DNA from: Chromatiales bacterium
Lineage (GTDB): Bacteria > Pseudomonadota > Gammaproteobacteria > Steroidobacterales > GCA-2729495
Length of the DNA: 64,000 nt
NCBI GenBank assembly: GCA_018699155.1
Contig: JABIQA010000109.1
Span: 1-64,000 of the forward strand
Reading direction: 5' to 3'
Of the stretch, positions 1-64,000 are shown piece after piece. The notes beneath the pieces are model-generated. The model worked only from the letters and a program-made list of their open reading frames with translations. It searched no databases and had not been told where the DNA came from. The translations under genes were made by a program, and so were the position numbers. The number at the start of each line of letters is the position of its first letter. Position 1 is the first letter of the stretch.

Positions 1-2
1 AT

Positions 3-587
3 CAAGATGTCCTCAATTACTGGTTTAGCGGCGATAGCCTCGATTCACCGAAGCTCGATGGCCGCATGAACCTTTGGTTTAACGACGACACCGCAACGGA
101 TAGGGAAATTAGCCGGCGCTTCGGAGCATTGGTGAAATCGGCTGTTCGGGGTCAACAGAACGACTGGGCCAAAATCCCGGAAGGTCGTCTGGCATTGATT
201 CTGCTGCTGGATCAGTTCACGCGTCGCATATATCGCGGTCGCAAAGAAGCTTACGCTGGTGATGTGCTGGCTCTGCAATTATGCGCCAAGGGTGCCAGCA
301 GCAACATGCACAATGACCTCAGCCCAATACAGCGCATGTTCTTCTTTATGCCGCTTCAACGAGCAGAATCCGAAAAAATACAAGCGCGTTCGGTTGAAGT
401 CTATAAAGCTATGGTCCCTAAAGTTTCCGGCACCATGCACGCAACCTTTGAGACCTTCGCAATGATCGCTGAGCTCCGGCACGACGTTATTACAGAGCAT
501 GGTCGATTTCCTCACCGCAATGCCGCACTCGGTAGAGAGACCACCGGCGCAGAAGCCGCGGCTCTGACAATAAACGTTGCCGCTTAA
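3..587 (+). CDS. DUF924 family protein (5' end cut by window edge)
   Basis: The reading frame is open to the left edge: residues before the first ATG (66) read QDVLNYWFSGDS, the usual start of a DUF924 domain, so the gene begins outside the window. Visible family features are RLALILLLDQFTRRIYRG, then AYAGDVLALQL, FFFMPLQRAES and a C-terminal HGRFPHRNAALGRE. DUF924 proteins are small, helical, TPR-like cytoplasmic proteins of unknown function. The last residues (AEAAALTINVAA) are a little divergent. Nothing nearby suggests a role. Family assignment is firm, function unknown. Confidence 0.85.
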   Translation, partial: QDVLNYWFSGDSLDSPKLDGRMNLWFNDDTATDREISRRFGALVKSAVRGQQNDWAKIPEGRLALILLLDQFTRRIYRGRKEAYAGDVLALQLCAKGASSNMHNDLSPIQRMFFFMPLQRAESEKIQARSVEVYKAMVPKVSGTMHATFETFAMIAELRHDVITEHGRFPHRNAALGRETTGAEAAALTINVAA

Positions 588-662
588 ACGACTCAGCGAA
601 GCCTCACGCAACACTCCAGCCTCAGGCATAATCGAAATATCTTAGCCTCGCCGGAGCAATCG

Positions 663-1949
663 ATGCATTACCGTGATACCCGTAAAGTCGCCATCGTGGG
701 TGGCAACCGCATTCCGTTTTGCCGTTCTTATACCGGCTATTCAAAGCAATCTAATTTAGACATGATGACTGCAACACTGAACGGGCTAGTCAGTCGCTAT
801 AAGCTCGATGGTTTGCGGCTCGGCGATGTCGCACTCGGCGCGGTAATGAAGCATTCCCGCGACTGGAACATGGCCCGCGAGGCGGTGCTTGGCACCAAGC
901 TTGCCCCTGAGACCCCGGCCTATGATCTCCAGCGCGCCTGCGGAACCGGTCTAGAAGCTGCCATTCAGGTCGGCAATAAAATTGCACTAGGACAAATCGA
1001 CGCAGGCATTGCCGGCGGAACCGATAGCGTCAGTGACACACCTATTGTTTACCCCGATAGCTATCGCAGCATTCTGCTCGAGAGCTTTGTCGGTAAATCC
1101 GCTGCAGCCAAATTAAAACCATGGCTGCGTCTGCGGCCCAGCAACTTCAAACCGGAGCTACCGAGCAGCGGCGAACCGCGCACAGGCCTTTCTATGGGAG
1201 AAAGCACCGAGCGCACAGCAAAAACATGGGGTATTACCCGCGAAGCCCAGGATGAGCTCGCGTTCACCAGTCATCAGCGCGCGGCTAAAGCATGGAGTGA
1301 AGGCTTTTATGCTGACCTTGTCACACCTTTTCATGGCATTGAACGCGACAACAACATGCGTCCCGACACCACATTGGAAAAGCTCGCCAAACTAAAACCC
1401 GCTTTTGACCGCAGTTCCGCCGGCACCATGACCGCCGGCAACAGTACGCCACTCACTGACGGAGCAAGCGCCGTATTGCTCGCATCAGATGAATGGGCAG
1501 AAGCACACAACCTGCCTGTACAAGCGTATCTTCGCTATGGCAAAATTGCGGCAATTGATTTTCTCGACAAATGCCCCGACGGTTTATTGCTTGCTCCTGC
1601 GTATGCAGTTTCAGACATGCTGAACGATGCCGGGCTTAGTCTGCAGGATTTCGATTTCTATGAAATTCACGAAGCATTCGCGGCACAAACTCTGGCAACA
1701 TTAAAAGCTTGGGAATCGGAAGAGTTCTGTCGCAAAGAACTCGGTCGAAGTGCCGCGCTTGGCAGCATCGACCGCAGCAAACTGAATGTTAAAGGCGGTA
1801 GCCTTGCTATGGGGCACCCGTTTGCAGCAACCGGCGGGCGCATAATCGCCAGCCTTGCCAAAATCATTCATGAGAATGGCGGTGGCCGAGGCCTTATCTC
1901 AGTCTGCACTGCCGGTGGCATGGGCGTTACGGCAATTGTTGAAGGCTAA
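663..1949 (+). CDS. Acetyl-CoA C-acyltransferase (thiolase, FadI-like)
   Basis: Thiolase of 428 residues, close to the usual FadI length. It condenses two acetyl-CoA or cleaves 3-ketoacyl-CoA in fatty-acid beta-oxidation. The acyl-accepting cysteine is C93 in the RACGTGLEA motif. The second and third active-site motifs are EIHEAF, GHPFAATGG (His near 385) and CTAGGMG (Cys near 415). No FadJ/FadB partner is adjacent, so whether it acts in degradation or in acetoacetyl-CoA synthesis cannot be decided from context. It is followed, after a 72-bp gap, by an amino-acid symporter on the same strand. Confidence 0.92.
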   Translation: MHYRDTRKVAIVGGNRIPFCRSYTGYSKQSNLDMMTATLNGLVSRYKLDGLRLGDVALGAVMKHSRDWNMAREAVLGTKLAPETPAYDLQRACGTGLEAAIQVGNKIALGQIDAGIAGGTDSVSDTPIVYPDSYRSILLESFVGKSAAAKLKPWLRLRPSNFKPELPSSGEPRTGLSMGESTERTAKTWGITREAQDELAFTSHQRAAKAWSEGFYADLVTPFHGIERDNNMRPDTTLEKLAKLKPAFDRSSAGTMTAGNSTPLTDGASAVLLASDEWAEAHNLPVQAYLRYGKIAAIDFLDKCPDGLLLAPAYAVSDMLNDAGLSLQDFDFYEIHEAFAAQTLATLKAWESEEFCRKELGRSAALGSIDRSKLNVKGGSLAMGHPFAATGGRIIASLAKIIHENGGGRGLISVCTAGGMGVTAIVEG

Positions 1950-2021
1950 TCCATAAGGGGTTGCAGACATTTAATTAAGTGCGCCTGCTAAACAAATACA
2001 CCAAATAAGGGTTAACCACTG

Positions 2022-3746
2022 ATGGAAGCAATGAATCAATTTTTGGCGGCGGCCAACGCCATTCTTTGGAACGACTATGTGCTTTATGTGCTGTTAGGCA
2101 CCGGCATTGTCTTTACCTTCCGCAGCGGCTTCTCTCAGTACCGCTCGCTGACTCATGGGTTTTCAGTGGTGCGTGGCAAATACGACCACCCGGACGACCC
2201 AGGTGCCATCAATCACTTTCAAGCGCTGTCTGCCGCTTTATCCGCAACTGTCGGGCTCGGCAACATCGGTGGTGTCGCATTAGCGATTGCACTCGGCGGC
2301 CCCGGGGCAGTGTTCTGGATGTGGGTTATTGGCCTGTTTGGGATGGCCACCAAATTGGTGGAAGTTACCTTATCTATGCTCTACCGCAACATCGATAACC
2401 CCGGCAACCCTCATGGCGGCCCGATGTGGGTTGTGGCTGAAGGCCTCAAGCTCAAAGGTCCGGGCTGGGCAAAATTAGGGCGGGTAATCGGGGTTATTTT
2501 TTGCCTCACCACTCTGATCATGTGCATGACCGGCGGCAACATGTTTCAGGCCTGGAATGTCGGCGAGATTACACAGGCCTACTTTGGCATTCCAAGCATT
2601 GTTTGTGGGGTAGTTCTGGTCATCGTTGTCGGCACCGCCATTCTGGGTGGCATCACCCGAATCGGTGCCATTGCCGGCCGTCTAGTACCGGGCATGCTGG
2701 CGCTTTACCTGATTGCAGCGCTTGCTGTCGTTGCTGTTAATTTTGATCAGATTCCGGCGATGTTCGCGACAATTATTCGCGGCGCTTTTGGGCCGTTGGA
2801 AGCCAGCGGTGCTTTTATTGGCGGCACCTTCGGCTACGCATTTTTATTCGGCATGAAACGTGCTCTTTTTTCCAGCGAAGCAGGCATGGGCTCATCACCT
2901 ATTGCGCACTCCGCGGCCAAAACCAAAGAGCCTGTGCGCGAGGGCATCGTTGCAGGTCTTGAGCCTTTCATCGATACCATTGTGGTTTGCACACTCACCT
3001 CGCTCGTTATTTTAAGTACCGGCGTCTGGCAACGAAGCGCCGAAGCCACACTCGCGAGTGATACTGGTTTTATGCAGACTGAAGTAGGCCAATGGACGCT
3101 GGACAACAATACATTGGGGGCGCGCACCGAAGGTCGCTGGACTGCTAACCAGCAGGTTTTCGTTCTCTTCAACGGCGATGACAACCCCGTCAGTGGCAAT
3201 CAACTGCACCAGATTAATGGCCTGATCGTAGAAGGCGAGGGCGACGCCTTGGCTGTTCAATGGGGCAGCGTAAGTAGCAGTGCCACACCAACGCTGCATG
3301 ATGGTGGCATCTACGCCAGCTATGTCGGCGCAACACTCACTGCGCGTGCCTTCGATACGGTTTTACCCGGGCTTGGCAAATGGCTCATCACCATTGCCGT
3401 CTGGCTGTTTGCGGTGAGCACCATGATTTCATGGAGCTACTACGGGGAACAGTCCATGGTATTTCTGGCTGGCGATCGCTCAGTCCTGCCGTATAAATTT
3501 GTTTATTGCTCATTAATTCTAGTAGCTACCGCAGGACTGCTACGCACTGATGTTGAGCTCGATAATCTAAGCAGCTTTGGCTCCGGCGTAATGCTCATTG
3601 CCAACCTGCCTATCATGTGGATCTTTGGTGGACAGGCCATCCGAGCCTACAAAGACTACATTCATCGTTTCGATAGCGGCAAGGTTGGTGACGATCATGA
3701 ACCGCCCAGTCTTAACGATTTAATTAGCGGGAAAGACGTTCTCTAG
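2022..3746 (+). CDS. Sodium:alanine/glycine symporter family (AGCS) with extra periplasmic-type loop
   Basis: Inner-membrane AGCS (AlsT/AgcS-type) carrier importing alanine or glycine with sodium. Family motifs include GFSQYRSLTHGF near residue 36, ATVGLGNIGGVALAIALGGPGA near 75-96, NPHGGPMWVV near 129-138, ALFSSEAGMGSSPIAHSAA near 281-299 and WSYYGEQ near 471. At 574 residues it is longer than the common 440-540. The surplus is one hydrophilic block at about residues 337-436, between the helix ending in STGVW and the segment GATLTARAFDTVLPG; typical members have only a few residues there. The frame is uninterrupted, so this is an insertion rather than an error. Substrate is not provable from sequence. 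Confidence 0.9.
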   Translation: MEAMNQFLAAANAILWNDYVLYVLLGTGIVFTFRSGFSQYRSLTHGFSVVRGKYDHPDDPGAINHFQALSAALSATVGLGNIGGVALAIALGGPGAVFWMWVIGLFGMATKLVEVTLSMLYRNIDNPGNPHGGPMWVVAEGLKLKGPGWAKLGRVIGVIFCLTTLIMCMTGGNMFQAWNVGEITQAYFGIPSIVCGVVLVIVVGTAILGGITRIGAIAGRLVPGMLALYLIAALAVVAVNFDQIPAMFATIIRGAFGPLEASGAFIGGTFGYAFLFGMKRALFSSEAGMGSSPIAHSAAKTKEPVREGIVAGLEPFIDTIVVCTLTSLVILSTGVWQRSAEATLASDTGFMQTEVGQWTLDNNTLGARTEGRWTANQQVFVLFNGDDNPVSGNQLHQINGLIVEGEGDALAVQWGSVSSSATPTLHDGGIYASYVGATLTARAFDTVLPGLGKWLITIAVWLFAVSTMISWSYYGEQSMVFLAGDRSVLPYKFVYCSLILVATAGLLRTDVELDNLSSFGSGVMLIANLPIMWIFGGQAIRAYKDYIHRFDSGKVGDDHEPPSLNDLISGKDVL

Positions 3747-3760
3747 AAATGTGTGAGCGT

Positions 3761-4639
3761 TTAGGGCAATGCCCATAACAGCAGCCATGGCAGGGATATA
3801 AAACTTAACACCGTCGATACCAGAATTGCGCCGGCAACATCCTCTGGCGCACGGTCATAGCGCGCGGCGAACAGAAAGTTGAACACCGCAACTGGCATAC
3901 ATGCCTCGATCAGAACCACCCCACGCAGCACACCTTCCAGCTCTAAAAATTCAATGGCCAGCAATCCCGCCATCAGGCCAAGCGAAAAACGCAGCGCTGT
4001 GATACCAATGGCTGTATTGATGCGCGATACTTTAAACATCGCCAGCGAATAGCCCATCGCAATCAACATAAGAGGCAAGGTCATGCCGCCGATAAGCTCA
4101 ACCGTGTTGGCCAGTGCCAATGGTATCTCGGCCTCCGTCTGCAACAACAACAGACCCAGGAGTGCCGCATAAATTATCGGCGTGGTCAGCAATGTGCGCC
4201 ACGCAGCCTGCCTGCCCTGAATCATCGGGCCAATGACGAACTGAATTACGGATGCTGCAATGTAAAAGCCAATGACAACTCCCAGCCCCTCATCGCCAAA
4301 CGCAAATGCACACAGCGGCACTCCGAGATTACCCATATTGCCGAACATCACTGCCGGCACATAACTACGAACAGGTTGTTTCGCGGCCCTGAGTATCAAC
4401 GCACCAGTGACAAAACATGCACCTATCAGCCAGACTGCAATCATTGCACTTCGATAGAACTCGGTCGGACCCGCAGATAAGCTGGTCATCCCGTCGAGCA
4501 CCAAACAAGGAGCACCGACATTCATCACTACACGCGTTAAAAACTCCCTATTAAATGGAGAGCCTGAGCGCGCCCACACGTAACCCACCATCACACAGGC
4601 CAAAACAGGGACTATTATAGGCAGCAATTGCGTGTACAT
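3761..4639 (-). CDS. AEC family transporter (auxin efflux carrier-like)
   Basis: Integral membrane protein of 292 residues with about ten hydrophobic segments, matching bacterial auxin efflux carrier (AEC) proteins such as MdcF/YfdV. Family-like stretches are NVGAPCLVLDGMTSL near residue 40, MFGNMGNLGVPL near 98 and EACMPVAVFNFLFA near 241. Members export or import small carboxylates (malonate, malate and others); the substrate is unknown here. It converges with the AGCS symporter, leaving 14 bp between stops. Confidence 0.88.
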   Translation of the reverse strand: MYTQLLPIIVPVLACVMVGYVWARSGSPFNREFLTRVVMNVGAPCLVLDGMTSLSAGPTEFYRSAMIAVWLIGACFVTGALILRAAKQPVRSYVPAVMFGNMGNLGVPLCAFAFGDEGLGVVIGFYIAASVIQFVIGPMIQGRQAAWRTLLTTPIIYAALLGLLLLQTEAEIPLALANTVELIGGMTLPLMLIAMGYSLAMFKVSRINTAIGITALRFSLGLMAGLLAIEFLELEGVLRGVVLIEACMPVAVFNFLFAARYDRAPEDVAGAILVSTVLSFISLPWLLLWALP

Positions 4640-4681
4640 TTAGGATCCGGACTTTAAACAACACAACAGGATGCGGACACT

Positions 4682-5239
4682 ATGACAGACACAGCAAGAA
4701 ATGCAGCTATCGGTTTTGGGGCTGGCCGGAAGTTTTTTCATTGGAGCATTGTGCTGTTTCTGACCTTTCAGATTCCTTTAGGGCTATACATGACCGAACT
4801 GCCGCTGGGGCCAGACAAGCTAGAAACCTACTCGCTGCATAAAGCCACCGGCATGATTATCTTTACGCTGGCTATTTCCCGACTGGTATGGGCACTGTTT
4901 TCCTCGCGACCGCCATTGCCTCGCACCACACCGCTATATGAGAAAATATTCGTCAAAGTGCTGCAGGCCATTTTGTATCTTGTGGTTTGCTTAATGCCCC
5001 TATCGGGCTGGATGATGACTTCCGCCGCCGGCTATCCTCTCAGCATCTTCGGGCTGTTCACGCTGCCACCACTTATTGACGCCAATAAGGCATTGGTTGA
5101 TGGCTTTATTAGAATGCATGAAATGCAATCGTGGATTCTTATGGGTGCAATTATTCTTCACTTTGCCGGGGCTATGCGGCACCATGTTTTATTGAAAGAT
5201 GACACGCTGAAAAATATATTGCCAGGTAAAAAACAGTGA
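4682..5239 (+). CDS. yceJ: Cytochrome b561 family protein
   Basis: Di-haem cytochrome b561 of 185 residues with four transmembrane helices. Haem-ligand histidines expected for this family are visible: FHWSIVLFL near residue 20, LHKATGMI near 53, and MHEMQSW and ILHFAGAMRHH near 145-168. It moves electrons across the inner membrane. The stop overlaps the GTG start of the YceI gene by 4 bp, the same pairing as E. coli yceJ-yceI, so the two are co-transcribed and probably translationally coupled. The electron partner is unknown. Confidence 0.88.
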   Translation: MTDTARNAAIGFGAGRKFFHWSIVLFLTFQIPLGLYMTELPLGPDKLETYSLHKATGMIIFTLAISRLVWALFSSRPPLPRTTPLYEKIFVKVLQAILYLVVCLMPLSGWMMTSAAGYPLSIFGLFTLPPLIDANKALVDGFIRMHEMQSWILMGAIILHFAGAMRHHVLLKDDTLKNILPGKKQ

Positions 5240-5841
5240 CTGCTTTACAATCAATACTCATTACCGGCACATTTATGCTCGGCTGCAATGCCTGCATCGC
5301 GAGCAATGATGGCACTTTTCTTATAAGCACCGAAGACAGTTCAGTAAGCTTCGACGGAACCCAGCAAGGCGTGGGGTTTGCCGGTTCATTCAGCGACTTC
5401 GACGGGATTGTTGTACTCAACACAAAACAGCTGGAAGCCAGCTCAATTAATGCCGCAGTCCGGATCGCATCGGTCAGCACCGACAATGAGGACCGTGACA
5501 CACTGCTGCTCGGAACGGACTGGTTGAATGCACAAGCATGGTCTACTGCGACTTTCAGTAGCGCATCGATTAGTGCAACAGGGCAAGGCACTTATTCGGC
5601 CACCGGCGCGCTCACGCTCAGAAACATCTCTCGCGATGTGGAGTTCAGCTTTATTCTAGATGAGTCGACTGGTGCGCAAAAAGGCCCACGAATGATTGGT
5701 AGCATCAGAGTCAATCGACTTGATTTCGAAGTAGGCACTGGCGACTGGGTCGATACCGACTGGGTAAGCGATGCCGTGCTCATTCGTATCGATCTGCTAC
5801 TTATACCATTGCTATCGAGCGGATCATTGGAGACGCACTAG
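5236..5841 (+). CDS. yceI: YceI family periplasmic protein
   Basis: YceI-like lipocalin-fold protein of 201 residues with an N-terminal export signal (hydrophobic stretch up to about residue 22). The body has the family pattern: repeated beta-strand segments, SVSFDG, FAGSFSDFDG, the stretch DTLLLGTDWLNA (counterpart of the usual ...FF..KFP), ALTLRNISRDVEF and GSIRVNRLDFEVGTGDW near the C terminus. YceI proteins bind isoprenoid lipids such as quinones. Start is GTG, overlapping the cytochrome b561 stop; the pair probably works together in a respiratory or stress role, which is inference. Confidence 0.88.
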   Translation: MTALQSILITGTFMLGCNACIASNDGTFLISTEDSSVSFDGTQQGVGFAGSFSDFDGIVVLNTKQLEASSINAAVRIASVSTDNEDRDTLLLGTDWLNAQAWSTATFSSASISATGQGTYSATGALTLRNISRDVEFSFILDESTGAQKGPRMIGSIRVNRLDFEVGTGDWVDTDWVSDAVLIRIDLLLIPLLSSGSLETH

Positions 5842-5855
5842 CGTCGCCTTCTGCA

Positions 5856-6344
5856 ATGAAAACTGAAGGTTTTTCTGCGGTCAGCAATGCCCACGCAAAG
5901 GTACTTATTCTTGGTTCGATGCCGGGCCAGCGCTCGCTTGCCGAGATGCAGTACTACGCCCACCCGCGGAATGCATTCTGGCCCATTATGGGCAGCTTGT
6001 TTAATGCCGGACCTGAAATAAGTTATGCGCATCGCCTGGATAGGCTGCGCGAGCAGCATATTGCGCTATGGGATGTGTTGCAGTTCTGTGAGCGCCTCGG
6101 CAGCCTAGATAGCGCCATTAAGGCCGGTAGCGCCATCACAAATAACTTTGACCGATTCTTTGCCTGCCATCCAGAAATCCGAACTGTTTTTTTTAATGGT
6201 AAAAAGGCTGCCGAACTCTATCGGCGACATGTGCCAGCCGCAACTCAAAGGCTCATTACACTGCCTTCCACAAGCCCTGCAAATGCAGCGATGAGTTTTG
6301 CCGAAAAATTACGCTGTTGGTCGCAGGTGGCGAACCCTATATAG
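5856..6344 (+). CDS. DNA-deoxyinosine glycosylase (uracil-DNA glycosylase superfamily, family 6)
   Basis: Small (162 residues) single-domain glycosylase. Motif 1 is GSMPGQRSL followed by YYAHPRNAFWPIMG, typical of the hypoxanthine-DNA glycosylase (HDG, UDG family 6) group; motif 2 corresponds to TLPSTSPANAAMSF near residue 135. It excises deaminated adenine (hypoxanthine) from DNA in base excision repair. It follows the YceI gene by 14 bp and precedes carbonic anhydrase by 31 bp on the same strand, so it may be transcribed with them. Family is clear; substrate follows from the family. Confidence 0.87.
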   Translation: MKTEGFSAVSNAHAKVLILGSMPGQRSLAEMQYYAHPRNAFWPIMGSLFNAGPEISYAHRLDRLREQHIALWDVLQFCERLGSLDSAIKAGSAITNNFDRFFACHPEIRTVFFNGKKAAELYRRHVPAATQRLITLPSTSPANAAMSFAEKLRCWSQVANPI

Positions 6345-6375
6345 TGACGACTACGACTTACCAACAAGGATCAAA

Positions 6376-7020
6376 ATGCATCCGCTTCAGAAACTACTGG
6401 ACAACAATAAAACTTGGGCTGATAAGGTAAAAAAAGAAAATCCGAGTTTCTTCTCACACCTTGCACAACAACAAAGTCCGAAATTTTTATGGATAGGCTG
6501 TTCCGATAGTCGAGTGCCGGCTAACCAAATTACAGGCCTAGAACCCGGGCAGGTATTTGTGCATCGTAACGTCGCTAATCTGGTTGTTAAGAACGACCTA
6601 AACTGTCTTTCAGTTATGCAGTATGCCGTAGACGTATTAAAGGTCGAGCACATTATTGTTTGCGGTCATTATGGTTGCGGCGGGGTGCTCGCGGCACTGC
6701 GCCACGAATCATTGGGCCTAATCGACGGCTGGCTCAAGCACCTTGGTGATATTCGCGATGACCATGAGCAATCGCTCGCAGCAATCAGCAACGAAGCGCT
6801 TAAACACGATCGGTTGTGTGAAATCAATGTGATCGAACAAGCGTTAAATGTTTGCAAAACAGATATCGTGCAAAACGCCTGGGCCCGAGGTCAAACTCTC
6901 TCGGTACATGGTTGGGTCTATCACCTTACCGACGGCCTGCTGCACGATATGAAAGGCTATACCAGCAGTACTGCAGAAATGCACCAGCTGGAAGAGTCGG
7001 TACAGAAGATGAGGGCTTAA
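6376..7020 (+). CDS. can: Beta-class carbonic anhydrase
   Basis: Zinc enzyme interconverting CO2 and bicarbonate, 214 residues from the ATG at 6376. A longer frame reaches back to 6298, inside the glycosylase gene, but 6376 has an AAGGA ribosome site 5 bp upstream and gives the normal family N terminus (MHPLQKLLDNN). Zinc ligands and catalytic residues are C42, D44 and R46 in GCSDSRVPANQI, and H98 and C101 in HYGCGG. Length and motifs match E. coli Can. Cytoplasmic; supplies bicarbonate for carboxylations. Confidence 0.95.
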   Translation: MHPLQKLLDNNKTWADKVKKENPSFFSHLAQQQSPKFLWIGCSDSRVPANQITGLEPGQVFVHRNVANLVVKNDLNCLSVMQYAVDVLKVEHIIVCGHYGCGGVLAALRHESLGLIDGWLKHLGDIRDDHEQSLAAISNEALKHDRLCEINVIEQALNVCKTDIVQNAWARGQTLSVHGWVYHLTDGLLHDMKGYTSSTAEMHQLEESVQKMRA

Positions 7021-7033
7021 CCCACCTGGACGA

Positions 7034-7879
7034 TCAGATAGGTTCGTCGGCAACCTCATTTTTAAGTACGCCAATACCATTGATCTCAACTGAGACCCGG
7101 TCTCCCTCACGCAACCACACCTGCGGAGATCGCCCAGCACCGACGCCCCCAGGCGTGCCAGTAGTAATAATGTCACCCGGCTGCAACGTGGTAAAGGTTG
7201 AGCAGTAAGCAATAATATCGGGAACGCTAAAACGCATATCGCTAATCGGTGACTGCTGCACAACTGCACCGTTCAGACGCGTTGTTAACTCGAGCACTGA
7301 CGGATCCGGAATTTCATCCGCCGTCACCATCCATGGCCCGCAAGCACCGCTGCAAGGAAAGTTTTTACCCGGAGTAAACTGCGACCCATGGCGCTGAAAA
7401 TCACGTATCGAACCATCATTCAGACAGGTGTAGCCAGCCACATAGCTTAGCGCTTCAGCAGCATCAACATACCGCGCGGGCTTACCAATAATTACTGCAA
7501 GCTCACCTTCGTAATCGTATTGCTCAGAAACCCGGGGGCGAACCAGCAGCTGGCCATGCCCAACGAGACTGTCGGGATAACGTATAAAAACGGCCGGGTA
7601 ATCGGGCGGCTCACGTCCCATCTCTTTAATGTGCACCATGTAGTTCATGCCGACTGCGAGAATTTTCTCAGGATGGGTCACCGGTGGATCGAAACTTAAT
7701 TTATCCAGAGCTACGCGTTCACCAACAGCAGCCAGCAACTCCTGCGTAGCCCCTGCAGCGAGAACAGATTTCAGGTCCGGATGATGCTTAAGGAACTCAT
7801 CGCTCGGGATCTGTAAATCGTTGTTAACAACCACACCGTATGTTGTTCTTCCCTGCATCGTGCAACTGGCCAGCTTCAT
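7034..7879 (-). CDS. Fumarylacetoacetate hydrolase (FAH) family protein
   Basis: 281 residues from the ATG at 7879, preceded by AGGGAGA on the minus strand; an upstream in-frame start at 7906 is less likely. The C-terminal FAH fold is seen in KILAVGMNYMVHIKEMG, the metal-ligand segment DYEGELAVIIGKPAR, the CLNDGSIRDFQ region, and the terminal GDIITTGTPGGVGAGR. Family members act on acylpyruvates, oxaloacetate, or intermediates of aromatic degradation using Mg2+. No tyrosine or homoprotocatechuate pathway gene is nearby, so the substrate is unknown. Confidence 0.9.
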   Translation of the reverse strand: MKLASCTMQGRTTYGVVVNNDLQIPSDEFLKHHPDLKSVLAAGATQELLAAVGERVALDKLSFDPPVTHPEKILAVGMNYMVHIKEMGREPPDYPAVFIRYPDSLVGHGQLLVRPRVSEQYDYEGELAVIIGKPARYVDAAEALSYVAGYTCLNDGSIRDFQRHGSQFTPGKNFPCSGACGPWMVTADEIPDPSVLELTTRLNGAVVQQSPISDMRFSVPDIIAYCSTFTTLQPGDIITTGTPGGVGAGRSPQVWLREGDRVSVEINGIGVLKNEVADEPI

Positions 7880-7999
7880 TGATCTCTCCCTTGGGGCGCA
7901 CCTCAAACTTCGCTGCTATTTTGAACAAAACCACAGATAAACGCCACATTAAGAAAACCGCGAAGGTAAACTCCACCGCACACTTCTCCGGCTATTCGT

Positions 8000-9370
8000 A
8001 TGAAACCCAATAAATCCAGAGTCAATCTGACCGAAGGTCCGGTCAGCAAATCAATTGTGTCGCTCATGCTGCCGATTATGATTGGCATGGTTGCGCTGAT
8101 GTCTTATGGACTCGCCGACACCTACTTTGTAGCGCAAATTGGCACTCTGGAGCTGGCGGCAATGTCGTTCACATTCCCAGTGAACTTTATCGTCGGCGCC
8201 ATCGCTATGGGTATCGGCACAGGTGTCTCTTCTATTGTATCGAGGCTCTTCGGCAAAGAAGACATCGGCCAGGTACAGCGGATCGCAACTCACGCCATGA
8301 TGTTGGCCGCAATCCTGGGTATAGGCGTCACCATCCTTGGGCTTAGCACTATTTATCCGCTGTTCAGCTTGCTGGGCGCCGATGAAACAACATTGCCGCT
8401 AATTGAGCAGTACATGTCCATCTATTACTTTGGCGGCATGTTTCTGGTTATTCCGATGATCGGCAACTCTGTGATGCGCGCAAGCGGCGATGCGAAGACT
8501 CCCGCCAAGATCATGTCGATGGCGGCAATACTGAATATTATTCTCGATCCAATTCTTATTTTTGGCTGGGACTTTTTTGGCATCCCGGCGATGGGCCTTG
8601 AAGGCGCGGCTATCGCGACTGTCATGGCCAACGTCGGAACCGCGATGGCCTCGGTCGGCATAGTTGTATTCCGTGATCATCTCATTCGTCTGCATCTTGA
8701 AGACCTGAAACATCTATGGGCATCTTGGACGGAGATTATGTATATCGGCATACCGTCGATGACAAGCAGCCTAATTGCACCAATGACAACCGCATTTATC
8801 ACCTGGCAGGTCAGCTCCTTTGGTCAGGAGGCTGTCGCCGGCTTTGGCATAGCCTCACGGATTGAAGGCCTAGCCATGCTCTGCATCATGGCGCTGAGTG
8901 CCTCGATTGCCCCATTTACCGGCCAAAACTATGGGCGCGGTAACTACGATCGGGTCAAAGAGGGCATCCGTTTTGCCTATCGCTTTGCGCTGGGCTATGG
9001 CCTGATAGTTGCCGTTCTGATGTTCGTTTTATCACCCTATATTGCTGCCGCGTTCACCGACGATCCGACTGCAACCAATGCCACCCTCATGCATATGCGC
9101 ATGGTGCCATGGAGCTATCTTGGGCTGGGTATTGGCATGATTTCAGTAAGCGCATTCAATGCCATAGGTAAGCCGATACCGGCAATGTGGATTTCGCTAA
9201 CTCGGACCATATTGGTATACGCTCCGATGGCATTCTTCCTAGCGTGGTGGATTGGTATTTTCGGCATTTTTCTGGCTGCATTCATTGCCAACCTAGCCTC
9301 CGGCACTTTGGGCTTTTTCTGGTTTCGCTCCGTGCTTTTCAGCTGGAGGGCCGAACCCCAAGTGGCCTGA
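8000..9370 (+). CDS. MATE family multidrug/sodium antiporter
   Basis: 456-residue inner-membrane protein with about twelve helices in two MatE halves. The N-terminal half has MIGMVALMSYGLADTYFVAQ and the VSSIVSRLFG segment; the centre has VMRASGDAKTPAKIM, and the second half contains SFGQEAVAGFGIASRIEG and FTGQNYGRGNYDRV, all standard MATE features. It exports cationic compounds using a sodium or proton gradient. It lies divergent from the FAH-family gene, with 120 bp between starts that probably hold both promoters. Substrate unknown. Confidence 0.92.
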   Translation: MKPNKSRVNLTEGPVSKSIVSLMLPIMIGMVALMSYGLADTYFVAQIGTLELAAMSFTFPVNFIVGAIAMGIGTGVSSIVSRLFGKEDIGQVQRIATHAMMLAAILGIGVTILGLSTIYPLFSLLGADETTLPLIEQYMSIYYFGGMFLVIPMIGNSVMRASGDAKTPAKIMSMAAILNIILDPILIFGWDFFGIPAMGLEGAAIATVMANVGTAMASVGIVVFRDHLIRLHLEDLKHLWASWTEIMYIGIPSMTSSLIAPMTTAFITWQVSSFGQEAVAGFGIASRIEGLAMLCIMALSASIAPFTGQNYGRGNYDRVKEGIRFAYRFALGYGLIVAVLMFVLSPYIAAAFTDDPTATNATLMHMRMVPWSYLGLGIGMISVSAFNAIGKPIPAMWISLTRTILVYAPMAFFLAWWIGIFGIFLAAFIANLASGTLGFFWFRSVLFSWRAEPQVA

Positions 9371-9436
9371 GCCAAAAACTCTTTTTAGCCCCAAACAAGA
9401 ACTAGTCGGCTTGTTAAGCGCTCGGCTTTCCTCAGG

Positions 9437-10498
9437 CTAGCGGGGAATCCTGCTGTAAGCCTTTGATAAAATTCGTCCTGTTTCACGCAGTAGATCATAG
9501 GTAGCGGCAATTGGACCCAGAACTGCGCCCTTCTCCTTGCGCCGACGATAACGGCGATGGGTATATTTATCACGCATGCTGAAATCATCCTGACGGTTGA
9601 TAGCCAGACGCCAGGGGTACAAACCGGGGGGATCAACATCGCCGGTACCAACCATTGCCAGCATTTCATCATAGTTATAACCAAGCCCCGCCAGAACGTC
9701 TTGATCCAACTCCATCAGGTACTGCTGTGCAAAGTGCAGCTGCTGAGGATCATTCGCTATTCCCCTCCACTTATCTATGCTGTCGGCAACGGGCCGTGTC
9801 CTTTTCCCGACACCAACACGGTCAGTCATAAATCCCTTAGCTGCTGGCGTAGCTCCATAATCGATCATCGCATCGCAATACTCGATACCCAGCTGGGAAC
9901 AAAGCCTTTGCATTTCCACATCGGGATTAGCAACAAGACTCTCATAACGCACAATAATAGCGGCATCACCAAGCTGCCTAATACCGTTAAGTATCTGCTC
10001 CGGAGCATCCAGAAGGTCTGTGCGAAATTCAGACAGCATGTTGAAGTCGTCTTTAACGAAACTGTTCAATTCAGAGTACAAAACTGCCATTGGGTTACGC
10101 AGTAGAAAGATAAAGCGTGCTTTAGGAAACAGTCGCAACAACTCCGGAAGAATCATTGCATAGCGTGGCGTCTTATCGATAAATATCCTGCCTTTACCAT
10201 GCTCCAAAGCATTTTCATAAAAGACTTTTGCCCAGGAGCGCACGGCTGAGTCATGCACCGATGCACCATCAGTGTAGTTATCCAGAAAATCATTTAATGC
10301 GAGTGCAGCCCAGCGGGCACCATAGTCTGTGGTAATACCTTCGCTGCGCAGCGCATACAAAGGATGAAGCATTAGCCATGTCTCGGCGGAAGTTTTAATA
10401 TCCTTATTCCCAGAGAGCATGCGCTGCAATAACGTCGAGCCGGAACGCGGCTGCGAAATTATAAAAATCAGATTCTCACCAAGATACTCGTCGGACAT
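9437..10498 (-). CDS. Sulfotransferase family protein
   Basis: 353 residues. The N-terminal PAPS-binding loop is SQPRSGSTLLQRML near residue 14-27; the 3'-phosphate-binding segment is RFIFLLRNPMAVLYSELNSF near 129-148, and FIDKTPRYA precedes it, as in bacterial sulfotransferase (Sulfotransfer_3) proteins. The enzyme moves sulfate from PAPS to an unknown acceptor (carbohydrate, lipid or protein tyrosine). The C terminus is basic (YTHRRYRRRKEKG). No glycan or capsule cluster is adjacent, so the acceptor cannot be inferred. Confidence 0.88.
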   Translation of the reverse strand: MSDEYLGENLIFIISQPRSGSTLLQRMLSGNKDIKTSAETWLMLHPLYALRSEGITTDYGARWAALALNDFLDNYTDGASVHDSAVRSWAKVFYENALEHGKGRIFIDKTPRYAMILPELLRLFPKARFIFLLRNPMAVLYSELNSFVKDDFNMLSEFRTDLLDAPEQILNGIRQLGDAAIIVRYESLVANPDVEMQRLCSQLGIEYCDAMIDYGATPAAKGFMTDRVGVGKRTRPVADSIDKWRGIANDPQQLHFAQQYLMELDQDVLAGLGYNYDEMLAMVGTGDVDPPGLYPWRLAINRQDDFSMRDKYTHRRYRRRKEKGAVLGPIAATYDLLRETGRILSKAYSRIPR

Positions 10499-10661
10499 TT
10501 TGCAACCCTTGCGAACAGCATATTTTCAGGTGGATTCAAGCATAACGAATATGCCCCTGCCAAACTAGGAACCACGGCTCGTTCCGAGTGGAGTGACACA
10601 TTAATAAACCCGGAAACTGTGGCATGATTTACCCACTTATAGCCGCCCTCGACAGTCAATC

Positions 10662-11333
10662 ATGAATCTCTTTGGTCGTTTTCTTGAGCTTAGTATGCCT
10701 GTTCGCGACATCCGTGAGTCGCTGGAATGGTACCGATTACTGGGTTTTCAGGAGTGCGCTGTTGGCGATATCTATGACTACCACTACGCCGTCGTAACCG
10801 ATGGTCGAGTATTTATTGGCTTACATAGCGCCGATATAGAAGAACTCTGCCTGACCTTCGTCAGGCCAGAACTAAGCCTTTATTTTAAAGAGCTTCAGGC
10901 ATTAGGTCTTGATGTCAACGATGTCTATCAGGGAGACGAATACTTTCATCAGCTGATTTTGCACGACCCGGCGGGGTTGCAGGTCAGGCTAATAGAAGCA
11001 CGCACATTTTCGCCCTCTGTTGAAGATCGTGCTCCGCTGACCGGTCAGGTTCGTCATCTCGGCATTAGCGCACGCTACCCCGACGAAGCAAGAGAATTCT
11101 GGCAGCAGGGCGGTTTAAGCGCTCACGATGACGACGAGTCTATCGAACTGCTCACCCCGGGCATGACACTGCGTTTACACGCCGGAGTGTCAGCACCACA
11201 GCTTAATTTTCTATGCCCCGACAAACAGGCTCTGATAAAACTGCTTATGAAAGAGGAACAACGCTATCAGCAACATGGTGAGCTCATATCACTTACCTCG
11301 CCCGAAGGGTTGCAACTGAATGTGCTGGGTTAG
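10662..11333 (+). CDS. VOC family protein (tandem glyoxalase-type domains)
   Basis: 223 residues in two vicinal-oxygen-chelate halves. The first is canonical: FLELSMPVRDIRESLEWYR, then LGF, YAVVTDGRVFIGLH, and LILHDPAGLQVRLIEA. The second half (from about residue 125, RHLGISARYPDEAREFWQQ) is weaker but keeps the layout, ending in LTSPEGLQLNVLG. VOC proteins include lyases, dioxygenases and antibiotic-binding proteins; the activity here is unknown. It stands alone, convergent with acs 9 bp downstream. Confidence 0.82.
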   Translation: MNLFGRFLELSMPVRDIRESLEWYRLLGFQECAVGDIYDYHYAVVTDGRVFIGLHSADIEELCLTFVRPELSLYFKELQALGLDVNDVYQGDEYFHQLILHDPAGLQVRLIEARTFSPSVEDRAPLTGQVRHLGISARYPDEAREFWQQGGLSAHDDDESIELLTPGMTLRLHAGVSAPQLNFLCPDKQALIKLLMKEEQRYQQHGELISLTSPEGLQLNVLG

Positions 11334-11342
11334 CCTTTACGC

Positions 11343-13307
11343 CTAGTCCTCGCCGCGCAGCTGGTCGAGAATGCTCGGATCTTCCAAGGTCGATGTATCC
11401 TGAGTAATGGCTTCGCCGGAGGCAATGGTGCGCAACAAGCGCCGCATAATTTTTCCTGAGCGGGTCTTTGGCAAGCTATCCGCAAAACGAATATTATCTG
11501 GCTTCGCAATGGGCCCTACCTGCTTGCTAACCCATGCCCGCAACTCTTTTACTAATGCCTTTGCATCATCGCCCGAAGGTCTCGCGCCACATGGCACCAC
11601 ATAGGCAAAAATCGCTTCGCCTTTAATCTCATCAGGACGTCCGACAACCGCGGCTTCAACCACCTTCTCGTGCGAGACTAATGCCGATTCAACTTCCATG
11701 GTTCCTAGCCTATGGCCCGAAACGTTTAACACGTCATCGATACGCCCCATAATCCAAAAATTTCCATGCTTATCAGTATGAGCGCTGTCGCCGGCAACAT
11801 AAAACCTACCGTGAAACTTTTCCCAATAGGTTTCGATATAGCGGTCATTGTCGCCCCATATAGTCTGCAGCATCGACGGCCATGGTTTGCGAATAACCAG
11901 GTAACCCCCCAACTCCGGTGACGTAACCGTGTTGCCTTGATCGTCGACGATGTCGGCGGCTATTCCTGGCAACGGCTGGGTGCATGAACCCGGCGGCGTT
12001 GCCGTAACACTCGGCACAGGGCTCATCATGATGCCGCCAGTTTCGGTTTGCCACCAGGTATCCACAATCGGGCAAACCTCCCGACCAATAACGCGGTGGT
12101 ACCAGGTCCAGGCTTCAGGATTAATCGGCTCACCCACACTGCCCAACAACCGAATACTGCTCAGGTCATAAGACTCAGGCACTTCATCGCCGAAGCGCAT
12201 TAACGCTCGGATGGCCGTAGGCGCGGTGTAGAAAACAGTCACTTTGTGCGTCTCGCAAATTTTCCAGAAGCGCCCCGCATCGGGAACTGTGGGCGAGCCT
12301 TCATACATCAAAATTGTGGCTCCAGCGGCCAGCGGCCCATACGCCACATAGGAATGACCTGTAATCCAGCCAACATCGGCCGTACACCAGAAGACATCAG
12401 TCTCCTGATAATCAAACACTGTTTCATAAGTGAGCCTGGCATTCAGCAGGTAACCTGCTGAACCGTGTTGCACCCCTTTCGGTTTGCCGGTGGAGCCTGA
12501 CGTGTACAACAAAAAAAGTGGATGAGATGCTTCGACCGGCAACGGCGCACACTCATCGCACTGATCTGCTATTGCATCAGACCACCAGATATCACGGCCG
12601 ACTTTCATCGGCACATCCTGCTTGGTCCGCTGCAGCACAATAACCCGTTCAATCGTTGGACAGCCGCCGGACAACGCTTCATCCGCCGCACGCTTAAGTT
12701 CGACAGGCGAGCCGCCACGGAAGCCGCCATCGGCGGTAATTAGCATTCGAGCTCCGGCATCATTAATACGATCGCGAAGCGCTACAGCAGAAAACCCGCC
12801 AAATACCACCGAATGAATCGCGCCTATTCGTGCGCAGGCCTGCATCGCGATAACTGCTTCGGGAACCATCGGCATATAGATAACAACGCGATCACCACAA
12901 CTTATGCCACTTGCCTTCAGCGCGTTCGCAAATCGACTGACTTCACTGGTCAGCTCTGCATAACTAATACGACGCACGCCCCCCTGTTCACCTTCAAAAA
13001 TAATGGCTGTCTTATCGGCGCGGGTTTCAAGATGTACATCAAGGCAGTTTGCCGATACGTTCAGCTCACCGCCGCTAAACCATTTGTAGTTAGGCGCTTT
13101 ACTGTCATCAAGAACCTGCGACCAGGGCTTGTCCCAGACAATTAAATCCGTCGCCATTTTTTCCCAATAGGCATTGCTATCTTGGGCGGCCAACGCATAA
13201 CGCTGCTCAAGCTCGGTAGCACTTAGCGCGGCTTGCTTCACAAAATCTGTCGGCGGTTGAAACAGTCGCTCCTCATTCAGGATCGACTTAATATTCCCTT
13301 CACTCAT
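11343..13307 (-). CDS. acs: Acetyl-CoA synthetase
   Basis: 654-residue AMP-forming acetate-CoA ligase, the usual length. Motifs: P-loop-like [17 protein letters not shown] near residue 268, [10 protein letters not shown] near 414, and the C-terminal [14 protein letters not shown], whose lysine is the regulatory acetylation site in Salmonella Acs. It converts acetate, ATP and CoA to acetyl-CoA, scavenging acetate. The start at 13307 has AGG about 8 bp upstream. With the thiolase at 0.7 kb it gives the cell acetyl-CoA handling capacity, but the genes are not linked in an operon. Confidence 0.96.
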
Positions 13308-13349
13308 TGCTACAACCTCAAAAACAGTTCAAATAAATTCACAAAGTTT

Positions 13350-14249
13350 TTATAACCGTGACACATCAAACTTATCGGCTATACGCTCGGCCTGATGTCG
13401 CAAGGCCGTGCCGAAGCCAGCCTGATCATAAAGATGGTGCAACGTGCCTAGGTCCGGCGCCCGGCGTTTTAACACCGCCACGCTGGTATTCACCGGCACA
13501 TCACAATGAATTGTGCTGAGCTCCCGCGATAGATATGCCTTTTCACGATGCTCTTCAAGCTTGCCAGCCATTGTCTTCGCCCCACGAAAGCTCAATTGCG
13601 CAACCGAACCGAGATCCGCATACAAAGAATCCAGCGAGTCAAAATGAGCCAGCAAGGCACTCGCGGTTTTCGGGCCCACACCGCGCACCCCCGGGATGTT
13701 ATCTACCGCATCGCCAGCCAGAGCCAAATAATCAATCATCTGCTCCGGCCGGACACCGTACTGGGCAGGAACATCGTGATAACCCACACGACGATTGCCA
13801 GCGTAATCCCACATGACGTCACCATCACGTAACAACTGCACCATATCTTTGTCACAACTCACGATTGTGCCTGCGACACCATTGGCACGCATGCGCGTAA
13901 TAACGGTGCCTATCAGGTCGTCAGCCTCAAACCGGGCCTCACTGAAATCAGCCAACCCCAAAGCACTTACAACCTGCTGGCAACGTAGAAATTGCCGCTT
14001 CAACTCGATCGGAGCCGGATCACGATTGGCTTTATATTCGGGGTAGATATCGTTGCGAAAGCAACTGCCCAGACTCTGATCAAAAGCAACGGCGACCAGA
14101 TCGGGGTTTGCCGACTCCAGAAAGTCACCAATGAATCGCGTAAAACCATACATCGCATTCACCGGATCATTGTTGTCATCGACCATGGTGTCGGGCATAG
14201 AGAACCACGCCCGAAAAATATACACACTGGCATCAATTGCATAGACCAT
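13350..14249 (-). CDS. 5'-3' exonuclease (PolA N-terminal-like, Xni/ExoIX type)
   Basis: 299-residue stand-alone flap-endonuclease-like nuclease. The metal-binding N-terminal part has YAIDASVYIFRAWF, DLVAVAFDQ, FRNDIYPEYKANR, ARFEADDLIGT and IVSCDKDMVQLL; the H3TH DNA-binding part has LAGDAVDNIPGVRGVGPKTAS. These are the catalytic acidic clusters of the 5'-3' exonuclease family. It lacks a polymerase domain, so it is not PolA itself. It sits 16 bp after the HNH nuclease gene on the same strand, suggesting co-transcription of two nucleases. Confidence 0.92.
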   Translation of the reverse strand: MVYAIDASVYIFRAWFSMPDTMVDDNNDPVNAMYGFTRFIGDFLESANPDLVAVAFDQSLGSCFRNDIYPEYKANRDPAPIELKRQFLRCQQVVSALGLADFSEARFEADDLIGTVITRMRANGVAGTIVSCDKDMVQLLRDGDVMWDYAGNRRVGYHDVPAQYGVRPEQMIDYLALAGDAVDNIPGVRGVGPKTASALLAHFDSLDSLYADLGSVAQLSFRGAKTMAGKLEEHREKAYLSRELSTIHCDVPVNTSVAVLKRRAPDLGTLHHLYDQAGFGTALRHQAERIADKFDVSRL

Positions 14250-14265
14250 AGAAGCCTATGCTAAC

Positions 14266-14910
14266 TCAGCAAGACTGTTTGAGGCGACCTGTTCCGAGGT
14301 GTCCGCTCAAGCGTTTGTGCAGCGGACTCGTGCGTGGAAAGTGCGCCAGCAAAAATTCCATTTGGTCGGTCAGTACACGCCGGCCCTTGAGATAGATGTA
14401 TTCGGCGTAGGTGGGTATAAATGGCACCGCGATAAGTTCCATGCGGGCCTGTTCGGGCGTGCGCCCGCCTTTGTGGTTATTGCAACGCCGGCAGGCTGCG
14501 ACAACATTGGCCCAAACGTCTCTGCCACCCTGACTCACTGGCGTAATATGATCACGGGTTAAATCGCGTTCGTAAAATCGCTTAGCGCAGTACATACAGA
14601 GGTTGGCATCACGGCGAAACAGAGTTTTGTTGTTTACTGGAGGCACATAGTTATTGCGGCGCTCAGCATGATTGGTCGAATGACCAATGGTTGCAATAAT
14701 TGAATTCACTTCGATAATCGAACGTTCGCCCGTGGCGGCAGAAAAGCCACCATGAATTTCATACAAGGGCTGCCCGCAGGCATAAGCGACCTGATTGGTG
14801 TAATAGAGTCTGGCCGCATCACGATAATCAATCCACTCAAGTGGCATGCCGGATGCATCGGTGCGTAGCACCTGTTGACTCAGATTTTTGATGTACTCAT
14901 CTGTGTCCAT
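14266..14910 (-). CDS. HNH endonuclease
   Basis: About 214 residues. The C-terminal half carries the HNH fold: CMYCAKRF, then RDHITPVSQGGRDVWANVVAACRRCNNHKG, with two CxxC zinc pairs and the catalytic DH. An N-terminal domain of about 85 residues (LEWIDYRDAARLYY...) precedes it, an arrangement I recognise from many chromosomal gammaproteobacterial HNH proteins. The ATG at 14910 gives MDTDEYIKN; a TTG directly before it (14913) is possible. The start codon overlaps the stop of the decayed DUF3106 frame (TGATG), so the two were once translationally coupled. Target unknown. Confidence 0.88.
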   Translation of the reverse strand: MDTDEYIKNLSQQVLRTDASGMPLEWIDYRDAARLYYTNQVAYACGQPLYEIHGGFSAATGERSIIEVNSIIATIGHSTNHAERRNNYVPPVNNKTLFRRDANLCMYCAKRFYERDLTRDHITPVSQGGRDVWANVVAACRRCNNHKGGRTPEQARMELIAVPFIPTYAEYIYLKGRRVLTDQMEFLLAHFPRTSPLHKRLSGHLGTGRLKQSC

Positions 14911-15212
14911 CAATGAGCCTGCTTAAGCCTCGAACGGCTCCTATCTTGAAGCGTCTGTAAAAAAAAGCAACACACTATCATTCTCTCCTCCTGAGACATA
15001 TTACTGAGCCGAGAACGCAAAGTGTCGCGCTCCTCACGCGTCACTCTGCTCAAACGTTCACAAGCCTTTTCCTTTCACTCAGGTGACATGTTCTGAAACC
15101 GCTGATAGCCACGCCTCTCTATACCCGCAAGAAAGCTGTCCTTTGCCTGCCACTTATCCAAAACACCCGCCTAAAGTGCGCCGTCACCCTGCAGAAAGCC
15201 GCTATTCGCCAT
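14910..15212 (-). pseudogene. Decayed DUF3106-like gene (two in-frame stops)
   Basis: Reading leftward from an ATG at 15212, one frame gives MANSGFLQGDGAL, a TAG stop at 15171-15173, AGVLDKWQAKDSFLAGIERR, GYQRFQNMSPE, a TGA stop at 15075-15077, then KEKACERLSRVTREERDTLR, SRLSNMSQEER and a divergent tail ending at 14910. The repeated (R)F/L..MSPEER..LR..L pattern is that of DUF3106, a short exported protein family of unknown role. The TGA looks like CGA (Arg) mutated by one base. No signal peptide remains at the front. The frame ends in a TGATG overlap with the HNH gene. I judge it a true relic, because one frame keeps the repeat pattern on both sides of each stop. Confidence 0.7.
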
Positions 15213-15396
15213 GTCTGAACTTGTAATCGCCACGCTCACGGTTAACCTCTAGAATAACCAAAGTTTACGCACTCAAGAATCAGGGAAATGCATTAGCTGG
15301 GGTACCCTCTGATAAAGACGCAAGGGTAAATGGCTTACCCGTATCGGCAAAAGAACGTTCACTCGCTGCGGCCTTGCACGCCATGATCGGGCGGAT

Positions 15397-15419
15397 TTTT
15401 GCCCCAAAATGGGGCAAAA
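15397..15419. repeat. Perfect inverted repeat, 9-bp arms
   Basis: TTTTGCCCC and GGGGCAAAA are separated by AAAAT. It is not followed by a T-run beyond the arm on either strand and lies far from any stop codon of an intact gene, so it looks more like an operator or cruciform-forming element than a terminator. Confidence 0.6.
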
Positions 15420-15460
15420 TACGCTGGACAACTGTCGTTGTTTACTTGGACATAGTCCAG

Positions 15461-15469
15461 TTATGCACA
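15461..15469 (+). promoter_or_regulatory. DnaA-box match (TTATGCACA)
   Basis: Exact match to the DnaA consensus TTATNCACA. It follows a 13-bp palindrome directly and lies about 170 bp before the DnaA-box group next to priA. A single 9-mer can occur by chance; the grouping makes it noteworthy. Confidence 0.45.
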
Positions 15470-15630
15470 TTCCCTGCGATGCACCAATTAATTAGGGCTG
15501 ATTGGACTAAGAGCCACTCACGATTACGCTTTAAACTATTGATTTAAATATAAAAGTTGTTATTGTTCATTTTTTAACCAAACTGACACAAATGTCCTGA
15601 TTGCGCGGGTAACTCCCTCCGTTTTCGGTT

Positions 15631-15665
15631 TCATCCACATACTTATCCACAGATTTTGTGGACAA
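15631..15665. promoter_or_regulatory. DnaA-box cluster upstream of priA
   Basis: Three 9-mers in 35 bp: TCATCCACA (15631, one mismatch), TTATCCACA (15643, exact strong consensus) and, on the minus strand, TTGTCCACA (15665 to 15657, one mismatch). The last two face each other across 5 bp. The group starts 78 bp and ends 43 bp before the priA ATG and is preceded by an AT-rich stretch. It could regulate priA through DnaA, titrate DnaA, or be part of an origin-like element; sequence alone does not decide. Confidence 0.55.
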
Positions 15666-15708
15666 CTTATGTCATGTCGGCTTTTTTTACAAAACGTTAG
15701 CAAAACTT

Positions 15709-17898
15709 ATGAACCCGACCATACTCCGTGTTGCACTCAAAGCGCCTTTGCATGAACTCTACGACTATCTCGCCCCGGCCGGTGGGCCCGAGCCCGTGGT
15801 CGGACAGCGGGTTAGTGTGCCGTTCGGACGCAGCGAACGGATTGGCATTATTGCGGCGCTTGCCACCACCACCCCTATTGCACCGGAACGCTTAAAGGCG
15901 GCCAAGCAGATTATTGACGCTGTACCGCTACTCGACAGACCGTTGGTCGAGCTGCTCAACTGGGCTGCCGCCTATTATCAGCACCCGCCGGGCGAAGTTT
16001 TTGCAGCAGCCTTGCCGGTAGCGCTGCGGAAAGGTCAGGAGGCCTTGGGCGCTAGCGAAGCGCGTTGGCGGATCACCGACAAGGGCAACGCCGCACTCGA
16101 TGCCTCAGCAATTAAAGCCCCGGTGCAAAAGCAGGTACTCCAGGCTCTTCAAAGCGGGGAGCACAACAGCACTGCCCTCGCTGCAGTTCATGACGGCTGG
16201 CAACGCGCCGTCCGCGAGCTGCAAAAGAAAACGTTCGTGGCAAAGTTCACCGCAGAACTGCCGAAGGTGCTGCCGCCAGATGTCCCATTAAAAACCGGAC
16301 CGCAGCTCAACGCCGACCAACAGCAAGCGGTGGATCAAATTACGCCAGCAAACAGCAAAACCTGGCTGCTTGATGGCGTGACCGGCAGCGGTAAAACCGA
16401 GGTTTACCTGCGCCTGATCGAACAACAGCTAGACGCTGGCAAACAGACACTGGTGGTAGTTCCTGAAATCGGATTGACCCCACAACTGGTCTCTCGCTTT
16501 CGGGAGCGACTTGCAGCCACTGTGGTCGTCATGCATTCAAATCTCAATGACACGGAACGCACACAAGCTTGGCTGGATGCCAGCGACGGCACAGCGGGCG
16601 TTATTATCGGCACTCGCTCAGCAATTTTTACCGCGCTCAACCAACCGGGACTGATTGTTATAGATGAAGAACACGATGCCTCTCTAAAGCAGCAAGAAGG
16701 CTTTCGCTACTCGGCCCGAGATCTGGCGGTGGTGCGAGGCAAGAAGTTAAAAATTCCGGTTATCCTCGGCTCGGCGACGCCGTCTTTTGAAACGCTGGCA
16801 AATGCCACTGTCGGACGCTATGAAAGACTGCGCTTACCCATCAGAGCCGGCGGTGCAAGCCAGCCAGAAGTTAACCTGATTGACCTGCAGCGTTATCCGG
16901 CAACTGACGGATTAACGCAGCCGATGATTGATGCCATCGGCCGACACCTCGGCAACAACGGACAGGTGCTCATCTATCTAAATCGTCGCGGTTTCGCGCC
17001 AACACTCTTTTGCAGTAACTGCTGCAGTTGCGTGGAATGCCGGCGTTGCGATGCACGTCTGGTGGTTCATCAACAGCGCAACCTGGCGGTCTGCCATCAC
17101 TGTGGATTCGAATCCCGTTTGCCTGATGTTTGCCCAGAGTGCAGCGGTGAGCTACTGCCCTTGGGGCAGGGTACAGAACGAATCGAAACAGCTATAAAGA
17201 ATTTATTTCCGGAAGAAACTATTGTCCGCCTTGATCGCGACTCAACGCGCCGCAAAGGCAGCATCGAACAACATCTTGAAATAATACGCGGCGGTCATGC
17301 GCGTATTTTACTTGGCACGCAGATGCTCACGAAAGGCCATGACTTCCCGAATGTGACCTTGGTCTGCGTGCTCGATGCGGATCAGGGGCTATTCGGCACC
17401 GACTTCCGCAGCGGTGAGCGACTGGCACAAAATTTTATTCAGGTCTCCGGGCGAGCAGGGCGGGCCGACCGCAGTGGAGAAGTCTGGATCCAAACCCTCT
17501 ACCCCGAGCATCCCCAGCTGCAGACCCTGCTCAACAAGGGTTACGCGGGCTACGCGGAAGAAGGGCTCGCCGAGCGGCAAGCAACTGCCTGGCCGCCTTA
17601 CAGTCATCTTGCCTTGCTGCGTGCAGAGAGCAGCAGCAAAGACACTCTCTATCAATTTCTAACCGCCGCACGTGGTCTTGCTGATCAAATTAACCCGGGC
17701 AGTGTGAGAATTCTCGGGCCGGCCAGCGCGCCAATGGAGCGGCGGTCGGGACGCTGGCGCGCACAAATATTGCTGCAGGCAGAGCATCGGCCGGCACTGC
17801 AGGCGCTGCTTACCTCATGGCGTCAGCATCTGGTGGAATCGTCGCTTTCGAGAAAGGCCCGCTGGTCGATCGACGTCGATCCAATCGAGCTTTTTTAG
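15709..17898 (+). CDS. priA: Primosomal replication-restart helicase PriA
   Basis: 729 residues from the ATG at 15709; the frame is open back to a GTG at 15658, but MNPTILRVALKAPL is the normal PriA start. Order: N-terminal 3' DNA-binding domain, helicase core with Walker A GVTGSGKT (223-230) and IDEEHDASLKQQEGFRYSAR, then the zinc region with eight cysteines (FCSNCCSCVECRRC and CHHCGFESRLPDVCPEC), and motifs V/VI (LLGTQMLTKGHDFPNVTLV, QVSGRAGRADRSGEV). It reloads the replisome at collapsed forks. DnaA-box-like sites lie just before it. Confidence 0.97.
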   Translation: MNPTILRVALKAPLHELYDYLAPAGGPEPVVGQRVSVPFGRSERIGIIAALATTTPIAPERLKAAKQIIDAVPLLDRPLVELLNWAAAYYQHPPGEVFAAALPVALRKGQEALGASEARWRITDKGNAALDASAIKAPVQKQVLQALQSGEHNSTALAAVHDGWQRAVRELQKKTFVAKFTAELPKVLPPDVPLKTGPQLNADQQQAVDQITPANSKTWLLDGVTGSGKTEVYLRLIEQQLDAGKQTLVVVPEIGLTPQLVSRFRERLAATVVVMHSNLNDTERTQAWLDASDGTAGVIIGTRSAIFTALNQPGLIVIDEEHDASLKQQEGFRYSARDLAVVRGKKLKIPVILGSATPSFETLANATVGRYERLRLPIRAGGASQPEVNLIDLQRYPATDGLTQPMIDAIGRHLGNNGQVLIYLNRRGFAPTLFCSNCCSCVECRRCDARLVVHQQRNLAVCHHCGFESRLPDVCPECSGELLPLGQGTERIETAIKNLFPEETIVRLDRDSTRRKGSIEQHLEIIRGGHARILLGTQMLTKGHDFPNVTLVCVLDADQGLFGTDFRSGERLAQNFIQVSGRAGRADRSGEVWIQTLYPEHPQLQTLLNKGYAGYAEEGLAERQATAWPPYSHLALLRAESSSKDTLYQFLTAARGLADQINPGSVRILGPASAPMERRSGRWRAQILLQAEHRPALQALLTSWRQHLVESSLSRKARWSIDVDPIELF

Positions 17899-17985
17899 CG
17901 CCAGCGGCTTGCAGCGTATAGAATCGCCATTCCGGAAATGCGGTCAGCGCAAATGCAGCTGCCGCGATTACAGTAGTGATTACTT

Positions 17986-19734
17986 ATGAAGCTCGTCGTC
18001 GAAACACTTTTACGTGAGGCGCTCCAAGGCCTAGGGTCTGCCGAAACAACTCTGGAAGGAGTCACCATTGCTGTAGAGCGCACCCGCGACCTGGCACATG
18101 GCCACTTTGCCAGCAATGTGGCCATGCAACTGGCAAAACCTTTGCGCAAGTCGCCCCGCGATATCGCACAGCTGATCATCGACCAGCTGCCAGCCTCCGA
18201 ACTGCTCGAGAAAACGGCCATTGCAGGGCCCGGGTTTATTAACTTTTACCTGACTGATGCAGCGTTTCATCAGGAGCTGCTGAGCATCGGGTCAGCCGGT
18301 GATACCTACGGACACAATGACAACGGCAAAGACCAATGTGTGCTGCTGGAGTTTGTTTCTGCCAACCCCACCGGTCCGTTGCATGTTGGGCACGGCCGCC
18401 ATGCTGCCTATGGTGCCTGCGTAGCCAATCTGCTCAGTGCCAATGGCTTCGAGGTGCGAAAAGAGTATTACGTCAATGATGCCGGCAGACAGATGGATAT
18501 CCTTGGCCTAAGCACCTGGCTGCGCCTGCTCGAGCAAGCCGGCAACAACTTAAGCTTTCCGAGCGGTGGCTATCGGGGCAGTTACATCCTCGATATTGCT
18601 ACTGCCCTGCACCAGCAGCAGCCCGAACTCTCGGAGTTGCCCGCGGCCCTGTTCAAAGACCTTCCTGCAGATGGCCCGGATGGCAATGCGGATCAGCATC
18701 TCGACGTGCTCATCGCGAATGCCAACAACTTTCTTGGTAATGAACGATTCCGCAGTGTGGTTGAGTTTGCTCTCAATAGTATTCTCGATGACATTAAAGA
18801 TGATCTGTCTGAATTCGGCGTCACTTACGACGAGTGGTTTTCCGAGAAAAGTCTGAGTGACAATGGCGCCGTGCAAAAAGCACTGGATCTTCTGGCAAGC
18901 AACAACGTCACCTATGAAAAAGAAGGTGCTGTCTGGTTCCGTGCAACTGACTATGATGATGAAAAAGATCGTGTTGTTGTTCGTGACAATGGTCGCACCA
19001 CTTACTTTGCTTCCGATATTGCTTACCACCTGAACAAGGTTGACCGCGGGTTTAGCAAGCTCATTGATATATGGGGCTCTGATCACCATGGCTACGTTCC
19101 GCGGGTGCGCGCCGGCATGGATGCCATGGGCCAACCATCGGAAATTTTGGAAGTTGATCTGGTGCAGTTTGTAGTGCTTTTTCGCGGCAGCGAAAAGGTA
19201 CAGATGTCCACTCGCTCAGGCGAGTTCATCACCCTGCGCGAACTCCGTCAGGAAGTCGGTGATGACGCCGCCCGCCTGTTCTTTGTAATGCGCTCTAACG
19301 AACAGCATCTTGACTTCGATCTGGACCTTGCTAAATCGAAGAGCAACGAAAACCCGGTGTATTACCTGCAGTATGCGCACGCCCGTATCGCCAGCGTTTT
19401 TCGCGAGCTCAACAGCAAGTCTTTAAGCTATGATGAAGAGCAGGGCATTGAGCAGTTAATCCGTTTAAATGCCGAGCAGGAAACAACCCTGCTGGTTCGC
19501 CTGAGTCAGTTCCCTGAGATGGTCGAACTCGCTGCACGTCAGAAAGCACCTCAGCATATCGTGCACTACTTGAAAGAGGTTGCTCAGGATTTTCACGCTT
19601 GGTACAACGCCTGCCTGTTTCTCGAAGACGACGCTGGGCTCAGGAACGCTCGTCTATTTTTGGCACAACAAACGGCGCAAGTCATGCGCAATGGTCTCGC
19701 TCTCTTAGGCGTTAGCGCGCCAGATAGCATGTAA
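17986..19734 (+). CDS. argS: Arginyl-tRNA synthetase
   Basis: Class I synthetase of 582 residues (E. coli ArgS is 577). The N-terminal Add-1 domain is followed by the HIGH-type signature SANPTGPLHVGHGRHAAYG near residue 123-141; the KMSKS counterpart is QMSTRSG near 406; the C-terminal anticodon-binding DALR domain has YLQYAHARIASVFREL. It charges tRNA-Arg in the cytoplasm. It begins 87 bp after priA on the same strand, and an SPOR-domain gene follows, the same priA-argS-SPOR order I know from pseudomonads. Confidence 0.97.
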   Translation: MKLVVETLLREALQGLGSAETTLEGVTIAVERTRDLAHGHFASNVAMQLAKPLRKSPRDIAQLIIDQLPASELLEKTAIAGPGFINFYLTDAAFHQELLSIGSAGDTYGHNDNGKDQCVLLEFVSANPTGPLHVGHGRHAAYGACVANLLSANGFEVRKEYYVNDAGRQMDILGLSTWLRLLEQAGNNLSFPSGGYRGSYILDIATALHQQQPELSELPAALFKDLPADGPDGNADQHLDVLIANANNFLGNERFRSVVEFALNSILDDIKDDLSEFGVTYDEWFSEKSLSDNGAVQKALDLLASNNVTYEKEGAVWFRATDYDDEKDRVVVRDNGRTTYFASDIAYHLNKVDRGFSKLIDIWGSDHHGYVPRVRAGMDAMGQPSEILEVDLVQFVVLFRGSEKVQMSTRSGEFITLRELRQEVGDDAARLFFVMRSNEQHLDFDLDLAKSKSNENPVYYLQYAHARIASVFRELNSKSLSYDEEQGIEQLIRLNAEQETTLLVRLSQFPEMVELAARQKAPQHIVHYLKEVAQDFHAWYNACLFLEDDAGLRNARLFLAQQTAQVMRNGLALLGVSAPDSM

Positions 19735-19759
19735 GCAGAGCGGGCAACGGAACACATCG

Positions 19760-20311
19760 ATGGCGACAAAACGCAAAGCAGGGCGCAAGAAAAAGCAGCA
19801 GCAAACAGCAGGGTGGGTTTGGCTGATGGCGGGTCTGAGCATTGGCCTGACCATTGCCGCTGGCATTTACATACAAGATAGGACTAATGCAGCGGCACTT
19901 GTTGAAAAAAACCAAGAGGCCCCAAGACAGAGCGTTACGGAGATATTAGAGCTTCCGGCTGACAGTACGCGCGACGAGTATGATTTCTATAAGTGGCTGC
20001 CGGAACAAAATAGCCGGGTGCCGGACGAGGACTTCCGCAGCAAGCCAAAACCGCCACCACAAAGCATTGAGGATCCTGGCTCGTACGTTTTTCAGGTTAT
20101 GTCATTCTCGACAAATGCGGATGCAGATCGGCTAAAAGCCGAACTGGCATTAAGCGGAATCGTTGCCCACATAAAAGAGGTCGAAGTCGATGGCAAAGCC
20201 CGTCACCGTGTTCTTATTGGCCCGCTGTCTGACTTGGGCAATGTTAACCGCACCCTAAGTCAGCTAATTAGCCTGGAATTCACTCCCATAACTATGCAGG
20301 TCAGTGATTAA
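19760..20311 (+). CDS. SPOR-domain protein (FtsN-like)
   Basis: 183 residues: a very basic start (TKRKAGRKKKQQQ), one transmembrane helix (about residues 21-37, WVWLMAGLSIGLTIAAG), a proline-rich periplasmic linker, and a C-terminal SPOR domain (YVFQVMSFSTNADADRLKAE ... HRVLIGPL) that binds denuded septal peptidoglycan. The architecture matches short FtsN-like proteins found after argS. It probably helps in cell division or septal wall binding. It starts 25 bp after argS and overlaps the next gene by 8 bp. Confidence 0.9.
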   Translation: MATKRKAGRKKKQQQTAGWVWLMAGLSIGLTIAAGIYIQDRTNAAALVEKNQEAPRQSVTEILELPADSTRDEYDFYKWLPEQNSRVPDEDFRSKPKPPPQSIEDPGSYVFQVMSFSTNADADRLKAELALSGIVAHIKEVEVDGKARHRVLIGPLSDLGNVNRTLSQLISLEFTPITMQVSD

Positions 20312-21461
20312 TCGCCGCAACCAAGGCGGTATTCTCTGCGGCTTGCTGCTGACCGCCATCTTGCTCAATGGCTGCTCTGGCAGCGCTAAACTACCTGCAG
20401 CAGCAACCACCATAGAAGCCAAAGCTACAACCCCGGCCAATGCAAAACCCGCTATAGCACCCATCGATAAAACGACCTTACGGGTCACTATTGCTGCCAC
20501 CGGCGATATCATGCTTGGCTCAGACTACCCGGAAGATCGTTTGCCTGACGACGATGGCGCGGCCTTTCTAGCTAGTGTCACAGCTGAGCTGCAAAGCGCG
20601 GATATAGTCTTCGGTAATTTGGAAGGCGTATTAATGGATGGCGGTGAACCGGAAAAAACCTGCCAAAACCCCAAAGCCTGCTACCTTTTTCGCACACCCA
20701 GTCGTTATGCCGCCCACCTTGCCAGTGCTGGTTTTGATGTAATGAGCCTCGCCAATAATCACGCTGTTGATTTTGGCGAAGCCGGCCGCGATGCATCAAT
20801 GCGCGCATTGCAGGCTGTCGGCATTTTGCATTCGGGCCGGGAAGGTGATGTCGCGCTCTGGAGTCGCGGCGACTTAAGCTATGCGTTAATTGCGTTTTCG
20901 CCCACCCGAGGTTCACACGACTTACTAGACTACGAAAAATATCTGCCACAGATTCGGGAACTCGCTGCTATCAATGACATTGTCATCGTATCTTTTCACG
21001 GCGGTGCCGAAGGCGCCGATGGTGGCGAACGTCTTGGCTTCGGCATGGAGTATGCCTATGGTGAAAAACGCGGGGATGTCGTCGCATTTGCCCATGCCAT
21101 GATTGATGCTGGCGCAGACCTCGTTATCGGGCATGGCCCGCATATTCCGCGCGCCATCGAGATCTATAAGGACAGAGCCATAGCCTACAGTCTGGGCAAC
21201 TTCGCTACCTATTATGGCATTAGCGTTAGTGACACCAAAGGCTATGCGCCGGTATTACGGGTTGAACTGGATGGCACCGGCAAACTGATTGGCGGCTCGG
21301 TGGCGTCGTATATTCAAGTGCGCCCGGGCGGTCCCCAGCCCGACACACAGCAGCGTGCGTGGAAAATGATTAGCGAGCTGAGCCTGCTGGATTTTCCAGA
21401 CGCCAATACCCGCCTTTCCCCGGACGGTCGCTTTGATGCTGGCAATGGAGAGAGCCTGTGA
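20304..21461 (+). CDS. CapA-like metallophosphatase lipoprotein
   Basis: 385 residues from a GTG start overlapping the SPOR gene by 8 bp. The N terminus is a lipoprotein signal with lipobox LLNGC (C24). The body is the CapA/PgsA metallophosphoesterase-like fold: TGDIMLGSDYPEDRLPDD, VFGNLEGVL, SLANNHAVDFGEAG, SFHGGAEG, VIGHGPHIPRAIEIY and SLGNFATYY. In Bacillus, CapA takes part in poly-gamma-glutamate export; no capB/capC genes are here, so that role is not implied. It is probably a surface or periplasmic hydrolase. Its stop overlaps the next gene by 4 bp. Confidence 0.87.
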   Translation: MINRRNQGGILCGLLLTAILLNGCSGSAKLPAAATTIEAKATTPANAKPAIAPIDKTTLRVTIAATGDIMLGSDYPEDRLPDDDGAAFLASVTAELQSADIVFGNLEGVLMDGGEPEKTCQNPKACYLFRTPSRYAAHLASAGFDVMSLANNHAVDFGEAGRDASMRALQAVGILHSGREGDVALWSRGDLSYALIAFSPTRGSHDLLDYEKYLPQIRELAAINDIVIVSFHGGAEGADGGERLGFGMEYAYGEKRGDVVAFAHAMIDAGADLVIGHGPHIPRAIEIYKDRAIAYSLGNFATYYGISVSDTKGYAPVLRVELDGTGKLIGGSVASYIQVRPGGPQPDTQQRAWKMISELSLLDFPDANTRLSPDGRFDAGNGESL

Positions 21462-22510
21462 GGCCAATCTTCCGAGCCTACCCGGGACTTGCCGATACCT
21501 TACCCATGGTTTCTCTCGCCGAACTGCCAACGCCGCTTAATCGATTGCCCCGGTTCAGCGAACAACTAAATACAAACATCTGGCTCAAACACGATGAACT
21601 CACCGGCGAACTCTATGGTGGTAACAAGGTTCGTAAGCTGGAGTTTTTGCTTGCCGACGCTCTGGAGCAGGGATGCACCGATGTAATTACCTATGGCGCA
21701 GCAGGTTCAAATCATGCCCTCGCCACCTCAATCTATGCGCAACAACATGGTCTGGGTTGCCACGTTGTGATCACCGACCAACCTGACTCACCCAAGGTCG
21801 GCAAGACTTTGCGTTACCACCTGCAACTCGGCACCCATCTTGTTCATGCGGGAAATTATCCGGAGGTACTTGCAACCGCCGCAGAGATTAAGCAGCATCT
21901 GGAGACAGATGGGCGCAGGGTTTACGATATCCCCTTCGGAGGCTCATCGGCATTGGGCACCATTGGTTTCGTTAATGCCGCACTTGAGCTGGCAGAGCAA
22001 ATTGTGGCCGGCGACATGCCCGAACCCGACCGGATCTATCTGGCCTGTGGAACCTCAGGCAGCGTGACCGGGCTCAGCCTTGGGTTACGACTGGCAGGTA
22101 TCGGCAGCCAAATTATTGCCACTCAGGTTACACCGCCTGCAATCAGCGGCCCAGCGGCTCACTGCCGATTATTCAACGACACAAACCTATTGCTGCACAC
22201 ACTGGATAACGCAATACCATTGCTCAAAGATCCGCGCAGTAATGTCATGCATCGGGATGATGAGTTCGGTGCAGGCTACGCGCACGAAACCGCAAGCGCC
22301 GCAGATGCCGTACAATTAATAGCCCGCTTAGAAGATGTGCGTCTTGAAACAACCTACACCGGTAAAGCGCTGGCCGCTTTAATCAAAGATTCTGAAACCG
22401 GAACCGCGCTGTTCTGGAACACCTACAACGCACAGCCATACAAAGAAGCCGGTAGTCAGGCTAGCGCAGCTTTGCCACCAGAGCTGCAGAAATATATTCA
22501 CAACAACTGA
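21458..22510 (+). CDS. PLP-dependent D-cysteine desulfhydrase / ACC deaminase-like enzyme
   Basis: 350 residues from a GTG start overlapping the CapA-like stop. Fold type II PLP enzyme: the PLP lysine lies in YGGNKVRKLEF near residue 57, followed by YGAAGSNHALATSIYA, and CGTSGSVTGLSLGLRL binds the phosphate. This family includes D-cysteine desulfhydrase (DcyD) and 1-aminocyclopropane-1-carboxylate deaminase; the two cannot be separated by the motifs I can see. It ends the priA-argS-SPOR-CapA run. Confidence 0.85.
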   Translation: MRPIFRAYPGLADTLPMVSLAELPTPLNRLPRFSEQLNTNIWLKHDELTGELYGGNKVRKLEFLLADALEQGCTDVITYGAAGSNHALATSIYAQQHGLGCHVVITDQPDSPKVGKTLRYHLQLGTHLVHAGNYPEVLATAAEIKQHLETDGRRVYDIPFGGSSALGTIGFVNAALELAEQIVAGDMPEPDRIYLACGTSGSVTGLSLGLRLAGIGSQIIATQVTPPAISGPAAHCRLFNDTNLLLHTLDNAIPLLKDPRSNVMHRDDEFGAGYAHETASAADAVQLIARLEDVRLETTYTGKALAALIKDSETGTALFWNTYNAQPYKEAGSQASAALPPELQKYIHNN

Positions 22511-22524
22511 AATGGATAATTATC

Positions 22525-22542
22525 GCCGGCGCAGTCGCCGGC
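22525..22542. terminator. GC-rich hairpin between convergent genes
   Basis: GCCGGCG and CGCCGGC pair across a CAGT loop, midway between the converging ends of the desulfhydrase-like gene and rsmB. There is no T-run, so it may act only weakly as a terminator or as an RNA 3'-end protector. Confidence 0.45.
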
Positions 22543-22547
22543 AGCAC

Positions 22548-23894
22548 TCATTCTGCAGCTTTCTCTATTAGTGCGTAGTAGAAGCCATCACTGTCGAGCG
22601 GATTGCCCGGCAGCAACTGATGCCCAGGGCCAATGTGCTTCGCAGCAACATGTTCTAGACGGTCTATAGGCAGCACACGGGCCTCCGGATGACCTTGAAG
22701 AAAGGCCGCAACCACACTTTGATTTTCAACCGGCAACACCGAGCAGGTGGTGTATAACAATTGACCGCCCGGCTTCAACACTGCCCATAAAGCCGCCAAC
22801 ATGCGTTCCTGCAAATCAGTTAATGCTGAAATATCGCTATCGCGCCGAAGCAACGGAATGTCCGGATGACGCCGAATGACCCCGGTTGCCGAACAAGGGG
22901 CGTCCAGCAGGACACGATCAAAAAGCTCACCATCCCACCAGCTTTCAGGCGCTGCCGCATCGCCCACAACCAGCGTAGCGTTTGCACTAATTCGCTCAAG
23001 GTTCTCAGTAACACGCTGCATTCGCTCAGCGGAGTGATCCAGAGCCGTAATGTTGGCACCATAAGCACTCAGCTCGGCGAGATGCCCGGTCTTGCCGCCT
23101 GGTGCGGCACACGCATCGAGTATTTTTTCTCCTGGTTTTGGCGCGAGAATCGTTGCCGCCAACTGCGCGGCGATATCCTGAACGCTGCTATGGCCAGACT
23201 CAAAACCTGGCAGCACATCCACACGCACGGCCGACTCAAGCTTTAGTGAGCCTGGACAAACAGCTGAAGACTCAGCCGACAAATTAATGTCTGTTTTCAG
23301 CTGCTGCTGATAATCCGACACCGAAGTGCGTTGCTGATTCACCCGGATCCACATGGGTGCCTGCAGATTGCTCGCAGCAGCAATAGCTTCCCAGGTATCG
23401 GGCCAACTGCTGCGCAGGCGATCTAACAACCAAACAGGCAATCGATAACGGGCGACTGGCTCCTGCATTGCCTCTTTAAGCAACACTTCGCGCTGTCGTA
23501 AAAAATTACGCAGTACCGCATTCACCAACCCGCGGGCATGCGGGCGGCCCAGCACCGCAGTAGCATCGACAGACGCTGACACCACGGCAAAATCCGGCTG
23601 GTCGGACTCAAGCAACTGAAACAGGCTGACCGACAAAAGCGATTCCAGAACAATATCTTTTTTCTTCAGTGGCTTGCTTAACAGCTTCGAAATTAAATAT
23701 TGATGCAGGCAATGGCCGCGCAATGCGCCATAGACCAGAGCCTTAACTAACGTGACATCACGCGGGCTGAGGGCCTCTGTCAGACATTCGGGAATAACCT
23801 GCTCAAGAGAGCGCCCGTTATGAATAACTGCATCGACTGCAGCAGCGGCAGCGGCCCGGCTAGCAGCGCCAATTTTTCCGGCCTTAGTGCTCAT
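22548..23894 (-). CDS. rsmB: 16S rRNA (cytosine-967-C5) methyltransferase
   Basis: 448 residues. The N-terminal NusB-like RNA-binding domain (about 1-140, with LVKALVYGALRGHCLHQY) precedes the SAM-dependent Fmu/Sun methyltransferase: SAM loop ILDACAAPGGKTGHLAEL, LLDAPCSATGVIRRHPDI and the catalytic YTTCSVLPVENQSV. It methylates C967 of 16S rRNA. It overlaps fmt by 4 bp in the operon def-fmt-rsmB, as in other gammaproteobacteria. Confidence 0.96.
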   Translation of the reverse strand: MSTKAGKIGAASRAAAAAAVDAVIHNGRSLEQVIPECLTEALSPRDVTLVKALVYGALRGHCLHQYLISKLLSKPLKKKDIVLESLLSVSLFQLLESDQPDFAVVSASVDATAVLGRPHARGLVNAVLRNFLRQREVLLKEAMQEPVARYRLPVWLLDRLRSSWPDTWEAIAAASNLQAPMWIRVNQQRTSVSDYQQQLKTDINLSAESSAVCPGSLKLESAVRVDVLPGFESGHSSVQDIAAQLAATILAPKPGEKILDACAAPGGKTGHLAELSAYGANITALDHSAERMQRVTENLERISANATLVVGDAAAPESWWDGELFDRVLLDAPCSATGVIRRHPDIPLLRRDSDISALTDLQERMLAALWAVLKPGGQLLYTTCSVLPVENQSVVAAFLQGHPEARVLPIDRLEHVAAKHIGPGHQLLPGNPLDSDGFYYALIEKAAE

Positions 23895-24823
23895 ACGCCC
23901 AACACCGTGCCAGGCAGGTCCCGGACTCCGGGCAGATCCTGAATAGCCACCCGCGGCTTACCCGGCAGCTGCACTTCCTGAAGAATCAATACGCCACTGC
24001 CTGCCTGCACGACCAGACCAGTGGTACTCAATTCAATAACTTCGCCGGGATTGCCCTGATCGATGAAGCAGTCATCGGTAATTGCGCGCCAGACCCGGAA
24101 CTGCTGACCATTGAGCAAAGTCTGCGCCACCGGCCAAGGATTAAAAGCCCTAACCCGCTGAGCAATTTCGGTTGCACTTGATACCCAGTCGATGGTCGCC
24201 TCAGCTTTGGCTATTTTGCTGGCGTAGCTTGCGCCATGTTCGGGCTGAACCTGGGGCGTCAGTTCACCAGCGGCCAACGCCGGAAGGCCGCGCATCAGCA
24301 GGCCTTGACCAATATCCGCCAGACGTGCCGTGAGCTCGCCCATGGTTTCGTAAGAACCTATATCCGTTTTTTCTGTCAACAACACCGGGCCTGTGTCCAA
24401 ACCTGCTTCCATCTGCATCAGGCAAACACCGGTCATAGCATCACCCTGGAGAATTGCAGCCTGCACAGGTGCCGCACCGCGATGGAGCGGCAATAAGGAG
24501 GCGTGCAGGTTCAAGCAACCGTATACGGGTATATCGAGTACTGCCTGCGGAAGGATGAGGCCATAAGCAACCACGACCATGCAATCGGGACGCAGGTCGC
24601 GCAGCTGCTGCTGCACGGCTTCATCCCGCAAGGATTGGGGCTGCAGCACGGGCAGATGGCTCTCTGCGGCAAGCACTTTAACCGGAGGCGCGGTAAGTTT
24701 CCGTCCACGCCCGGCCGGTCGGTCGGGTTGAGTAAGAACCGCAACCACATCGTGACCGGAGTCGATTAGTGCCTGCAGCGCAGGCACTGCGAATTCGGGT
24801 GAGCCAGCATAAATAATACGCAT
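23891..24823 (-). CDS. fmt: Methionyl-tRNA formyltransferase
   Basis: 310 residues, usual length. N-terminal formyltransferase domain starts MRIIYAGSPEFAVPALQAL; the catalytic region has LNLHASLLPLHRGAAPVQAA with the Asn/His pair; PDRPAGRGRKLTAPPVK forms the specific loop for tRNA; the C-terminal OB-like domain follows from about residue 207. It formylates initiator Met-tRNA using 10-formyl-THF. Sits 77 bp after def and overlaps rsmB. Confidence 0.96.
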   Translation of the reverse strand: MRIIYAGSPEFAVPALQALIDSGHDVVAVLTQPDRPAGRGRKLTAPPVKVLAAESHLPVLQPQSLRDEAVQQQLRDLRPDCMVVVAYGLILPQAVLDIPVYGCLNLHASLLPLHRGAAPVQAAILQGDAMTGVCLMQMEAGLDTGPVLLTEKTDIGSYETMGELTARLADIGQGLLMRGLPALAAGELTPQVQPEHGASYASKIAKAEATIDWVSSATEIAQRVRAFNPWPVAQTLLNGQQFRVWRAITDDCFIDQGNPGEVIELSTTGLVVQAGSGVLILQEVQLPGKPRVAIQDLPGVRDLPGTVLGV

Positions 24824-24900
24824 CAGTTTTTCCTGGTGCCGTCAGCTGCTGCCGGGGCCAGTGTTAGTTTTAATGATCAGCGTTCAGTTTGCATCGAATT

Positions 24901-25413
24901 TTATGCAGTGACTGATGTTTGTTTTTGCGCCTTAACAATTTTCTTTTTAAGGCGCTGCCGTTTTAGCTCAGAAAGGTAGTCAACAAATAACTTCCCATCG
25001 AGGTGGTCTAGTTCATGCTGAATACAAACAGCCAACAGACCCTCTGCATCCATTTCAAATGAATTGCCGTCGCGACCGAGGGCACGAACCCGGATATGCT
25101 GCGCACGCTCGATGCCTTCGTATACTCCAGGCACTGATAAGCAGCCTTCCTCACTTATCTCAGCACCATCGCGCGCAATAATTTCCGGATTAATGAAACA
25201 CATCGACTGGCTCTGATCATCAGACACATCCAGAACCACCAGCCGCTGATGAACATCAACCTGAGTTGCCGCCAAACCAATGCCCGGCGCCGCATACATG
25301 GTTTCAAACAGGTCATCCACCAACTGCCGGATGGTGTCGTTCACAGCAGCAACCGGTACGGCCTTAATCCGCAGACGCGGATGGGGGTACTCGAGTATTT
25401 TCAGTAAAGCCAT
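24901..25413 (-). CDS. def: Peptide deformylase
   Basis: 170 residues. All three deformylase motifs are present: [10 protein letters not shown] near residue 46, [11 protein letters not shown] (metal-ligand Cys) near 90, and the HEXXH motif [17 protein letters not shown] near 134. It removes the formyl group from nascent proteins with a bound Fe2+. First gene of def-fmt-rsmB, divergent from the LysM gene. Confidence 0.96.
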
Positions 25414-25608
25414 GAATTTCCTAAAATATTTACTGATGAACGCTATGGTTTGACGCTAATATTATGATATATCAGCACATAGTTACGATAGAACCGAATT
25501 ATGTGGTGTTATAGACTGAGTCACAGTTTAACTGCGCCCGGATGTGCAGAATTATAGCAGCGCCGACGTGCTGCGCATGATGGAATTGAGCTAAGGGATG
25601 ATGTGCAC
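25414..25608. promoter_or_regulatory. AT-rich divergent promoter region between def and the LysM gene
   Basis: 195 bp separate the two divergent starts. The part nearest def (25420-25500) is AT-rich with several TATAAT-like words (for example GATATATC near 25467), but no single promoter pair stands out. AAGGGA at 25593-25598 serves the LysM gene. Confidence 0.35.
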
Positions 25609-26703
25609 ATGAAAATGTTTTCGAGACGGTCGCTCGGCTGCTTTGGCCTGCTGGCTGCAACGCTGCTTATAGGCAACAACGTTGTTGCTGCCAGCCCCTT
25701 TAAAGTTTCGGCTGCAGCGCAATCCGGCACCGTAATTGAGGTCGTGCTTAACGCTGACCACCCTGAACGCTACACCGTGGTCAAAGGCGACACGCTGTGG
25801 GATATCTCGGCAATGTTTCTCCGTGATCCTTGGCTTTGGCCCGAAATCTGGTACGTGAATCCGCAGATCGAAAACCCACACCTTATTTACCCTGGCGATG
25901 TGCTCGTGCTTGTATGGCTCGACGGCAAGCCGCAAATCATTATTCAGCGTGAAGGCAACAGTGAGAAAATTCTTCCCGGAGTCCGTGTGAACAATTCCGA
26001 TGCCGCTATCACGACTATACCGTTTGATCGGATTTCGGCATTTTTGAGCCGTGCCGGTGTTGCCAGCAAAGAGGATATGCAAAAGCTGCCGTACATTGCA
26101 GCGTTGCGGGATGGCATGATTGCGGGTGCTGGCGATGAAGTTTATGTCCGTGGTCTGGAAGACCCACAGGTTGGCGATGTGTATCGTGTGATTCGACAGG
26201 GCGATAAAGTTATCGATCCGGAAACCAATGATCTGCTGGGCTATGAAATCATTTATATCGGCTCTGGCACTATTGCCAGCAATGGCGAAACAGCCAAGAT
26301 GATGTTGAACGATACAACCCGCGAAGCCAAAGAAGGCGACCGGGTCATGAAGATCGATACTTTGCCGCCGCTGAACTATTACCCGCGGTCTCCCGAAACG
26401 GAGACAGAAGGTCAGATTATTTCTGTGAAAGATGGTGTATCGCGTATCGGCCAATATCAGATGGTCCTCATCAACCGTGGACTTGAGCATGGCATGGAGC
26501 CGGGGTATGTACTGTCGATCTGGCAGCCTGGCGCAGAAGTCACTGACCGCACAGTTTCTCGTAGTATGAATAACAAATTCATGTTGCCGGATGAGCGCAT
26601 CGGCATTCTAATGGTGCTTAAGCCCATGGAGAAATCGAGCTACGCACTAGTGATGGAAGCTTACAGCGAAATCCGGGTAGATGACCTGCTGCGCAATCCG
26701 TAA
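25609..26703 (+). CDS. LysM-domain exported protein
   Basis: 364 residues from the ATG at 25609 (a GTG at 25603 is also in frame; AAGGGA at 25593-25598 fits the ATG better). A signal peptide with basic start and hydrophobic core ends near VVAA (residue about 28). The LysM domain lies near residues 57-107: YTVVKGDTLWDISAMFL ... NPQIENPHLIYPGDVLVL. The rest (about 250 residues) is periplasmic and rich in beta structure. This gene precedes dprA in many gammaproteobacteria. It probably binds peptidoglycan; its role is not established. Confidence 0.9.
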   Translation: MKMFSRRSLGCFGLLAATLLIGNNVVAASPFKVSAAAQSGTVIEVVLNADHPERYTVVKGDTLWDISAMFLRDPWLWPEIWYVNPQIENPHLIYPGDVLVLVWLDGKPQIIIQREGNSEKILPGVRVNNSDAAITTIPFDRISAFLSRAGVASKEDMQKLPYIAALRDGMIAGAGDEVYVRGLEDPQVGDVYRVIRQGDKVIDPETNDLLGYEIIYIGSGTIASNGETAKMMLNDTTREAKEGDRVMKIDTLPPLNYYPRSPETETEGQIISVKDGVSRIGQYQMVLINRGLEHGMEPGYVLSIWQPGAEVTDRTVSRSMNNKFMLPDERIGILMVLKPMEKSSYALVMEAYSEIRVDDLLRNP

Positions 26704-26728
26704 ATAGCTTTCTATTAAAGCATTACGC

Positions 26729-26760
26729 AAACGCCCGGCCTCTGGTTCGGGCGTTTTCTT
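26729..26760 (+). terminator. Rho-independent terminator after the LysM gene
   Basis: AAACGCCCG (26729-26737) pairs with CGGGCGTTT (26748-26756) across a 10-nt loop, followed by TCTTT. It separates the LysM gene from dprA. Confidence 0.8.
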
Positions 26761-26830
26761 TGCGAAAGTGGTGCTAACAAAGCGACTGTTGCAAGCTAAG
26801 TTTTAGTCGCGAAATGGCAGAGACGTATCT

Positions 26831-27970
26831 ATGAGCACAAGCAAGCATGCACCGGAGTGGTTACACCTTGCTCTCGCGCCCGGATTAGGTCCGGCAAGTC
26901 TCGCCAGACTGCTGGCTAGCTTCGGCAGCGTTACTGAAATCTGCAATCAATCCGTCTCGGCACTGATCAAGGGTGGCTTAAACGCTGCCACGGCAAACGC
27001 TATCATTGACCCGGATGCCAGTCAGTTAGCAACCGCAGAGCGCTGGTTAGACCAAGATGCGCATCATCTTATCTGCTGGAATCACGCCGACTATCCGCCA
27101 CTGCTCAAAGATTCCGCCCAGAGCCCGTTCGTGCTGTTTGTGGCGGGTGACCCGATATTGCTCAGCCTCCCGCAAATTGCCATTGTTGGCAGCCGCAGCG
27201 CTACGGCCAATGGCGTCGAAACTGCCTCGCTATTTGCCCGGCATCTCAGCAATAGCGGTTTTATAGTGACCAGTGGACTGGCACTAGGCATTGATAGCGC
27301 TGCGCATCGTGCCTGCGTAGAACAGAGCAAGCCGACTGTCGCTGTTTGCGGCACCGGCCTCGACAGGGTCTATCCGGCAAAAAATGCGGCGCTTGCAGCT
27401 GACATAGCGCAGTGTGGCGCATTAGTCAGCGAGTTCCCGCCGGGCGTCGAACCGCGCAAAGATCACTTTCCGCGCCGCAATCGGGTCATTAGTGGCTTGT
27501 CGCTGGGCACGCTGGTGGTCGAGGCTGGCATCCACAGCGGCGCACTCATCACAGCACGCTATGCTGCAGAGCAAGGAAGAGATGTGTTCGCCATTCCCGG
27601 CTCCATCCACAGCCCCCAGAGCAAAGGCTGCCATCGGCTGATCAAACAAGGTGCCAAGCTGGTCGAAGCCGCTGCCGACATTATTGAAGAGCTCGCGCCG
27701 CAGGCCATTGCTTGCTTGCGGGAAACACAGTCAGCTGGGGCAAAACCAGAGCATGGGCCGAATAAGCCCGCAGATAGCGCAATAACCACAGGTTATGAAA
27801 AACTGCTGGCGGCAATGGGCTGGGATCCGGTCAACGTTGACGTACTGGTTGGCCGCTGTGGATTGACGACAGGTGAGGTTTCATCCATGCTCTTGATACT
27901 GGAGCTGGAAGCTCAAGTCGAATCGCTTTCGGGCGGTCGCTACCAGCGTAAAGGCACATCGCAGCAATAA
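26831..27970 (+). CDS. dprA: DNA-processing protein DprA
   Basis: 379 residues. N-terminal SAM/HhH-like region, then the Rossmann DNA-binding domain: IAIVGSRSATANG near residue 118, SGLALGIDSAAHRA, CGTGLDRVYPAKN, FPRRNRVISGLS and VVEAGIHSGALITARYAAEQ. A C-terminal winged-helix (DML1-like) segment follows (about 315-375). It loads RecA on incoming single-stranded DNA during natural transformation. Competence pilus genes are not in the window. smg follows 13 bp downstream. Confidence 0.95.
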   Translation: MSTSKHAPEWLHLALAPGLGPASLARLLASFGSVTEICNQSVSALIKGGLNAATANAIIDPDASQLATAERWLDQDAHHLICWNHADYPPLLKDSAQSPFVLFVAGDPILLSLPQIAIVGSRSATANGVETASLFARHLSNSGFIVTSGLALGIDSAAHRACVEQSKPTVAVCGTGLDRVYPAKNAALAADIAQCGALVSEFPPGVEPRKDHFPRRNRVISGLSLGTLVVEAGIHSGALITARYAAEQGRDVFAIPGSIHSPQSKGCHRLIKQGAKLVEAAADIIEELAPQAIACLRETQSAGAKPEHGPNKPADSAITTGYEKLLAAMGWDPVNVDVLVGRCGLTTGEVSSMLLILELEAQVESLSGGRYQRKGTSQQ

Positions 27971-27983
27971 AGGGTTAGTTTTA

Positions 27984-28454
27984 ATGGGTGAAACAGTACT
28001 TGATGTCCTCATGTATATGTTCGAGAACTTCTCTGCAGAAGAGCAGGAACCCGACCACGCTATATTGCGTGAAGAACTGCTAACGGCTGGTTTTGCTGAA
28101 ATGCAGGTCGATCGGGCACTCGATTGGCTGGAGCAGCTTACCGAAGGTAATGGTCGCCCGTTCGCCAATCAGCCTCTTAACCGCTCTTCACGTTTATTCA
28201 GCCGCTTTGAAATGACCCGACTGGACACAGAATGTCGCGGGTACATTATTTATCTGGAACAGGTTGGGATCCTGTCAGCCATGCAACGCGAACTCATCAT
28301 TGATCGCGTCATGGCCCTCGATTCAGCCGAAATTGATGTGGAACATGTCAAGTGGGTGGTGCTTATGGTGCTGTTCAGTCAGCCAGGTGAAGAAGCCGCA
28401 TTCGCAAGAATGGAAGACCTGGTATTTGACGAACACGAAGGTACCGTGCACTAA
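27984..28454 (+). CDS. smg: Smg family protein (DUF494)
   Basis: 156 residues, acidic, starting MGETVLDVLMYMFENF, the standard Smg N terminus, and containing LDWLEQLTEG and the C-terminal EHVKWVVLMVLFSQPGEEAAF. Function is unknown. It always sits close to dprA and topA in gammaproteobacteria, as here. Confidence 0.93.
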   Translation: MGETVLDVLMYMFENFSAEEQEPDHAILREELLTAGFAEMQVDRALDWLEQLTEGNGRPFANQPLNRSSRLFSRFEMTRLDTECRGYIIYLEQVGILSAMQRELIIDRVMALDSAEIDVEHVKWVVLMVLFSQPGEEAAFARMEDLVFDEHEGTVH

Positions 28455-28489
28455 TATAGAAAAGCAGAATCACTTTTTGGTATAACCTC

Positions 28490-28510
28490 AACCGCGGCTT
28501 TGTCGCGGTT
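28490..28510 (+). terminator. Hairpin between smg and topA
   Basis: AACCGCG (28490-28496) pairs with CGCGGTT (28504-28510) across GCTTTGT. It is followed only by TCGCATTTAT, so termination would be partial. Confidence 0.45.
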
Positions 28511-28566
28511 TCGCATTTATAGCGTCAGTAAATCTTAGCCATCAAACAGGACAGGGCATAAGCATA

Positions 28567-31011
28567 ATGAGCAAGAATCTCGTCATTGTAGAATCACCGG
28601 CAAAATGCAAAACCATCGAGAAATACCTCGGTAAGGATTACAAAGTTCTCGCCTCTTATGGTCATGTGCGCGACCTGATCCGTAAAGATGGCGCAGTTGA
28701 TACTGAGAATGGCTATGGATTGAAGTTTGAGTTGATCGAGCGCAACGAGAAGCACGTTGCCAAAATTATCAAAGCACTAAAGAAAGCCGACACCCTATAC
28801 CTCGCGACTGATCAAGATCGCGAAGGCGAAGCTATCTCGTGGCATTTAGATGAGATATTAAAAGAGCGCGGCCTACTTGAAGACAAGGCAGTTCATCGCA
28901 TTGTCTTTAATGAAATCACTAAATCCGCCATTCAGAAGGCTCTCAGCAATCCGCGCAACGTCATGCAACCCTTAGTAGACGGGTATCTCGCCAGACGAAT
29001 ATTAGACTATCTGGTTGGTTTTAATCTCTCACCACTGTTGTGGAAAAAGATCACGCCGGGACTGTCTGCGGGCCGTGTCCAAAGCCCCGCACTGAGAATG
29101 ATTGTTGAACGCGAGAAAGAAATTGAAGCGTTCAATCCGCGTGAATACTGGAGCATTGAAGCTACACTCGAGGCCAGCAGCATCGGTTTCGGCTCACGAT
29201 TAGTTGAATACAAAGGCAACAAAGTAGAACAGTTCAGTTTTGAAAACGAAGCCGCAGCATTCAGCGTTCGCGAGACTGTCGTTATCGCTGCTGATGGCAA
29301 GCTAAGAGTTAAAGCTGTTAATAAGAAACAGCGTCGCCGTAACCCAGCACCACCGTTTTCTACTTCGACCCTGCAACAGGATGCTTCCAGAAAATTGGGT
29401 TTCAATGCGCGGCGCACCATGATGACGGCACAGAAATTGTATGAAGGCATGGATACGGGCGAAGGGCCTGTTGGCCTCATTACCTATATGCGTACCGACT
29501 CGGTCTCGCTGTCTGGAGAAGCTGTTGTCGAGATTCGTGAACTTATTGCAGAACGCTACGGCAACAAGAACCTGCCGGTAGAGCCCAATGTGTATAAGTC
29601 TAAATCGAAGAACGCTCAGGAAGCTCATGAAGGCGTCCGCCCGACAAGCATCATGCGCACGCCGGAGCAGGTTAAGGGCTTCCTTAATGATGACCAATTT
29701 AAGCTCTACAGCCTGATCTGGAAGCGCACCGTGGCTTGCCAGATGGTGGCTGCCGTATTCGACACGGTGGCTATCAATATGGCGCCAGCAAACGATGAGA
29801 GCACAGCGGTAATACGCGCCAATGGCTCGGTACTTGTTGAGCCGGGCTTTATCGCCGTTTACCAGGAAGGCACAGATGATGTGAAAGACGATGAAGCTGA
29901 CAAGTCGTTACCTTCTGTGGAGGTCGATGAACTCGTAACACTTAACGAGATTCAAGCAAATCAGCATTTTACCGAGCCACCACCGCGGTATTCTGAAGCC
30001 AGCCTGGTAAAGACCCTCGAAGAATACGGCATTGGTCGTCCGTCAACTTACGCCAACATTATTTCAACGCTGGTCACCCGTGAATACGTCGAGATGGACG
30101 GTAAGCGTTTCATGGCTACAGATCGTGGCATGATTGTTGGCGACTTTTTAATTAAGCATTTCAACCAGTACGTCGATTACGGTTTCACCGCAGAATTTGA
30201 AGATTTCCTCGATGAAATCGCCCGCGATGAGAATAATTATCAGGCTGTGCTTGACAACTTCTGGGTACCGTTCAAAAAACTTGTGGATGAAAAAGAAAAC
30301 CTCACTCGCGAAGAAGTCGCTCAGTCGCGCGACCTGGGCACCGATCCGGAGTCAGGCAAGCCGGTAAGTGTTCGACTCGGACAATATGGCGCCTTTGCTC
30401 AGATAGGCACCAAAGACGACGAAGACAAACCAAAGTTTGCCGGTCTACGACCTGGTCAGAAGATCAAGACCATCACCTTCGATGAGGCGATGCACCTCTT
30501 TGTTCTGCCGCGCACCTTAGGCGAAACCCCTGAAGGCGAAACGGTTACAGCGAGCGTTGGCCGTTTTGGCCCCTATGTAAAATACGATCAGAAATTTGTT
30601 TCGACGAAAGATGAAGACCCTTACACCATCGACTTAGAAACGGCGCTGCGCTTTATTGTTGATAAGAAGGAGTTCGAAGCCAACCGCATTATTCAGGACT
30701 TTCCGGACCACGAAATTCAAGTACTCAACGGCAGATTTGGCCCATATATTTCAAGCGTTGATAAAAAGAACGTTAAGGTTCCGAAAGACCGCGAGCCAAC
30801 CAGCATGACGCAAGCAGAATGTATAGCGCTTGTGGAAAAGGCCGCATTTAAACCAAAGAAAAAGGTTAAGAAAAAAGCCGCGAAGAAAAAAGCTGCTAAG
30901 AAAAAAGCTGCTAAGAAAAAGGCTGTTAAGAAAAAGGCTGTTAAGAAAAAAACAGCCCGGAAAGCCACCAAGAAAAAGGCCGCTCGTAAGGCCACAGCAT
31001 CTGATAGCTAA
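28567..31011 (+). CDS. topA: DNA topoisomerase I with lysine-rich tail
   Basis: 814-residue type IA topoisomerase relaxing negative supercoils. Toprim domain: VIVESPAKCKTIEKYLG at the start and TDQDREGEAISWHL near 81-94; the nucleophile is Y307 in GLITYMRTDSVS. After the core come C-terminal repeat modules (LGQYGAFAQIG, VGRFGPYVKYD, NGRFGPYIS). No four-cysteine zinc ribbons are present, unlike E. coli TopA. The protein instead ends in about 50 residues of Lys/Ala repeats (KKKAAKKKAA pattern) resembling histone H1 tails, as in mycobacterial and some other bacterial TopA. Confidence 0.96.
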   Translation: MSKNLVIVESPAKCKTIEKYLGKDYKVLASYGHVRDLIRKDGAVDTENGYGLKFELIERNEKHVAKIIKALKKADTLYLATDQDREGEAISWHLDEILKERGLLEDKAVHRIVFNEITKSAIQKALSNPRNVMQPLVDGYLARRILDYLVGFNLSPLLWKKITPGLSAGRVQSPALRMIVEREKEIEAFNPREYWSIEATLEASSIGFGSRLVEYKGNKVEQFSFENEAAAFSVRETVVIAADGKLRVKAVNKKQRRRNPAPPFSTSTLQQDASRKLGFNARRTMMTAQKLYEGMDTGEGPVGLITYMRTDSVSLSGEAVVEIRELIAERYGNKNLPVEPNVYKSKSKNAQEAHEGVRPTSIMRTPEQVKGFLNDDQFKLYSLIWKRTVACQMVAAVFDTVAINMAPANDESTAVIRANGSVLVEPGFIAVYQEGTDDVKDDEADKSLPSVEVDELVTLNEIQANQHFTEPPPRYSEASLVKTLEEYGIGRPSTYANIISTLVTREYVEMDGKRFMATDRGMIVGDFLIKHFNQYVDYGFTAEFEDFLDEIARDENNYQAVLDNFWVPFKKLVDEKENLTREEVAQSRDLGTDPESGKPVSVRLGQYGAFAQIGTKDDEDKPKFAGLRPGQKIKTITFDEAMHLFVLPRTLGETPEGETVTASVGRFGPYVKYDQKFVSTKDEDPYTIDLETALRFIVDKKEFEANRIIQDFPDHEIQVLNGRFGPYISSVDKKNVKVPKDREPTSMTQAECIALVEKAAFKPKKKVKKKAAKKKAAKKKAAKKKAVKKKAVKKKTARKATKKKAARKATASDS
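30867..30952 (+). repeat. In-frame 15-bp repeats encoding the TopA Lys/Ala tail
   Basis: Near-identical 15-bp units of the type AAGAAAAAAGCTGCT and AAGAAAAAGGCTGTT repeat in tandem, each coding KKKAA or KKKAV. Long A-runs in the units make copy-number change by slippage likely. Confidence 0.85.
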
Positions 31012-31046
31012 TTCACTGGTTTCACAAGAGGCACAGCGCCGATACC

Positions 31047-31604
31047 ATGCTGACCAGGCCCGACATTTATCGCAGCACCCAACAGCTGCTTAAAGGTGGT
31101 GTGATTTGCTATCCCACCGAAGGCGTCTTCGGTCTGGGTTGCCTGCCCTTTGCAAAGTACGCGATTGCGCGCATCCTGCACTTCAAACAGCGGCCGGTGC
31201 GGCAGGGCTTAATCCTGCTCGGTGCCAACATCGAGCAACTGCTGCCGTGGATTGACCCTTCCGCCACCGAACTTAGCCGCCTGAAGTCGACCTCCACGCT
31301 GCCAACCACCTGGATTGTGACCCGCAGTGAAATAGCGCCGGATTGGATTACCGGCGGGCGCAATACCGTTGCTGTGCGTATTTGCCGCCACCCGGTCGTT
31401 CAGCTTCTGTGCCTGAACAGTAATTCTGCATTGGTTTCCACTAGCGCTAACCGCTCCGGCAGGCCCGCGGTAAAAACCACGCTACGTGCGCGTTATTTAC
31501 TCAACAACAAAGTTGATAACGTGGTTTCAGGACGAACCGATGCCAATCACGGCGCATCTGAAATCCGTCTGGCAGATAGCGGCAGGGTGATCCGCAGCGC
31601 CTGA
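31047..31604 (+). CDS. tsaC: Threonylcarbamoyl-AMP synthase, YrdC/Sua5 type
   Basis: 185-residue single-domain YrdC protein. CYPTEGVFGLGCLP near residue 22 and the KQRPVRQGLILLGAN stretch match TsaC; LVSTSANRSGRPA near 130 is the second signature. It makes threonylcarbamoyl-AMP for t6A modification of tRNA at position 37. Lacks the Sua5 C-terminal domain. It follows topA by 35 bp. Confidence 0.93.
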   Translation: MLTRPDIYRSTQQLLKGGVICYPTEGVFGLGCLPFAKYAIARILHFKQRPVRQGLILLGANIEQLLPWIDPSATELSRLKSTSTLPTTWIVTRSEIAPDWITGGRNTVAVRICRHPVVQLLCLNSNSALVSTSANRSGRPAVKTTLRARYLLNNKVDNVVSGRTDANHGASEIRLADSGRVIRSA

Positions 31605-31668
31605 TTAGGCGGCGGTAACTGTGCCGGCAGATTAAAAACCCAAAAAAAGATGTTTTTATTGGTGCACA

Positions 31669-32280
31669 TCACCCGCCCTCACCGATAACCTTTTGTTGGC
31701 CAAGCGCCTTACAGGGCTTATGGCGGAAACACCCCTCAACATGGTCGTTCACCAAGCCGGTAGCCTGCATATGGGCGTACATGATCAAACTGCCCACAAA
31801 TTTAAATCCGCGGCGCTTCATGTCTTTGCTTAACGCATCCGATACCGGCGTTGTTGCAGGGGTCTGCTGCTGGCTGGGCCATCGATTCTGCACCGGCTTG
31901 TATTCGACAAACCCCCAGATGTAATCGGCGAATGAGCCGAACTCTTCCTGGACCTCAATAAACACCTGAGCATTACTTACTGCAGAACGTATTTTTAGTT
32001 TGTTACGAACAATCCCCGCATCCTGCTGTAAGCGCAGAATTTTATTCTCCGAAAACCGTGCGACCTTTACAACATCAAACCCGGCAAATGCTTTGCGATA
32101 ACCCTCACGCCGATGCAGGATTGTTGACCAGCTCAATCCCGCTTGAGCACCTTCCAATATTAGAAACTCAAACTGAGTTGCATCATCATAAGCCGGCACG
32201 CCCCATTCCTTATCGTGGTACTCCAGATAGACTTCACTAACCCCTTCGCTCCAGGGGCATCGCTGTTTTACCGTGCTCAT
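31669..32280 (-). CDS. tag: DNA-3-methyladenine glycosylase I
   Basis: 203 residues. Tag-specific features: RCPWSEGVSEVYLEYHDKEWG with an N-terminal zinc-ligand Cys and His, ILEGAQAGLSWSTILHRREG, and the C-terminal zinc segment MQATGLVNDHVEGCFRHKPC. It removes 3-methyladenine from alkylated DNA. It is inserted leftward between tsaC and aroE, which run rightward. Confidence 0.94.
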   Translation of the reverse strand: MSTVKQRCPWSEGVSEVYLEYHDKEWGVPAYDDATQFEFLILEGAQAGLSWSTILHRREGYRKAFAGFDVVKVARFSENKILRLQQDAGIVRNKLKIRSAVSNAQVFIEVQEEFGSFADYIWGFVEYKPVQNRWPSQQQTPATTPVSDALSKDMKRRGFKFVGSLIMYAHMQATGLVNDHVEGCFRHKPCKALGQQKVIGEGG

Positions 32281-32368
32281 AAGTTCATTCGCATTAAGTG
32301 GCCATCACGCCGGCAGGCTCTTATAGTTGCAGCAAGTACTCATTGTCAGTATCGCCGACCCATCTCAG

Positions 32369-32406
32369 TTCTGGTAACAGTATTCTATTCTGGTAACGGT
32401 ATTCTA
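32369..32406. repeat. 19-bp tandem direct repeat
   Basis: TTCTGGTAACAGTATTCTA at 32369-32387 is repeated immediately as TTCTGGTAACGGTATTCTA at 32388-32406, one base different. It lies between the divergent tag and aroE starts, 106 bp before aroE, so it may be a pair of protein-binding sites or a simple duplication. Confidence 0.75.
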
Positions 32407-32511
32407 TTAAACGTCTGTTTGGCTTATTGTGTCTCTGCAATTACAGCCTTTGCCGCGTAACAAAGACACTGGCTACCCGTCGTTTGCAGTGAGACATTCT
32501 CAGGAGGCACG

Positions 32512-33348
32512 ATGTCAGGCTCTGATCGCTACACCGTCATCGGACACCCGATAGCCCACAGCCAGTCGCCCAAAATCCATGGGTTGTTTGCTGCGCAAAC
32601 GGGCCAGAACATCACTTACGACTCCACCGATATACCACCGGAAGACCTGGCATCAAGGTTCATAGGGTTCTTTAGCAATGGTGGCTCGGGCATGAACGTT
32701 ACGGTGCCACACAAGCAACGTGTGCTGCCATTAATCGATAAACTCACTGCACGCGCCAAGCTGGCAGGAGCAGTTAACACTGTTATCAAGCTTGAGTCAG
32801 GTGGGCTACTCGGCGATAACACTGACGGCATCGGGCTGGTCACTGACATGATGCAGAACCTCGGCGCAGAGCTTAAAGATGCGCGCATTCTTATTCTGGG
32901 TGCGGGCGGCGCAACACGCGGTATTGTTCCCGTGCTACAAACTATGAAACCACAACTCCTCATGATCAGTAATCGCAATGCCGGGAAGGCTATTGAACTT
33001 GCCAAGGGGTTTGATACAGAAGGCAATCTATCCGGCTGCGGTTACGCCGGTCTAGCCAGCAAAGCCTACGACATAATTATTCATGCGACCTCTGCAGGGC
33101 TAAAAGGCTCTCTGCCACAGTTCCCGGATGGCGTTATCGGCACCGACAGCTTTTGCTATGACCTTTCATACAGCAACGTCGATACGCCATTCATCACCAA
33201 AGCCAAAAGCCTCGGTTGTAAAAACAGCTACGATGGTTTTGGCATGCTGGTAGAGCAGGCCGCAGCCGCATTCGAGTTATGGCGTGGCGTCAAGCCAGAC
33301 ACCCAAAGCGTCATCGCTGCCTTGAGGCAAAACCAAGCCGAGGACTAG
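32512..33348 (+). CDS. aroE: Shikimate dehydrogenase
   Basis: 278 residues. Substrate-binding signature GHPIAHSQSPKIH at the N terminus; catalytic Lys/Asp in GMNVTVPHKQRV and DNTDGIGLVTDM; NADP loop ILGAGGATRGIVP. It reduces 3-dehydroshikimate to shikimate in aromatic amino-acid synthesis. AGGAG precedes the ATG. Convergent with gor, with only 8 bp between stops. Confidence 0.96.
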   Translation: MSGSDRYTVIGHPIAHSQSPKIHGLFAAQTGQNITYDSTDIPPEDLASRFIGFFSNGGSGMNVTVPHKQRVLPLIDKLTARAKLAGAVNTVIKLESGGLLGDNTDGIGLVTDMMQNLGAELKDARILILGAGGATRGIVPVLQTMKPQLLMISNRNAGKAIELAKGFDTEGNLSGCGYAGLASKAYDIIIHATSAGLKGSLPQFPDGVIGTDSFCYDLSYSNVDTPFITKAKSLGCKNSYDGFGMLVEQAAAAFELWRGVKPDTQSVIAALRQNQAED

Positions 33349-33356
33349 CTGCCAAG

Positions 33357-34706
33357 CTAGCGCATCGTTACCAACTCTTCCGCGCCGGTTGGATGAATAG
33401 CAATGGTGTCATCGAATTCTTGCTTAGTGGCGCCCATACGAATTGCCACAGCGAAGCCCTGGAGCATTTCATCTACACCGTCGCCGAACAGGTGACATCC
33501 CACGACTTTCTCCTGCTTACCGGTAACAACCAGTTTCATTTCGGCAAAGCCTTTTTGTTCTGATAAGCCATAGAACATCGGTGTAAATCGCGAGCGATAA
33601 ACCTTTACCGCATCCCCGTACTCTTCCCTTGCTTCAGCCTCAGTGAGTCCGACTGTGCCGGTTGGCGGGTGAGTAAAGACCACTGTCGGAATCGTGTGGT
33701 ACTCAAGATGACGATCCTTCATGCCATTGAACAACCTATCTGACAACCGCCTGCCAGCCGCAATCGCTACCGGTGTTAACTGAGCTTCGCCAGTCACGTC
33801 GCCAACGGCGTATATACTCTTCACATTGGTGCGCTGATACTTATCGACACTAATAAACTGTTTATTATCGATTGCCACACCCGCTTTATTCAGTTGTAGT
33901 TCGTCAATGTTCGATACCCGGCCGGTGGCCCAGATAACCGAATCAAAACCATCAAACCCCTGATCAGCATCCACAATATTCACGCACACACCGTTGGCGG
34001 TTTTCTCCAGTGACTGCGGGGCAGCATTAAAGTGCAGGTCTACGCCGCTGGCCTGAAGTGACTCAACAACCGCCTTCTGAAGCATTTCATCAAAGGCGCG
34101 CAGCACGCTGTCTGTACGCGCGAACAGGTGGGTTTCCGAACCTAGCCCGCGCAACACACCCGCCAGTTCCACCGCAATATAGCCACTGCCAATAATAGCA
34201 ACTTTCTGGGGGCGCTCTTCCAGCTGAAAGAACCCGTCTGAATCGATGCCAAGCTCTGCACCGGGTATAGCCGGCCTCCATGGCCGACCGCCTGTGGCTA
34301 TCAACATGCGCTCACCCTCGATCTTCCGGTCACCAACGACAATCTCATTGGGCCCAGTGAACACTGCCCAGCCCTCAATATGCTCAACCTCTTTGTTGTG
34401 GAGGTTGCGCGCGTAAATACCATTGAGGCGCTTAATGTAGGCATCACGACGAGCTTTAAAACCGGCCCAGTCATGGCCCTTAAATTCAATGTTAAACCCG
34501 TAATCGGCAGCGTAGTTAAGCTGATGGGCGATTGAAGCGGCGGCCCACATGACCTTTTTTGGCACGCAGCCCACATTAACGCAAGTGCCACCCAAACGTC
34601 CGCCCTCAACAACGGCTACCCGGGCACCATACTCGGCCGCGCGTTGCGCTGCTGCAAGTCCTCCGCTGCCGCCACCAATCACGAGAAAATCAAACTTGTC
34701 TGCCAT
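33357..34706 (-). CDS. gor: Glutathione-disulfide reductase
   Basis: 449-residue flavoprotein disulfide reductase. FAD loop [17 protein letters not shown], redox-active pair C42/C47 in [18 protein letters not shown]-binding [15 protein letters not shown], and the C-terminal catalytic [15 protein letters not shown]. The active-site spacing and the end motif match GorA. It keeps glutathione reduced; a glutathione peroxidase lies at 62.8 kb. Confidence 0.94.
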
Positions 34707-34844
34707 AACTCAGGGTCCAAAACAAAAAACGTGGCCCAGAATAGCACGCGACCTATATCTGTATAACGCTCTCCGAAAAAGCGCAGAGCATTACTGTGAC
34801 CTTGTGATAGCATCCGCTGCTCAGGAAACTAACGCGTAATAATC

Positions 34845-36872
34845 ATGAATAACTCTTTGCTAAACAATACGGAACTGCCAAAGTTCAGCGGTATTCAAGC
34901 AGCAGATATTGAGTCTGCTATAAACGAAACCATCCGACAGAACGAGGAAGAGCTCAGTGCACTTCTCGATGCAGAGGGCAAAAGCGAGATAGCGCCCGAT
35001 TTTGCGTCATACATACCTGCAATTGAGGAGATGGGCGACCGCCTGCACAAAGTCTGGAGCCCGGTCAGTCATTTACACGGCGTGCTTAACTCACCTGAGC
35101 TGCGCGAGGCCTATAACGCCTGTCTGCCACTGCTGTCGCGGTATCACTCTAAACTCTCACAGAATCAACGCCTGTTTACTCTTTATAAGCGTGTTGCGGA
35201 AGGCATGGGCAGCACTTCGTCGCCGGAAAGCACTTTGGTCGAACAGGCTCTACTGGACTTTCATCTAGGTGGCATCGACCTACCCGAAGCCCAGCAAACA
35301 AGACTGCGTGAAATTCGCGAGTCCATGAGTCAACTGCAGGCCAGCTTCGAGCAAAACCTGCTGGATGCAATGTTGGCCTGGCAGCATCACACTACCGACA
35401 TTAATACGCTCAGTGGCCTACCTGAGTCTGCCTTGAGTGCGGCGAAACAGGCGGCTGAAGCAGAGTCTAAGGAGGGCTGGCTGCTGTCGCTCGACCAGCC
35501 AAGCTACATGGCAGTATTAACCTACGCCAAAGACCCAGAACTGCGGCAAAAATTCTATAAAGCTTGGTGCACCCGAGCATCCGATCAGGCGCCCTCGCCA
35601 GAACAATTCGATAACACCGCAAACATGGCGCAGATACTGACCTTGCGTCATGAAGTAGCACAACTGGTGGGCTACAACAGCTATGCCGACTATGCTCTGG
35701 CTACGCGTATGGCTGGTTCGGTGGACGAAGTCACAGGCTTTTTAAAAGAGCTTGCCGGGGTATCGATGCCCGCCGCCAAACGCGAACTGAAGGAGCTGGA
35801 AGTCTTCGCCGGCAATGAACTGGCCCCGTGGGACATCGCCTATTACTCGGAAAAGCTGCGGCTTCAGCGCTTTTCAATTTCCGATGAAGAACTGCGGCCT
35901 TACTTTCCATTGAACCGGGTACTTGATGGACTCTTTGGCTTAGTCGGCAAGCTCTATGGCATCGAACTGGAACAGCAACCTGATGCCGATGTCTGGCATC
36001 CGGACGTCCGTTATTACTCTGTAAAAAACCAGGGCGGAGAAATATTCGGTGGCGTCTATGTCGATCTTTTTGCCCGAAAGAACAAACGTGCCGGTGCCTG
36101 GATGGACGAGTGCCGGGTTCGTAAGCAGTTCAATGGCAACAATCAAAACCCGGTTGCACATCTGGTGTGCAACTTTTCGCCACCGTTAAATAATGAGCCC
36201 GCACTGCTCACCCATGATGATGTGGTCACCCTATTTCATGAGTTTGGCCATAGTTTGCATCACCTCCTTACCGTTATTAACTACCCGAGCATCTCCGGCA
36301 TCAATGGTGTCCCATGGGATGCGGTAGAGCTACCGAGTCAGTTCATGGAAAACTTCGCCTGGAGCCCGCAGGTTGCAAAACAGCTTTCCGGGCACTACCA
36401 AACCGGCGAAGCTTTGCCCGATGACCTGCTGAATAAACTCGAAGCGTCGCGAGTATTTCAAGCCGGAATGCAGATGGTCCGACAACTCGAGTTCAGCCTG
36501 TTCGACTGGTATCTGCATTCAGAGCCCGACACCGACAACGCAGCTGATAAAGCCATGCAAAAAGCCCGGGATGAAGTTGCTGTAATCAAGGCGCCTGATT
36601 ACAACCGCATGACCCATAGCTTTGCGCATGTTTACTCCGGCGGTTATGCGGCGGGCTATTACAGCTACAAATGGGCGGAGGTACTGGCAGCCGACGCGTA
36701 CTCTGCGTTTGAGGAGGGCGGTTTATTCGACCCTGACCTAGCCCAGCGGTTCCGCCAGGAAATCCTACAGATTGGCGGCAGCAAAGATATCGCCAAAGCA
36801 TTTGAAACATTTCGCGGCCGTCCACCGTCAATAAATGCGCTACTCAAACAATCCGGTATCAAACCAAAGTAG
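34845..36872 (+). CDS. prlC: Oligopeptidase A
   Basis: 675-residue M3 family zinc metallopeptidase. The catalytic motif TLFHEFGHSLHHLL has H465, E466 and H469 as zinc ligand/catalytic residues. Strong M3A features follow, such as GINGVPWDAVELPSQFMENF and YSGGYAAGYYSYKWAEVLAAD. Cytoplasmic; degrades signal peptides and short peptides. Confidence 0.95.
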   Translation: MNNSLLNNTELPKFSGIQAADIESAINETIRQNEEELSALLDAEGKSEIAPDFASYIPAIEEMGDRLHKVWSPVSHLHGVLNSPELREAYNACLPLLSRYHSKLSQNQRLFTLYKRVAEGMGSTSSPESTLVEQALLDFHLGGIDLPEAQQTRLREIRESMSQLQASFEQNLLDAMLAWQHHTTDINTLSGLPESALSAAKQAAEAESKEGWLLSLDQPSYMAVLTYAKDPELRQKFYKAWCTRASDQAPSPEQFDNTANMAQILTLRHEVAQLVGYNSYADYALATRMAGSVDEVTGFLKELAGVSMPAAKRELKELEVFAGNELAPWDIAYYSEKLRLQRFSISDEELRPYFPLNRVLDGLFGLVGKLYGIELEQQPDADVWHPDVRYYSVKNQGGEIFGGVYVDLFARKNKRAGAWMDECRVRKQFNGNNQNPVAHLVCNFSPPLNNEPALLTHDDVVTLFHEFGHSLHHLLTVINYPSISGINGVPWDAVELPSQFMENFAWSPQVAKQLSGHYQTGEALPDDLLNKLEASRVFQAGMQMVRQLEFSLFDWYLHSEPDTDNAADKAMQKARDEVAVIKAPDYNRMTHSFAHVYSGGYAAGYYSYKWAEVLAADAYSAFEEGGLFDPDLAQRFRQEILQIGGSKDIAKAFETFRGRPPSINALLKQSGIKPK

Positions 36873-36938
36873 CTTAAAGCTGACCCAATATCTGGCCAGT
36901 TTCTGGTCAGTCTTTATTGCTGAGTAGGAGCATCACTG

Positions 36939-37703
36939 TTGAAAATCGCAAGCTGGAACGTCAACTCAATTCGAGTACGCCTCGAACATGTGCTCGAGTG
37001 GTTGGATTACGCCAAGCCCGATGTGCTGGGGCTACAAGAACTCAAAATGCCAACAGAAGACTTCCCGCTGGAAGCCTTTGCCGAGGTCGGCTACTCAACA
37101 CTGGTTAACGGACAAAAAACCTATAATGGTGTCGCATTGCTAAGTCGCACCGAAGGCCTTAACCCACTTATAGATATTCCCGGTTTCGATGATCCACAAC
37201 GACGCGTATTAGCAGCCACCTATGGCGATACACGAATCGTTAACCTTTATGTCCCTAACGGTCAGGCACTTGATTCGGACAAGTATCAGTACAAGTTAGG
37301 CTGGCTTAAAGCACTGAATGCATGGATCAGAGAAGAAGCTGCCCAGCATGAAAAGCTGTGTGTATTTGGTGACTTTAATATTGCACCAGAAGATGCTGAC
37401 GTTCATGACCCCGAAGCATGGGCGGGCAAAATTCTTTGCAGTGATGCCGAACGGGCCGAGCTTGCCGAATTAACCTCACTGGGCCTTAAAGATAGCTTCC
37501 GCCTATTTGACCAACCCCCCGAAAGCTTCAGCTGGTGGGATTACCGCATGGCTGGCTTTCGCAGAAATCGGGGGCTTCGAATTGACTTAATACTGGTTTC
37601 AGAGGCTGTTGCCAACATGGCTACTGCAGGGGGTATAGACAAGGAACCACGGGCGCTAGAGCGCCCTTCTGACCATGCTCCGGTGTGGCTTGCGTTTGAC
37701 TAG
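36939..37703 (+). CDS. xth: Exodeoxyribonuclease III
   Basis: 254 residues from a TTG start with TAGGAG 8 bp upstream; this gives the normal start (M)KIASWNVNSIRVRL. EEP-fold motifs: LGLQELKM (metal Glu), VNLYVPNG, VFGDFNIAPEDADV, and the end motif SDHAPVWLAF. It cuts 5' of abasic sites in base excision repair. Confidence 0.95.
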   Translation: MKIASWNVNSIRVRLEHVLEWLDYAKPDVLGLQELKMPTEDFPLEAFAEVGYSTLVNGQKTYNGVALLSRTEGLNPLIDIPGFDDPQRRVLAATYGDTRIVNLYVPNGQALDSDKYQYKLGWLKALNAWIREEAAQHEKLCVFGDFNIAPEDADVHDPEAWAGKILCSDAERAELAELTSLGLKDSFRLFDQPPESFSWWDYRMAGFRRNRGLRIDLILVSEAVANMATAGGIDKEPRALERPSDHAPVWLAFD

Positions 37704-37778
37704 CTGTGGGCGGGGAGTAAAATAAACAGTAAGACAACATGCGGGGTACGCCCGCAGTAGGGATTGCACACATTACCC

Positions 37779-38879
37779 ATGCCCCTTGATAATCACATCT
37801 TCTCGCCCGAGCAGAGGTTTGAGCCTCAGGATCGTCGTGCCGATTACGACGTAACCAATCTCGTAAGTTTAGGCTCGGCCGACTCAGTGCGGAGGGAAGT
37901 TCGTAAGCTGTTTGAGCAAACCTGGCCAACAGCGAGCTTCGATCAAGTATGGCTCGCCTTTTACGATTTTGAACGTCTGTTTAACGGCACGATGCCAGGC
38001 TTCGAAGGCTGCGACACGGTCTACCATGACATTCAGCACAGTCTCGATATGAGTCTTTGTATGGCGCGCCTTCTGGCAGCCCATGATCAACAAGCCGATA
38101 AAGAATCAGCACTTGGACCGGAAAAAGCTACGGTTGGAATGATAGTGTCACTGTTTCATGACAGTGGCTACCTGCGCTCTAACAAAGATAGTAGTGTCAA
38201 AAATGGTGCCGAGTACACGCTGTGGCACATCGCCCGAAGCGCAGAATTCCTGCGCGGCTATCTGCCAACTATTGGTATGGCCAGATCACTGAATGTTGCA
38301 ACCGAACTGGTGCACTTTACCGGCTATGAGAAAGATCTTGATGAGATTGAATTAGATGATCCAAAAGATTATTTGCTGGGTCATATGATAGGCACAGCCG
38401 ACCTCTTGGTACAGATGGCAGATCGTTGTTATCTGGAGAAGTGTCGTGACCGCCTTTATCCGGAGTTCGTGCTGGCTGGCATCGCGATCGCCGATGACCC
38501 AAACGGCGCCAAGCGGGTTTACTATCAGTCCGGAGAAGACCTGCTGCGACAAACGCCCGACTTCTACCGCAACATTGTCTTAAACCGGCTTAATGATGCG
38601 TTCGGCAGAGTCTATGAACAACTCGGAACCCTGTATAACGGGTCCAATCCATACATGGAATGCATCGAACGAAACATTGTTCATCTTGAAAAAATTATTG
38701 CGTCAGGGGAATGGCTAAAACTACGACGTACTGCACCATGCTTTACCTCCCTCGAGGAGCCGTTGGCCACCAGCAACTCTTTGGTTAACAGGTATCTGCA
38801 GGATCTAAGACGCTCCGGCAAGGAATTACTGCTAAACCCGGTCGGCAGCGCGAGTCAGCCGGCAATTGGCCTCGGCTGA
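37779..38879 (+). CDS. HD-domain phosphohydrolase-like protein of unknown substrate
   Basis: About 366 residues (ATG at 37779; a TTG at 37764 is an alternative). The core is an HD-type metal site: YHDIQHSLDM with H83 and H87, then LFHDSGYL with the H127-D128 pair, and more acidic/His residues further on. The YHxxxHSxD pattern recalls class I cyclic-nucleotide phosphodiesterases, in which the motif reads YHNxxHAxD. No sensor, membrane segment or signal peptide is seen; the ends (1-45 and 340-366) are probably flexible. It starts 75 bp after xth on the same strand. A nucleotide or cyclic nucleotide substrate is only inference. Confidence 0.7.
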   Translation: MPLDNHIFSPEQRFEPQDRRADYDVTNLVSLGSADSVRREVRKLFEQTWPTASFDQVWLAFYDFERLFNGTMPGFEGCDTVYHDIQHSLDMSLCMARLLAAHDQQADKESALGPEKATVGMIVSLFHDSGYLRSNKDSSVKNGAEYTLWHIARSAEFLRGYLPTIGMARSLNVATELVHFTGYEKDLDEIELDDPKDYLLGHMIGTADLLVQMADRCYLEKCRDRLYPEFVLAGIAIADDPNGAKRVYYQSGEDLLRQTPDFYRNIVLNRLNDAFGRVYEQLGTLYNGSNPYMECIERNIVHLEKIIASGEWLKLRRTAPCFTSLEEPLATSNSLVNRYLQDLRRSGKELLLNPVGSASQPAIGLG

Positions 38880-39177
38880 AACTCGCCAATTCGGCCCCTA
38901 AACATCCTCATAGAACCGCCGTTTCAGGTCTGTTTCGCTCTGTCTTAGGTTCGTGCGTTCAGTTCTATGGGTGTTAAATGTTGCCCGGGGCCTATCTTGA
39001 ACCGGCACGATGAATCCATCGCGGGGTTTTAAACCCGTAAGCTCATGCTCTATCCAAGCATCAATAGAATTATCTGGCGTCACTTCGCCGCTTCAGCACT
39101 TTTTCTCTGTTGCTGAGGATTGGAATATCATCTCGAAAAGTGAACTCGCTGGAATAAATAAGCGGCAAAAATCGGCA
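38880..39177. other. Gene-free interval
   Basis: About 300 bp between the HD-domain gene and the terminator of the lipoprotein gene. A 61-codon leftward frame with a GTG start (38898-39083) lacks a clear ribosome site and resembles nothing I know. No repeats or regulatory motifs stand out. Confidence 0.5.
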
Positions 39178-39178
39178 T

Positions 39179-39203
39179 AAAAAACCCCGCTCTTGGCGGG
39201 GTT
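39179..39203 (-). terminator. Rho-independent terminator of the lipoprotein gene
   Basis: AACCCCGC (39183-39190) pairs with GCGGGGTT (39196-39203) across TCTTG. On the minus strand the stem is followed by TTTTTT, so it ends the leftward lipoprotein transcript; the T-run on the plus side is short. Confidence 0.85.
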
Positions 39204-39212
39204 TGACTAAAT

Positions 39213-39737
39213 TTACAGTGAATCAAGAATCCTTGATTTCTGCTCTTGGTATTCCTGTTTATCAATCAGCTTTTTTTCATATAGAGAGTCCAGCCGGATA
39301 AGCCTTTGCTCTACTGTGTTCTCAGAATCTGAGTTGTTACTGGCAGTTGATACGGTATTTTGTGGCGCCTCTTTTAAAAATGCGCTATTTATAGCTATAG
39401 CCCGGGCTTCTTGTTCGAGCTTTTCAACACCCGCCTTAATCTGCTTATCCTGAAATGATGCCAACATGGCTTGTGATTTAGCCAGCACAAGCATGTTGTC
39501 TTTGACAACATCCATCTCAGAGCTACAGCCAGAGATAACCCCCTCGGCCAAAATGGTGGGAGTGTCTGCTGACGGAGCATACTTCGTGGCGTACGCTTGT
39601 GCGCAACTCAGATACTTCTCTGAACTGGCATCAATTTTAGCTTGAAGTGCAGGCGCCTTCTTCTCCGCATTAATCTGTGAGCAGGCACCGATAAAGAGCG
39701 CAACTGCAATCATGGCAACTATTTTAAATCTATTCAT
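39213..39737 (-). CDS. Small lipoprotein with SHOCT-like C terminus
   Basis: 174 residues from the ATG at 39737 (AGAGGAA upstream); an earlier in-frame start would spoil the signal. The lipobox is LFIGAC with C19. The middle (20-135) is helical with two further cysteines (LSCAQAYA, SGCSSEM). The end, EQRLIRLDSLYEKKLIDKQE followed by YQEQKSRILDSL, is a SHOCT-type short helical motif (L..L...G.I...E....K..ILD) here with KK in place of G. Function unknown. Confidence 0.75.
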   Translation of the reverse strand: MNRFKIVAMIAVALFIGACSQINAEKKAPALQAKIDASSEKYLSCAQAYATKYAPSADTPTILAEGVISGCSSEMDVVKDNMLVLAKSQAMLASFQDKQIKAGVEKLEQEARAIAINSAFLKEAPQNTVSTASNNSDSENTVEQRLIRLDSLYEKKLIDKQEYQEQKSRILDSL

Positions 39738-39833
39738 CAAATCTATTCCTCTATATTGATTACTGCAGTGGCAATGCTGGGGCATTCTATGCCTTAAACA
39801 GGCACAGCAACCTAAGCCGTTTTTCTAAACACT

Positions 39834-40190
39834 TCAGGCCTGCTGTTTTTGCAGCAGTTCACTGGTACCGGCCACAAAACCGACCGTGTCTTTCTCGGCA
39901 ATATCGCAGCTAGACAGCTCATCCCAGCCACCGCTCGATATAGCCACATGATGCAAAAGCTTGCCCGCCTTGCCATCCCATATCAGTTGATAGTTTTTAC
40001 CAGCATTAGACATGCGCACCAGCCAGCTTCCATAGTTGCCATGGGCTGCCAGAAACCCATCAACAGCATAACCGGCAGCCTCACACACAGCACCCAGTTC
40101 AGCAGCTAAGGCTTCATCTTTCTCAGGATTCGGCGCCGGCGTTTTTTGGCCCGGCTGCTTCCCAATCCACATAATCGGCTTTTCTGACAT
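39834..40190 (-). CDS. Hypothetical protein, 118 residues
   Basis: A soluble, mixed alpha/beta protein beginning MSEKPIMWIGKQPGQKTPAP with a proline-rich start, then a folded part with NYGSWLVRMSNAGKNYQLIW and a central WDGKAGKLLHHVAISSGGWD. The pattern of short beta strands suggests a small domain binding or covering something, but I do not recognise the family. Good coding appearance and a plausible start make it likely real. Upstream neighbour is the divergent alpha/beta hydrolase. Confidence 0.6.
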   Translation of the reverse strand: MSEKPIMWIGKQPGQKTPAPNPEKDEALAAELGAVCEAAGYAVDGFLAAHGNYGSWLVRMSNAGKNYQLIWDGKAGKLLHHVAISSGGWDELSSCDIAEKDTVGFVAGTSELLQKQQA

Positions 40191-40304
40191 GCTATATCCT
40201 CAAAAATGGTTGCTCATTGTAAAGACTGCAGCGAAGAATTGCGCGTGGACAAAAAATTAAAACCGTTTTGACTTTGATGCGCAGCGGTTAATATTGGAAG
40301 TAAC

Positions 40305-41060
40305 ATGCAAAAGCCCGCAAAAAAAGCCCTGCTGCTCATTGTCGCATTACTGGTAAGCGCGCCTCTTATCATGGAGGCGTATACCCGCTGGTCGCCCGCA
40401 TTTTCCGCGGACATGCCCGCTCCGAAGTCGTCAACGAAACACCTCATATTGCTGTTTCATGGTTCCGGTGGCAAAGACAACCCCGCCATTCTGCAACTGG
40501 AGCAGGCGCTCAGCGAAAAACTCACTGCGAACGACTCAGAGGTCATCCGCTATGTTTGGTCCCCCTGGTCAGACGGGCGTTTAAGAGCTTCAACGAATGG
40601 TTTGTATCTTGGAGAGAAAATCGGTGCTCATCTGGCCAACCAGGATATTCGTGAACTGCATCTGATCGGGCACAGTGCCGGCGCATGGCTGCCCGACGCA
40701 GTGTGTGCCAGCCTGCGTAAATACAATAGCGAGCCGGTGAAGGTACGCATGACATTTCTTGACCCTATTGGCATCAAGGGCTTTCTCGACTTCGATTGGG
40801 GAAGCCAAAATTTTGGCGGCTGTGCCGATTTCGCTGAAGCCATTATAAATACTAACGACAACGTTCCCGGCACTAATGAGCCGCTGCAGCGGGCATTTAA
40901 TATTGATGTTACAGAGCTGCCACACGACATGAGCGGTCACGAGTGGCCCGTTTGGTACTACACCCAAACACTGAATGGGATGAGCTTATCAATGGATGCC
41001 AACCATTTCACCATGCCCCGGGGAGCTGTCGCAAAAGACGTTACTACCAGCGCAGACTAA
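40305..41060 (+). CDS. Exported alpha/beta hydrolase (lipase-like)
   Basis: 251 residues. A membrane anchor or signal sequence covers about residues 6-25. The oxyanion-type turn is ILLFHGSGG near 48-56, the nucleophile is in LIGHSAGAW, and plausible triad partners are the Asp in FLDPIGIKG and the His in GHEWPVWYY. This resembles the Lipase/PGAP1-like hydrolases. Substrate unknown; probably an envelope esterase or lipase. Confidence 0.75.
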   Translation: MQKPAKKALLLIVALLVSAPLIMEAYTRWSPAFSADMPAPKSSTKHLILLFHGSGGKDNPAILQLEQALSEKLTANDSEVIRYVWSPWSDGRLRASTNGLYLGEKIGAHLANQDIRELHLIGHSAGAWLPDAVCASLRKYNSEPVKVRMTFLDPIGIKGFLDFDWGSQNFGGCADFAEAIINTNDNVPGTNEPLQRAFNIDVTELPHDMSGHEWPVWYYTQTLNGMSLSMDANHFTMPRGAVAKDVTTSAD

Positions 41061-41082
41061 AACCAGCTGCTGACCAATGGTC

Positions 41083-41523
41083 TTAACGGGCGGGCACAAC
41101 CATTACCGGAATATGGGTCTTGCGCAGCACACCTTCACTCACGCTCCCCAGCAACACCCGTGACACCAGCCCCTTACTGTGAGCGCCGATAACAATGAGA
41201 TCTGCATCCAGTCTTTTGCTTTCTGACACAATCTTTTCAACGTAAGGGCCCTGCACAAGAATTGCATCGCAATCGAGGCCACTATCACGAAGTTTTTCCG
41301 CCATGGCCTGCAACTGCCGATGCTGATCACGAAAACTGTTTGCGACTGCATCCCTTGTAGTTTGAGGGCCCGCATCATAGCCAACAAAATCCGGATCCGG
41401 GTCGGCTACATGCAGCAGCTGTAGTTTAGCCGAAAAGGCCGCAGCGATAGATGTTGCCTTGGCGACAACATCATCGCTGAGATCAGAGAAATCAACGGTA
41501 ACAAGAATATTTTTCACTGGCAT
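41083..41523 (-). CDS. Universal stress protein (UspA family)
   Basis: 146 residues, single Usp domain. Start MPVKNILVTVDFSDLSDDVV; the nucleotide-binding loop is GAHSKGLVSRVLLGSVSEGV, fitting G2xG9xG(S/T), and the end IPVMVVPAR is typical. Likely an ATP-binding UspA. GGAG precedes the ATG. Confidence 0.93.
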   Translation of the reverse strand: MPVKNILVTVDFSDLSDDVVAKATSIAAAFSAKLQLLHVADPDPDFVGYDAGPQTTRDAVANSFRDQHRQLQAMAEKLRDSGLDCDAILVQGPYVEKIVSESKRLDADLIVIGAHSKGLVSRVLLGSVSEGVLRKTHIPVMVVPAR

Positions 41524-42020
41524 CCAGCTCCTTAAACAATATCGTTTTATAGCATATTACTGCGGCTAAAATACTGCACCTGACTGAACTCATTACCGAT
41601 TCGGTCACACAAGCTTCTGGTGCTTCTGCCCTATGATTACCGGGGTTGCTGATCCATCAAAGTGTTCGTAGGCTGAGAAATCTCGCATAACCCTAAGAAC
41701 ACAGCCTCATCAGCACGTTAAAAGGCTATCCAATACCAATTGGTGACCTGAAGTCACTGACCGCTGCATGAGTTTGCCATTCTGCTGCTAAGCGCGGTCA
41801 ACCTCTTCCCTGCCCTACTGGTGGTGGTATCCTGCGGCAGCAATAAAAAGCCAGCCTCAATAAAAGGCTCATTCACTTCGTCGGCTTCAGTCCTGCTAAT
41901 AGCAGATGCCACAATCAACCACTGCACGTTTTTGGCGTAACTCAAACACCACTCTGAACCGCTGCTCTCATATACTATGGAAACTCCGCCGCCTGCATAG
42001 GGGGCCATGCCGGAATATCT
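41524..42020. other. Long interval without a recognised gene
   Basis: About 500 bp between the uspA and antiporter starts. An 84-codon leftward frame (41754-42008) has no recognisable domain and no clear ribosome site. A 10-bp palindrome ACCAATTGGT occurs at 41735-41744. Divergent promoters for uspA and the antiporter must lie here, but I cannot place them. Confidence 0.45.
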
Positions 42021-43622
42021 ATGAGCCTTGCATTAATACTGGTTGCGTTTGTTGCTGCATTTTTTGCCGGCCAAATCCGATTGCCACCGATGGTGGGTTT
42101 TCTGGCTGCGGGCTTCATCATGGTTTACTTCGGGGTCGAAGCCGGTGATGGTATTCAGCAAATCGCAAACCTCGGTATTACCTTGCTGCTGTTCACTATT
42201 GGGCTGAAGCTCGATATCCGTGACCTCATTAGGCCGGAAGCCTTCGGTGTAACGCTGATTCATATGGGCGTCACAACCGTGCTGTTCGGTTTGATTATGC
42301 TGGCTGCAGGGGCAATCAAACTCTCCCTGTTTGCCACACTTAACTGGCAAACAGCATTGTTATTGGCTTTTGCGCTGTCTTTTTCCAGCACGGTGTTTGC
42401 GGTCACCGTGTTGGAAGGTCGTGGCGAAATGGGCGCCTTACATGGCCGCACAGCCATCGCAATGCTCATTTTTCAGGACATTGCAGCGGTTGTCTTTATT
42501 GCCAGCACGAGCGAGAGCCTGCCAAGCATTTGGGCCCTGTTGTTATTTGGTCTGCCGCTGCTCAGGCCGGTTATTTCCTCAATCTTAGAGAAATCTGGCT
42601 ATGGCGAACTCCAGGTGCTGCTGGGTTTCTGCCTAGCGCTGGCCGGCTACGAATTGTTCGCTGCAGTCAATCTGAAGGGTGACCTCGGCGCTCTCGCAGT
42701 GGGGCTAATGCTTGCTGGCACCCCAAAAGCTAGCGACCTGGCGAAATCGCTGCTGGGTTTTAAAGAAATTTTTTTGGTGTTCTTTTTTCTTAGTATCGGG
42801 CTGTCTGGCTTACCTACGGTTGAAGCCGTGCTGATTGCGCTTGCGCTGATTGCATTATTACCTCTAAAAACCGGCTTGTACTTCCTGTTACTTACACGCT
42901 TTCATCTGCGCGCAAGAACCTCGACGCTGACTAGCCTCACGCTAACTAACTACAGTGAGTTTGGTTTGATCGCGGGCAGTGCTGCATTTGCCAGCGGCTG
43001 GTTAAGTGGTGAATGGCTTGTCATACTGGCGATTACAGTGGCTATTTCATTCACTGTCTCTGCTCCGATCAATGTGCACGCGCATCATCTGTTCGATCGC
43101 TATGCCGGCAAATTGAGAAAACTCGAAACCATCACGGTGCTGCCCTATGACCAACCGATTGAACCTGGCAATGCAGAGATCATAGTGTTTGGCATGGGTC
43201 GTCTTGGCACTGCTGCATACCAAACGCTGGAGGCGCAATACGGCAAGGTTGTTCTGGGCGTAGACCGGAGCCCAGACACGGTGACCAGACAAGTGGCGGA
43301 GGGGCGCAACGTCATACATGGCGACCCGTCTGACATAGACTTCTGGGAGCGCACCCGGGGACCCTACAATCTCAGGGTGGCTGTGCTCGCCATGCCCGGG
43401 CATGGCGCCATACTCACGGCAATTGATGAAATCCGCTCCCGAGACTTTGGCTGCAGCATTGCAGCGGTGGCATCCAAGCATGACCAGCTTATAGAACTTG
43501 AAGAAGCCGGGGCGTCAGCCTCATATAACTTCTATGCGGAAGCCGGTGTGGGTCTTGCGCGCCATGTGATCAACAAACTTGAGCAGAATGAAGCCTCTGC
43601 ATCTAATATCCGAGAGAGCTAA
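42021..43622 (+). CDS. CPA2 cation:proton antiporter with TrkA-N domain (KefB/YbaL-like)
   Basis: 533 residues: about twelve transmembrane helices of the Na_H_Exchanger family (LPPMVGFLAAGF, NLGITLLLFTIGLKLD, LSFSSTVFAVTVLEGRGE, LIFQDIAAVVFIA), then a soluble TrkA-N domain from about residue 386 (IIVFGMGRLGTAAYQTLEA, VLGVDRSP, VIHGDPSDIDFW). YbaL/KefB-type proteins export K+ or another cation in exchange for H+ and are gated by nucleotide or glutathione adducts. A TrkA-C domain is not evident. An LLM oxidoreductase starts 5 bp downstream. Confidence 0.9.
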   Translation: MSLALILVAFVAAFFAGQIRLPPMVGFLAAGFIMVYFGVEAGDGIQQIANLGITLLLFTIGLKLDIRDLIRPEAFGVTLIHMGVTTVLFGLIMLAAGAIKLSLFATLNWQTALLLAFALSFSSTVFAVTVLEGRGEMGALHGRTAIAMLIFQDIAAVVFIASTSESLPSIWALLLFGLPLLRPVISSILEKSGYGELQVLLGFCLALAGYELFAAVNLKGDLGALAVGLMLAGTPKASDLAKSLLGFKEIFLVFFFLSIGLSGLPTVEAVLIALALIALLPLKTGLYFLLLTRFHLRARTSTLTSLTLTNYSEFGLIAGSAAFASGWLSGEWLVILAITVAISFTVSAPINVHAHHLFDRYAGKLRKLETITVLPYDQPIEPGNAEIIVFGMGRLGTAAYQTLEAQYGKVVLGVDRSPDTVTRQVAEGRNVIHGDPSDIDFWERTRGPYNLRVAVLAMPGHGAILTAIDEIRSRDFGCSIAAVASKHDQLIELEEAGASASYNFYAEAGVGLARHVINKLEQNEASASNIRES

Positions 43623-43627
43623 AACAC

Positions 43628-44638
43628 ATGGAAATCGATATCGTTCTGGACTCCCACCTAAAGTCCTCAGAATTTAAAGAACTCGGACTCTTAGCCGAAC
43701 AGTACGGCATCAACACCGTTTGGAATGCCAGCTATCTCGACGGTCGCGACCCCTTCAGCAACATGGCCGAGCTGGCTATGGCATCGAGTCGTATCAAGCT
43801 GGCACCTATGGCACTCAACGGCTATGAGATGCATCCGTTTCGCATCGCCATGGCATTGCTCACCCTTGGCGATCTGTGTCAGGGCCGAGTAGAAACAATG
43901 ATCGGCGGCGGCGGTGAAGTGGTCATGTCCCTGGGTATCGAATTTGAAAAACGGGTGCGCTATGTCAGGGAGACGCTGGAGATTGTGAAGGGCTGCACGT
44001 CCCAGCGCCCCTTCAGTTACAGCGGCGAATTGTTCAGCATTAAGCACTACGACCCACAGTGGATTAAAGAAGCACCACCGTTTGTTTACGCCGGTGCAAA
44101 CAAACCGCAAATGCTGCGCATGGCCGCCAAACATGCAGATGGCGTGTTTATGAGCGACCTGTCCATCACTCTGGCAAGCAATGCCATTGACACTGTGTTC
44201 TCACGAATGGATGAGCTCGGTCGCCCCAAAAATGACATGCGCTTTAACAACTTTATGGCCTGGTATGTGTACGATAACCTTGCCGAGGCCCGACATGAAG
44301 CGCGCAGATGGATTGGCTTCCGCGCCTTGTTCCGCGAATACATGATGCGCGAGTTTATGACCGAGGAAGAGTTCGCCATCATCATGTCGCGCATACCGCA
44401 AATCTACGCGATGGCGCCAAAGAATGAGTCTTCGGTAGAGGGCGTGCCTGACGAGCTGCTTGATCTGTGTGTCGATAAACTGACGCTAACCAGCACGCCC
44501 GATAATCTCGATGGGATTATTGAACACCTGCTTGAGTTCAAGGCCGCGGGTGTAACCCACACTTGCCTTGAGCTAAAAAAGCATCAGGCACAAAGCATTA
44601 AGATACTAGGCGAAACAATCTTGCCAGCGTTGCGCTAA
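43628..44638 (+). CDS. LLM class flavin-dependent oxidoreductase
   Basis: 336-residue luciferase-like monooxygenase/F420-type TIM barrel: MEIDIVLDSHLKSSEFKELG, NAIDTVFSRM, and the region RVETMIGGGGEVVMSLG near residues 90-106 correspond to the flavin-binding strands. It uses FMN or F420 to oxidise an unknown substrate. It is 5 bp after the antiporter and surely co-transcribed with it, an unusual pairing. Confidence 0.82.
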   Translation: MEIDIVLDSHLKSSEFKELGLLAEQYGINTVWNASYLDGRDPFSNMAELAMASSRIKLAPMALNGYEMHPFRIAMALLTLGDLCQGRVETMIGGGGEVVMSLGIEFEKRVRYVRETLEIVKGCTSQRPFSYSGELFSIKHYDPQWIKEAPPFVYAGANKPQMLRMAAKHADGVFMSDLSITLASNAIDTVFSRMDELGRPKNDMRFNNFMAWYVYDNLAEARHEARRWIGFRALFREYMMREFMTEEEFAIIMSRIPQIYAMAPKNESSVEGVPDELLDLCVDKLTLTSTPDNLDGIIEHLLEFKAAGVTHTCLELKKHQAQSIKILGETILPALR

Positions 44639-44697
44639 CCAGGCCTATTGACCAAACGGGGGTGCCTGCAGCAAATCGCCATCATAAGTGCGTCTCA

Positions 44698-45414
44698 TCA
44701 GACGCTATTGTGGGAAACACGCCTTATATACATCTGCAGAAAGGCAGCCGCGGCCAGACCGGATGCGCCGAAAAGCATGCACATTACGACAATCTGATAA
44801 CGTGCCGCGATAAGTGGCGAGACTCCGGACAGTATCTGCCCTGTCATCATTCCGGGTAATGTCACCAGGCCTACCGCAAATAACGAATTGGTTACCGGAA
44901 TTAACGCTGCCAGCAGTGCGCGGTTTCGAGCCACACGCAGCCCCACGCCCGCCAGCAGTTCCGATTCCATTCGCTCTGCCGCCAAACTAACCGCGTTCAT
45001 GCTCGCGGATAGAACCATGCCGCCAAGAGGTAGAAGCAGCTGCGGGTCATACCACGGTGATGCCTGCAAAACGAACTGCGTGATTAACGTTAGGATCATC
45101 AGGGACGTAACGCCTATCGACAACACCGCAGGTCCCATCAGGGCTTTTCGATGATGATTAATAGTGCGCAACGCTATCCAGCATGCCGCCAGCAACATGA
45201 CTAACAGCACGCTGCTCACCACCACAGCACTGTTACTCGCGAAGACATAAGTCAGCACGTAGCCCACCAGCAAAAGCTGAAGCAGCATCCGGAGCAAAGC
45301 GTAGGCCGATGTTCCCGCGGCACAACTCCAGCGCCACAGGACAATCAGCACCAGCAGAGCCGGAATAAAGGCCATAGCCAAGGGCAATGCATCAATATGG
45401 GCTATCTCGGTCAA
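44698..45414 (-). CDS. FetB-like ABC transporter permease (UPF0014)
   Basis: 238 residues with seven hydrophobic segments and the UPF0014/FetB core GGMVLSASMNAVSLAAERM and ATP-ase interface region ALLAALIPVTNSLFAVGLVTLPGMMTGQILSG. In E. coli FetB pairs with the ATPase FetA to export iron. No fetA lies on either side here, so this permease is an orphan in the window. Start is TTG with AGGAG 8 bp upstream. Confidence 0.85.
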   Translation of the reverse strand: MTEIAHIDALPLAMAFIPALLVLIVLWRWSCAAGTSAYALLRMLLQLLLVGYVLTYVFASNSAVVVSSVLLVMLLAACWIALRTINHHRKALMGPAVLSIGVTSLMILTLITQFVLQASPWYDPQLLLPLGGMVLSASMNAVSLAAERMESELLAGVGLRVARNRALLAALIPVTNSLFAVGLVTLPGMMTGQILSGVSPLIAARYQIVVMCMLFGASGLAAAAFLQMYIRRVSHNSV

Positions 45415-45703
45415 AACCGACTCCTGAGGTAAATCACAGTGTTAATTTATCTCTGCAGTGATGGCAAAGGATTGACCCCCGAACCCGATGCAGCGTGTTC
45501 AGTTGAGAACTACCCAAAAAGCACCGAAAAAGGCTCGACTATGCTGCTCGGGCGGGCTATCCTGCGCAGCGCAGTTAGACCATGACACTGACCGTTCAAA
45601 CCCATGAATAACAAGAGATATTCCTCGCCAAGCAGAAACGACTCTGCTGCCGCGAAGGGATGCGAAGGTATCATGCCCTCGATGACAACCGGTAGTTGAA
45701 AAT

Positions 45704-46336
45704 ATGAATAAATTTGCACTGACCCTCTGCTCATTTTGGTTGCTAACCACAACAAGCGGCTTTGCTGCCGATGCCGATACCACACCCCCTAAAGAAAAAT
45801 GGCCATCGCGAGCATCTACCGAAGACCTCGACTGGAGCCTCACAGGCTATGTAGCATGGATCTCAGAAGAACAATTGGGCGATATGCTCATCGGTGCAGC
45901 CAGCCTCGAAAATGACAAACTCTACGCTCTGGCGCTGAACAAACGCCTGTATCGCTGGAACAGCGGCTGGGATTTTGAAGTTGAAGGCCAGGTCGGAAAA
46001 CACGCGGGGCCAAAACAACGGCATTGGGAGTTTAACGGTTTAGGTGCTTTTCGCTGGAACCGTTTCTATTGGGACCGCTACCTCAACACGAGTTTTGCAG
46101 TGGGACTTGGCATATCCTACGCCACCGAAGAAGGTCAATTTGAGATCGATGCTCACGGCGACACATCCAAAACTCTGGCCTACATTTTGGTAGACATGGA
46201 CTTTTCTTTGCCGCAGTACCCGAATTGGGCATTGGACATACGTATTCATCATCGCTCATCGGCTTATGGCCTCTTCAATGACAACATCGAAGGCGCATCA
46301 AATGCGCTGGGTGTAGGCTTGAAGTATCGCTGGTAG
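45704..46336 (+). CDS. Outer-membrane beta-barrel protein (PagL-like)
   Basis: 210 residues with a signal peptide (cleavage near SGFA-AD, residue 22). The mature part shows alternating strands rich in aromatic residues and a C-terminal strand ending LGVGLKYRW, with the terminal aromatic residue typical of outer-membrane barrels. IHHRSSAYGLFNDNIEGASN near the end resembles the His-Ser region of PagL lipid A deacylase, but I cannot confirm the triad. Role unknown. Confidence 0.7.
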   Translation: MNKFALTLCSFWLLTTTSGFAADADTTPPKEKWPSRASTEDLDWSLTGYVAWISEEQLGDMLIGAASLENDKLYALALNKRLYRWNSGWDFEVEGQVGKHAGPKQRHWEFNGLGAFRWNRFYWDRYLNTSFAVGLGISYATEEGQFEIDAHGDTSKTLAYILVDMDFSLPQYPNWALDIRIHHRSSAYGLFNDNIEGASNALGVGLKYRW

Positions 46337-46344
46337 TCCGTCCT

Positions 46345-46365
46345 GCAAAGCTTATAAAGCTTTGC
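46345..46365. terminator. Hairpin between convergent genes
   Basis: GCAAAGCTT (46345-46353) pairs with AAGCTTTGC (46357-46365) across ATA. It overlaps the end of the GNAT gene and follows the barrel gene by 8 bp, so it can serve both strands. No U-run; strength unclear. Confidence 0.5.
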
Positions 46366-46816
46366 GCATCTGTGCCCATAAAGGCCCGGTTGTGGCAGGG
46401 CTTGTAACGTAAGCGTAGCCCTGTTTTTCGTAGAAAGTTAGCGCACCGCCGGCTGCCTGCAGCTCAAGCGCCGGCAAGCCAGCATCCGTCGCCGCCAACT
46501 CCATTAAGCCCACCAGGCTGCTAGCAATGCCTTGACGCGTAAAATCAGGGTCAACGTAGACCGAAGTAATCTCTGCCTTCGCAAGGTTAACCGCACCGAA
46601 GCCACAAAGCTGGCTATCAATTTCCGCCACAACAAAAACCTCTGTCTGCATTTCCTGAAGATAATCTGCGGCAACTCTCTCGTCCATCCAACGCAAAACA
46701 GACTTGTTATTTCGCTCTAAAGAGTCGGGCCCTTTGCCGGCAAGCACATGCACATCACGAATCTGTTGGGCATCGGCTGGACTGGCTTTGCGAACACGAA
46801 ACAATTGTTTGCTCAT
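46352..46816 (-). CDS. GNAT family N-acetyltransferase
   Basis: 154 residues. Acetyl-CoA binding motif A region: VYVDPDFTRQGIASSLVGLM near residue 91-110, and the C-terminal YEKQGYAYV tail. Overlaps the HIT gene by 4 bp (it follows it). Substrate unknown. Confidence 0.92.
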   Translation of the reverse strand: MSKQLFRVRKASPADAQQIRDVHVLAGKGPDSLERNNKSVLRWMDERVAADYLQEMQTEVFVVAEIDSQLCGFGAVNLAKAEITSVYVDPDFTRQGIASSLVGLMELAATDAGLPALELQAAGGALTFYEKQGYAYVTSPATTGPLWAQMRKAL

Positions 46817-47250
46817 GCTCCGAGGCTCGCTGCGCTAAAACCAGCAACCTGAGAAAATAGGTCACGCCATTCGGCGATTGCCTCGTCTTCATAGCGAGGG
46901 CCAGGATCCGATGCCCAAACCAGCTTCGGCCAGCAGTAGTCAGTCGGGCTGCGCCCAACAATATGCAAGTGCAACTGAGGAACGATGTTGCCAAGTGCCG
47001 CAATATTCAGTTTCTCGATACCTGGTTGCGCTTTGACAATGCCCGCTGCCAGATTGACCTCTTGCAACAACTGCTGTTGTTCATCATGGGGAAGATCGAT
47101 TAACTCAGTCGCGCCCACCGTGTTCTGGGGAACTAAAATAATCCAGGGAGCGCCCGCATTATTCATTAATAGAACATACGAGCAGGAAAACCTTCCGAGC
47201 AGGACACAGTCATTGATCAACTGCGGGTGAATAGCAAAATCCGTCATCAT
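46813..47250 (-). CDS. HIT family nucleotide hydrolase-like protein
   Basis: 145 residues from the ATG at 47250 (AAGG upstream). The triad region reads GNIVPQLHLHIVGRSPTDYCWP, an HxHxxxR form found in proteobacterial HIT proteins acting on diadenosine polyphosphates. The third His position is occupied by Val, as in that subgroup. Upstream of, and coupled with, the GNAT gene. Confidence 0.86.
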   Translation of the reverse strand: MMTDFAIHPQLINDCVLLGRFSCSYVLLMNNAGAPWIILVPQNTVGATELIDLPHDEQQQLLQEVNLAAGIVKAQPGIEKLNIAALGNIVPQLHLHIVGRSPTDYCWPKLVWASDPGPRYEDEAIAEWRDLFSQVAGFSAASLGA

Positions 47251-47408
47251 CGGAACCTTTTGAAATACGCCATTTCGGCTAGCGCAGCGATCATGCACCT
47301 AATCGCTTTCCTGATACCAAATGGCCTTTTATGGGTTGCCCAAAGTGAATTGATTGTTGAGGCAAGTAACTTCTTTATACTTGTGACTTGTCGGGACTGC
47401 TACTTCTT

Positions 47409-47810
47409 TTAGCTAAAGGAAATATCGTCCCTGCGACGATCGCGGCCGGCGCGACGATTGCTGCGCTGATCGCCAACAGGCATGTCTTTAGATAAAACGC
47501 CCACAATGTCCCTGCGGTCGTCACGAGTTCGACGATCATCAATATTCCGATACTTGCACTCACACAATGCAGGATCAGAACACTCGGCAAGTGGAATATT
47601 AGGTGCTTCAGAGGTTAAAAAACGTCGCTCGTTATGCGCATTCGCAGCATCACAACAATGAGGGTCGGCAACAAATGCCAGGCCGGTGTATTTTTTCGTG
47701 GCTGCTGCAATTGGCTTCTTGCCAAAACGCGCCGAAGAGTGCCTTAGCCGAAGCGTCGCAAAAAATACAATAATGCCGATTGTTGTAAGAATTAGAAGCC
47801 AATCTAACAT
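47409..47810 (-). CDS. Hypothetical membrane-anchored protein with Arg-rich end
   Basis: 133 residues from the ATG at 47810 (GGAGAG 4-5 bp upstream). One N-terminal transmembrane helix (LLILTTIGIIVFFATL), then a soluble part with a cysteine cluster (PHCCDAANAH and AECSDPALCECKY) and an Arg-rich C terminus (RRTRDDRRDI, RRAGRDRRRDD). I recognise this layout from unassigned gammaproteobacterial proteins but no function is known. Confidence 0.65.
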   Translation of the reverse strand: MLDWLLILTTIGIIVFFATLRLRHSSARFGKKPIAAATKKYTGLAFVADPHCCDAANAHNERRFLTSEAPNIPLAECSDPALCECKYRNIDDRRTRDDRRDIVGVLSKDMPVGDQRSNRRAGRDRRRDDISFS

Positions 47811-47973
47811 CAAACTCTCCGCCGAGCATATGACCATGATTCACACTGCTGGCACGCGGCAGAACCAGGTACAATTGAAACCCGACTCAGTTTAAACCAC
47901 AAGCACCGAAGTGCTATCCAGCCAAGACATGTTGCCTGCGCTGCAAGTTAGCCTACCCTAGTCTGTGATAAGA

Positions 47974-49806
47974 CTATTCCACTGTAACCGACTTTGCTAG
48001 ATTTCTTGGCTGGTCGACATCCGTGCCCTTTAGAATTGCTACGTGATATGACAGCAATTGCAGTGGCACGGTATAGAGAATCGGCGCCTGAAATTCCTCG
48101 ATGTGCATTGGCATCTTCAACGCGTAGATGCCATCACCGTCTTCAAAGTCAGCATTCGGGTCGGCAAACACGAATAGCTTGCCTCCGCGCGCACGAACTT
48201 CCTGCAGATTCGACTTGAGCTTCTCAAGTAAATCATCATTTGGCGCGACGGTAACAACAGGCATATCCTCGTCAACTAGTGCCAGCGGTCCATGTTTTAG
48301 CTCCCCTGCGGGATAAGCCTCGGCATGAATGTAGGAGATCTCTTTAAGTTTTAAAGCGCCTTCCATGGCAACAGGGTTCTGCGCGCCACGCCCTAAAAAC
48401 AACGCATGATGCTTATCGGCGAAGTGCCCGGCCATCTTCTCAATCTGGGCATCGAGTGACAACACGCGCTCAAGCATCGACGGCAACGCCACCAATTGGT
48501 TGGTGAGGTGCCGTTGCTCATCAGCTGACATGCCGCGATGACGGGCGAGTGCTAACGCAAACAATGCGAATGCAACCAACTGGGTGGTAAACGCTTTAGT
48601 AGAAGCAACACCAATCTCGGGACCGGCTCGTGTCATTAACACCAGGTCAGATTCGCGTACCAGCGAGCTTTCGGGAACATTACAAATTGCCATGGTGGCG
48701 AGATAGCCCTTGGCTTTTGCCGAACGAACAGCAGCAAGAGTGTCCGCGGTTTCGCCAGACTGGGACACAGTCATAAACACACTATTGGGCGGTACCACCG
48801 CGTTGCGATAACGATACTCACTGGCAATCTCGACGCTGCAGGGAAGCTTGCAGTATTCTTCGATCCAGTAACGGGCAATTAGGCCAGCGTGATAACTGGT
48901 GCCACAAGCAACTATTTGCACATGCTCAATCTTATCTAGAATATCGCTGGCTTTAGGGCCAAAAATGCCATCAAGCACTTTGCCATCGGCTATGCGTTCG
49001 GAGAGGGTATCGCCCAATGCGCGCGGCTGCTCATAGATCTCTTTCAGCATGTAGTGCCTGAATTCGCCGCGCTCTACAGCATCGGCAGACAGCTTAGACT
49101 CGCTCACTTTACGCTGGACAAGCTTATTCTCGCTATCTGTCACGCGAACGCTATGGCGAGTCACAACAGCAATGTCGCCTTCTTCAAGGAACATAAATGT
49201 GCGCGTGATGGGCAGCAACGCAGCAACATCAGAAGCCACAAAATTTTCGCCCAGGCCAAGCCCCACCACCACCGGGCAGCCCTCACGAGCCAGAATTAAA
49301 GTATCGGGTTTTAGCGGGCTCATCACCACCAGCGCATACGCTCCCTCAAGTTCGGCTACGGTTTTGCGGACCGAACTTTCAAGATCGGGATCAGTTTGGA
49401 GGTGCTGATGGATAAGATGGGCGATAACTTCTGTATCGGTATCGCTGGTAAATTCGTAACCCGCCTCAATGAGGCGAGCTTTAAGAATGGCATGATTCTC
49501 GATGATGCCGTTGTGCACAATCGCAACGGTATCACCCGATATGTGCGGATGCGCATTAGCCTTAGTGGGCGCCCCATGCGTTGCCCAACGAGTATGGGCA
49601 ATACCTATAGGGCCGGCGGCCGGCGTTTTCTCAAGTTCGTTCTCAAGCTCAGCAACCTTCCCAAGACGACGACGACGCTTAACCACATCGTTCTCAAGTA
49701 CAGCAAGGCCTGCTGAATCGTATCCGCGATACTCGAGTCGTCGCAGACCTTCCAGCAAGATCGGTACTACGTTCCGTTCTGCTACCGCACCAACAATCCC
49801 ACACAT
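47974..49806 (-). CDS. glmS: Glutamine:fructose-6-phosphate aminotransferase
   Basis: 610 residues. N-terminal glutaminase starts MCGIVGAV (Cys2 nucleophile) with GYDSAGLAV; two SIS domains bind the sugar ([32 protein letters not shown], and [13 protein letters not shown] at the end). It makes glucosamine-6-phosphate for peptidoglycan and LPS. Follows glmU in the same direction, 238 bp after. Confidence 0.97.
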
Positions 49807-50044
49807 ACATCGCTCCCTCGGGCCGGCTGCAAACCGGCACCCAAAAAATACGTTCTAACAGAGGCTTAGCACCCCAAGCCAAGCCTTTACCGGCCAAGAC
49901 TAGCTCTGAATAGGTTTTCTATCATGCCTACATCACACATTCTACGTTTCAGGCGAATGCTTGACTGCGATAGAGGTCGCATTAACGGAAACCCCTATGA
50001 CGTCGACGCTTCAGCACCCATGCCAACATCGCTTAGCGCCCCCA
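49807..50044. other. glmU-glmS intergenic region
   Basis: 238 bp without a gene. It probably holds a separate glmS promoter or RNA control site; I see no clear hairpin-plus-T terminator or known riboswitch. Confidence 0.4.
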
Positions 50045-51418
50045 TCAGGGTTTCTTAATTGGGCGCTGCCAACCCTCAATAGCACGGGGTTTAGCTCGCT
50101 CCAGGGTTAGCTTGCCGGCGGGAGCAGACCCGCCGATGGTTGAGCCAGCGCCAATCGTTGCGCCTTCACCAACAGTTACCGGCGCCACTAATTCAACGCC
50201 CGAGCCAATAAATGCATTATCACCAATAATCGTTTTGTGCTTGTTTGCGCCATCGTAATTGCAGGTGATAGTGCCGCAACCAACGTTTACATTCTGACCA
50301 ATCTCTGCATCGCCAAGATAGGTGAGGTGGTTAGCCTTGCTGCCAACGCCAAGAGTGGTGTTTTTAATTTCAACGAAGTTGCCGACGCGTGCGCCATCCA
50401 AAATATTTGCGTTAGGGCGTAAACGGGCAAACGGGCCGATACTGGCATTTGCACCCACCGAGGCATCTTCCAGCACTGAGTTAGCGTGGATATGCGTATA
50501 AGCACCAATCCGGGAATCAGTAATTGAGACGTTAGGACCCAGTATGACGTTGTCACCGAGAACCACATCGCCTGCAAATACTGCGTTCACATCGACGAAC
50601 ACATCCTGACCTACAGTAACCGTGCCACGAATATCCACACGGGCAGGATCCGCTACCGTTGCGCCGGCAAGCATCAACTCGTTAACCAAGCGCAGCTGCA
50701 ATGCTCGTTCTGCCTGTGCTAACTGGGCTTTATCGTTGATGCCCATTACTTCAGTTTCAGATAAAGCTTTTACCGCCTCAACCGCTACGCCGTCCGCAAC
50801 CGCTGCTGCAACCACATCGGTAAGGTAATACTCAGCCTGGGCGTTATCCGCTTTTAATGCGTCAAGCCAAGGGCCCATAAGGCTCGCAGGACAGGCCATT
50901 AAGCCCGTATTTACTTCAGTAATTTTACGCTGCTCATCCGTCGCATCTTTCTCTTCGACAATCGACTGAACCTCATCTGCAGCATTACGTAAAATGCGCC
51001 CGTATCCGCGCGGATTTACGGCATCAACCGTCATTAACACAAGCTTGCTGCCTTCGGTTGCATCAGCCATGCGCTGAATAGTCTCGGGCAGCACTAACGG
51101 CACATCGCCATAGAGCACCACAACAATACTATCAGCGCTAACCATGGGCATCGCCTGCTGAACAGCATGGCCCGTGCCCAACTGCGGCTCTTGTAGCGCC
51201 CAATTAAGCGCTGTTGAATTAAATGCACTCTTAACCAATTCGCCACCATGACCGTAAACGACGCAGGTCTCATGCGCGCCGAGCCGCGATGCGGCATCGA
51301 GCACATGCCCAAGCAAAGGTTTTGCAGCTAGGGGCTGCAAAACTTTAGGGAGCGCCGAACGCATACGGGTGCCCTTCCCCGCGGCTAGAATAACGATACT
51401 AAGGTTGCTGTCTGACAT
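50045..51418 (-). CDS. glmU: Bifunctional GlcNAc-1-P uridylyltransferase / glucosamine-1-P acetyltransferase
   Basis: 457 residues, as in E. coli (456). The N-terminal pyrophosphorylase has the loop LAAGKGTRMRSALPKVLQPL; the C-terminal half is a left-handed beta-helix with hexapeptide repeats (PNVSITDSRIG, IGPFARLRP, TIGAGSTIGG). It makes UDP-GlcNAc, supplied by GlmS's product. It stands after the atp operon, separated by two terminators. Confidence 0.97.
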   Translation of the reverse strand: MSDSNLSIVILAAGKGTRMRSALPKVLQPLAAKPLLGHVLDAASRLGAHETCVVYGHGGELVKSAFNSTALNWALQEPQLGTGHAVQQAMPMVSADSIVVVLYGDVPLVLPETIQRMADATEGSKLVLMTVDAVNPRGYGRILRNAADEVQSIVEEKDATDEQRKITEVNTGLMACPASLMGPWLDALKADNAQAEYYLTDVVAAAVADGVAVEAVKALSETEVMGINDKAQLAQAERALQLRLVNELMLAGATVADPARVDIRGTVTVGQDVFVDVNAVFAGDVVLGDNVILGPNVSITDSRIGAYTHIHANSVLEDASVGANASIGPFARLRPNANILDGARVGNFVEIKNTTLGVGSKANHLTYLGDAEIGQNVNVGCGTITCNYDGANKHKTIIGDNAFIGSGVELVAPVTVGEGATIGAGSTIGGSAPAGKLTLERAKPRAIEGWQRPIKKP

Positions 51419-51545
51419 GGCTAGATATTATAGGAGTATTTAGATAAAACAGAAGCTTACATCTTCACACAACGGCTGTCTGTGGAATAGTCGAAGTTAT
51501 TGCGAACAGACACGGCTTTGAGACGATATCTGGATTAGTGCGCAC

Positions 51546-51571
51546 AAAAAAGCCCGGAGCAGTGCCGGGCT
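51546..51571 (-). terminator. Rho-independent terminator of the PEP-CTERM relic unit
   Basis: AGCCCGG (51551-51557) pairs with CCGGGCT (51565-51571) across AGCAGTG. The minus strand continues in TTTTTT, so it ends leftward transcription after the relic. Confidence 0.85.
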
Positions 51572-51596
51572 TTATATGGTCTAATTTTGGCAACCA

Positions 51597-51746
51597 CTAG
51601 GCCTGCGATTTACGCCGTAGCCAGCCCAAACCAGCAAGCGCAGAACCAAACAACCAAATTCCTACAGGAACGGGGACTGCGGTAAGCATAAAAGCACCGG
51701 CTGACCCATCGCTAAGAGTGCCGACACCGACAAATAAAAAAGGCGC
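51597..51746 (-). pseudogene. Isolated PEP-CTERM-type C-terminal sorting tail (gene relic)
   Basis: The leftward frame reads DGSAGAFMLTAVPVPVGIW, then LFGSALAGLGWLRRKSQA and a stop at 51597-51599. This is the layout of PEP-CTERM/VPLPA-CTERM signals: a Pro-Val/Pro motif, a hydrophobic helix (WLFGSALAGLGW) and a basic end (LRRK). The frame has a TGA stop 50 codons upstream and no start except an ATG at 51689, which gives only 30 residues without a signal peptide. So the rest of the protein has been lost. It sits between the atp terminator (which its 5' end overlaps) and its own terminator. Such tails are processed by exosortase; none is in the window. Confidence 0.72.
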
Positions 51747-51759
51747 TCATGAGAGCGCC
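51736..51759 (-). terminator. Rho-independent terminator of the atp operon
   Basis: GGCGCTC (51742-51748) pairs with GAGCGCC (51753-51759) across ATGA. The minus strand continues in a T-run, ending the leftward atp transcript about 70 bp after atpC. Confidence 0.88.
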
Positions 51760-51829
51760 GCTTTTATTTGTTGTTGAAGGACTTTTGCACTCTTCGCTGA
51801 GAGCGTATACCAATCGTTGGTGCTCTCGT

Positions 51830-52249
51830 CTAGCCCCGCTTACCTTTCAGTTTCTGCACAGCTCGGTAACGCGCGGCAGCCTCAACCAACTGCAGGCGGG
51901 CATGCTCGAGGCTTTGCTTGTCGCCAGCGGCAGAAACGGCGGCCTCAGCAGCATCCTTAGCAATTTTTGCAACTTCTTCATCAAGCTGTTCGCCACGCAA
52001 CGCTGTATCTGCAAGCACGGTTACCAAGTGAGGCTGAACTTCAAGTAGACCACCGGTTATGTAGAAGAACTGCTCATCACCATCAACCACATCCACCCGC
52101 AACTCACCCGGACGAAGGTCAGCCAGCATCGGTGCGTGGCGAGGGGCAACACCCACATCACCACCGCGTGCAGGAGCGAACACCATGTTGGCCTCACCTG
52201 AGAAGATGTGGCCTTCGGCGCTAACGATTTCGACGTTAATAGTAGCCAT
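51830..52249 (-). CDS. atpC: ATP synthase epsilon subunit
   Basis: 139 residues: N-terminal beta sandwich (FSGEANMVFAPARGGDVGVA, HAPMLADLRPGELRV) and C-terminal helical hairpin. Inhibitory and coupling subunit of F1. Last gene of the operon. Confidence 0.95.
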   Translation of the reverse strand: MATINVEIVSAEGHIFSGEANMVFAPARGGDVGVAPRHAPMLADLRPGELRVDVVDGDEQFFYITGGLLEVQPHLVTVLADTALRGEQLDEEVAKIAKDAAEAAVSAAGDKQSLEHARLQLVEAAARYRAVQKLKGKRG

Positions 52250-52281
52250 TGCTTTACCTTACGCTAGCAGCTCAAGCTGCC

Positions 52282-53694
<1,413 letters not shown>

Positions 53695-53759
53695 CTAAAT
53701 AAATCTAAAACCGTAAATCTAAAATTCTTACGCACTACCTAAGCAGTCCGCGTTATCTA

Positions 53760-54629
53760 TTACTCTGCAACCGCCGCTGCACCGCCAACAATCTCAGAAA
53801 TCTCCTGAGTAATAGCTGCCTGGCGAGCCTTATTAGCTGCAGTTTCTAGCGTATCAATCATCTTACCGGCGTTATCTGTTGCCGCTTTCATCGCGACCAT
53901 CTTTGAAGCCATTTCACAGGCTACATTTTCGACTGCGCCACGATAAACCTGTGATTCGATGTAGCGCATCAACACGCCATCAAGCAGATCGGCTGCATCA
54001 GGCTCGTAGATGTAATCCCAATGCTTTGGTAGATCATCAGCATCCGGTGCATCGACCGGGATCAGAGTTTTAACATCAGGAACCTGGCTCATCGTGTTTT
54101 GATACACGTTATGCAGTAGGAACAAGCGATCGATAGTGCCATCGGTGTAAGAATCAAGCATCAGTTTAATCGCACCCAATAGATCAGCGACCTGCGGATT
54201 TTCACCAAGATTCTGGGCTGTGGCTACGACATTAACGTCGATGCTGCGGAAGAACTGCGTGGCTTTAGCGCCAATCAAACATAGATCAACCTCAACACCT
54301 TTGTCTTTCCACTCACCGATTTCATTGATCAGCTTACGGAAGGTATTGGTGTTTAAGCCTCCACACAGTCCGCGGTCAGTCGAAATAACAATGTAGCCAA
54401 CCCGTTTTACGCTCTCGCGCTCAATCAAGTACGGATGACGATACTCAGGGTTTGCCTGATACAAGTGACCCACTGCAGTACGAATCTTGTCGGCATAGGG
54501 GCGGGTAGCCTCCATACGCTGCTGAGTCCGACGCAGCTTTGATGCTGCAACCATCTCCATCGCTCTGGTGATCTTCTGCGTATTTTTGACGCTACCGATC
54601 TTGCCGCGAATTTCTTTAAGATTTGCCAT
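53760..54629 (-). CDS. atpG: ATP synthase gamma subunit
   Basis: 289 residues: the N-terminal coiled coil begins [20 protein letters not shown] and the C-terminal one ends with [20 protein letters not shown]. The central shaft of F1. Confidence 0.97.
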
Positions 54630-54663
54630 TGAAAGTCTCTGCTGAAGTCTTCAGTAATCGGCC

Positions 54664-56205
54664 CTAGTAGGCGCCGTTCGCTTTAAAGTCTTCGATAGCC
54701 TTACTCATGCCCGCTGCAATTTCGTCGTTGAAATTACCGCTGGCATTGATGTCTGCAACCATATCGGCGTGCTTATCATTGATAAACGCATGCATAGCCG
54801 CTTCGAAAGTCACGATGTCATTTACTGCAACATCATCAAGATAGCCTTCGTTAGCAGCAAACAATGAAAGCGCCATCTCGCCCACTGAAAGTGGTGAGTA
54901 CTGAGGCTGCTTCATCAGCTCCATAACACGCTGACCTCGCTCTAGCTGCTTACGGGTTGCTTCATCAAGGTCAGATGCAAACTGAGCAAATGCTGCCAAT
55001 TCACGATACTGAGCAAGAGCAAGACGAGTACCACCACCGAGCTTCTTAATAATCTTCGTCTGCGCAGAACCGCCCACACGAGATACAGAAAGACCGGCAT
55101 TAATAGCAGGACGGATACCGGCATTAAACAAATCTGTTTCTAAGAAGATCTGGCCATCGGTAATCGAAATCACGTTGGTTGGAACGAATGCGGATACGTC
55201 ACCTGCCTGAGTTTCAATAATGGGCAATGCAGTCAAAGAACCGGTCTGGCCTTTAACCCGACCTTCGGTCAAACGCTCAACTTCTTCGGCGTTAATACGT
55301 GATGCGCGCTCAAGCAAACGTGAATGGAGATAGAACACGTCACCCGGATATGCCTCACGACCAGGAGGACGACGCAGCAAAAGCGATACCTGACGGTATG
55401 CCCATGCTTGCTTGGTAAGGTCATCATAAACAATCAGTGCGTCTTCGCCGATATCGCGGAAGTACTCACCCATTGAGCAACCTGAGTAAGGTGCAATGTA
55501 CTGCAGAGCTGCAGATTCAGCCGCAGAAGCGGCAACAATAATGGTGTGATCCATTGCGCCGTGTTCTTCGAGCTTGCGGACCACGTTAGCAATGGTAGAG
55601 GCTTTCTGGCCGATAGCTACGTAGATACATTTAACGCCGGTGCCTTTCTGGTTGATGATGGCATCGATCGCAACAGCTGTTTTACCGGTCTGGCGGTCAC
55701 CAATAATCAACTCGCGCTGACCGCGACCAACAGGAACCATGGCATCAATAGATTTCAGACCGGTCTGAACCGGCTGATCAACTGATTTACGCTCAATCAC
55801 GCCAGGCGCTACTTTCTCAATAGGCGAAACTAATTTCGCATTGAGAGGGCCTTTGCCATCAAGCGGCTCACCCAAAGAGTTAACCACACGACCGAGCAAC
55901 TCAGGCCCAACCGGCACTTCAAGAATACGACCGGTGGTTTTAACCGTGTCGCCTTCAGAGATATGCTTGTAATCGCCTAATACCACTGCACCAACTGAGT
56001 CCTGCTCAAGGTTAAGCGCAAGACCAAATGTGTCACCGGGGAACTCCAACATCTCACCGTACTGTGCATCGCCTAGACCATGAATACGGGTAATGCCGTC
56101 AGTAACTGAGATTACGGTGCCCACATCACGGGCTTCTGCCGAGCTCTCGAAGTTGCTGATGCGTTCCTTAATCAGGTCACTGATTTCAGAAGCTTTGATA
56201 GCCAT
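54664..56205 (-). CDS. atpA: ATP synthase alpha subunit
   Basis: 513 residues, E. coli length, P-loop GDRQTGKT at 169-176, non-catalytic nucleotide site, and the [10 protein letters not shown] region near 372. Coupled closely with atpH. Confidence 0.98.
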
Positions 56206-56217
56206 CTCTTATTTCCT

Positions 56218-56772
56218 CTAGTTCATCAAAGAACTGGTTAATTTGGCGAGACCGGTTGATACCGACCCGTCAATTACAAGATCATCCGCCTGCAGCTTAG
56301 CGCCACCGATCAGACTCTCATCCAGTTCTACTGTCAGATTTACATCGCGGCCAAAACGCTTTTTAAGCGCCGCGACAAATATTTCTTGTTGTGCAGAGTC
56401 AATCGCCGTAGCTGTTGTCAGCGTGACATCAACACGGTTTTCAACATCTGCTTTTAACGCATCAAATGTTGCTGAAATTTCAGGTAGCGCAAGCAGGCGT
56501 TTATTCTCTACCAATAACAACAGCAAGTTCTGCAATTGCGTACCCGGGCCAACTTCAATGCCGCCGGAAGAACCTGCGATTTCAGCAATCAGGTTAACCA
56601 TCGCACTTATATCTGTGCCGGGTGCTTCTACCAGCGCTGCAACATCTGCATCACTAACAGCAACACCAGCGGCCTGCAGAGCGTCAGACCACTGCGCAAG
56701 CTGACCGGCGGAATGCGCCAGTTCAAAAACTGCTTTTGCGTAAGGCTGTGCTACGGCTGCATTTTCGGCCAT
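56218..56772 (-). CDS. atpH: ATP synthase delta subunit
   Basis: 184 residues: MAENAAVAQPYAKAVFELA at the start and SLIGGAKLQADDLVIDGSVS near the end, both conserved in OSCP/delta. Stator link between F1 and b subunits. Confidence 0.95.
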   Translation of the reverse strand: MAENAAVAQPYAKAVFELAHSAGQLAQWSDALQAAGVAVSDADVAALVEAPGTDISAMVNLIAEIAGSSGGIEVGPGTQLQNLLLLLVENKRLLALPEISATFDALKADVENRVDVTLTTATAIDSAQQEIFVAALKKRFGRDVNLTVELDESLIGGAKLQADDLVIDGSVSTGLAKLTSSLMN

Positions 56773-56790
56773 GGGCTACTCCTAATCTTC

Positions 56791-57261
56791 CTAGATCTGC
56801 GCTGCGAGATTGTCGAGCAGCTCTTTGTGAGCCGAGGCGTCAATTTCTTTAGCGATAATCTTCTCGGCACCGGCAATAGCGATACTGCCGACCTGTCCGC
56901 GAAGCTCTTCGCGAGCGCGATTAACTTCCTGCTCAACTTCTGCTTTAGCAGAAGCCAGAATGCGCTCCCGCTCAGATTCTGCAGCGACACGAGCTTCATC
57001 AACAATAGATGTCCCACGGCCGTTGGCCTGATCTACAATTTCACGAGCCTGGCCACGAGCCGCATCAACAATTACGACACGCTCTTGCTCTGCTTCTTCA
57101 AGGGCTCGGGAGCCCTTGCTTGCGGCCGCAAGCCCGTCTGCAATTATGGTTTGACGCTCTTCGATCACTTCCATGATCAAGGGCCAGACATACGCCTTAC
57201 AAAACCAAACAAAGAGCCCGAAGGCGATCATTTGGCCTAATAACGTGCTGTTAATATCCAC
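56791..57261 (-). CDS. atpF: ATP synthase b subunit
   Basis: 156 residues: one N-terminal transmembrane helix ([20 protein letters not shown]), then a long charged coiled coil. Stator stalk of F0. Confidence 0.96.
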
Positions 57262-57315
57262 GCTGCTTTACTCCTCAGGGTGTTTCTAAAAACCAGCTGC
57301 TAGAAACCCTAAAAC

Positions 57316-57600
<285 letters not shown>

Positions 57601-57671
57601 TTAAGCATCAAACAATCAAAAAACCAAAAAATAAACTCTGTAGCGCTAAGCGCCCAAAATACTTCTACTTA

Positions 57672-59026
<1,355 letters not shown>

Positions 59027-59152
59027 CTGGATTACCTGCGTGTCGCCCGGGTTAGCGGGCGGGCGGACAAAAACGCTGCAGACCAACAGTTACGCCGCAT
59101 TCCGCGAGGTTTGGCTGGCTGCCGAACGAGCGCAAGCCAATTCAGCTCGCGC

Positions 59153-59181
59153 ATTGTATGGAGTTAGCAGATGCCATTCAA
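59153..59181 (-). promoter_or_regulatory. Sigma-70-like promoter of the atp operon
   Basis: On the minus strand TTGAAT (59181-59176) and TACAAT (59158-59153) are separated by exactly 17 bp. It lies about 127 bp before the atpI start and after the parB stop, so the atp operon has its own promoter. Confidence 0.7.
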
Positions 59182-59231
59182 GCCCTGCGACACCCCTTGG
59201 GCAAAAAATAACCAATGGCGGCTAAAACGGT

Positions 59232-60212
59232 TTATTTAATATGCGCCAAAATACCGTCGAGCTCATCCAGAGAATTGTAGTTAATGACAAGCTTTCCCTT
59301 GCCTTTCGGGGTGTGCTGAATTGCAACGGAGGCCCCCAATTTGACGGAAAGATCATCCTGCAGTCGCTGAGTATCTTTATCCAACGGCTTGGGAAATTTC
59401 GCCGGAGCCTCGTCACCCACTAGCATCTTGCGGACAGCCGCCTCGGTTTCGCGCACCGACAAGCCCTTGTCGACAACGAGTCTCGCCAACCGGGCCTGTT
59501 TAAATTTATCCTGAATCCCCAACAACGCGCGCGCATGCCCCATATCAAGCTCACGCTCACGCAGGTAATTTCGCACTTCAGGGCCAAGATCCAGCAAGCG
59601 CAGCAGGTTAGAGACCGCCGCTCGGGATTTGCCCACCGCATCGGCGGCCTTCTGATGGGTGACTTCAAACTCATCGATAAGGCGTTTTAACGCCAGCGCC
59701 TCTTCCAACGGGTTAAGGTCCTCACGCTGAATATTTTCAATAAGTGACACCGCCACGGCCGCAGAATCGGGTATATCGCGAATAACTACTGGTATTTCGT
59801 CAAGGTCAGCAATTTTGGCGGCACGCCAGCGACGCTCACCCGCAATGATTTCGAAGCGCCCCTTATGCGCGCCCTTCAACGGACGAACAACAATGGGCTG
59901 GATTACGCCTTGGGCGCGAATAGACTCGGCCAACTCTTGCAGCGCTTCTTTGCGCATGTCCAGGCGCGGCTGGTATGCGCCACGCTGCAACAAATCAAGT
60001 GGCAAACTGCCAAGCGTTGCCCCGGGCACATCCCGTCGCGTGTTTGGCGCAGCGGCAGAGGGCGCTGCCGGTGTTGTGACACTCCCCGGCTGCCTTGGTT
60101 TTACCGTTACTGGCCGGGCCGGGCCGGGCGCCGGAGCTGAACTGCCCCCAAGCAATGCATCAAGGCCACGGCCTAAGCCGGTTTTCTTCGAAGCTGGTTT
60201 CTTGTCTGCCAT
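59232..60212 (-). CDS. parB: Chromosome-partitioning protein ParB
   Basis: 326 residues: the N terminus starts with LGRGLDALLGG after a basic patch, the CTPase/ParB domain has YQPRLDMRKEALQELAESIR and GERRWRAAKIA, and the HTH has VTHQKAADAVGKSRAAVSNL. A Pro/Ala-rich linker (residues about 20-60) is present. It binds parS and segregates origins. Confidence 0.96.
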   Translation of the reverse strand: MADKKPASKKTGLGRGLDALLGGSSAPAPGPARPVTVKPRQPGSVTTPAAPSAAAPNTRRDVPGATLGSLPLDLLQRGAYQPRLDMRKEALQELAESIRAQGVIQPIVVRPLKGAHKGRFEIIAGERRWRAAKIADLDEIPVVIRDIPDSAAVAVSLIENIQREDLNPLEEALALKRLIDEFEVTHQKAADAVGKSRAAVSNLLRLLDLGPEVRNYLRERELDMGHARALLGIQDKFKQARLARLVVDKGLSVRETEAAVRKMLVGDEAPAKFPKPLDKDTQRLQDDLSVKLGASVAIQHTPKGKGKLVINYNSLDELDGILAHIK

Positions 60213-60263
60213 AGTAAAGCTACTTATCGCACGCCGATATTTAAAGAATTAGAGGTTAAAGAA

Positions 60264-61040
60264 CTATGCAGCAACCGCCTGACGCCGCTGCATAACCTCG
60301 CTTGCCAGTGCGAGGTACGCCATCGAACCGCGGGAACGGGGCGCATGCTTCAATACAGGCACGCCAAAGCTGGGCGCCTCGGCTAAACGCACGTTTCGAG
60401 GAATAATAGTGCTGTATATAGTGTCTGCGAAGTGCTCGGCCAATTGCGTTGAAACATCAGTAGACAAGCGGTTTCGGGGATCATACATGGTGCGCAGCAG
60501 ACCTTCGATTTCCAGCTTGTGGTTAACCGAATTGCGCACCTGGCGTATGGTCTCCAGCAAAGACGATAAGCCCTCAAGCGCATAAAATTCGCACTGCACT
60601 GGCACCAGCACGCCATCAGCGGCCGTCATCGCATTCAAGGTAAGCATGTTAATAGTGGGCGGGCAGTCGATCAGGATGAAATCGTAGCGATCCTGAACGG
60701 TTTCAAGCGCAGCGCGCAGCTTGGTCTCACGGCCCAGTTCCTGCATAAGGCGCACTTCAGCAGCGGTTAGATCGGAGTTTGCCGGCATCAGATGGTAACC
60801 GGCGGCTTCTGCGTCGATAATCGCATCAGAGGCGCTAACTTCGCCTAAAAGAACTTCGCAACTGGTTGCCGTGAGATTATTTTTATCCACGCCGCTGCCG
60901 GTGCTCGCATTGCCCTGCGGATCAAGGTCGACCAACAAAACACGCTGGTCCCCAGCCGCTAATGAGGCGCCCAAATTTACCGCGGTAGTGGTTTTGCCCA
61001 CGCCACCTTTTTGATTGGATACTGCAATTATTCGGGCCAT
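60264..61040 (-). CDS. parA: Chromosome-partitioning ATPase ParA
   Basis: 258 residues from the ATG at 61040 (GGA 7 bp upstream), giving MARIIAVSNQKGGVGKTT with the deviant Walker A. Other motifs are LLVDLDPQGNASTG and FILIDCPPT. It moves ParB-parS complexes. Operon partner of parB, 51 bp upstream. Confidence 0.96.
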   Translation of the reverse strand: MARIIAVSNQKGGVGKTTTAVNLGASLAAGDQRVLLVDLDPQGNASTGSGVDKNNLTATSCEVLLGEVSASDAIIDAEAAGYHLMPANSDLTAAEVRLMQELGRETKLRAALETVQDRYDFILIDCPPTINMLTLNAMTAADGVLVPVQCEFYALEGLSSLLETIRQVRNSVNHKLEIEGLLRTMYDPRNRLSTDVSTQLAEHFADTIYSTIIPRNVRLAEAPSFGVPVLKHAPRSRGSMAYLALASEVMQRRQAVAA

Positions 61041-61141
61041 TGGTTTTTCCATTGGTCAGTGGCGTTTAGCGCCGTGCGGCTGCCATTGGAATCGCCGACC
61101 CCTGTCGCGCAACCCCCCGGATAGCCTAAATTTTCGTTCAG

Positions 61142-61756
61142 TTACCTCAGCGGCCCCAGCATCACCATATGCCGCTCAGCATCCAAGCCTGGAACATCAA
61201 CAGGCTGCGAACTGACCTCCCATTGTGCCTTATTTAATGCGTCAATTTCCTCTTTTGGCAACTTCCCTTTCATCGCCAGCAGGTATCCTTCAGTCCGGAG
61301 CAGCGGGCGACAGACGTGCGCGAATGCATCCAGGGAACTGAATGCACGCGACACAATAGTAGTGAACTTATCGGGGGAGGCATATTCCTCGATGCGTGAC
61401 TTTTCCACGCGTACGTTTGCCAACTCAAGCTGCCGCACAGCATATTCAATAAATCGGGTTTTCTTGCCATTGGTATCGAGCAGGGTGAACGCAACGTCAG
61501 GATGCGCTATTGCCAGCGGTATTCCGGGCAGGCCGGCGCCAGTGCCCACGTCGAGCACCGCAGTGCCGCGGAGGTATGGCAATACCGTCAATGAGTCCAG
61601 CAAATGCAGCACCACCATATCGTGCGGATCACGAATGGCGGTGAGGTTATAGGCCTTATTCCACTTCTGTAATAACTCGAGGTAGGCCAACAATGAATCT
61701 GCAAGGCCTGCATCGAGGCTAAGCTTGTTCAGTCCGTCCAATAGCAGTCTGCGCAT
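61142..61756 (-). CDS. rsmG: 16S rRNA (guanine-527-N7) methyltransferase
   Basis: 204 residues. SAM loop VLDVGTGAGLPGIPLAI, and AYNLTAIRDPHDMVVLHLLDSL typical of GidB. Methylates G527 in 16S rRNA; loss can give streptomycin resistance. Preceded in the same direction, 4 bp away, by the AcuI-like gene. Confidence 0.95.
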   Translation of the reverse strand: MRRLLLDGLNKLSLDAGLADSLLAYLELLQKWNKAYNLTAIRDPHDMVVLHLLDSLTVLPYLRGTAVLDVGTGAGLPGIPLAIAHPDVAFTLLDTNGKKTRFIEYAVRQLELANVRVEKSRIEEYASPDKFTTIVSRAFSSLDAFAHVCRPLLRTEGYLLAMKGKLPKEEIDALNKAQWEVSSQPVDVPGLDAERHMVMLGPLR

Positions 61757-61760
61757 GTGC

Positions 61761-62750
61761 TTAGCTCAAGCGCACCAGTGTGCGCCCGATGATTTTGCCA
61801 TCCACATAGGGCTGAAATGCCGGCATCAGAGTATCGAGAGTCAGTGCCGTACTTTCCATTAACGCCAGATGTCTTGGGCGCAGATCGGTAGCAATGCGCT
61901 GCCAAATTGCGACACGCAATTCTCGCGGCACGTCGACCGAGTTAATACCCAAAAGGTTTACACCCCGCAAAATAAAGGGCATGACCGTCGTGTTCACCTC
62001 AAAGCCCTGAGCCAAGCCAATAGCGGCGATGTTGGCATTCGGAGACGCGTTCCGGATCAACCCCGCGAGAGTTTCACCTCCGAGGTTATCGATAGCTCCG
62101 GACCACAAGCCCTTTTCCAGCGGGCGTTTACCAAAATCAAATTCTTTAAGGTCGAGCACTTCACTCGCCCCCAGGCTCTTGAGGTAATCGGCCTGCTCGG
62201 GCTTGGTGCTCATGGCCATCACGGAATAGCCCAGTCCTGCCAACATATCGATAGCAACACTGCCCACACCGCCGGTAGCTCCGGTAACCGCAATCGCGCC
62301 ATTAGCGGGTCGCTGACCGTTCAATTCCATCCGATGAATCGCATACGCGGCGGTAAACCCTGCGGTGCCAATTAACATGGCATCACGGCTCGAGAGCTCA
62401 TCCGGTATCGGAATAGGGCCGCCGGAGGGAAGACTTGCCACCTCGGTAAACCCACCATCACGAACTTCGCTTAGACCGCCACCATTCATCAGAACGCGCT
62501 GGCCGACAGCAATATCCGGATCTTCGGAGCTAATAACAGTGCCTGCAATATCAACACCACCGACCAATGGTGAGGTCCTCAAAATACGTCCTGCGCCGGT
62601 CGCTGCCAGTGCGTCTTTGTAATTAATGCTCGACCACTCGCCCTTCACAACAACTTCACCTGGTGTGAGATCAGCAAGAGTCAGCTCTTCAACGCCCGCA
62701 GAAACGCCGGATTTGTCCGCATGCACGCGAAATGCTCTAAATGACTTCAT
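61761..62750 (-). CDS. Acrylyl-CoA reductase-like MDR oxidoreductase (AcuI/YhdH family)
   Basis: 329 residues from the ATG at 62750, the usual AcuI/YhdH length; a longer frame to 62876 runs into the next gene and is rejected. MDR fold: SSINYKDALAATGAGRILR, VGGVDIAGTV, nucleotide-binding VTGATGGVGSVAIDMLAGLG and the LGINSVDVP segment. No structural-zinc Cys cluster. AcuI reduces acryloyl-CoA to propionyl-CoA with NADPH, in DMSP breakdown or detoxification. No dmd/acu partner is visible, so substrate is inferred from family. Confidence 0.88.
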   Translation of the reverse strand: MKSFRAFRVHADKSGVSAGVEELTLADLTPGEVVVKGEWSSINYKDALAATGAGRILRTSPLVGGVDIAGTVISSEDPDIAVGQRVLMNGGGLSEVRDGGFTEVASLPSGGPIPIPDELSSRDAMLIGTAGFTAAYAIHRMELNGQRPANGAIAVTGATGGVGSVAIDMLAGLGYSVMAMSTKPEQADYLKSLGASEVLDLKEFDFGKRPLEKGLWSGAIDNLGGETLAGLIRNASPNANIAAIGLAQGFEVNTTVMPFILRGVNLLGINSVDVPRELRVAIWQRIATDLRPRHLALMESTALTLDTLMPAFQPYVDGKIIGRTLVRLS

Positions 62751-62793
62751 TAAATGGCTCCTATCGGGGCATTGTCCATGATGCTGAGCAAAA

Positions 62794-63264
62794 TCAAAGC
62801 GCCTCGCATATATCCTGCTGAAGCTCAGGGTCTTCAGGCTCGGTTTGTGGCGGGTAGCGTTTAATGACTTCACCATCGCGATTAATCAGAAACTTTTCAA
62901 AGTTCCATTCGATGTCGCCGGGAAATGCGGTGGTAAGCCACGCATAAAGAGGATGCTGATCTTCGCCGTTGACCTTTATTTTTTCGGTTAACGGAAACGT
63001 CACGCCATAGTTTGTTTTACAGAAGTCTTCAATGTCATTCGCGTTGCCCGGCTCCTGCGCGCCGAACTGGTTACACGGCAAACCCACCACCGTAAAATCC
63101 TGACCTTTTAATTCTTCATACAGCTTCTGCAGGCCGGCGTAGTGTGGTGTTAATCCGCATTGGCTCGCGACATTAACGAGGAGCACAACCTTACCGTCTA
63201 AACCCAAAATGATATCTTTTTCTCCGGCCAAGGGGGCGATACTGAAGCTTTGTAGATTGCTCAT
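62794..63264 (-). CDS. Glutathione peroxidase (Cys type)
   Basis: 156 residues from the ATG at 63264 (GGAG 7 bp upstream). Catalytic Cys36 lies in NVASQCGLTPHY; VVGLPCNQFGAQEPG and WNFEKFLINRDG are the other family motifs. It reduces peroxides using glutathione or thioredoxin. Gor at 33.4 kb can regenerate glutathione. Cys replaces selenocysteine, as in most bacterial members. Confidence 0.95.
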   Translation of the reverse strand: MSNLQSFSIAPLAGEKDIILGLDGKVVLLVNVASQCGLTPHYAGLQKLYEELKGQDFTVVGLPCNQFGAQEPGNANDIEDFCKTNYGVTFPLTEKIKVNGEDQHPLYAWLTTAFPGDIEWNFEKFLINRDGEVIKRYPPQTEPEDPELQQDICEAL

Positions 63265-63313
63265 GGTTGTTCTCCAAAATAGTAAATTCAATAGGTCTGC
63301 AGATTTGTATTAT

Positions 63314-64000
63314 TCAATCCGCCAAATGGCAGGCGACCATACTACGCCCAACAGCGCGCAGGGGCGGCTCTTCGTTGGCGCAACGGGGCTCTGCTAACGG
63401 ACAGCGGGTGCAAAATGCACACCCGGCTGGGGGGTGTAACGGCGATGGCAGATCCCCTGAAATCGCTGCAAAACCAAGGCTTTGCTGAATTTTCGGGTCA
63501 GGAATGGGCACCGCTGATATCAATGCCCGAGTATAGGGGTGACGAGGGCTTGAGTAGATCTCATCGCGATCGGCCAGCTCAACAACCTTGCCCAAATACA
63601 TCACCATTACACGGTGGCTAATCTGCCGGACAACGGCAAGATCATGTGCAATAAACACTAACGATAAATTAAGCTCTTTCTGCAGCTCTATTAGCAGCTG
63701 AACAACTTTCGCCTGCACTGACACATCCAACGCACTTACCGGTTCATCACATACAATTAGCTTTGGCTCAAACATCAACGCCCGGGCAATACCGATGCGC
63801 TGACATTGGCCACCTGAAAATTCATGGGGATATCGCGTCAGTTGCTCAGGACTCAAGCCAACTTTTTCTATCATAATACTGGCTCGACGTAACTTTTCTG
63901 CGCGACTGAGATTTGGGTGATAGGTATCAAGGGGCTCACATAAAATATCGGCAATAGTCATTCGTGGATTAAGCGACGCGAGCGGGTCCTGAAAAATAAT
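63314..64000 (-). CDS. Oligopeptide/dipeptide ABC transporter ATPase, OppF/DppF type (5' end outside window)
   Basis: Open to the right edge; the visible part starts at the Q-loop (FQDPLASLNPRMTIADIL) and runs to the end, so the Walker A lies outside. Signature HEFSGGQCQRIGIARALM (with C where R is usual), Walker B KLIVCDEPVSALD, then H-loop FIAHDLAVV. The C-terminal oligo_HPY zinc-like domain PPAGCAFCTRCPLAEPRC identifies the Opp/Dpp group. It powers peptide uptake. Confidence 0.93.
   Translation of the reverse strand: MIFQDPLASLNPRMTIADILCEPLDTYHPNLSRAEKLRRASIMIEKVGLSPEQLTRYPHEFSGGQCQRIGIARALMFEPKLIVCDEPVSALDVSVQAKVVQLLIELQKELNLSLVFIAHDLAVVRQISHRVMVMYLGKVVELADRDEIYSSPRHPYTRALISAVPIPDPKIQQSLGFAAISGDLPSPLHPPAGCAFCTRCPLAEPRCANEEPPLRAVGRSMVACHLAD

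Follow-up and report, generated by a model that had tools for sequence, protein, structure and literature searches.

Background

In Escherichia coli, ADP leaves the ADP-DnaA molecules that are arranged head-to-head on the DnaA boxes I and II. The control of DnaA by such DnaA-reactivating sequences (DARS) has been worked out mostly in this bacterium, in which DARS1 is located in the gap between bioD and uvrB and DARS2 in the rppH-mutH region. Both elements are defined by a core of three DnaA boxes that has equal spacing in DARS1 and DARS2 and in which box I is opposite in orientation to boxes II and III (PMC5742627; PMC8682772). Unlike the DARS, the E. coli element datA is reported to promote ATP hydrolysis by DnaA. 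According to a review, sequences resembling DARS1 and DARS2 are conserved in many proteobacteria (PMC10380432), and in Vibrio cholerae DARS-like sequences were found at uvrB and mutH, the positions that they occupy in E. coli (PMC6090056). In the following, we describe a DnaA box cluster upstream of priA in a Chromatiales bacterium that shares the three-box core of the DARS and is probably an element of this type.

Composition of the DnaA box cluster upstream of priA

The window analysed here is a stretch of DNA of 64,000 nucleotides. Upstream of priA, the sequence-only reading had described two exact and two near-matching DnaA boxes, two of which face each other across 5 bp, together with an AT-rich tract, and all of these features were recovered (Table 1), with box I being opposite in orientation to boxes III and II. 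The positions of the IHF site, the Fis site and the distal box were counted from the first base of box II. The AT-rich tract (positions 15531-15580; 16% GC vs 52% for the window) resolves into the predicted IHF and Fis sites, both of which are exact matches to the respective consensus sequence, and the complete element extends over about 205 bp (positions 15461-15665). The alignments with the PriA proteins of relatives begin at about residue 15-22 of the longer reading frame that starts with GTG at position 15658, near the ATG codon taken as the start of priA, and this alternative start would overlap box I.

Table 1. Features of the element upstream of priA and their positions in the window
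Feature	Position	Strand	Remarks
Distal DnaA box TTATGCACA	15461..15469	+	Exact match; -182 from box II
Predicted IHF site AATCAATAGTTTA (consensus WATCAANNNNTTR)	15532..15544	-	Exact consensus; -111 from box II
Predicted Fis site GTTCATTTTTTAACC (consensus GNNYANNNNNTRNNC)	15565..15579	+	Exact consensus; -78 from box II
Core DnaA box III TCATCCACA	15631..15639	+	One mismatch; precedes box II by 12 bp, the offset of both E. coli DARS cores
Core DnaA box II TTATCCACA	15643..15651	+	Exact match
Core DnaA box I TTGTCCACA	15657..15665	-	One mismatch; faces box II (head-to-head) with 5 bp in between, at the offset of both E. coli DARS cores
priA	15709..17898	+	Gene preceded by the element; start taken as the ATG at 15709

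Two further structures had been proposed in the same interval. A 23-bp inverted repeat with perfect 10-bp arms and a 3-nt loop is indeed present at positions 15397-15419; it is not intact in two sister genomes and is therefore considered to lie outside the element. The interpretation of this repeat as a terminator or RNA element was rejected, since it is not conserved and revealed no match in Rfam. A palindrome was also located, at positions 15481-15498, but it is weak, with 82% complementarity.

The three core boxes exhibit the spacing 9-3-9-5-9 along with the order and orientation of boxes III, II and I in DARS1 and DARS2, the cores of which contain 1+0+1 and 1+1+1 mismatches, respectively. 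A scan for this three-box core in the window and seven other stretches of the same genome (~132 kb) detected only the site upstream of priA and a site upstream of rpmE. The same scan of the relevant regions of E. coli K-12 yielded DARS1 and DARS2 and no match in datA.

A second copy of the element upstream of rpmE

A list of the DnaA boxes of the whole genome led to the second cluster, which has the same layout and is located upstream of rpmE, encoding the ribosomal protein L31 (contig C70:27377-27590). This full copy includes a distal box, an IHF-like site, a Fis consensus site and the core, with a distal spacing of 191 bp. The entire genome contains two cores and no match to the reversed control pattern, and the cores are located solely upstream of priA and rpmE and not at the mutH (DARS2) or uvrB (DARS1) position. 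Both copies point at their gene and the gap between rpmE and priA of E. coli contains no core; these findings do not support the idea that the rpmE copy remained from a formerly divergent arrangement of rpmE and priA, as it exists in E. coli. The genome also encodes DnaA as well as Fis, IHF-beta and Hda, the latter three being detected above curated cut-offs. Another DnaA box cluster (TTATCCACA on the minus strand, TTTTCCACA and TTATCCACA on the plus strand), which lacks a DARS core, was noticed on contig C3:1615-1786 in front of a gene encoding a protease of the degQ/htrA type.

Conservation of the element in Gammaproteobacteria

The regions upstream of priA from 19 relatives belonging to the same genus, family or order were compared with that of the window, giving a total of 20 copies; the identity of the PriA protein itself within the family amounts to only about 55% outside the genus. 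In 16 of these copies, a plus-strand box is followed by a gap of 178-183 bp and by a close match to TCCACA-3-TTATCCACA-5-TGTGGAYAA. The sequence-only reading had stated that a lack of conservation in close relatives would speak against it, and the boxes turned out to be conserved far above the controls. All 16 priA copies with a core contain the distal box, exact or with one mismatch, at -178 to -183, and 13 of the 14 rpmE copies contain an exact distal box at -188 to -202, the rpmE copy being as conserved as the priA copy, with a distal gap of 188-193 bp (202 bp in one case). An IHF site with at most one mismatch is present at -110 to -112 in 9 of 16 priA and 10 of 14 rpmE copies (local-shuffle means of 0.1 and 0.07), and an exact Fis site is present at -78 in 11 of 16 and 6 of 14 copies. 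Neither the IHF nor the Fis site played a part in the selection of the sequences, and the positions of the distal box, the IHF site and the Fis site are conserved independently of the core. The consensus-predicted IHF site is unrecognisable at its position in about 40% of the copies, and the Fis site is lacking in more, which speaks against the DARS2-like reading given below.

To determine the spread of the core, a pattern allowing up to three mismatches was applied, with the reversed pattern as control. Matches were obtained in 139 of 147 genomes of the order and in 156 of 185 genomes of the class (Gammaproteobacteria in the GTDB sense), with zero control matches in both sets. Among the 150 order matches listed, 43 are located upstream of priA, 68 upstream of rpmE and 39 elsewhere; 106 of the 111 matches linked to priA or rpmE are on the strand of the gene. 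When 60 loci that had been picked by the core alone were compared with control windows, an exact distal box was found at -205 to -170 in 20 of 30 and 20 of 28 loci (controls 0/1103 and 1/1088), an IHF site at -113 to -108 in 17 of 30 and 17 of 29 loci (controls 0.03-0.8%) and a Fis site at -79 to -77 in 17 of 30 and 8 of 30 loci (controls 0.3-0.4%). Since these sequences are related to one another, the numbers do not represent independent events. At the level of the phylum, the core pattern was detected in 67 of 120 genomes, comprising 26 of 30 genomes of the same class and 41 of 90 genomes of other classes. The latter matches, which are based on the core pattern only, are mostly from three families (f190, f194 and f198), with many other families yielding zero. 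By the core pattern alone, the genomes of family f190 often contain several DARS-like cores.

A scan of GTDB genomes for the distal box together with the core revealed hosts that include, among the matches listed, Woeseiaceae, Methylomonas, Thioalkalivibrio, Competibacteraceae, Duganella and Dechloromonas. The assignment of the class to the Gammaproteobacteria is based on these host names and on the presence of Fis, IHF and Hda of the E. coli type in the genome. For 80 loci from the matches listed, the IHF site is present at -109 to -112 in 57 cases, and 58 loci are located upstream of priA or rpmE. The distal spacing of these 80 loci falls into discrete groups of 176-178, 186-193 and 198-199 bp; the grouping near 177, 190 and 198-199 bp with none between is suggestive of helical-turn steps, although the priA copies of the window's family (178-183 bp) do not match these groups neatly. 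In several named genomes, the whole element is located between convergent genes. A distal box along with the core was also noticed on contig WQUQ01000244.1, which was assigned to a Desulfobulbus bin; this host is remote from all others that were named, and the contig may be misbinned. No full element was found in viral contigs.

Functional interpretation

The cluster upstream of priA is accepted as real, since the same boxes with the same spacing are present in most relatives, far above all controls. With a probability of about 0.72, we regard it as a DARS2-like, IHF- and Fis-dependent DnaA-reactivating element in which the order of the IHF and Fis sites is swapped, and as one of two paralogous copies located at priA and rpmE. 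The element contains the three-box core with the spacing of DARS1 and DARS2 and, beside it, predicted IHF and Fis sites that match the consensus exactly at conserved positions. The order of these sites relative to the core is swapped in comparison with E. coli, so the element is assigned to the DARS type and not considered an orthologue of DARS2.

By analogy with E. coli, ADP-DnaA would bind to boxes I, II and III, and the head-to-head boxes I and II would join two AAA+ domains, with the consequence that ADP leaves. The released apo-DnaA could then take up ATP. The bending of the DNA by IHF at -111 and Fis at -78 may allow DnaA on the distal box (-182/-191) to meet the core and may switch the site on and off with the cell cycle and the growth phase, whereby ATP-DnaA would build up before initiation. 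Protein binding, the release and exchange of ADP and the timing at this element are all deduced from the E. coli model in this scheme.

Alternative explanations

The number of boxes as such is weak evidence. Exact TTATNCACA boxes occur 60 times in the genome (2.24 Mb in 218 contigs), as compared with 45 matches of the reversed control. Two exact boxes are rare in a given stretch of 313 bp, in which about 0.008 boxes are expected, but about 0.5 such pairs are expected arithmetically somewhere in 2.24 Mb. The sequence-only reading had named a similar box density in intergenic DNA as a second refuting condition, and the density was examined over the genome as a whole. Although the box count is thus only mildly unusual genome-wide, a chance cluster within an AT-rich gap is refuted by the conservation data and the zero control matches, and its probability is negligible. 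A secondary or ancestral replication origin is very improbable, although DnaA boxes are combined here with sites for IHF and Fis and with an AT-rich stretch, as they are in oriC. The sequence-only reading had placed the true oriC to the right, and beyond the window the contig indeed carries dnaA and dnaN with a typical oriC cluster of TTATCCACA boxes and an AT-rich stretch in the gap between them (about 79.5-79.8 kb) and a further box in front of dnaA. No switch in the GC skew is seen at 15.5 kb, the element usually occurs in one or two copies per genome, and in single-contig relatives the distance of these copies from dnaA ranges from tens of kb to about 1 Mb. The site at priA, which is neither in the dnaA-dnaN nor in the gidA region, was therefore rejected as oriC. 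Neither an origin-like nor a titrating element, as originally suggested, is the best description, given that the three-box spacing and the fixed IHF and Fis sites point to a DnaA-reactivating sequence. Titration by box number was rejected as the main reading because the box density is ordinary genome-wide, and the four boxes of each copy provide a small capacity compared with the 60 exact boxes of the genome. Acting like datA, the element would bring the distal box to the core through an IHF-induced loop, so that ATP-DnaA oligomers form and hydrolyse ATP and the activity of DnaA is lowered after initiation; alternatively, it would do no more than titrate DnaA. A role of this kind is rather unlikely, yet it stays a candidate, since the order of distal box, IHF site and box is also the plan of datA, which has the opposite job, and the priA copy is located 64 kb from oriC. 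The core that defines the DARS in the literature is missing from datA, the published minimal form of which also has nothing that corresponds to the conserved Fis site.

The linkage to priA and rpmE (111 of the 150 order matches listed, nearly always in one orientation) could mean that DnaA, IHF and Fis regulate the promoters of these genes and thereby tie restart and ribosome genes to the state of replication. Beyond the distal box, at a distance of 204-245 bp on the upstream side of box II, a TTGAC motif is common to the priA copies of 12 of the 13 relatives that do not belong to the genus; the rpmE copies lack it at this position. This motif is a possible -35 element of priA, in which case the element would be part of the leader of this gene and priA may be transcribed through the site. 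The DARS1 region of E. coli also serves a promoter, since it overlaps uvrBp3 and DnaA represses uvrB (PMC6015884), and read-through transcription lowers the binding of IHF at datA (PMC10950094); both observations make a coupling plausible. However, the internal spacing is fixed and common to the priA and rpmE copies, whereas the distance to the gene varies from -7 to 95 bp for priA and from 68 to 364 bp for rpmE. This variation and the elements between convergent genes argue against a promoter function as the main job of the element, and at the convergent sites a promoter role is unlikely. Transcriptional control as the principal function is accordingly judged slightly less probable than a datA-like role, and a regulatory side effect is compatible with a DARS. 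The proposal that the cluster controls or adjoins priA holds insofar as the element lies next to this gene, but it is not specific to priA in view of the rpmE copy and the convergent-gene sites.

Implications

The recurrence of the element upstream of priA and rpmE suggests where much of the class Gammaproteobacteria keeps a cell-cycle switch that is known mainly from E. coli. If the sites are DARS, most Gammaproteobacteria carry them at predictable addresses, so that small deletions could serve to test DnaA recharging in many different lineages. The swapped order of the IHF and Fis sites provides a natural test of the geometry that the reaction needs, and the location at priA and rpmE suggests that the timing of replication may be linked to fork restart and ribosome production, which could be tested. 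More tentatively, the element may be an ancestral, class-wide DnaA switch with a fixed architecture of distal box, IHF site, Fis site and core, kept in two copies, one in the leader of priA and the other in that of rpmE. Transcription of both genes through the site would then time the binding of IHF and DnaA and connect the supply of ribosomes and the restart of forks with DnaA recharging, and DARS1 and DARS2 of E. coli would be a relocated and rearranged derivative and not the type.

Comparison with DARS1, DARS2 and datA of E. coli

The locations at priA and rpmE and the -78/-111/-182 architecture appear to be undescribed in the literature searched, in which no paper mentions them, with the proviso that the 2009 source paper on DARS may list them. 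DARS1 shares the core with the priA and rpmE element but needs neither IHF nor Fis, and no IHF consensus within one mismatch was found near its core. The layout of distal box, IHF site and box II is similar to that of datA, in which two boxes of the same direction flank an IHF site, with a spacing of 182 or 191 bp vs about 162 bp in datA, where a facing box is located next to the second box; unlike the element, datA contains no DARS core and, in its published minimal region, no Fis site.

The closest likeness is with DARS2, the three-box core of which is identical in spacing and orientation. DARS2 also carries its IHF and Fis consensus sites on the side of the core that they occupy here, and an extra box with the full consensus is located at about 190 bp from box II (PMC8682772, PMC4245941). 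In the same analysis, the IHF-like sites of E. coli DARS2 were placed at -99 and -83, followed by the Fis consensus at -137 and by box V at -197. In the priA and rpmE element, the IHF site is located at -111 and the Fis site at -78, resulting in the order core-Fis-IHF-distal box vs core-IHF-Fis-box V in DARS2, and the distal box at -182 or -191 has the same orientation as box II, whereas box V of DARS2 is opposite to it; both differences argue against the DARS2-like reading. Moreover, DARS2 belongs to the rppH-mutH region, whereas the element described here precedes priA or rpmE.
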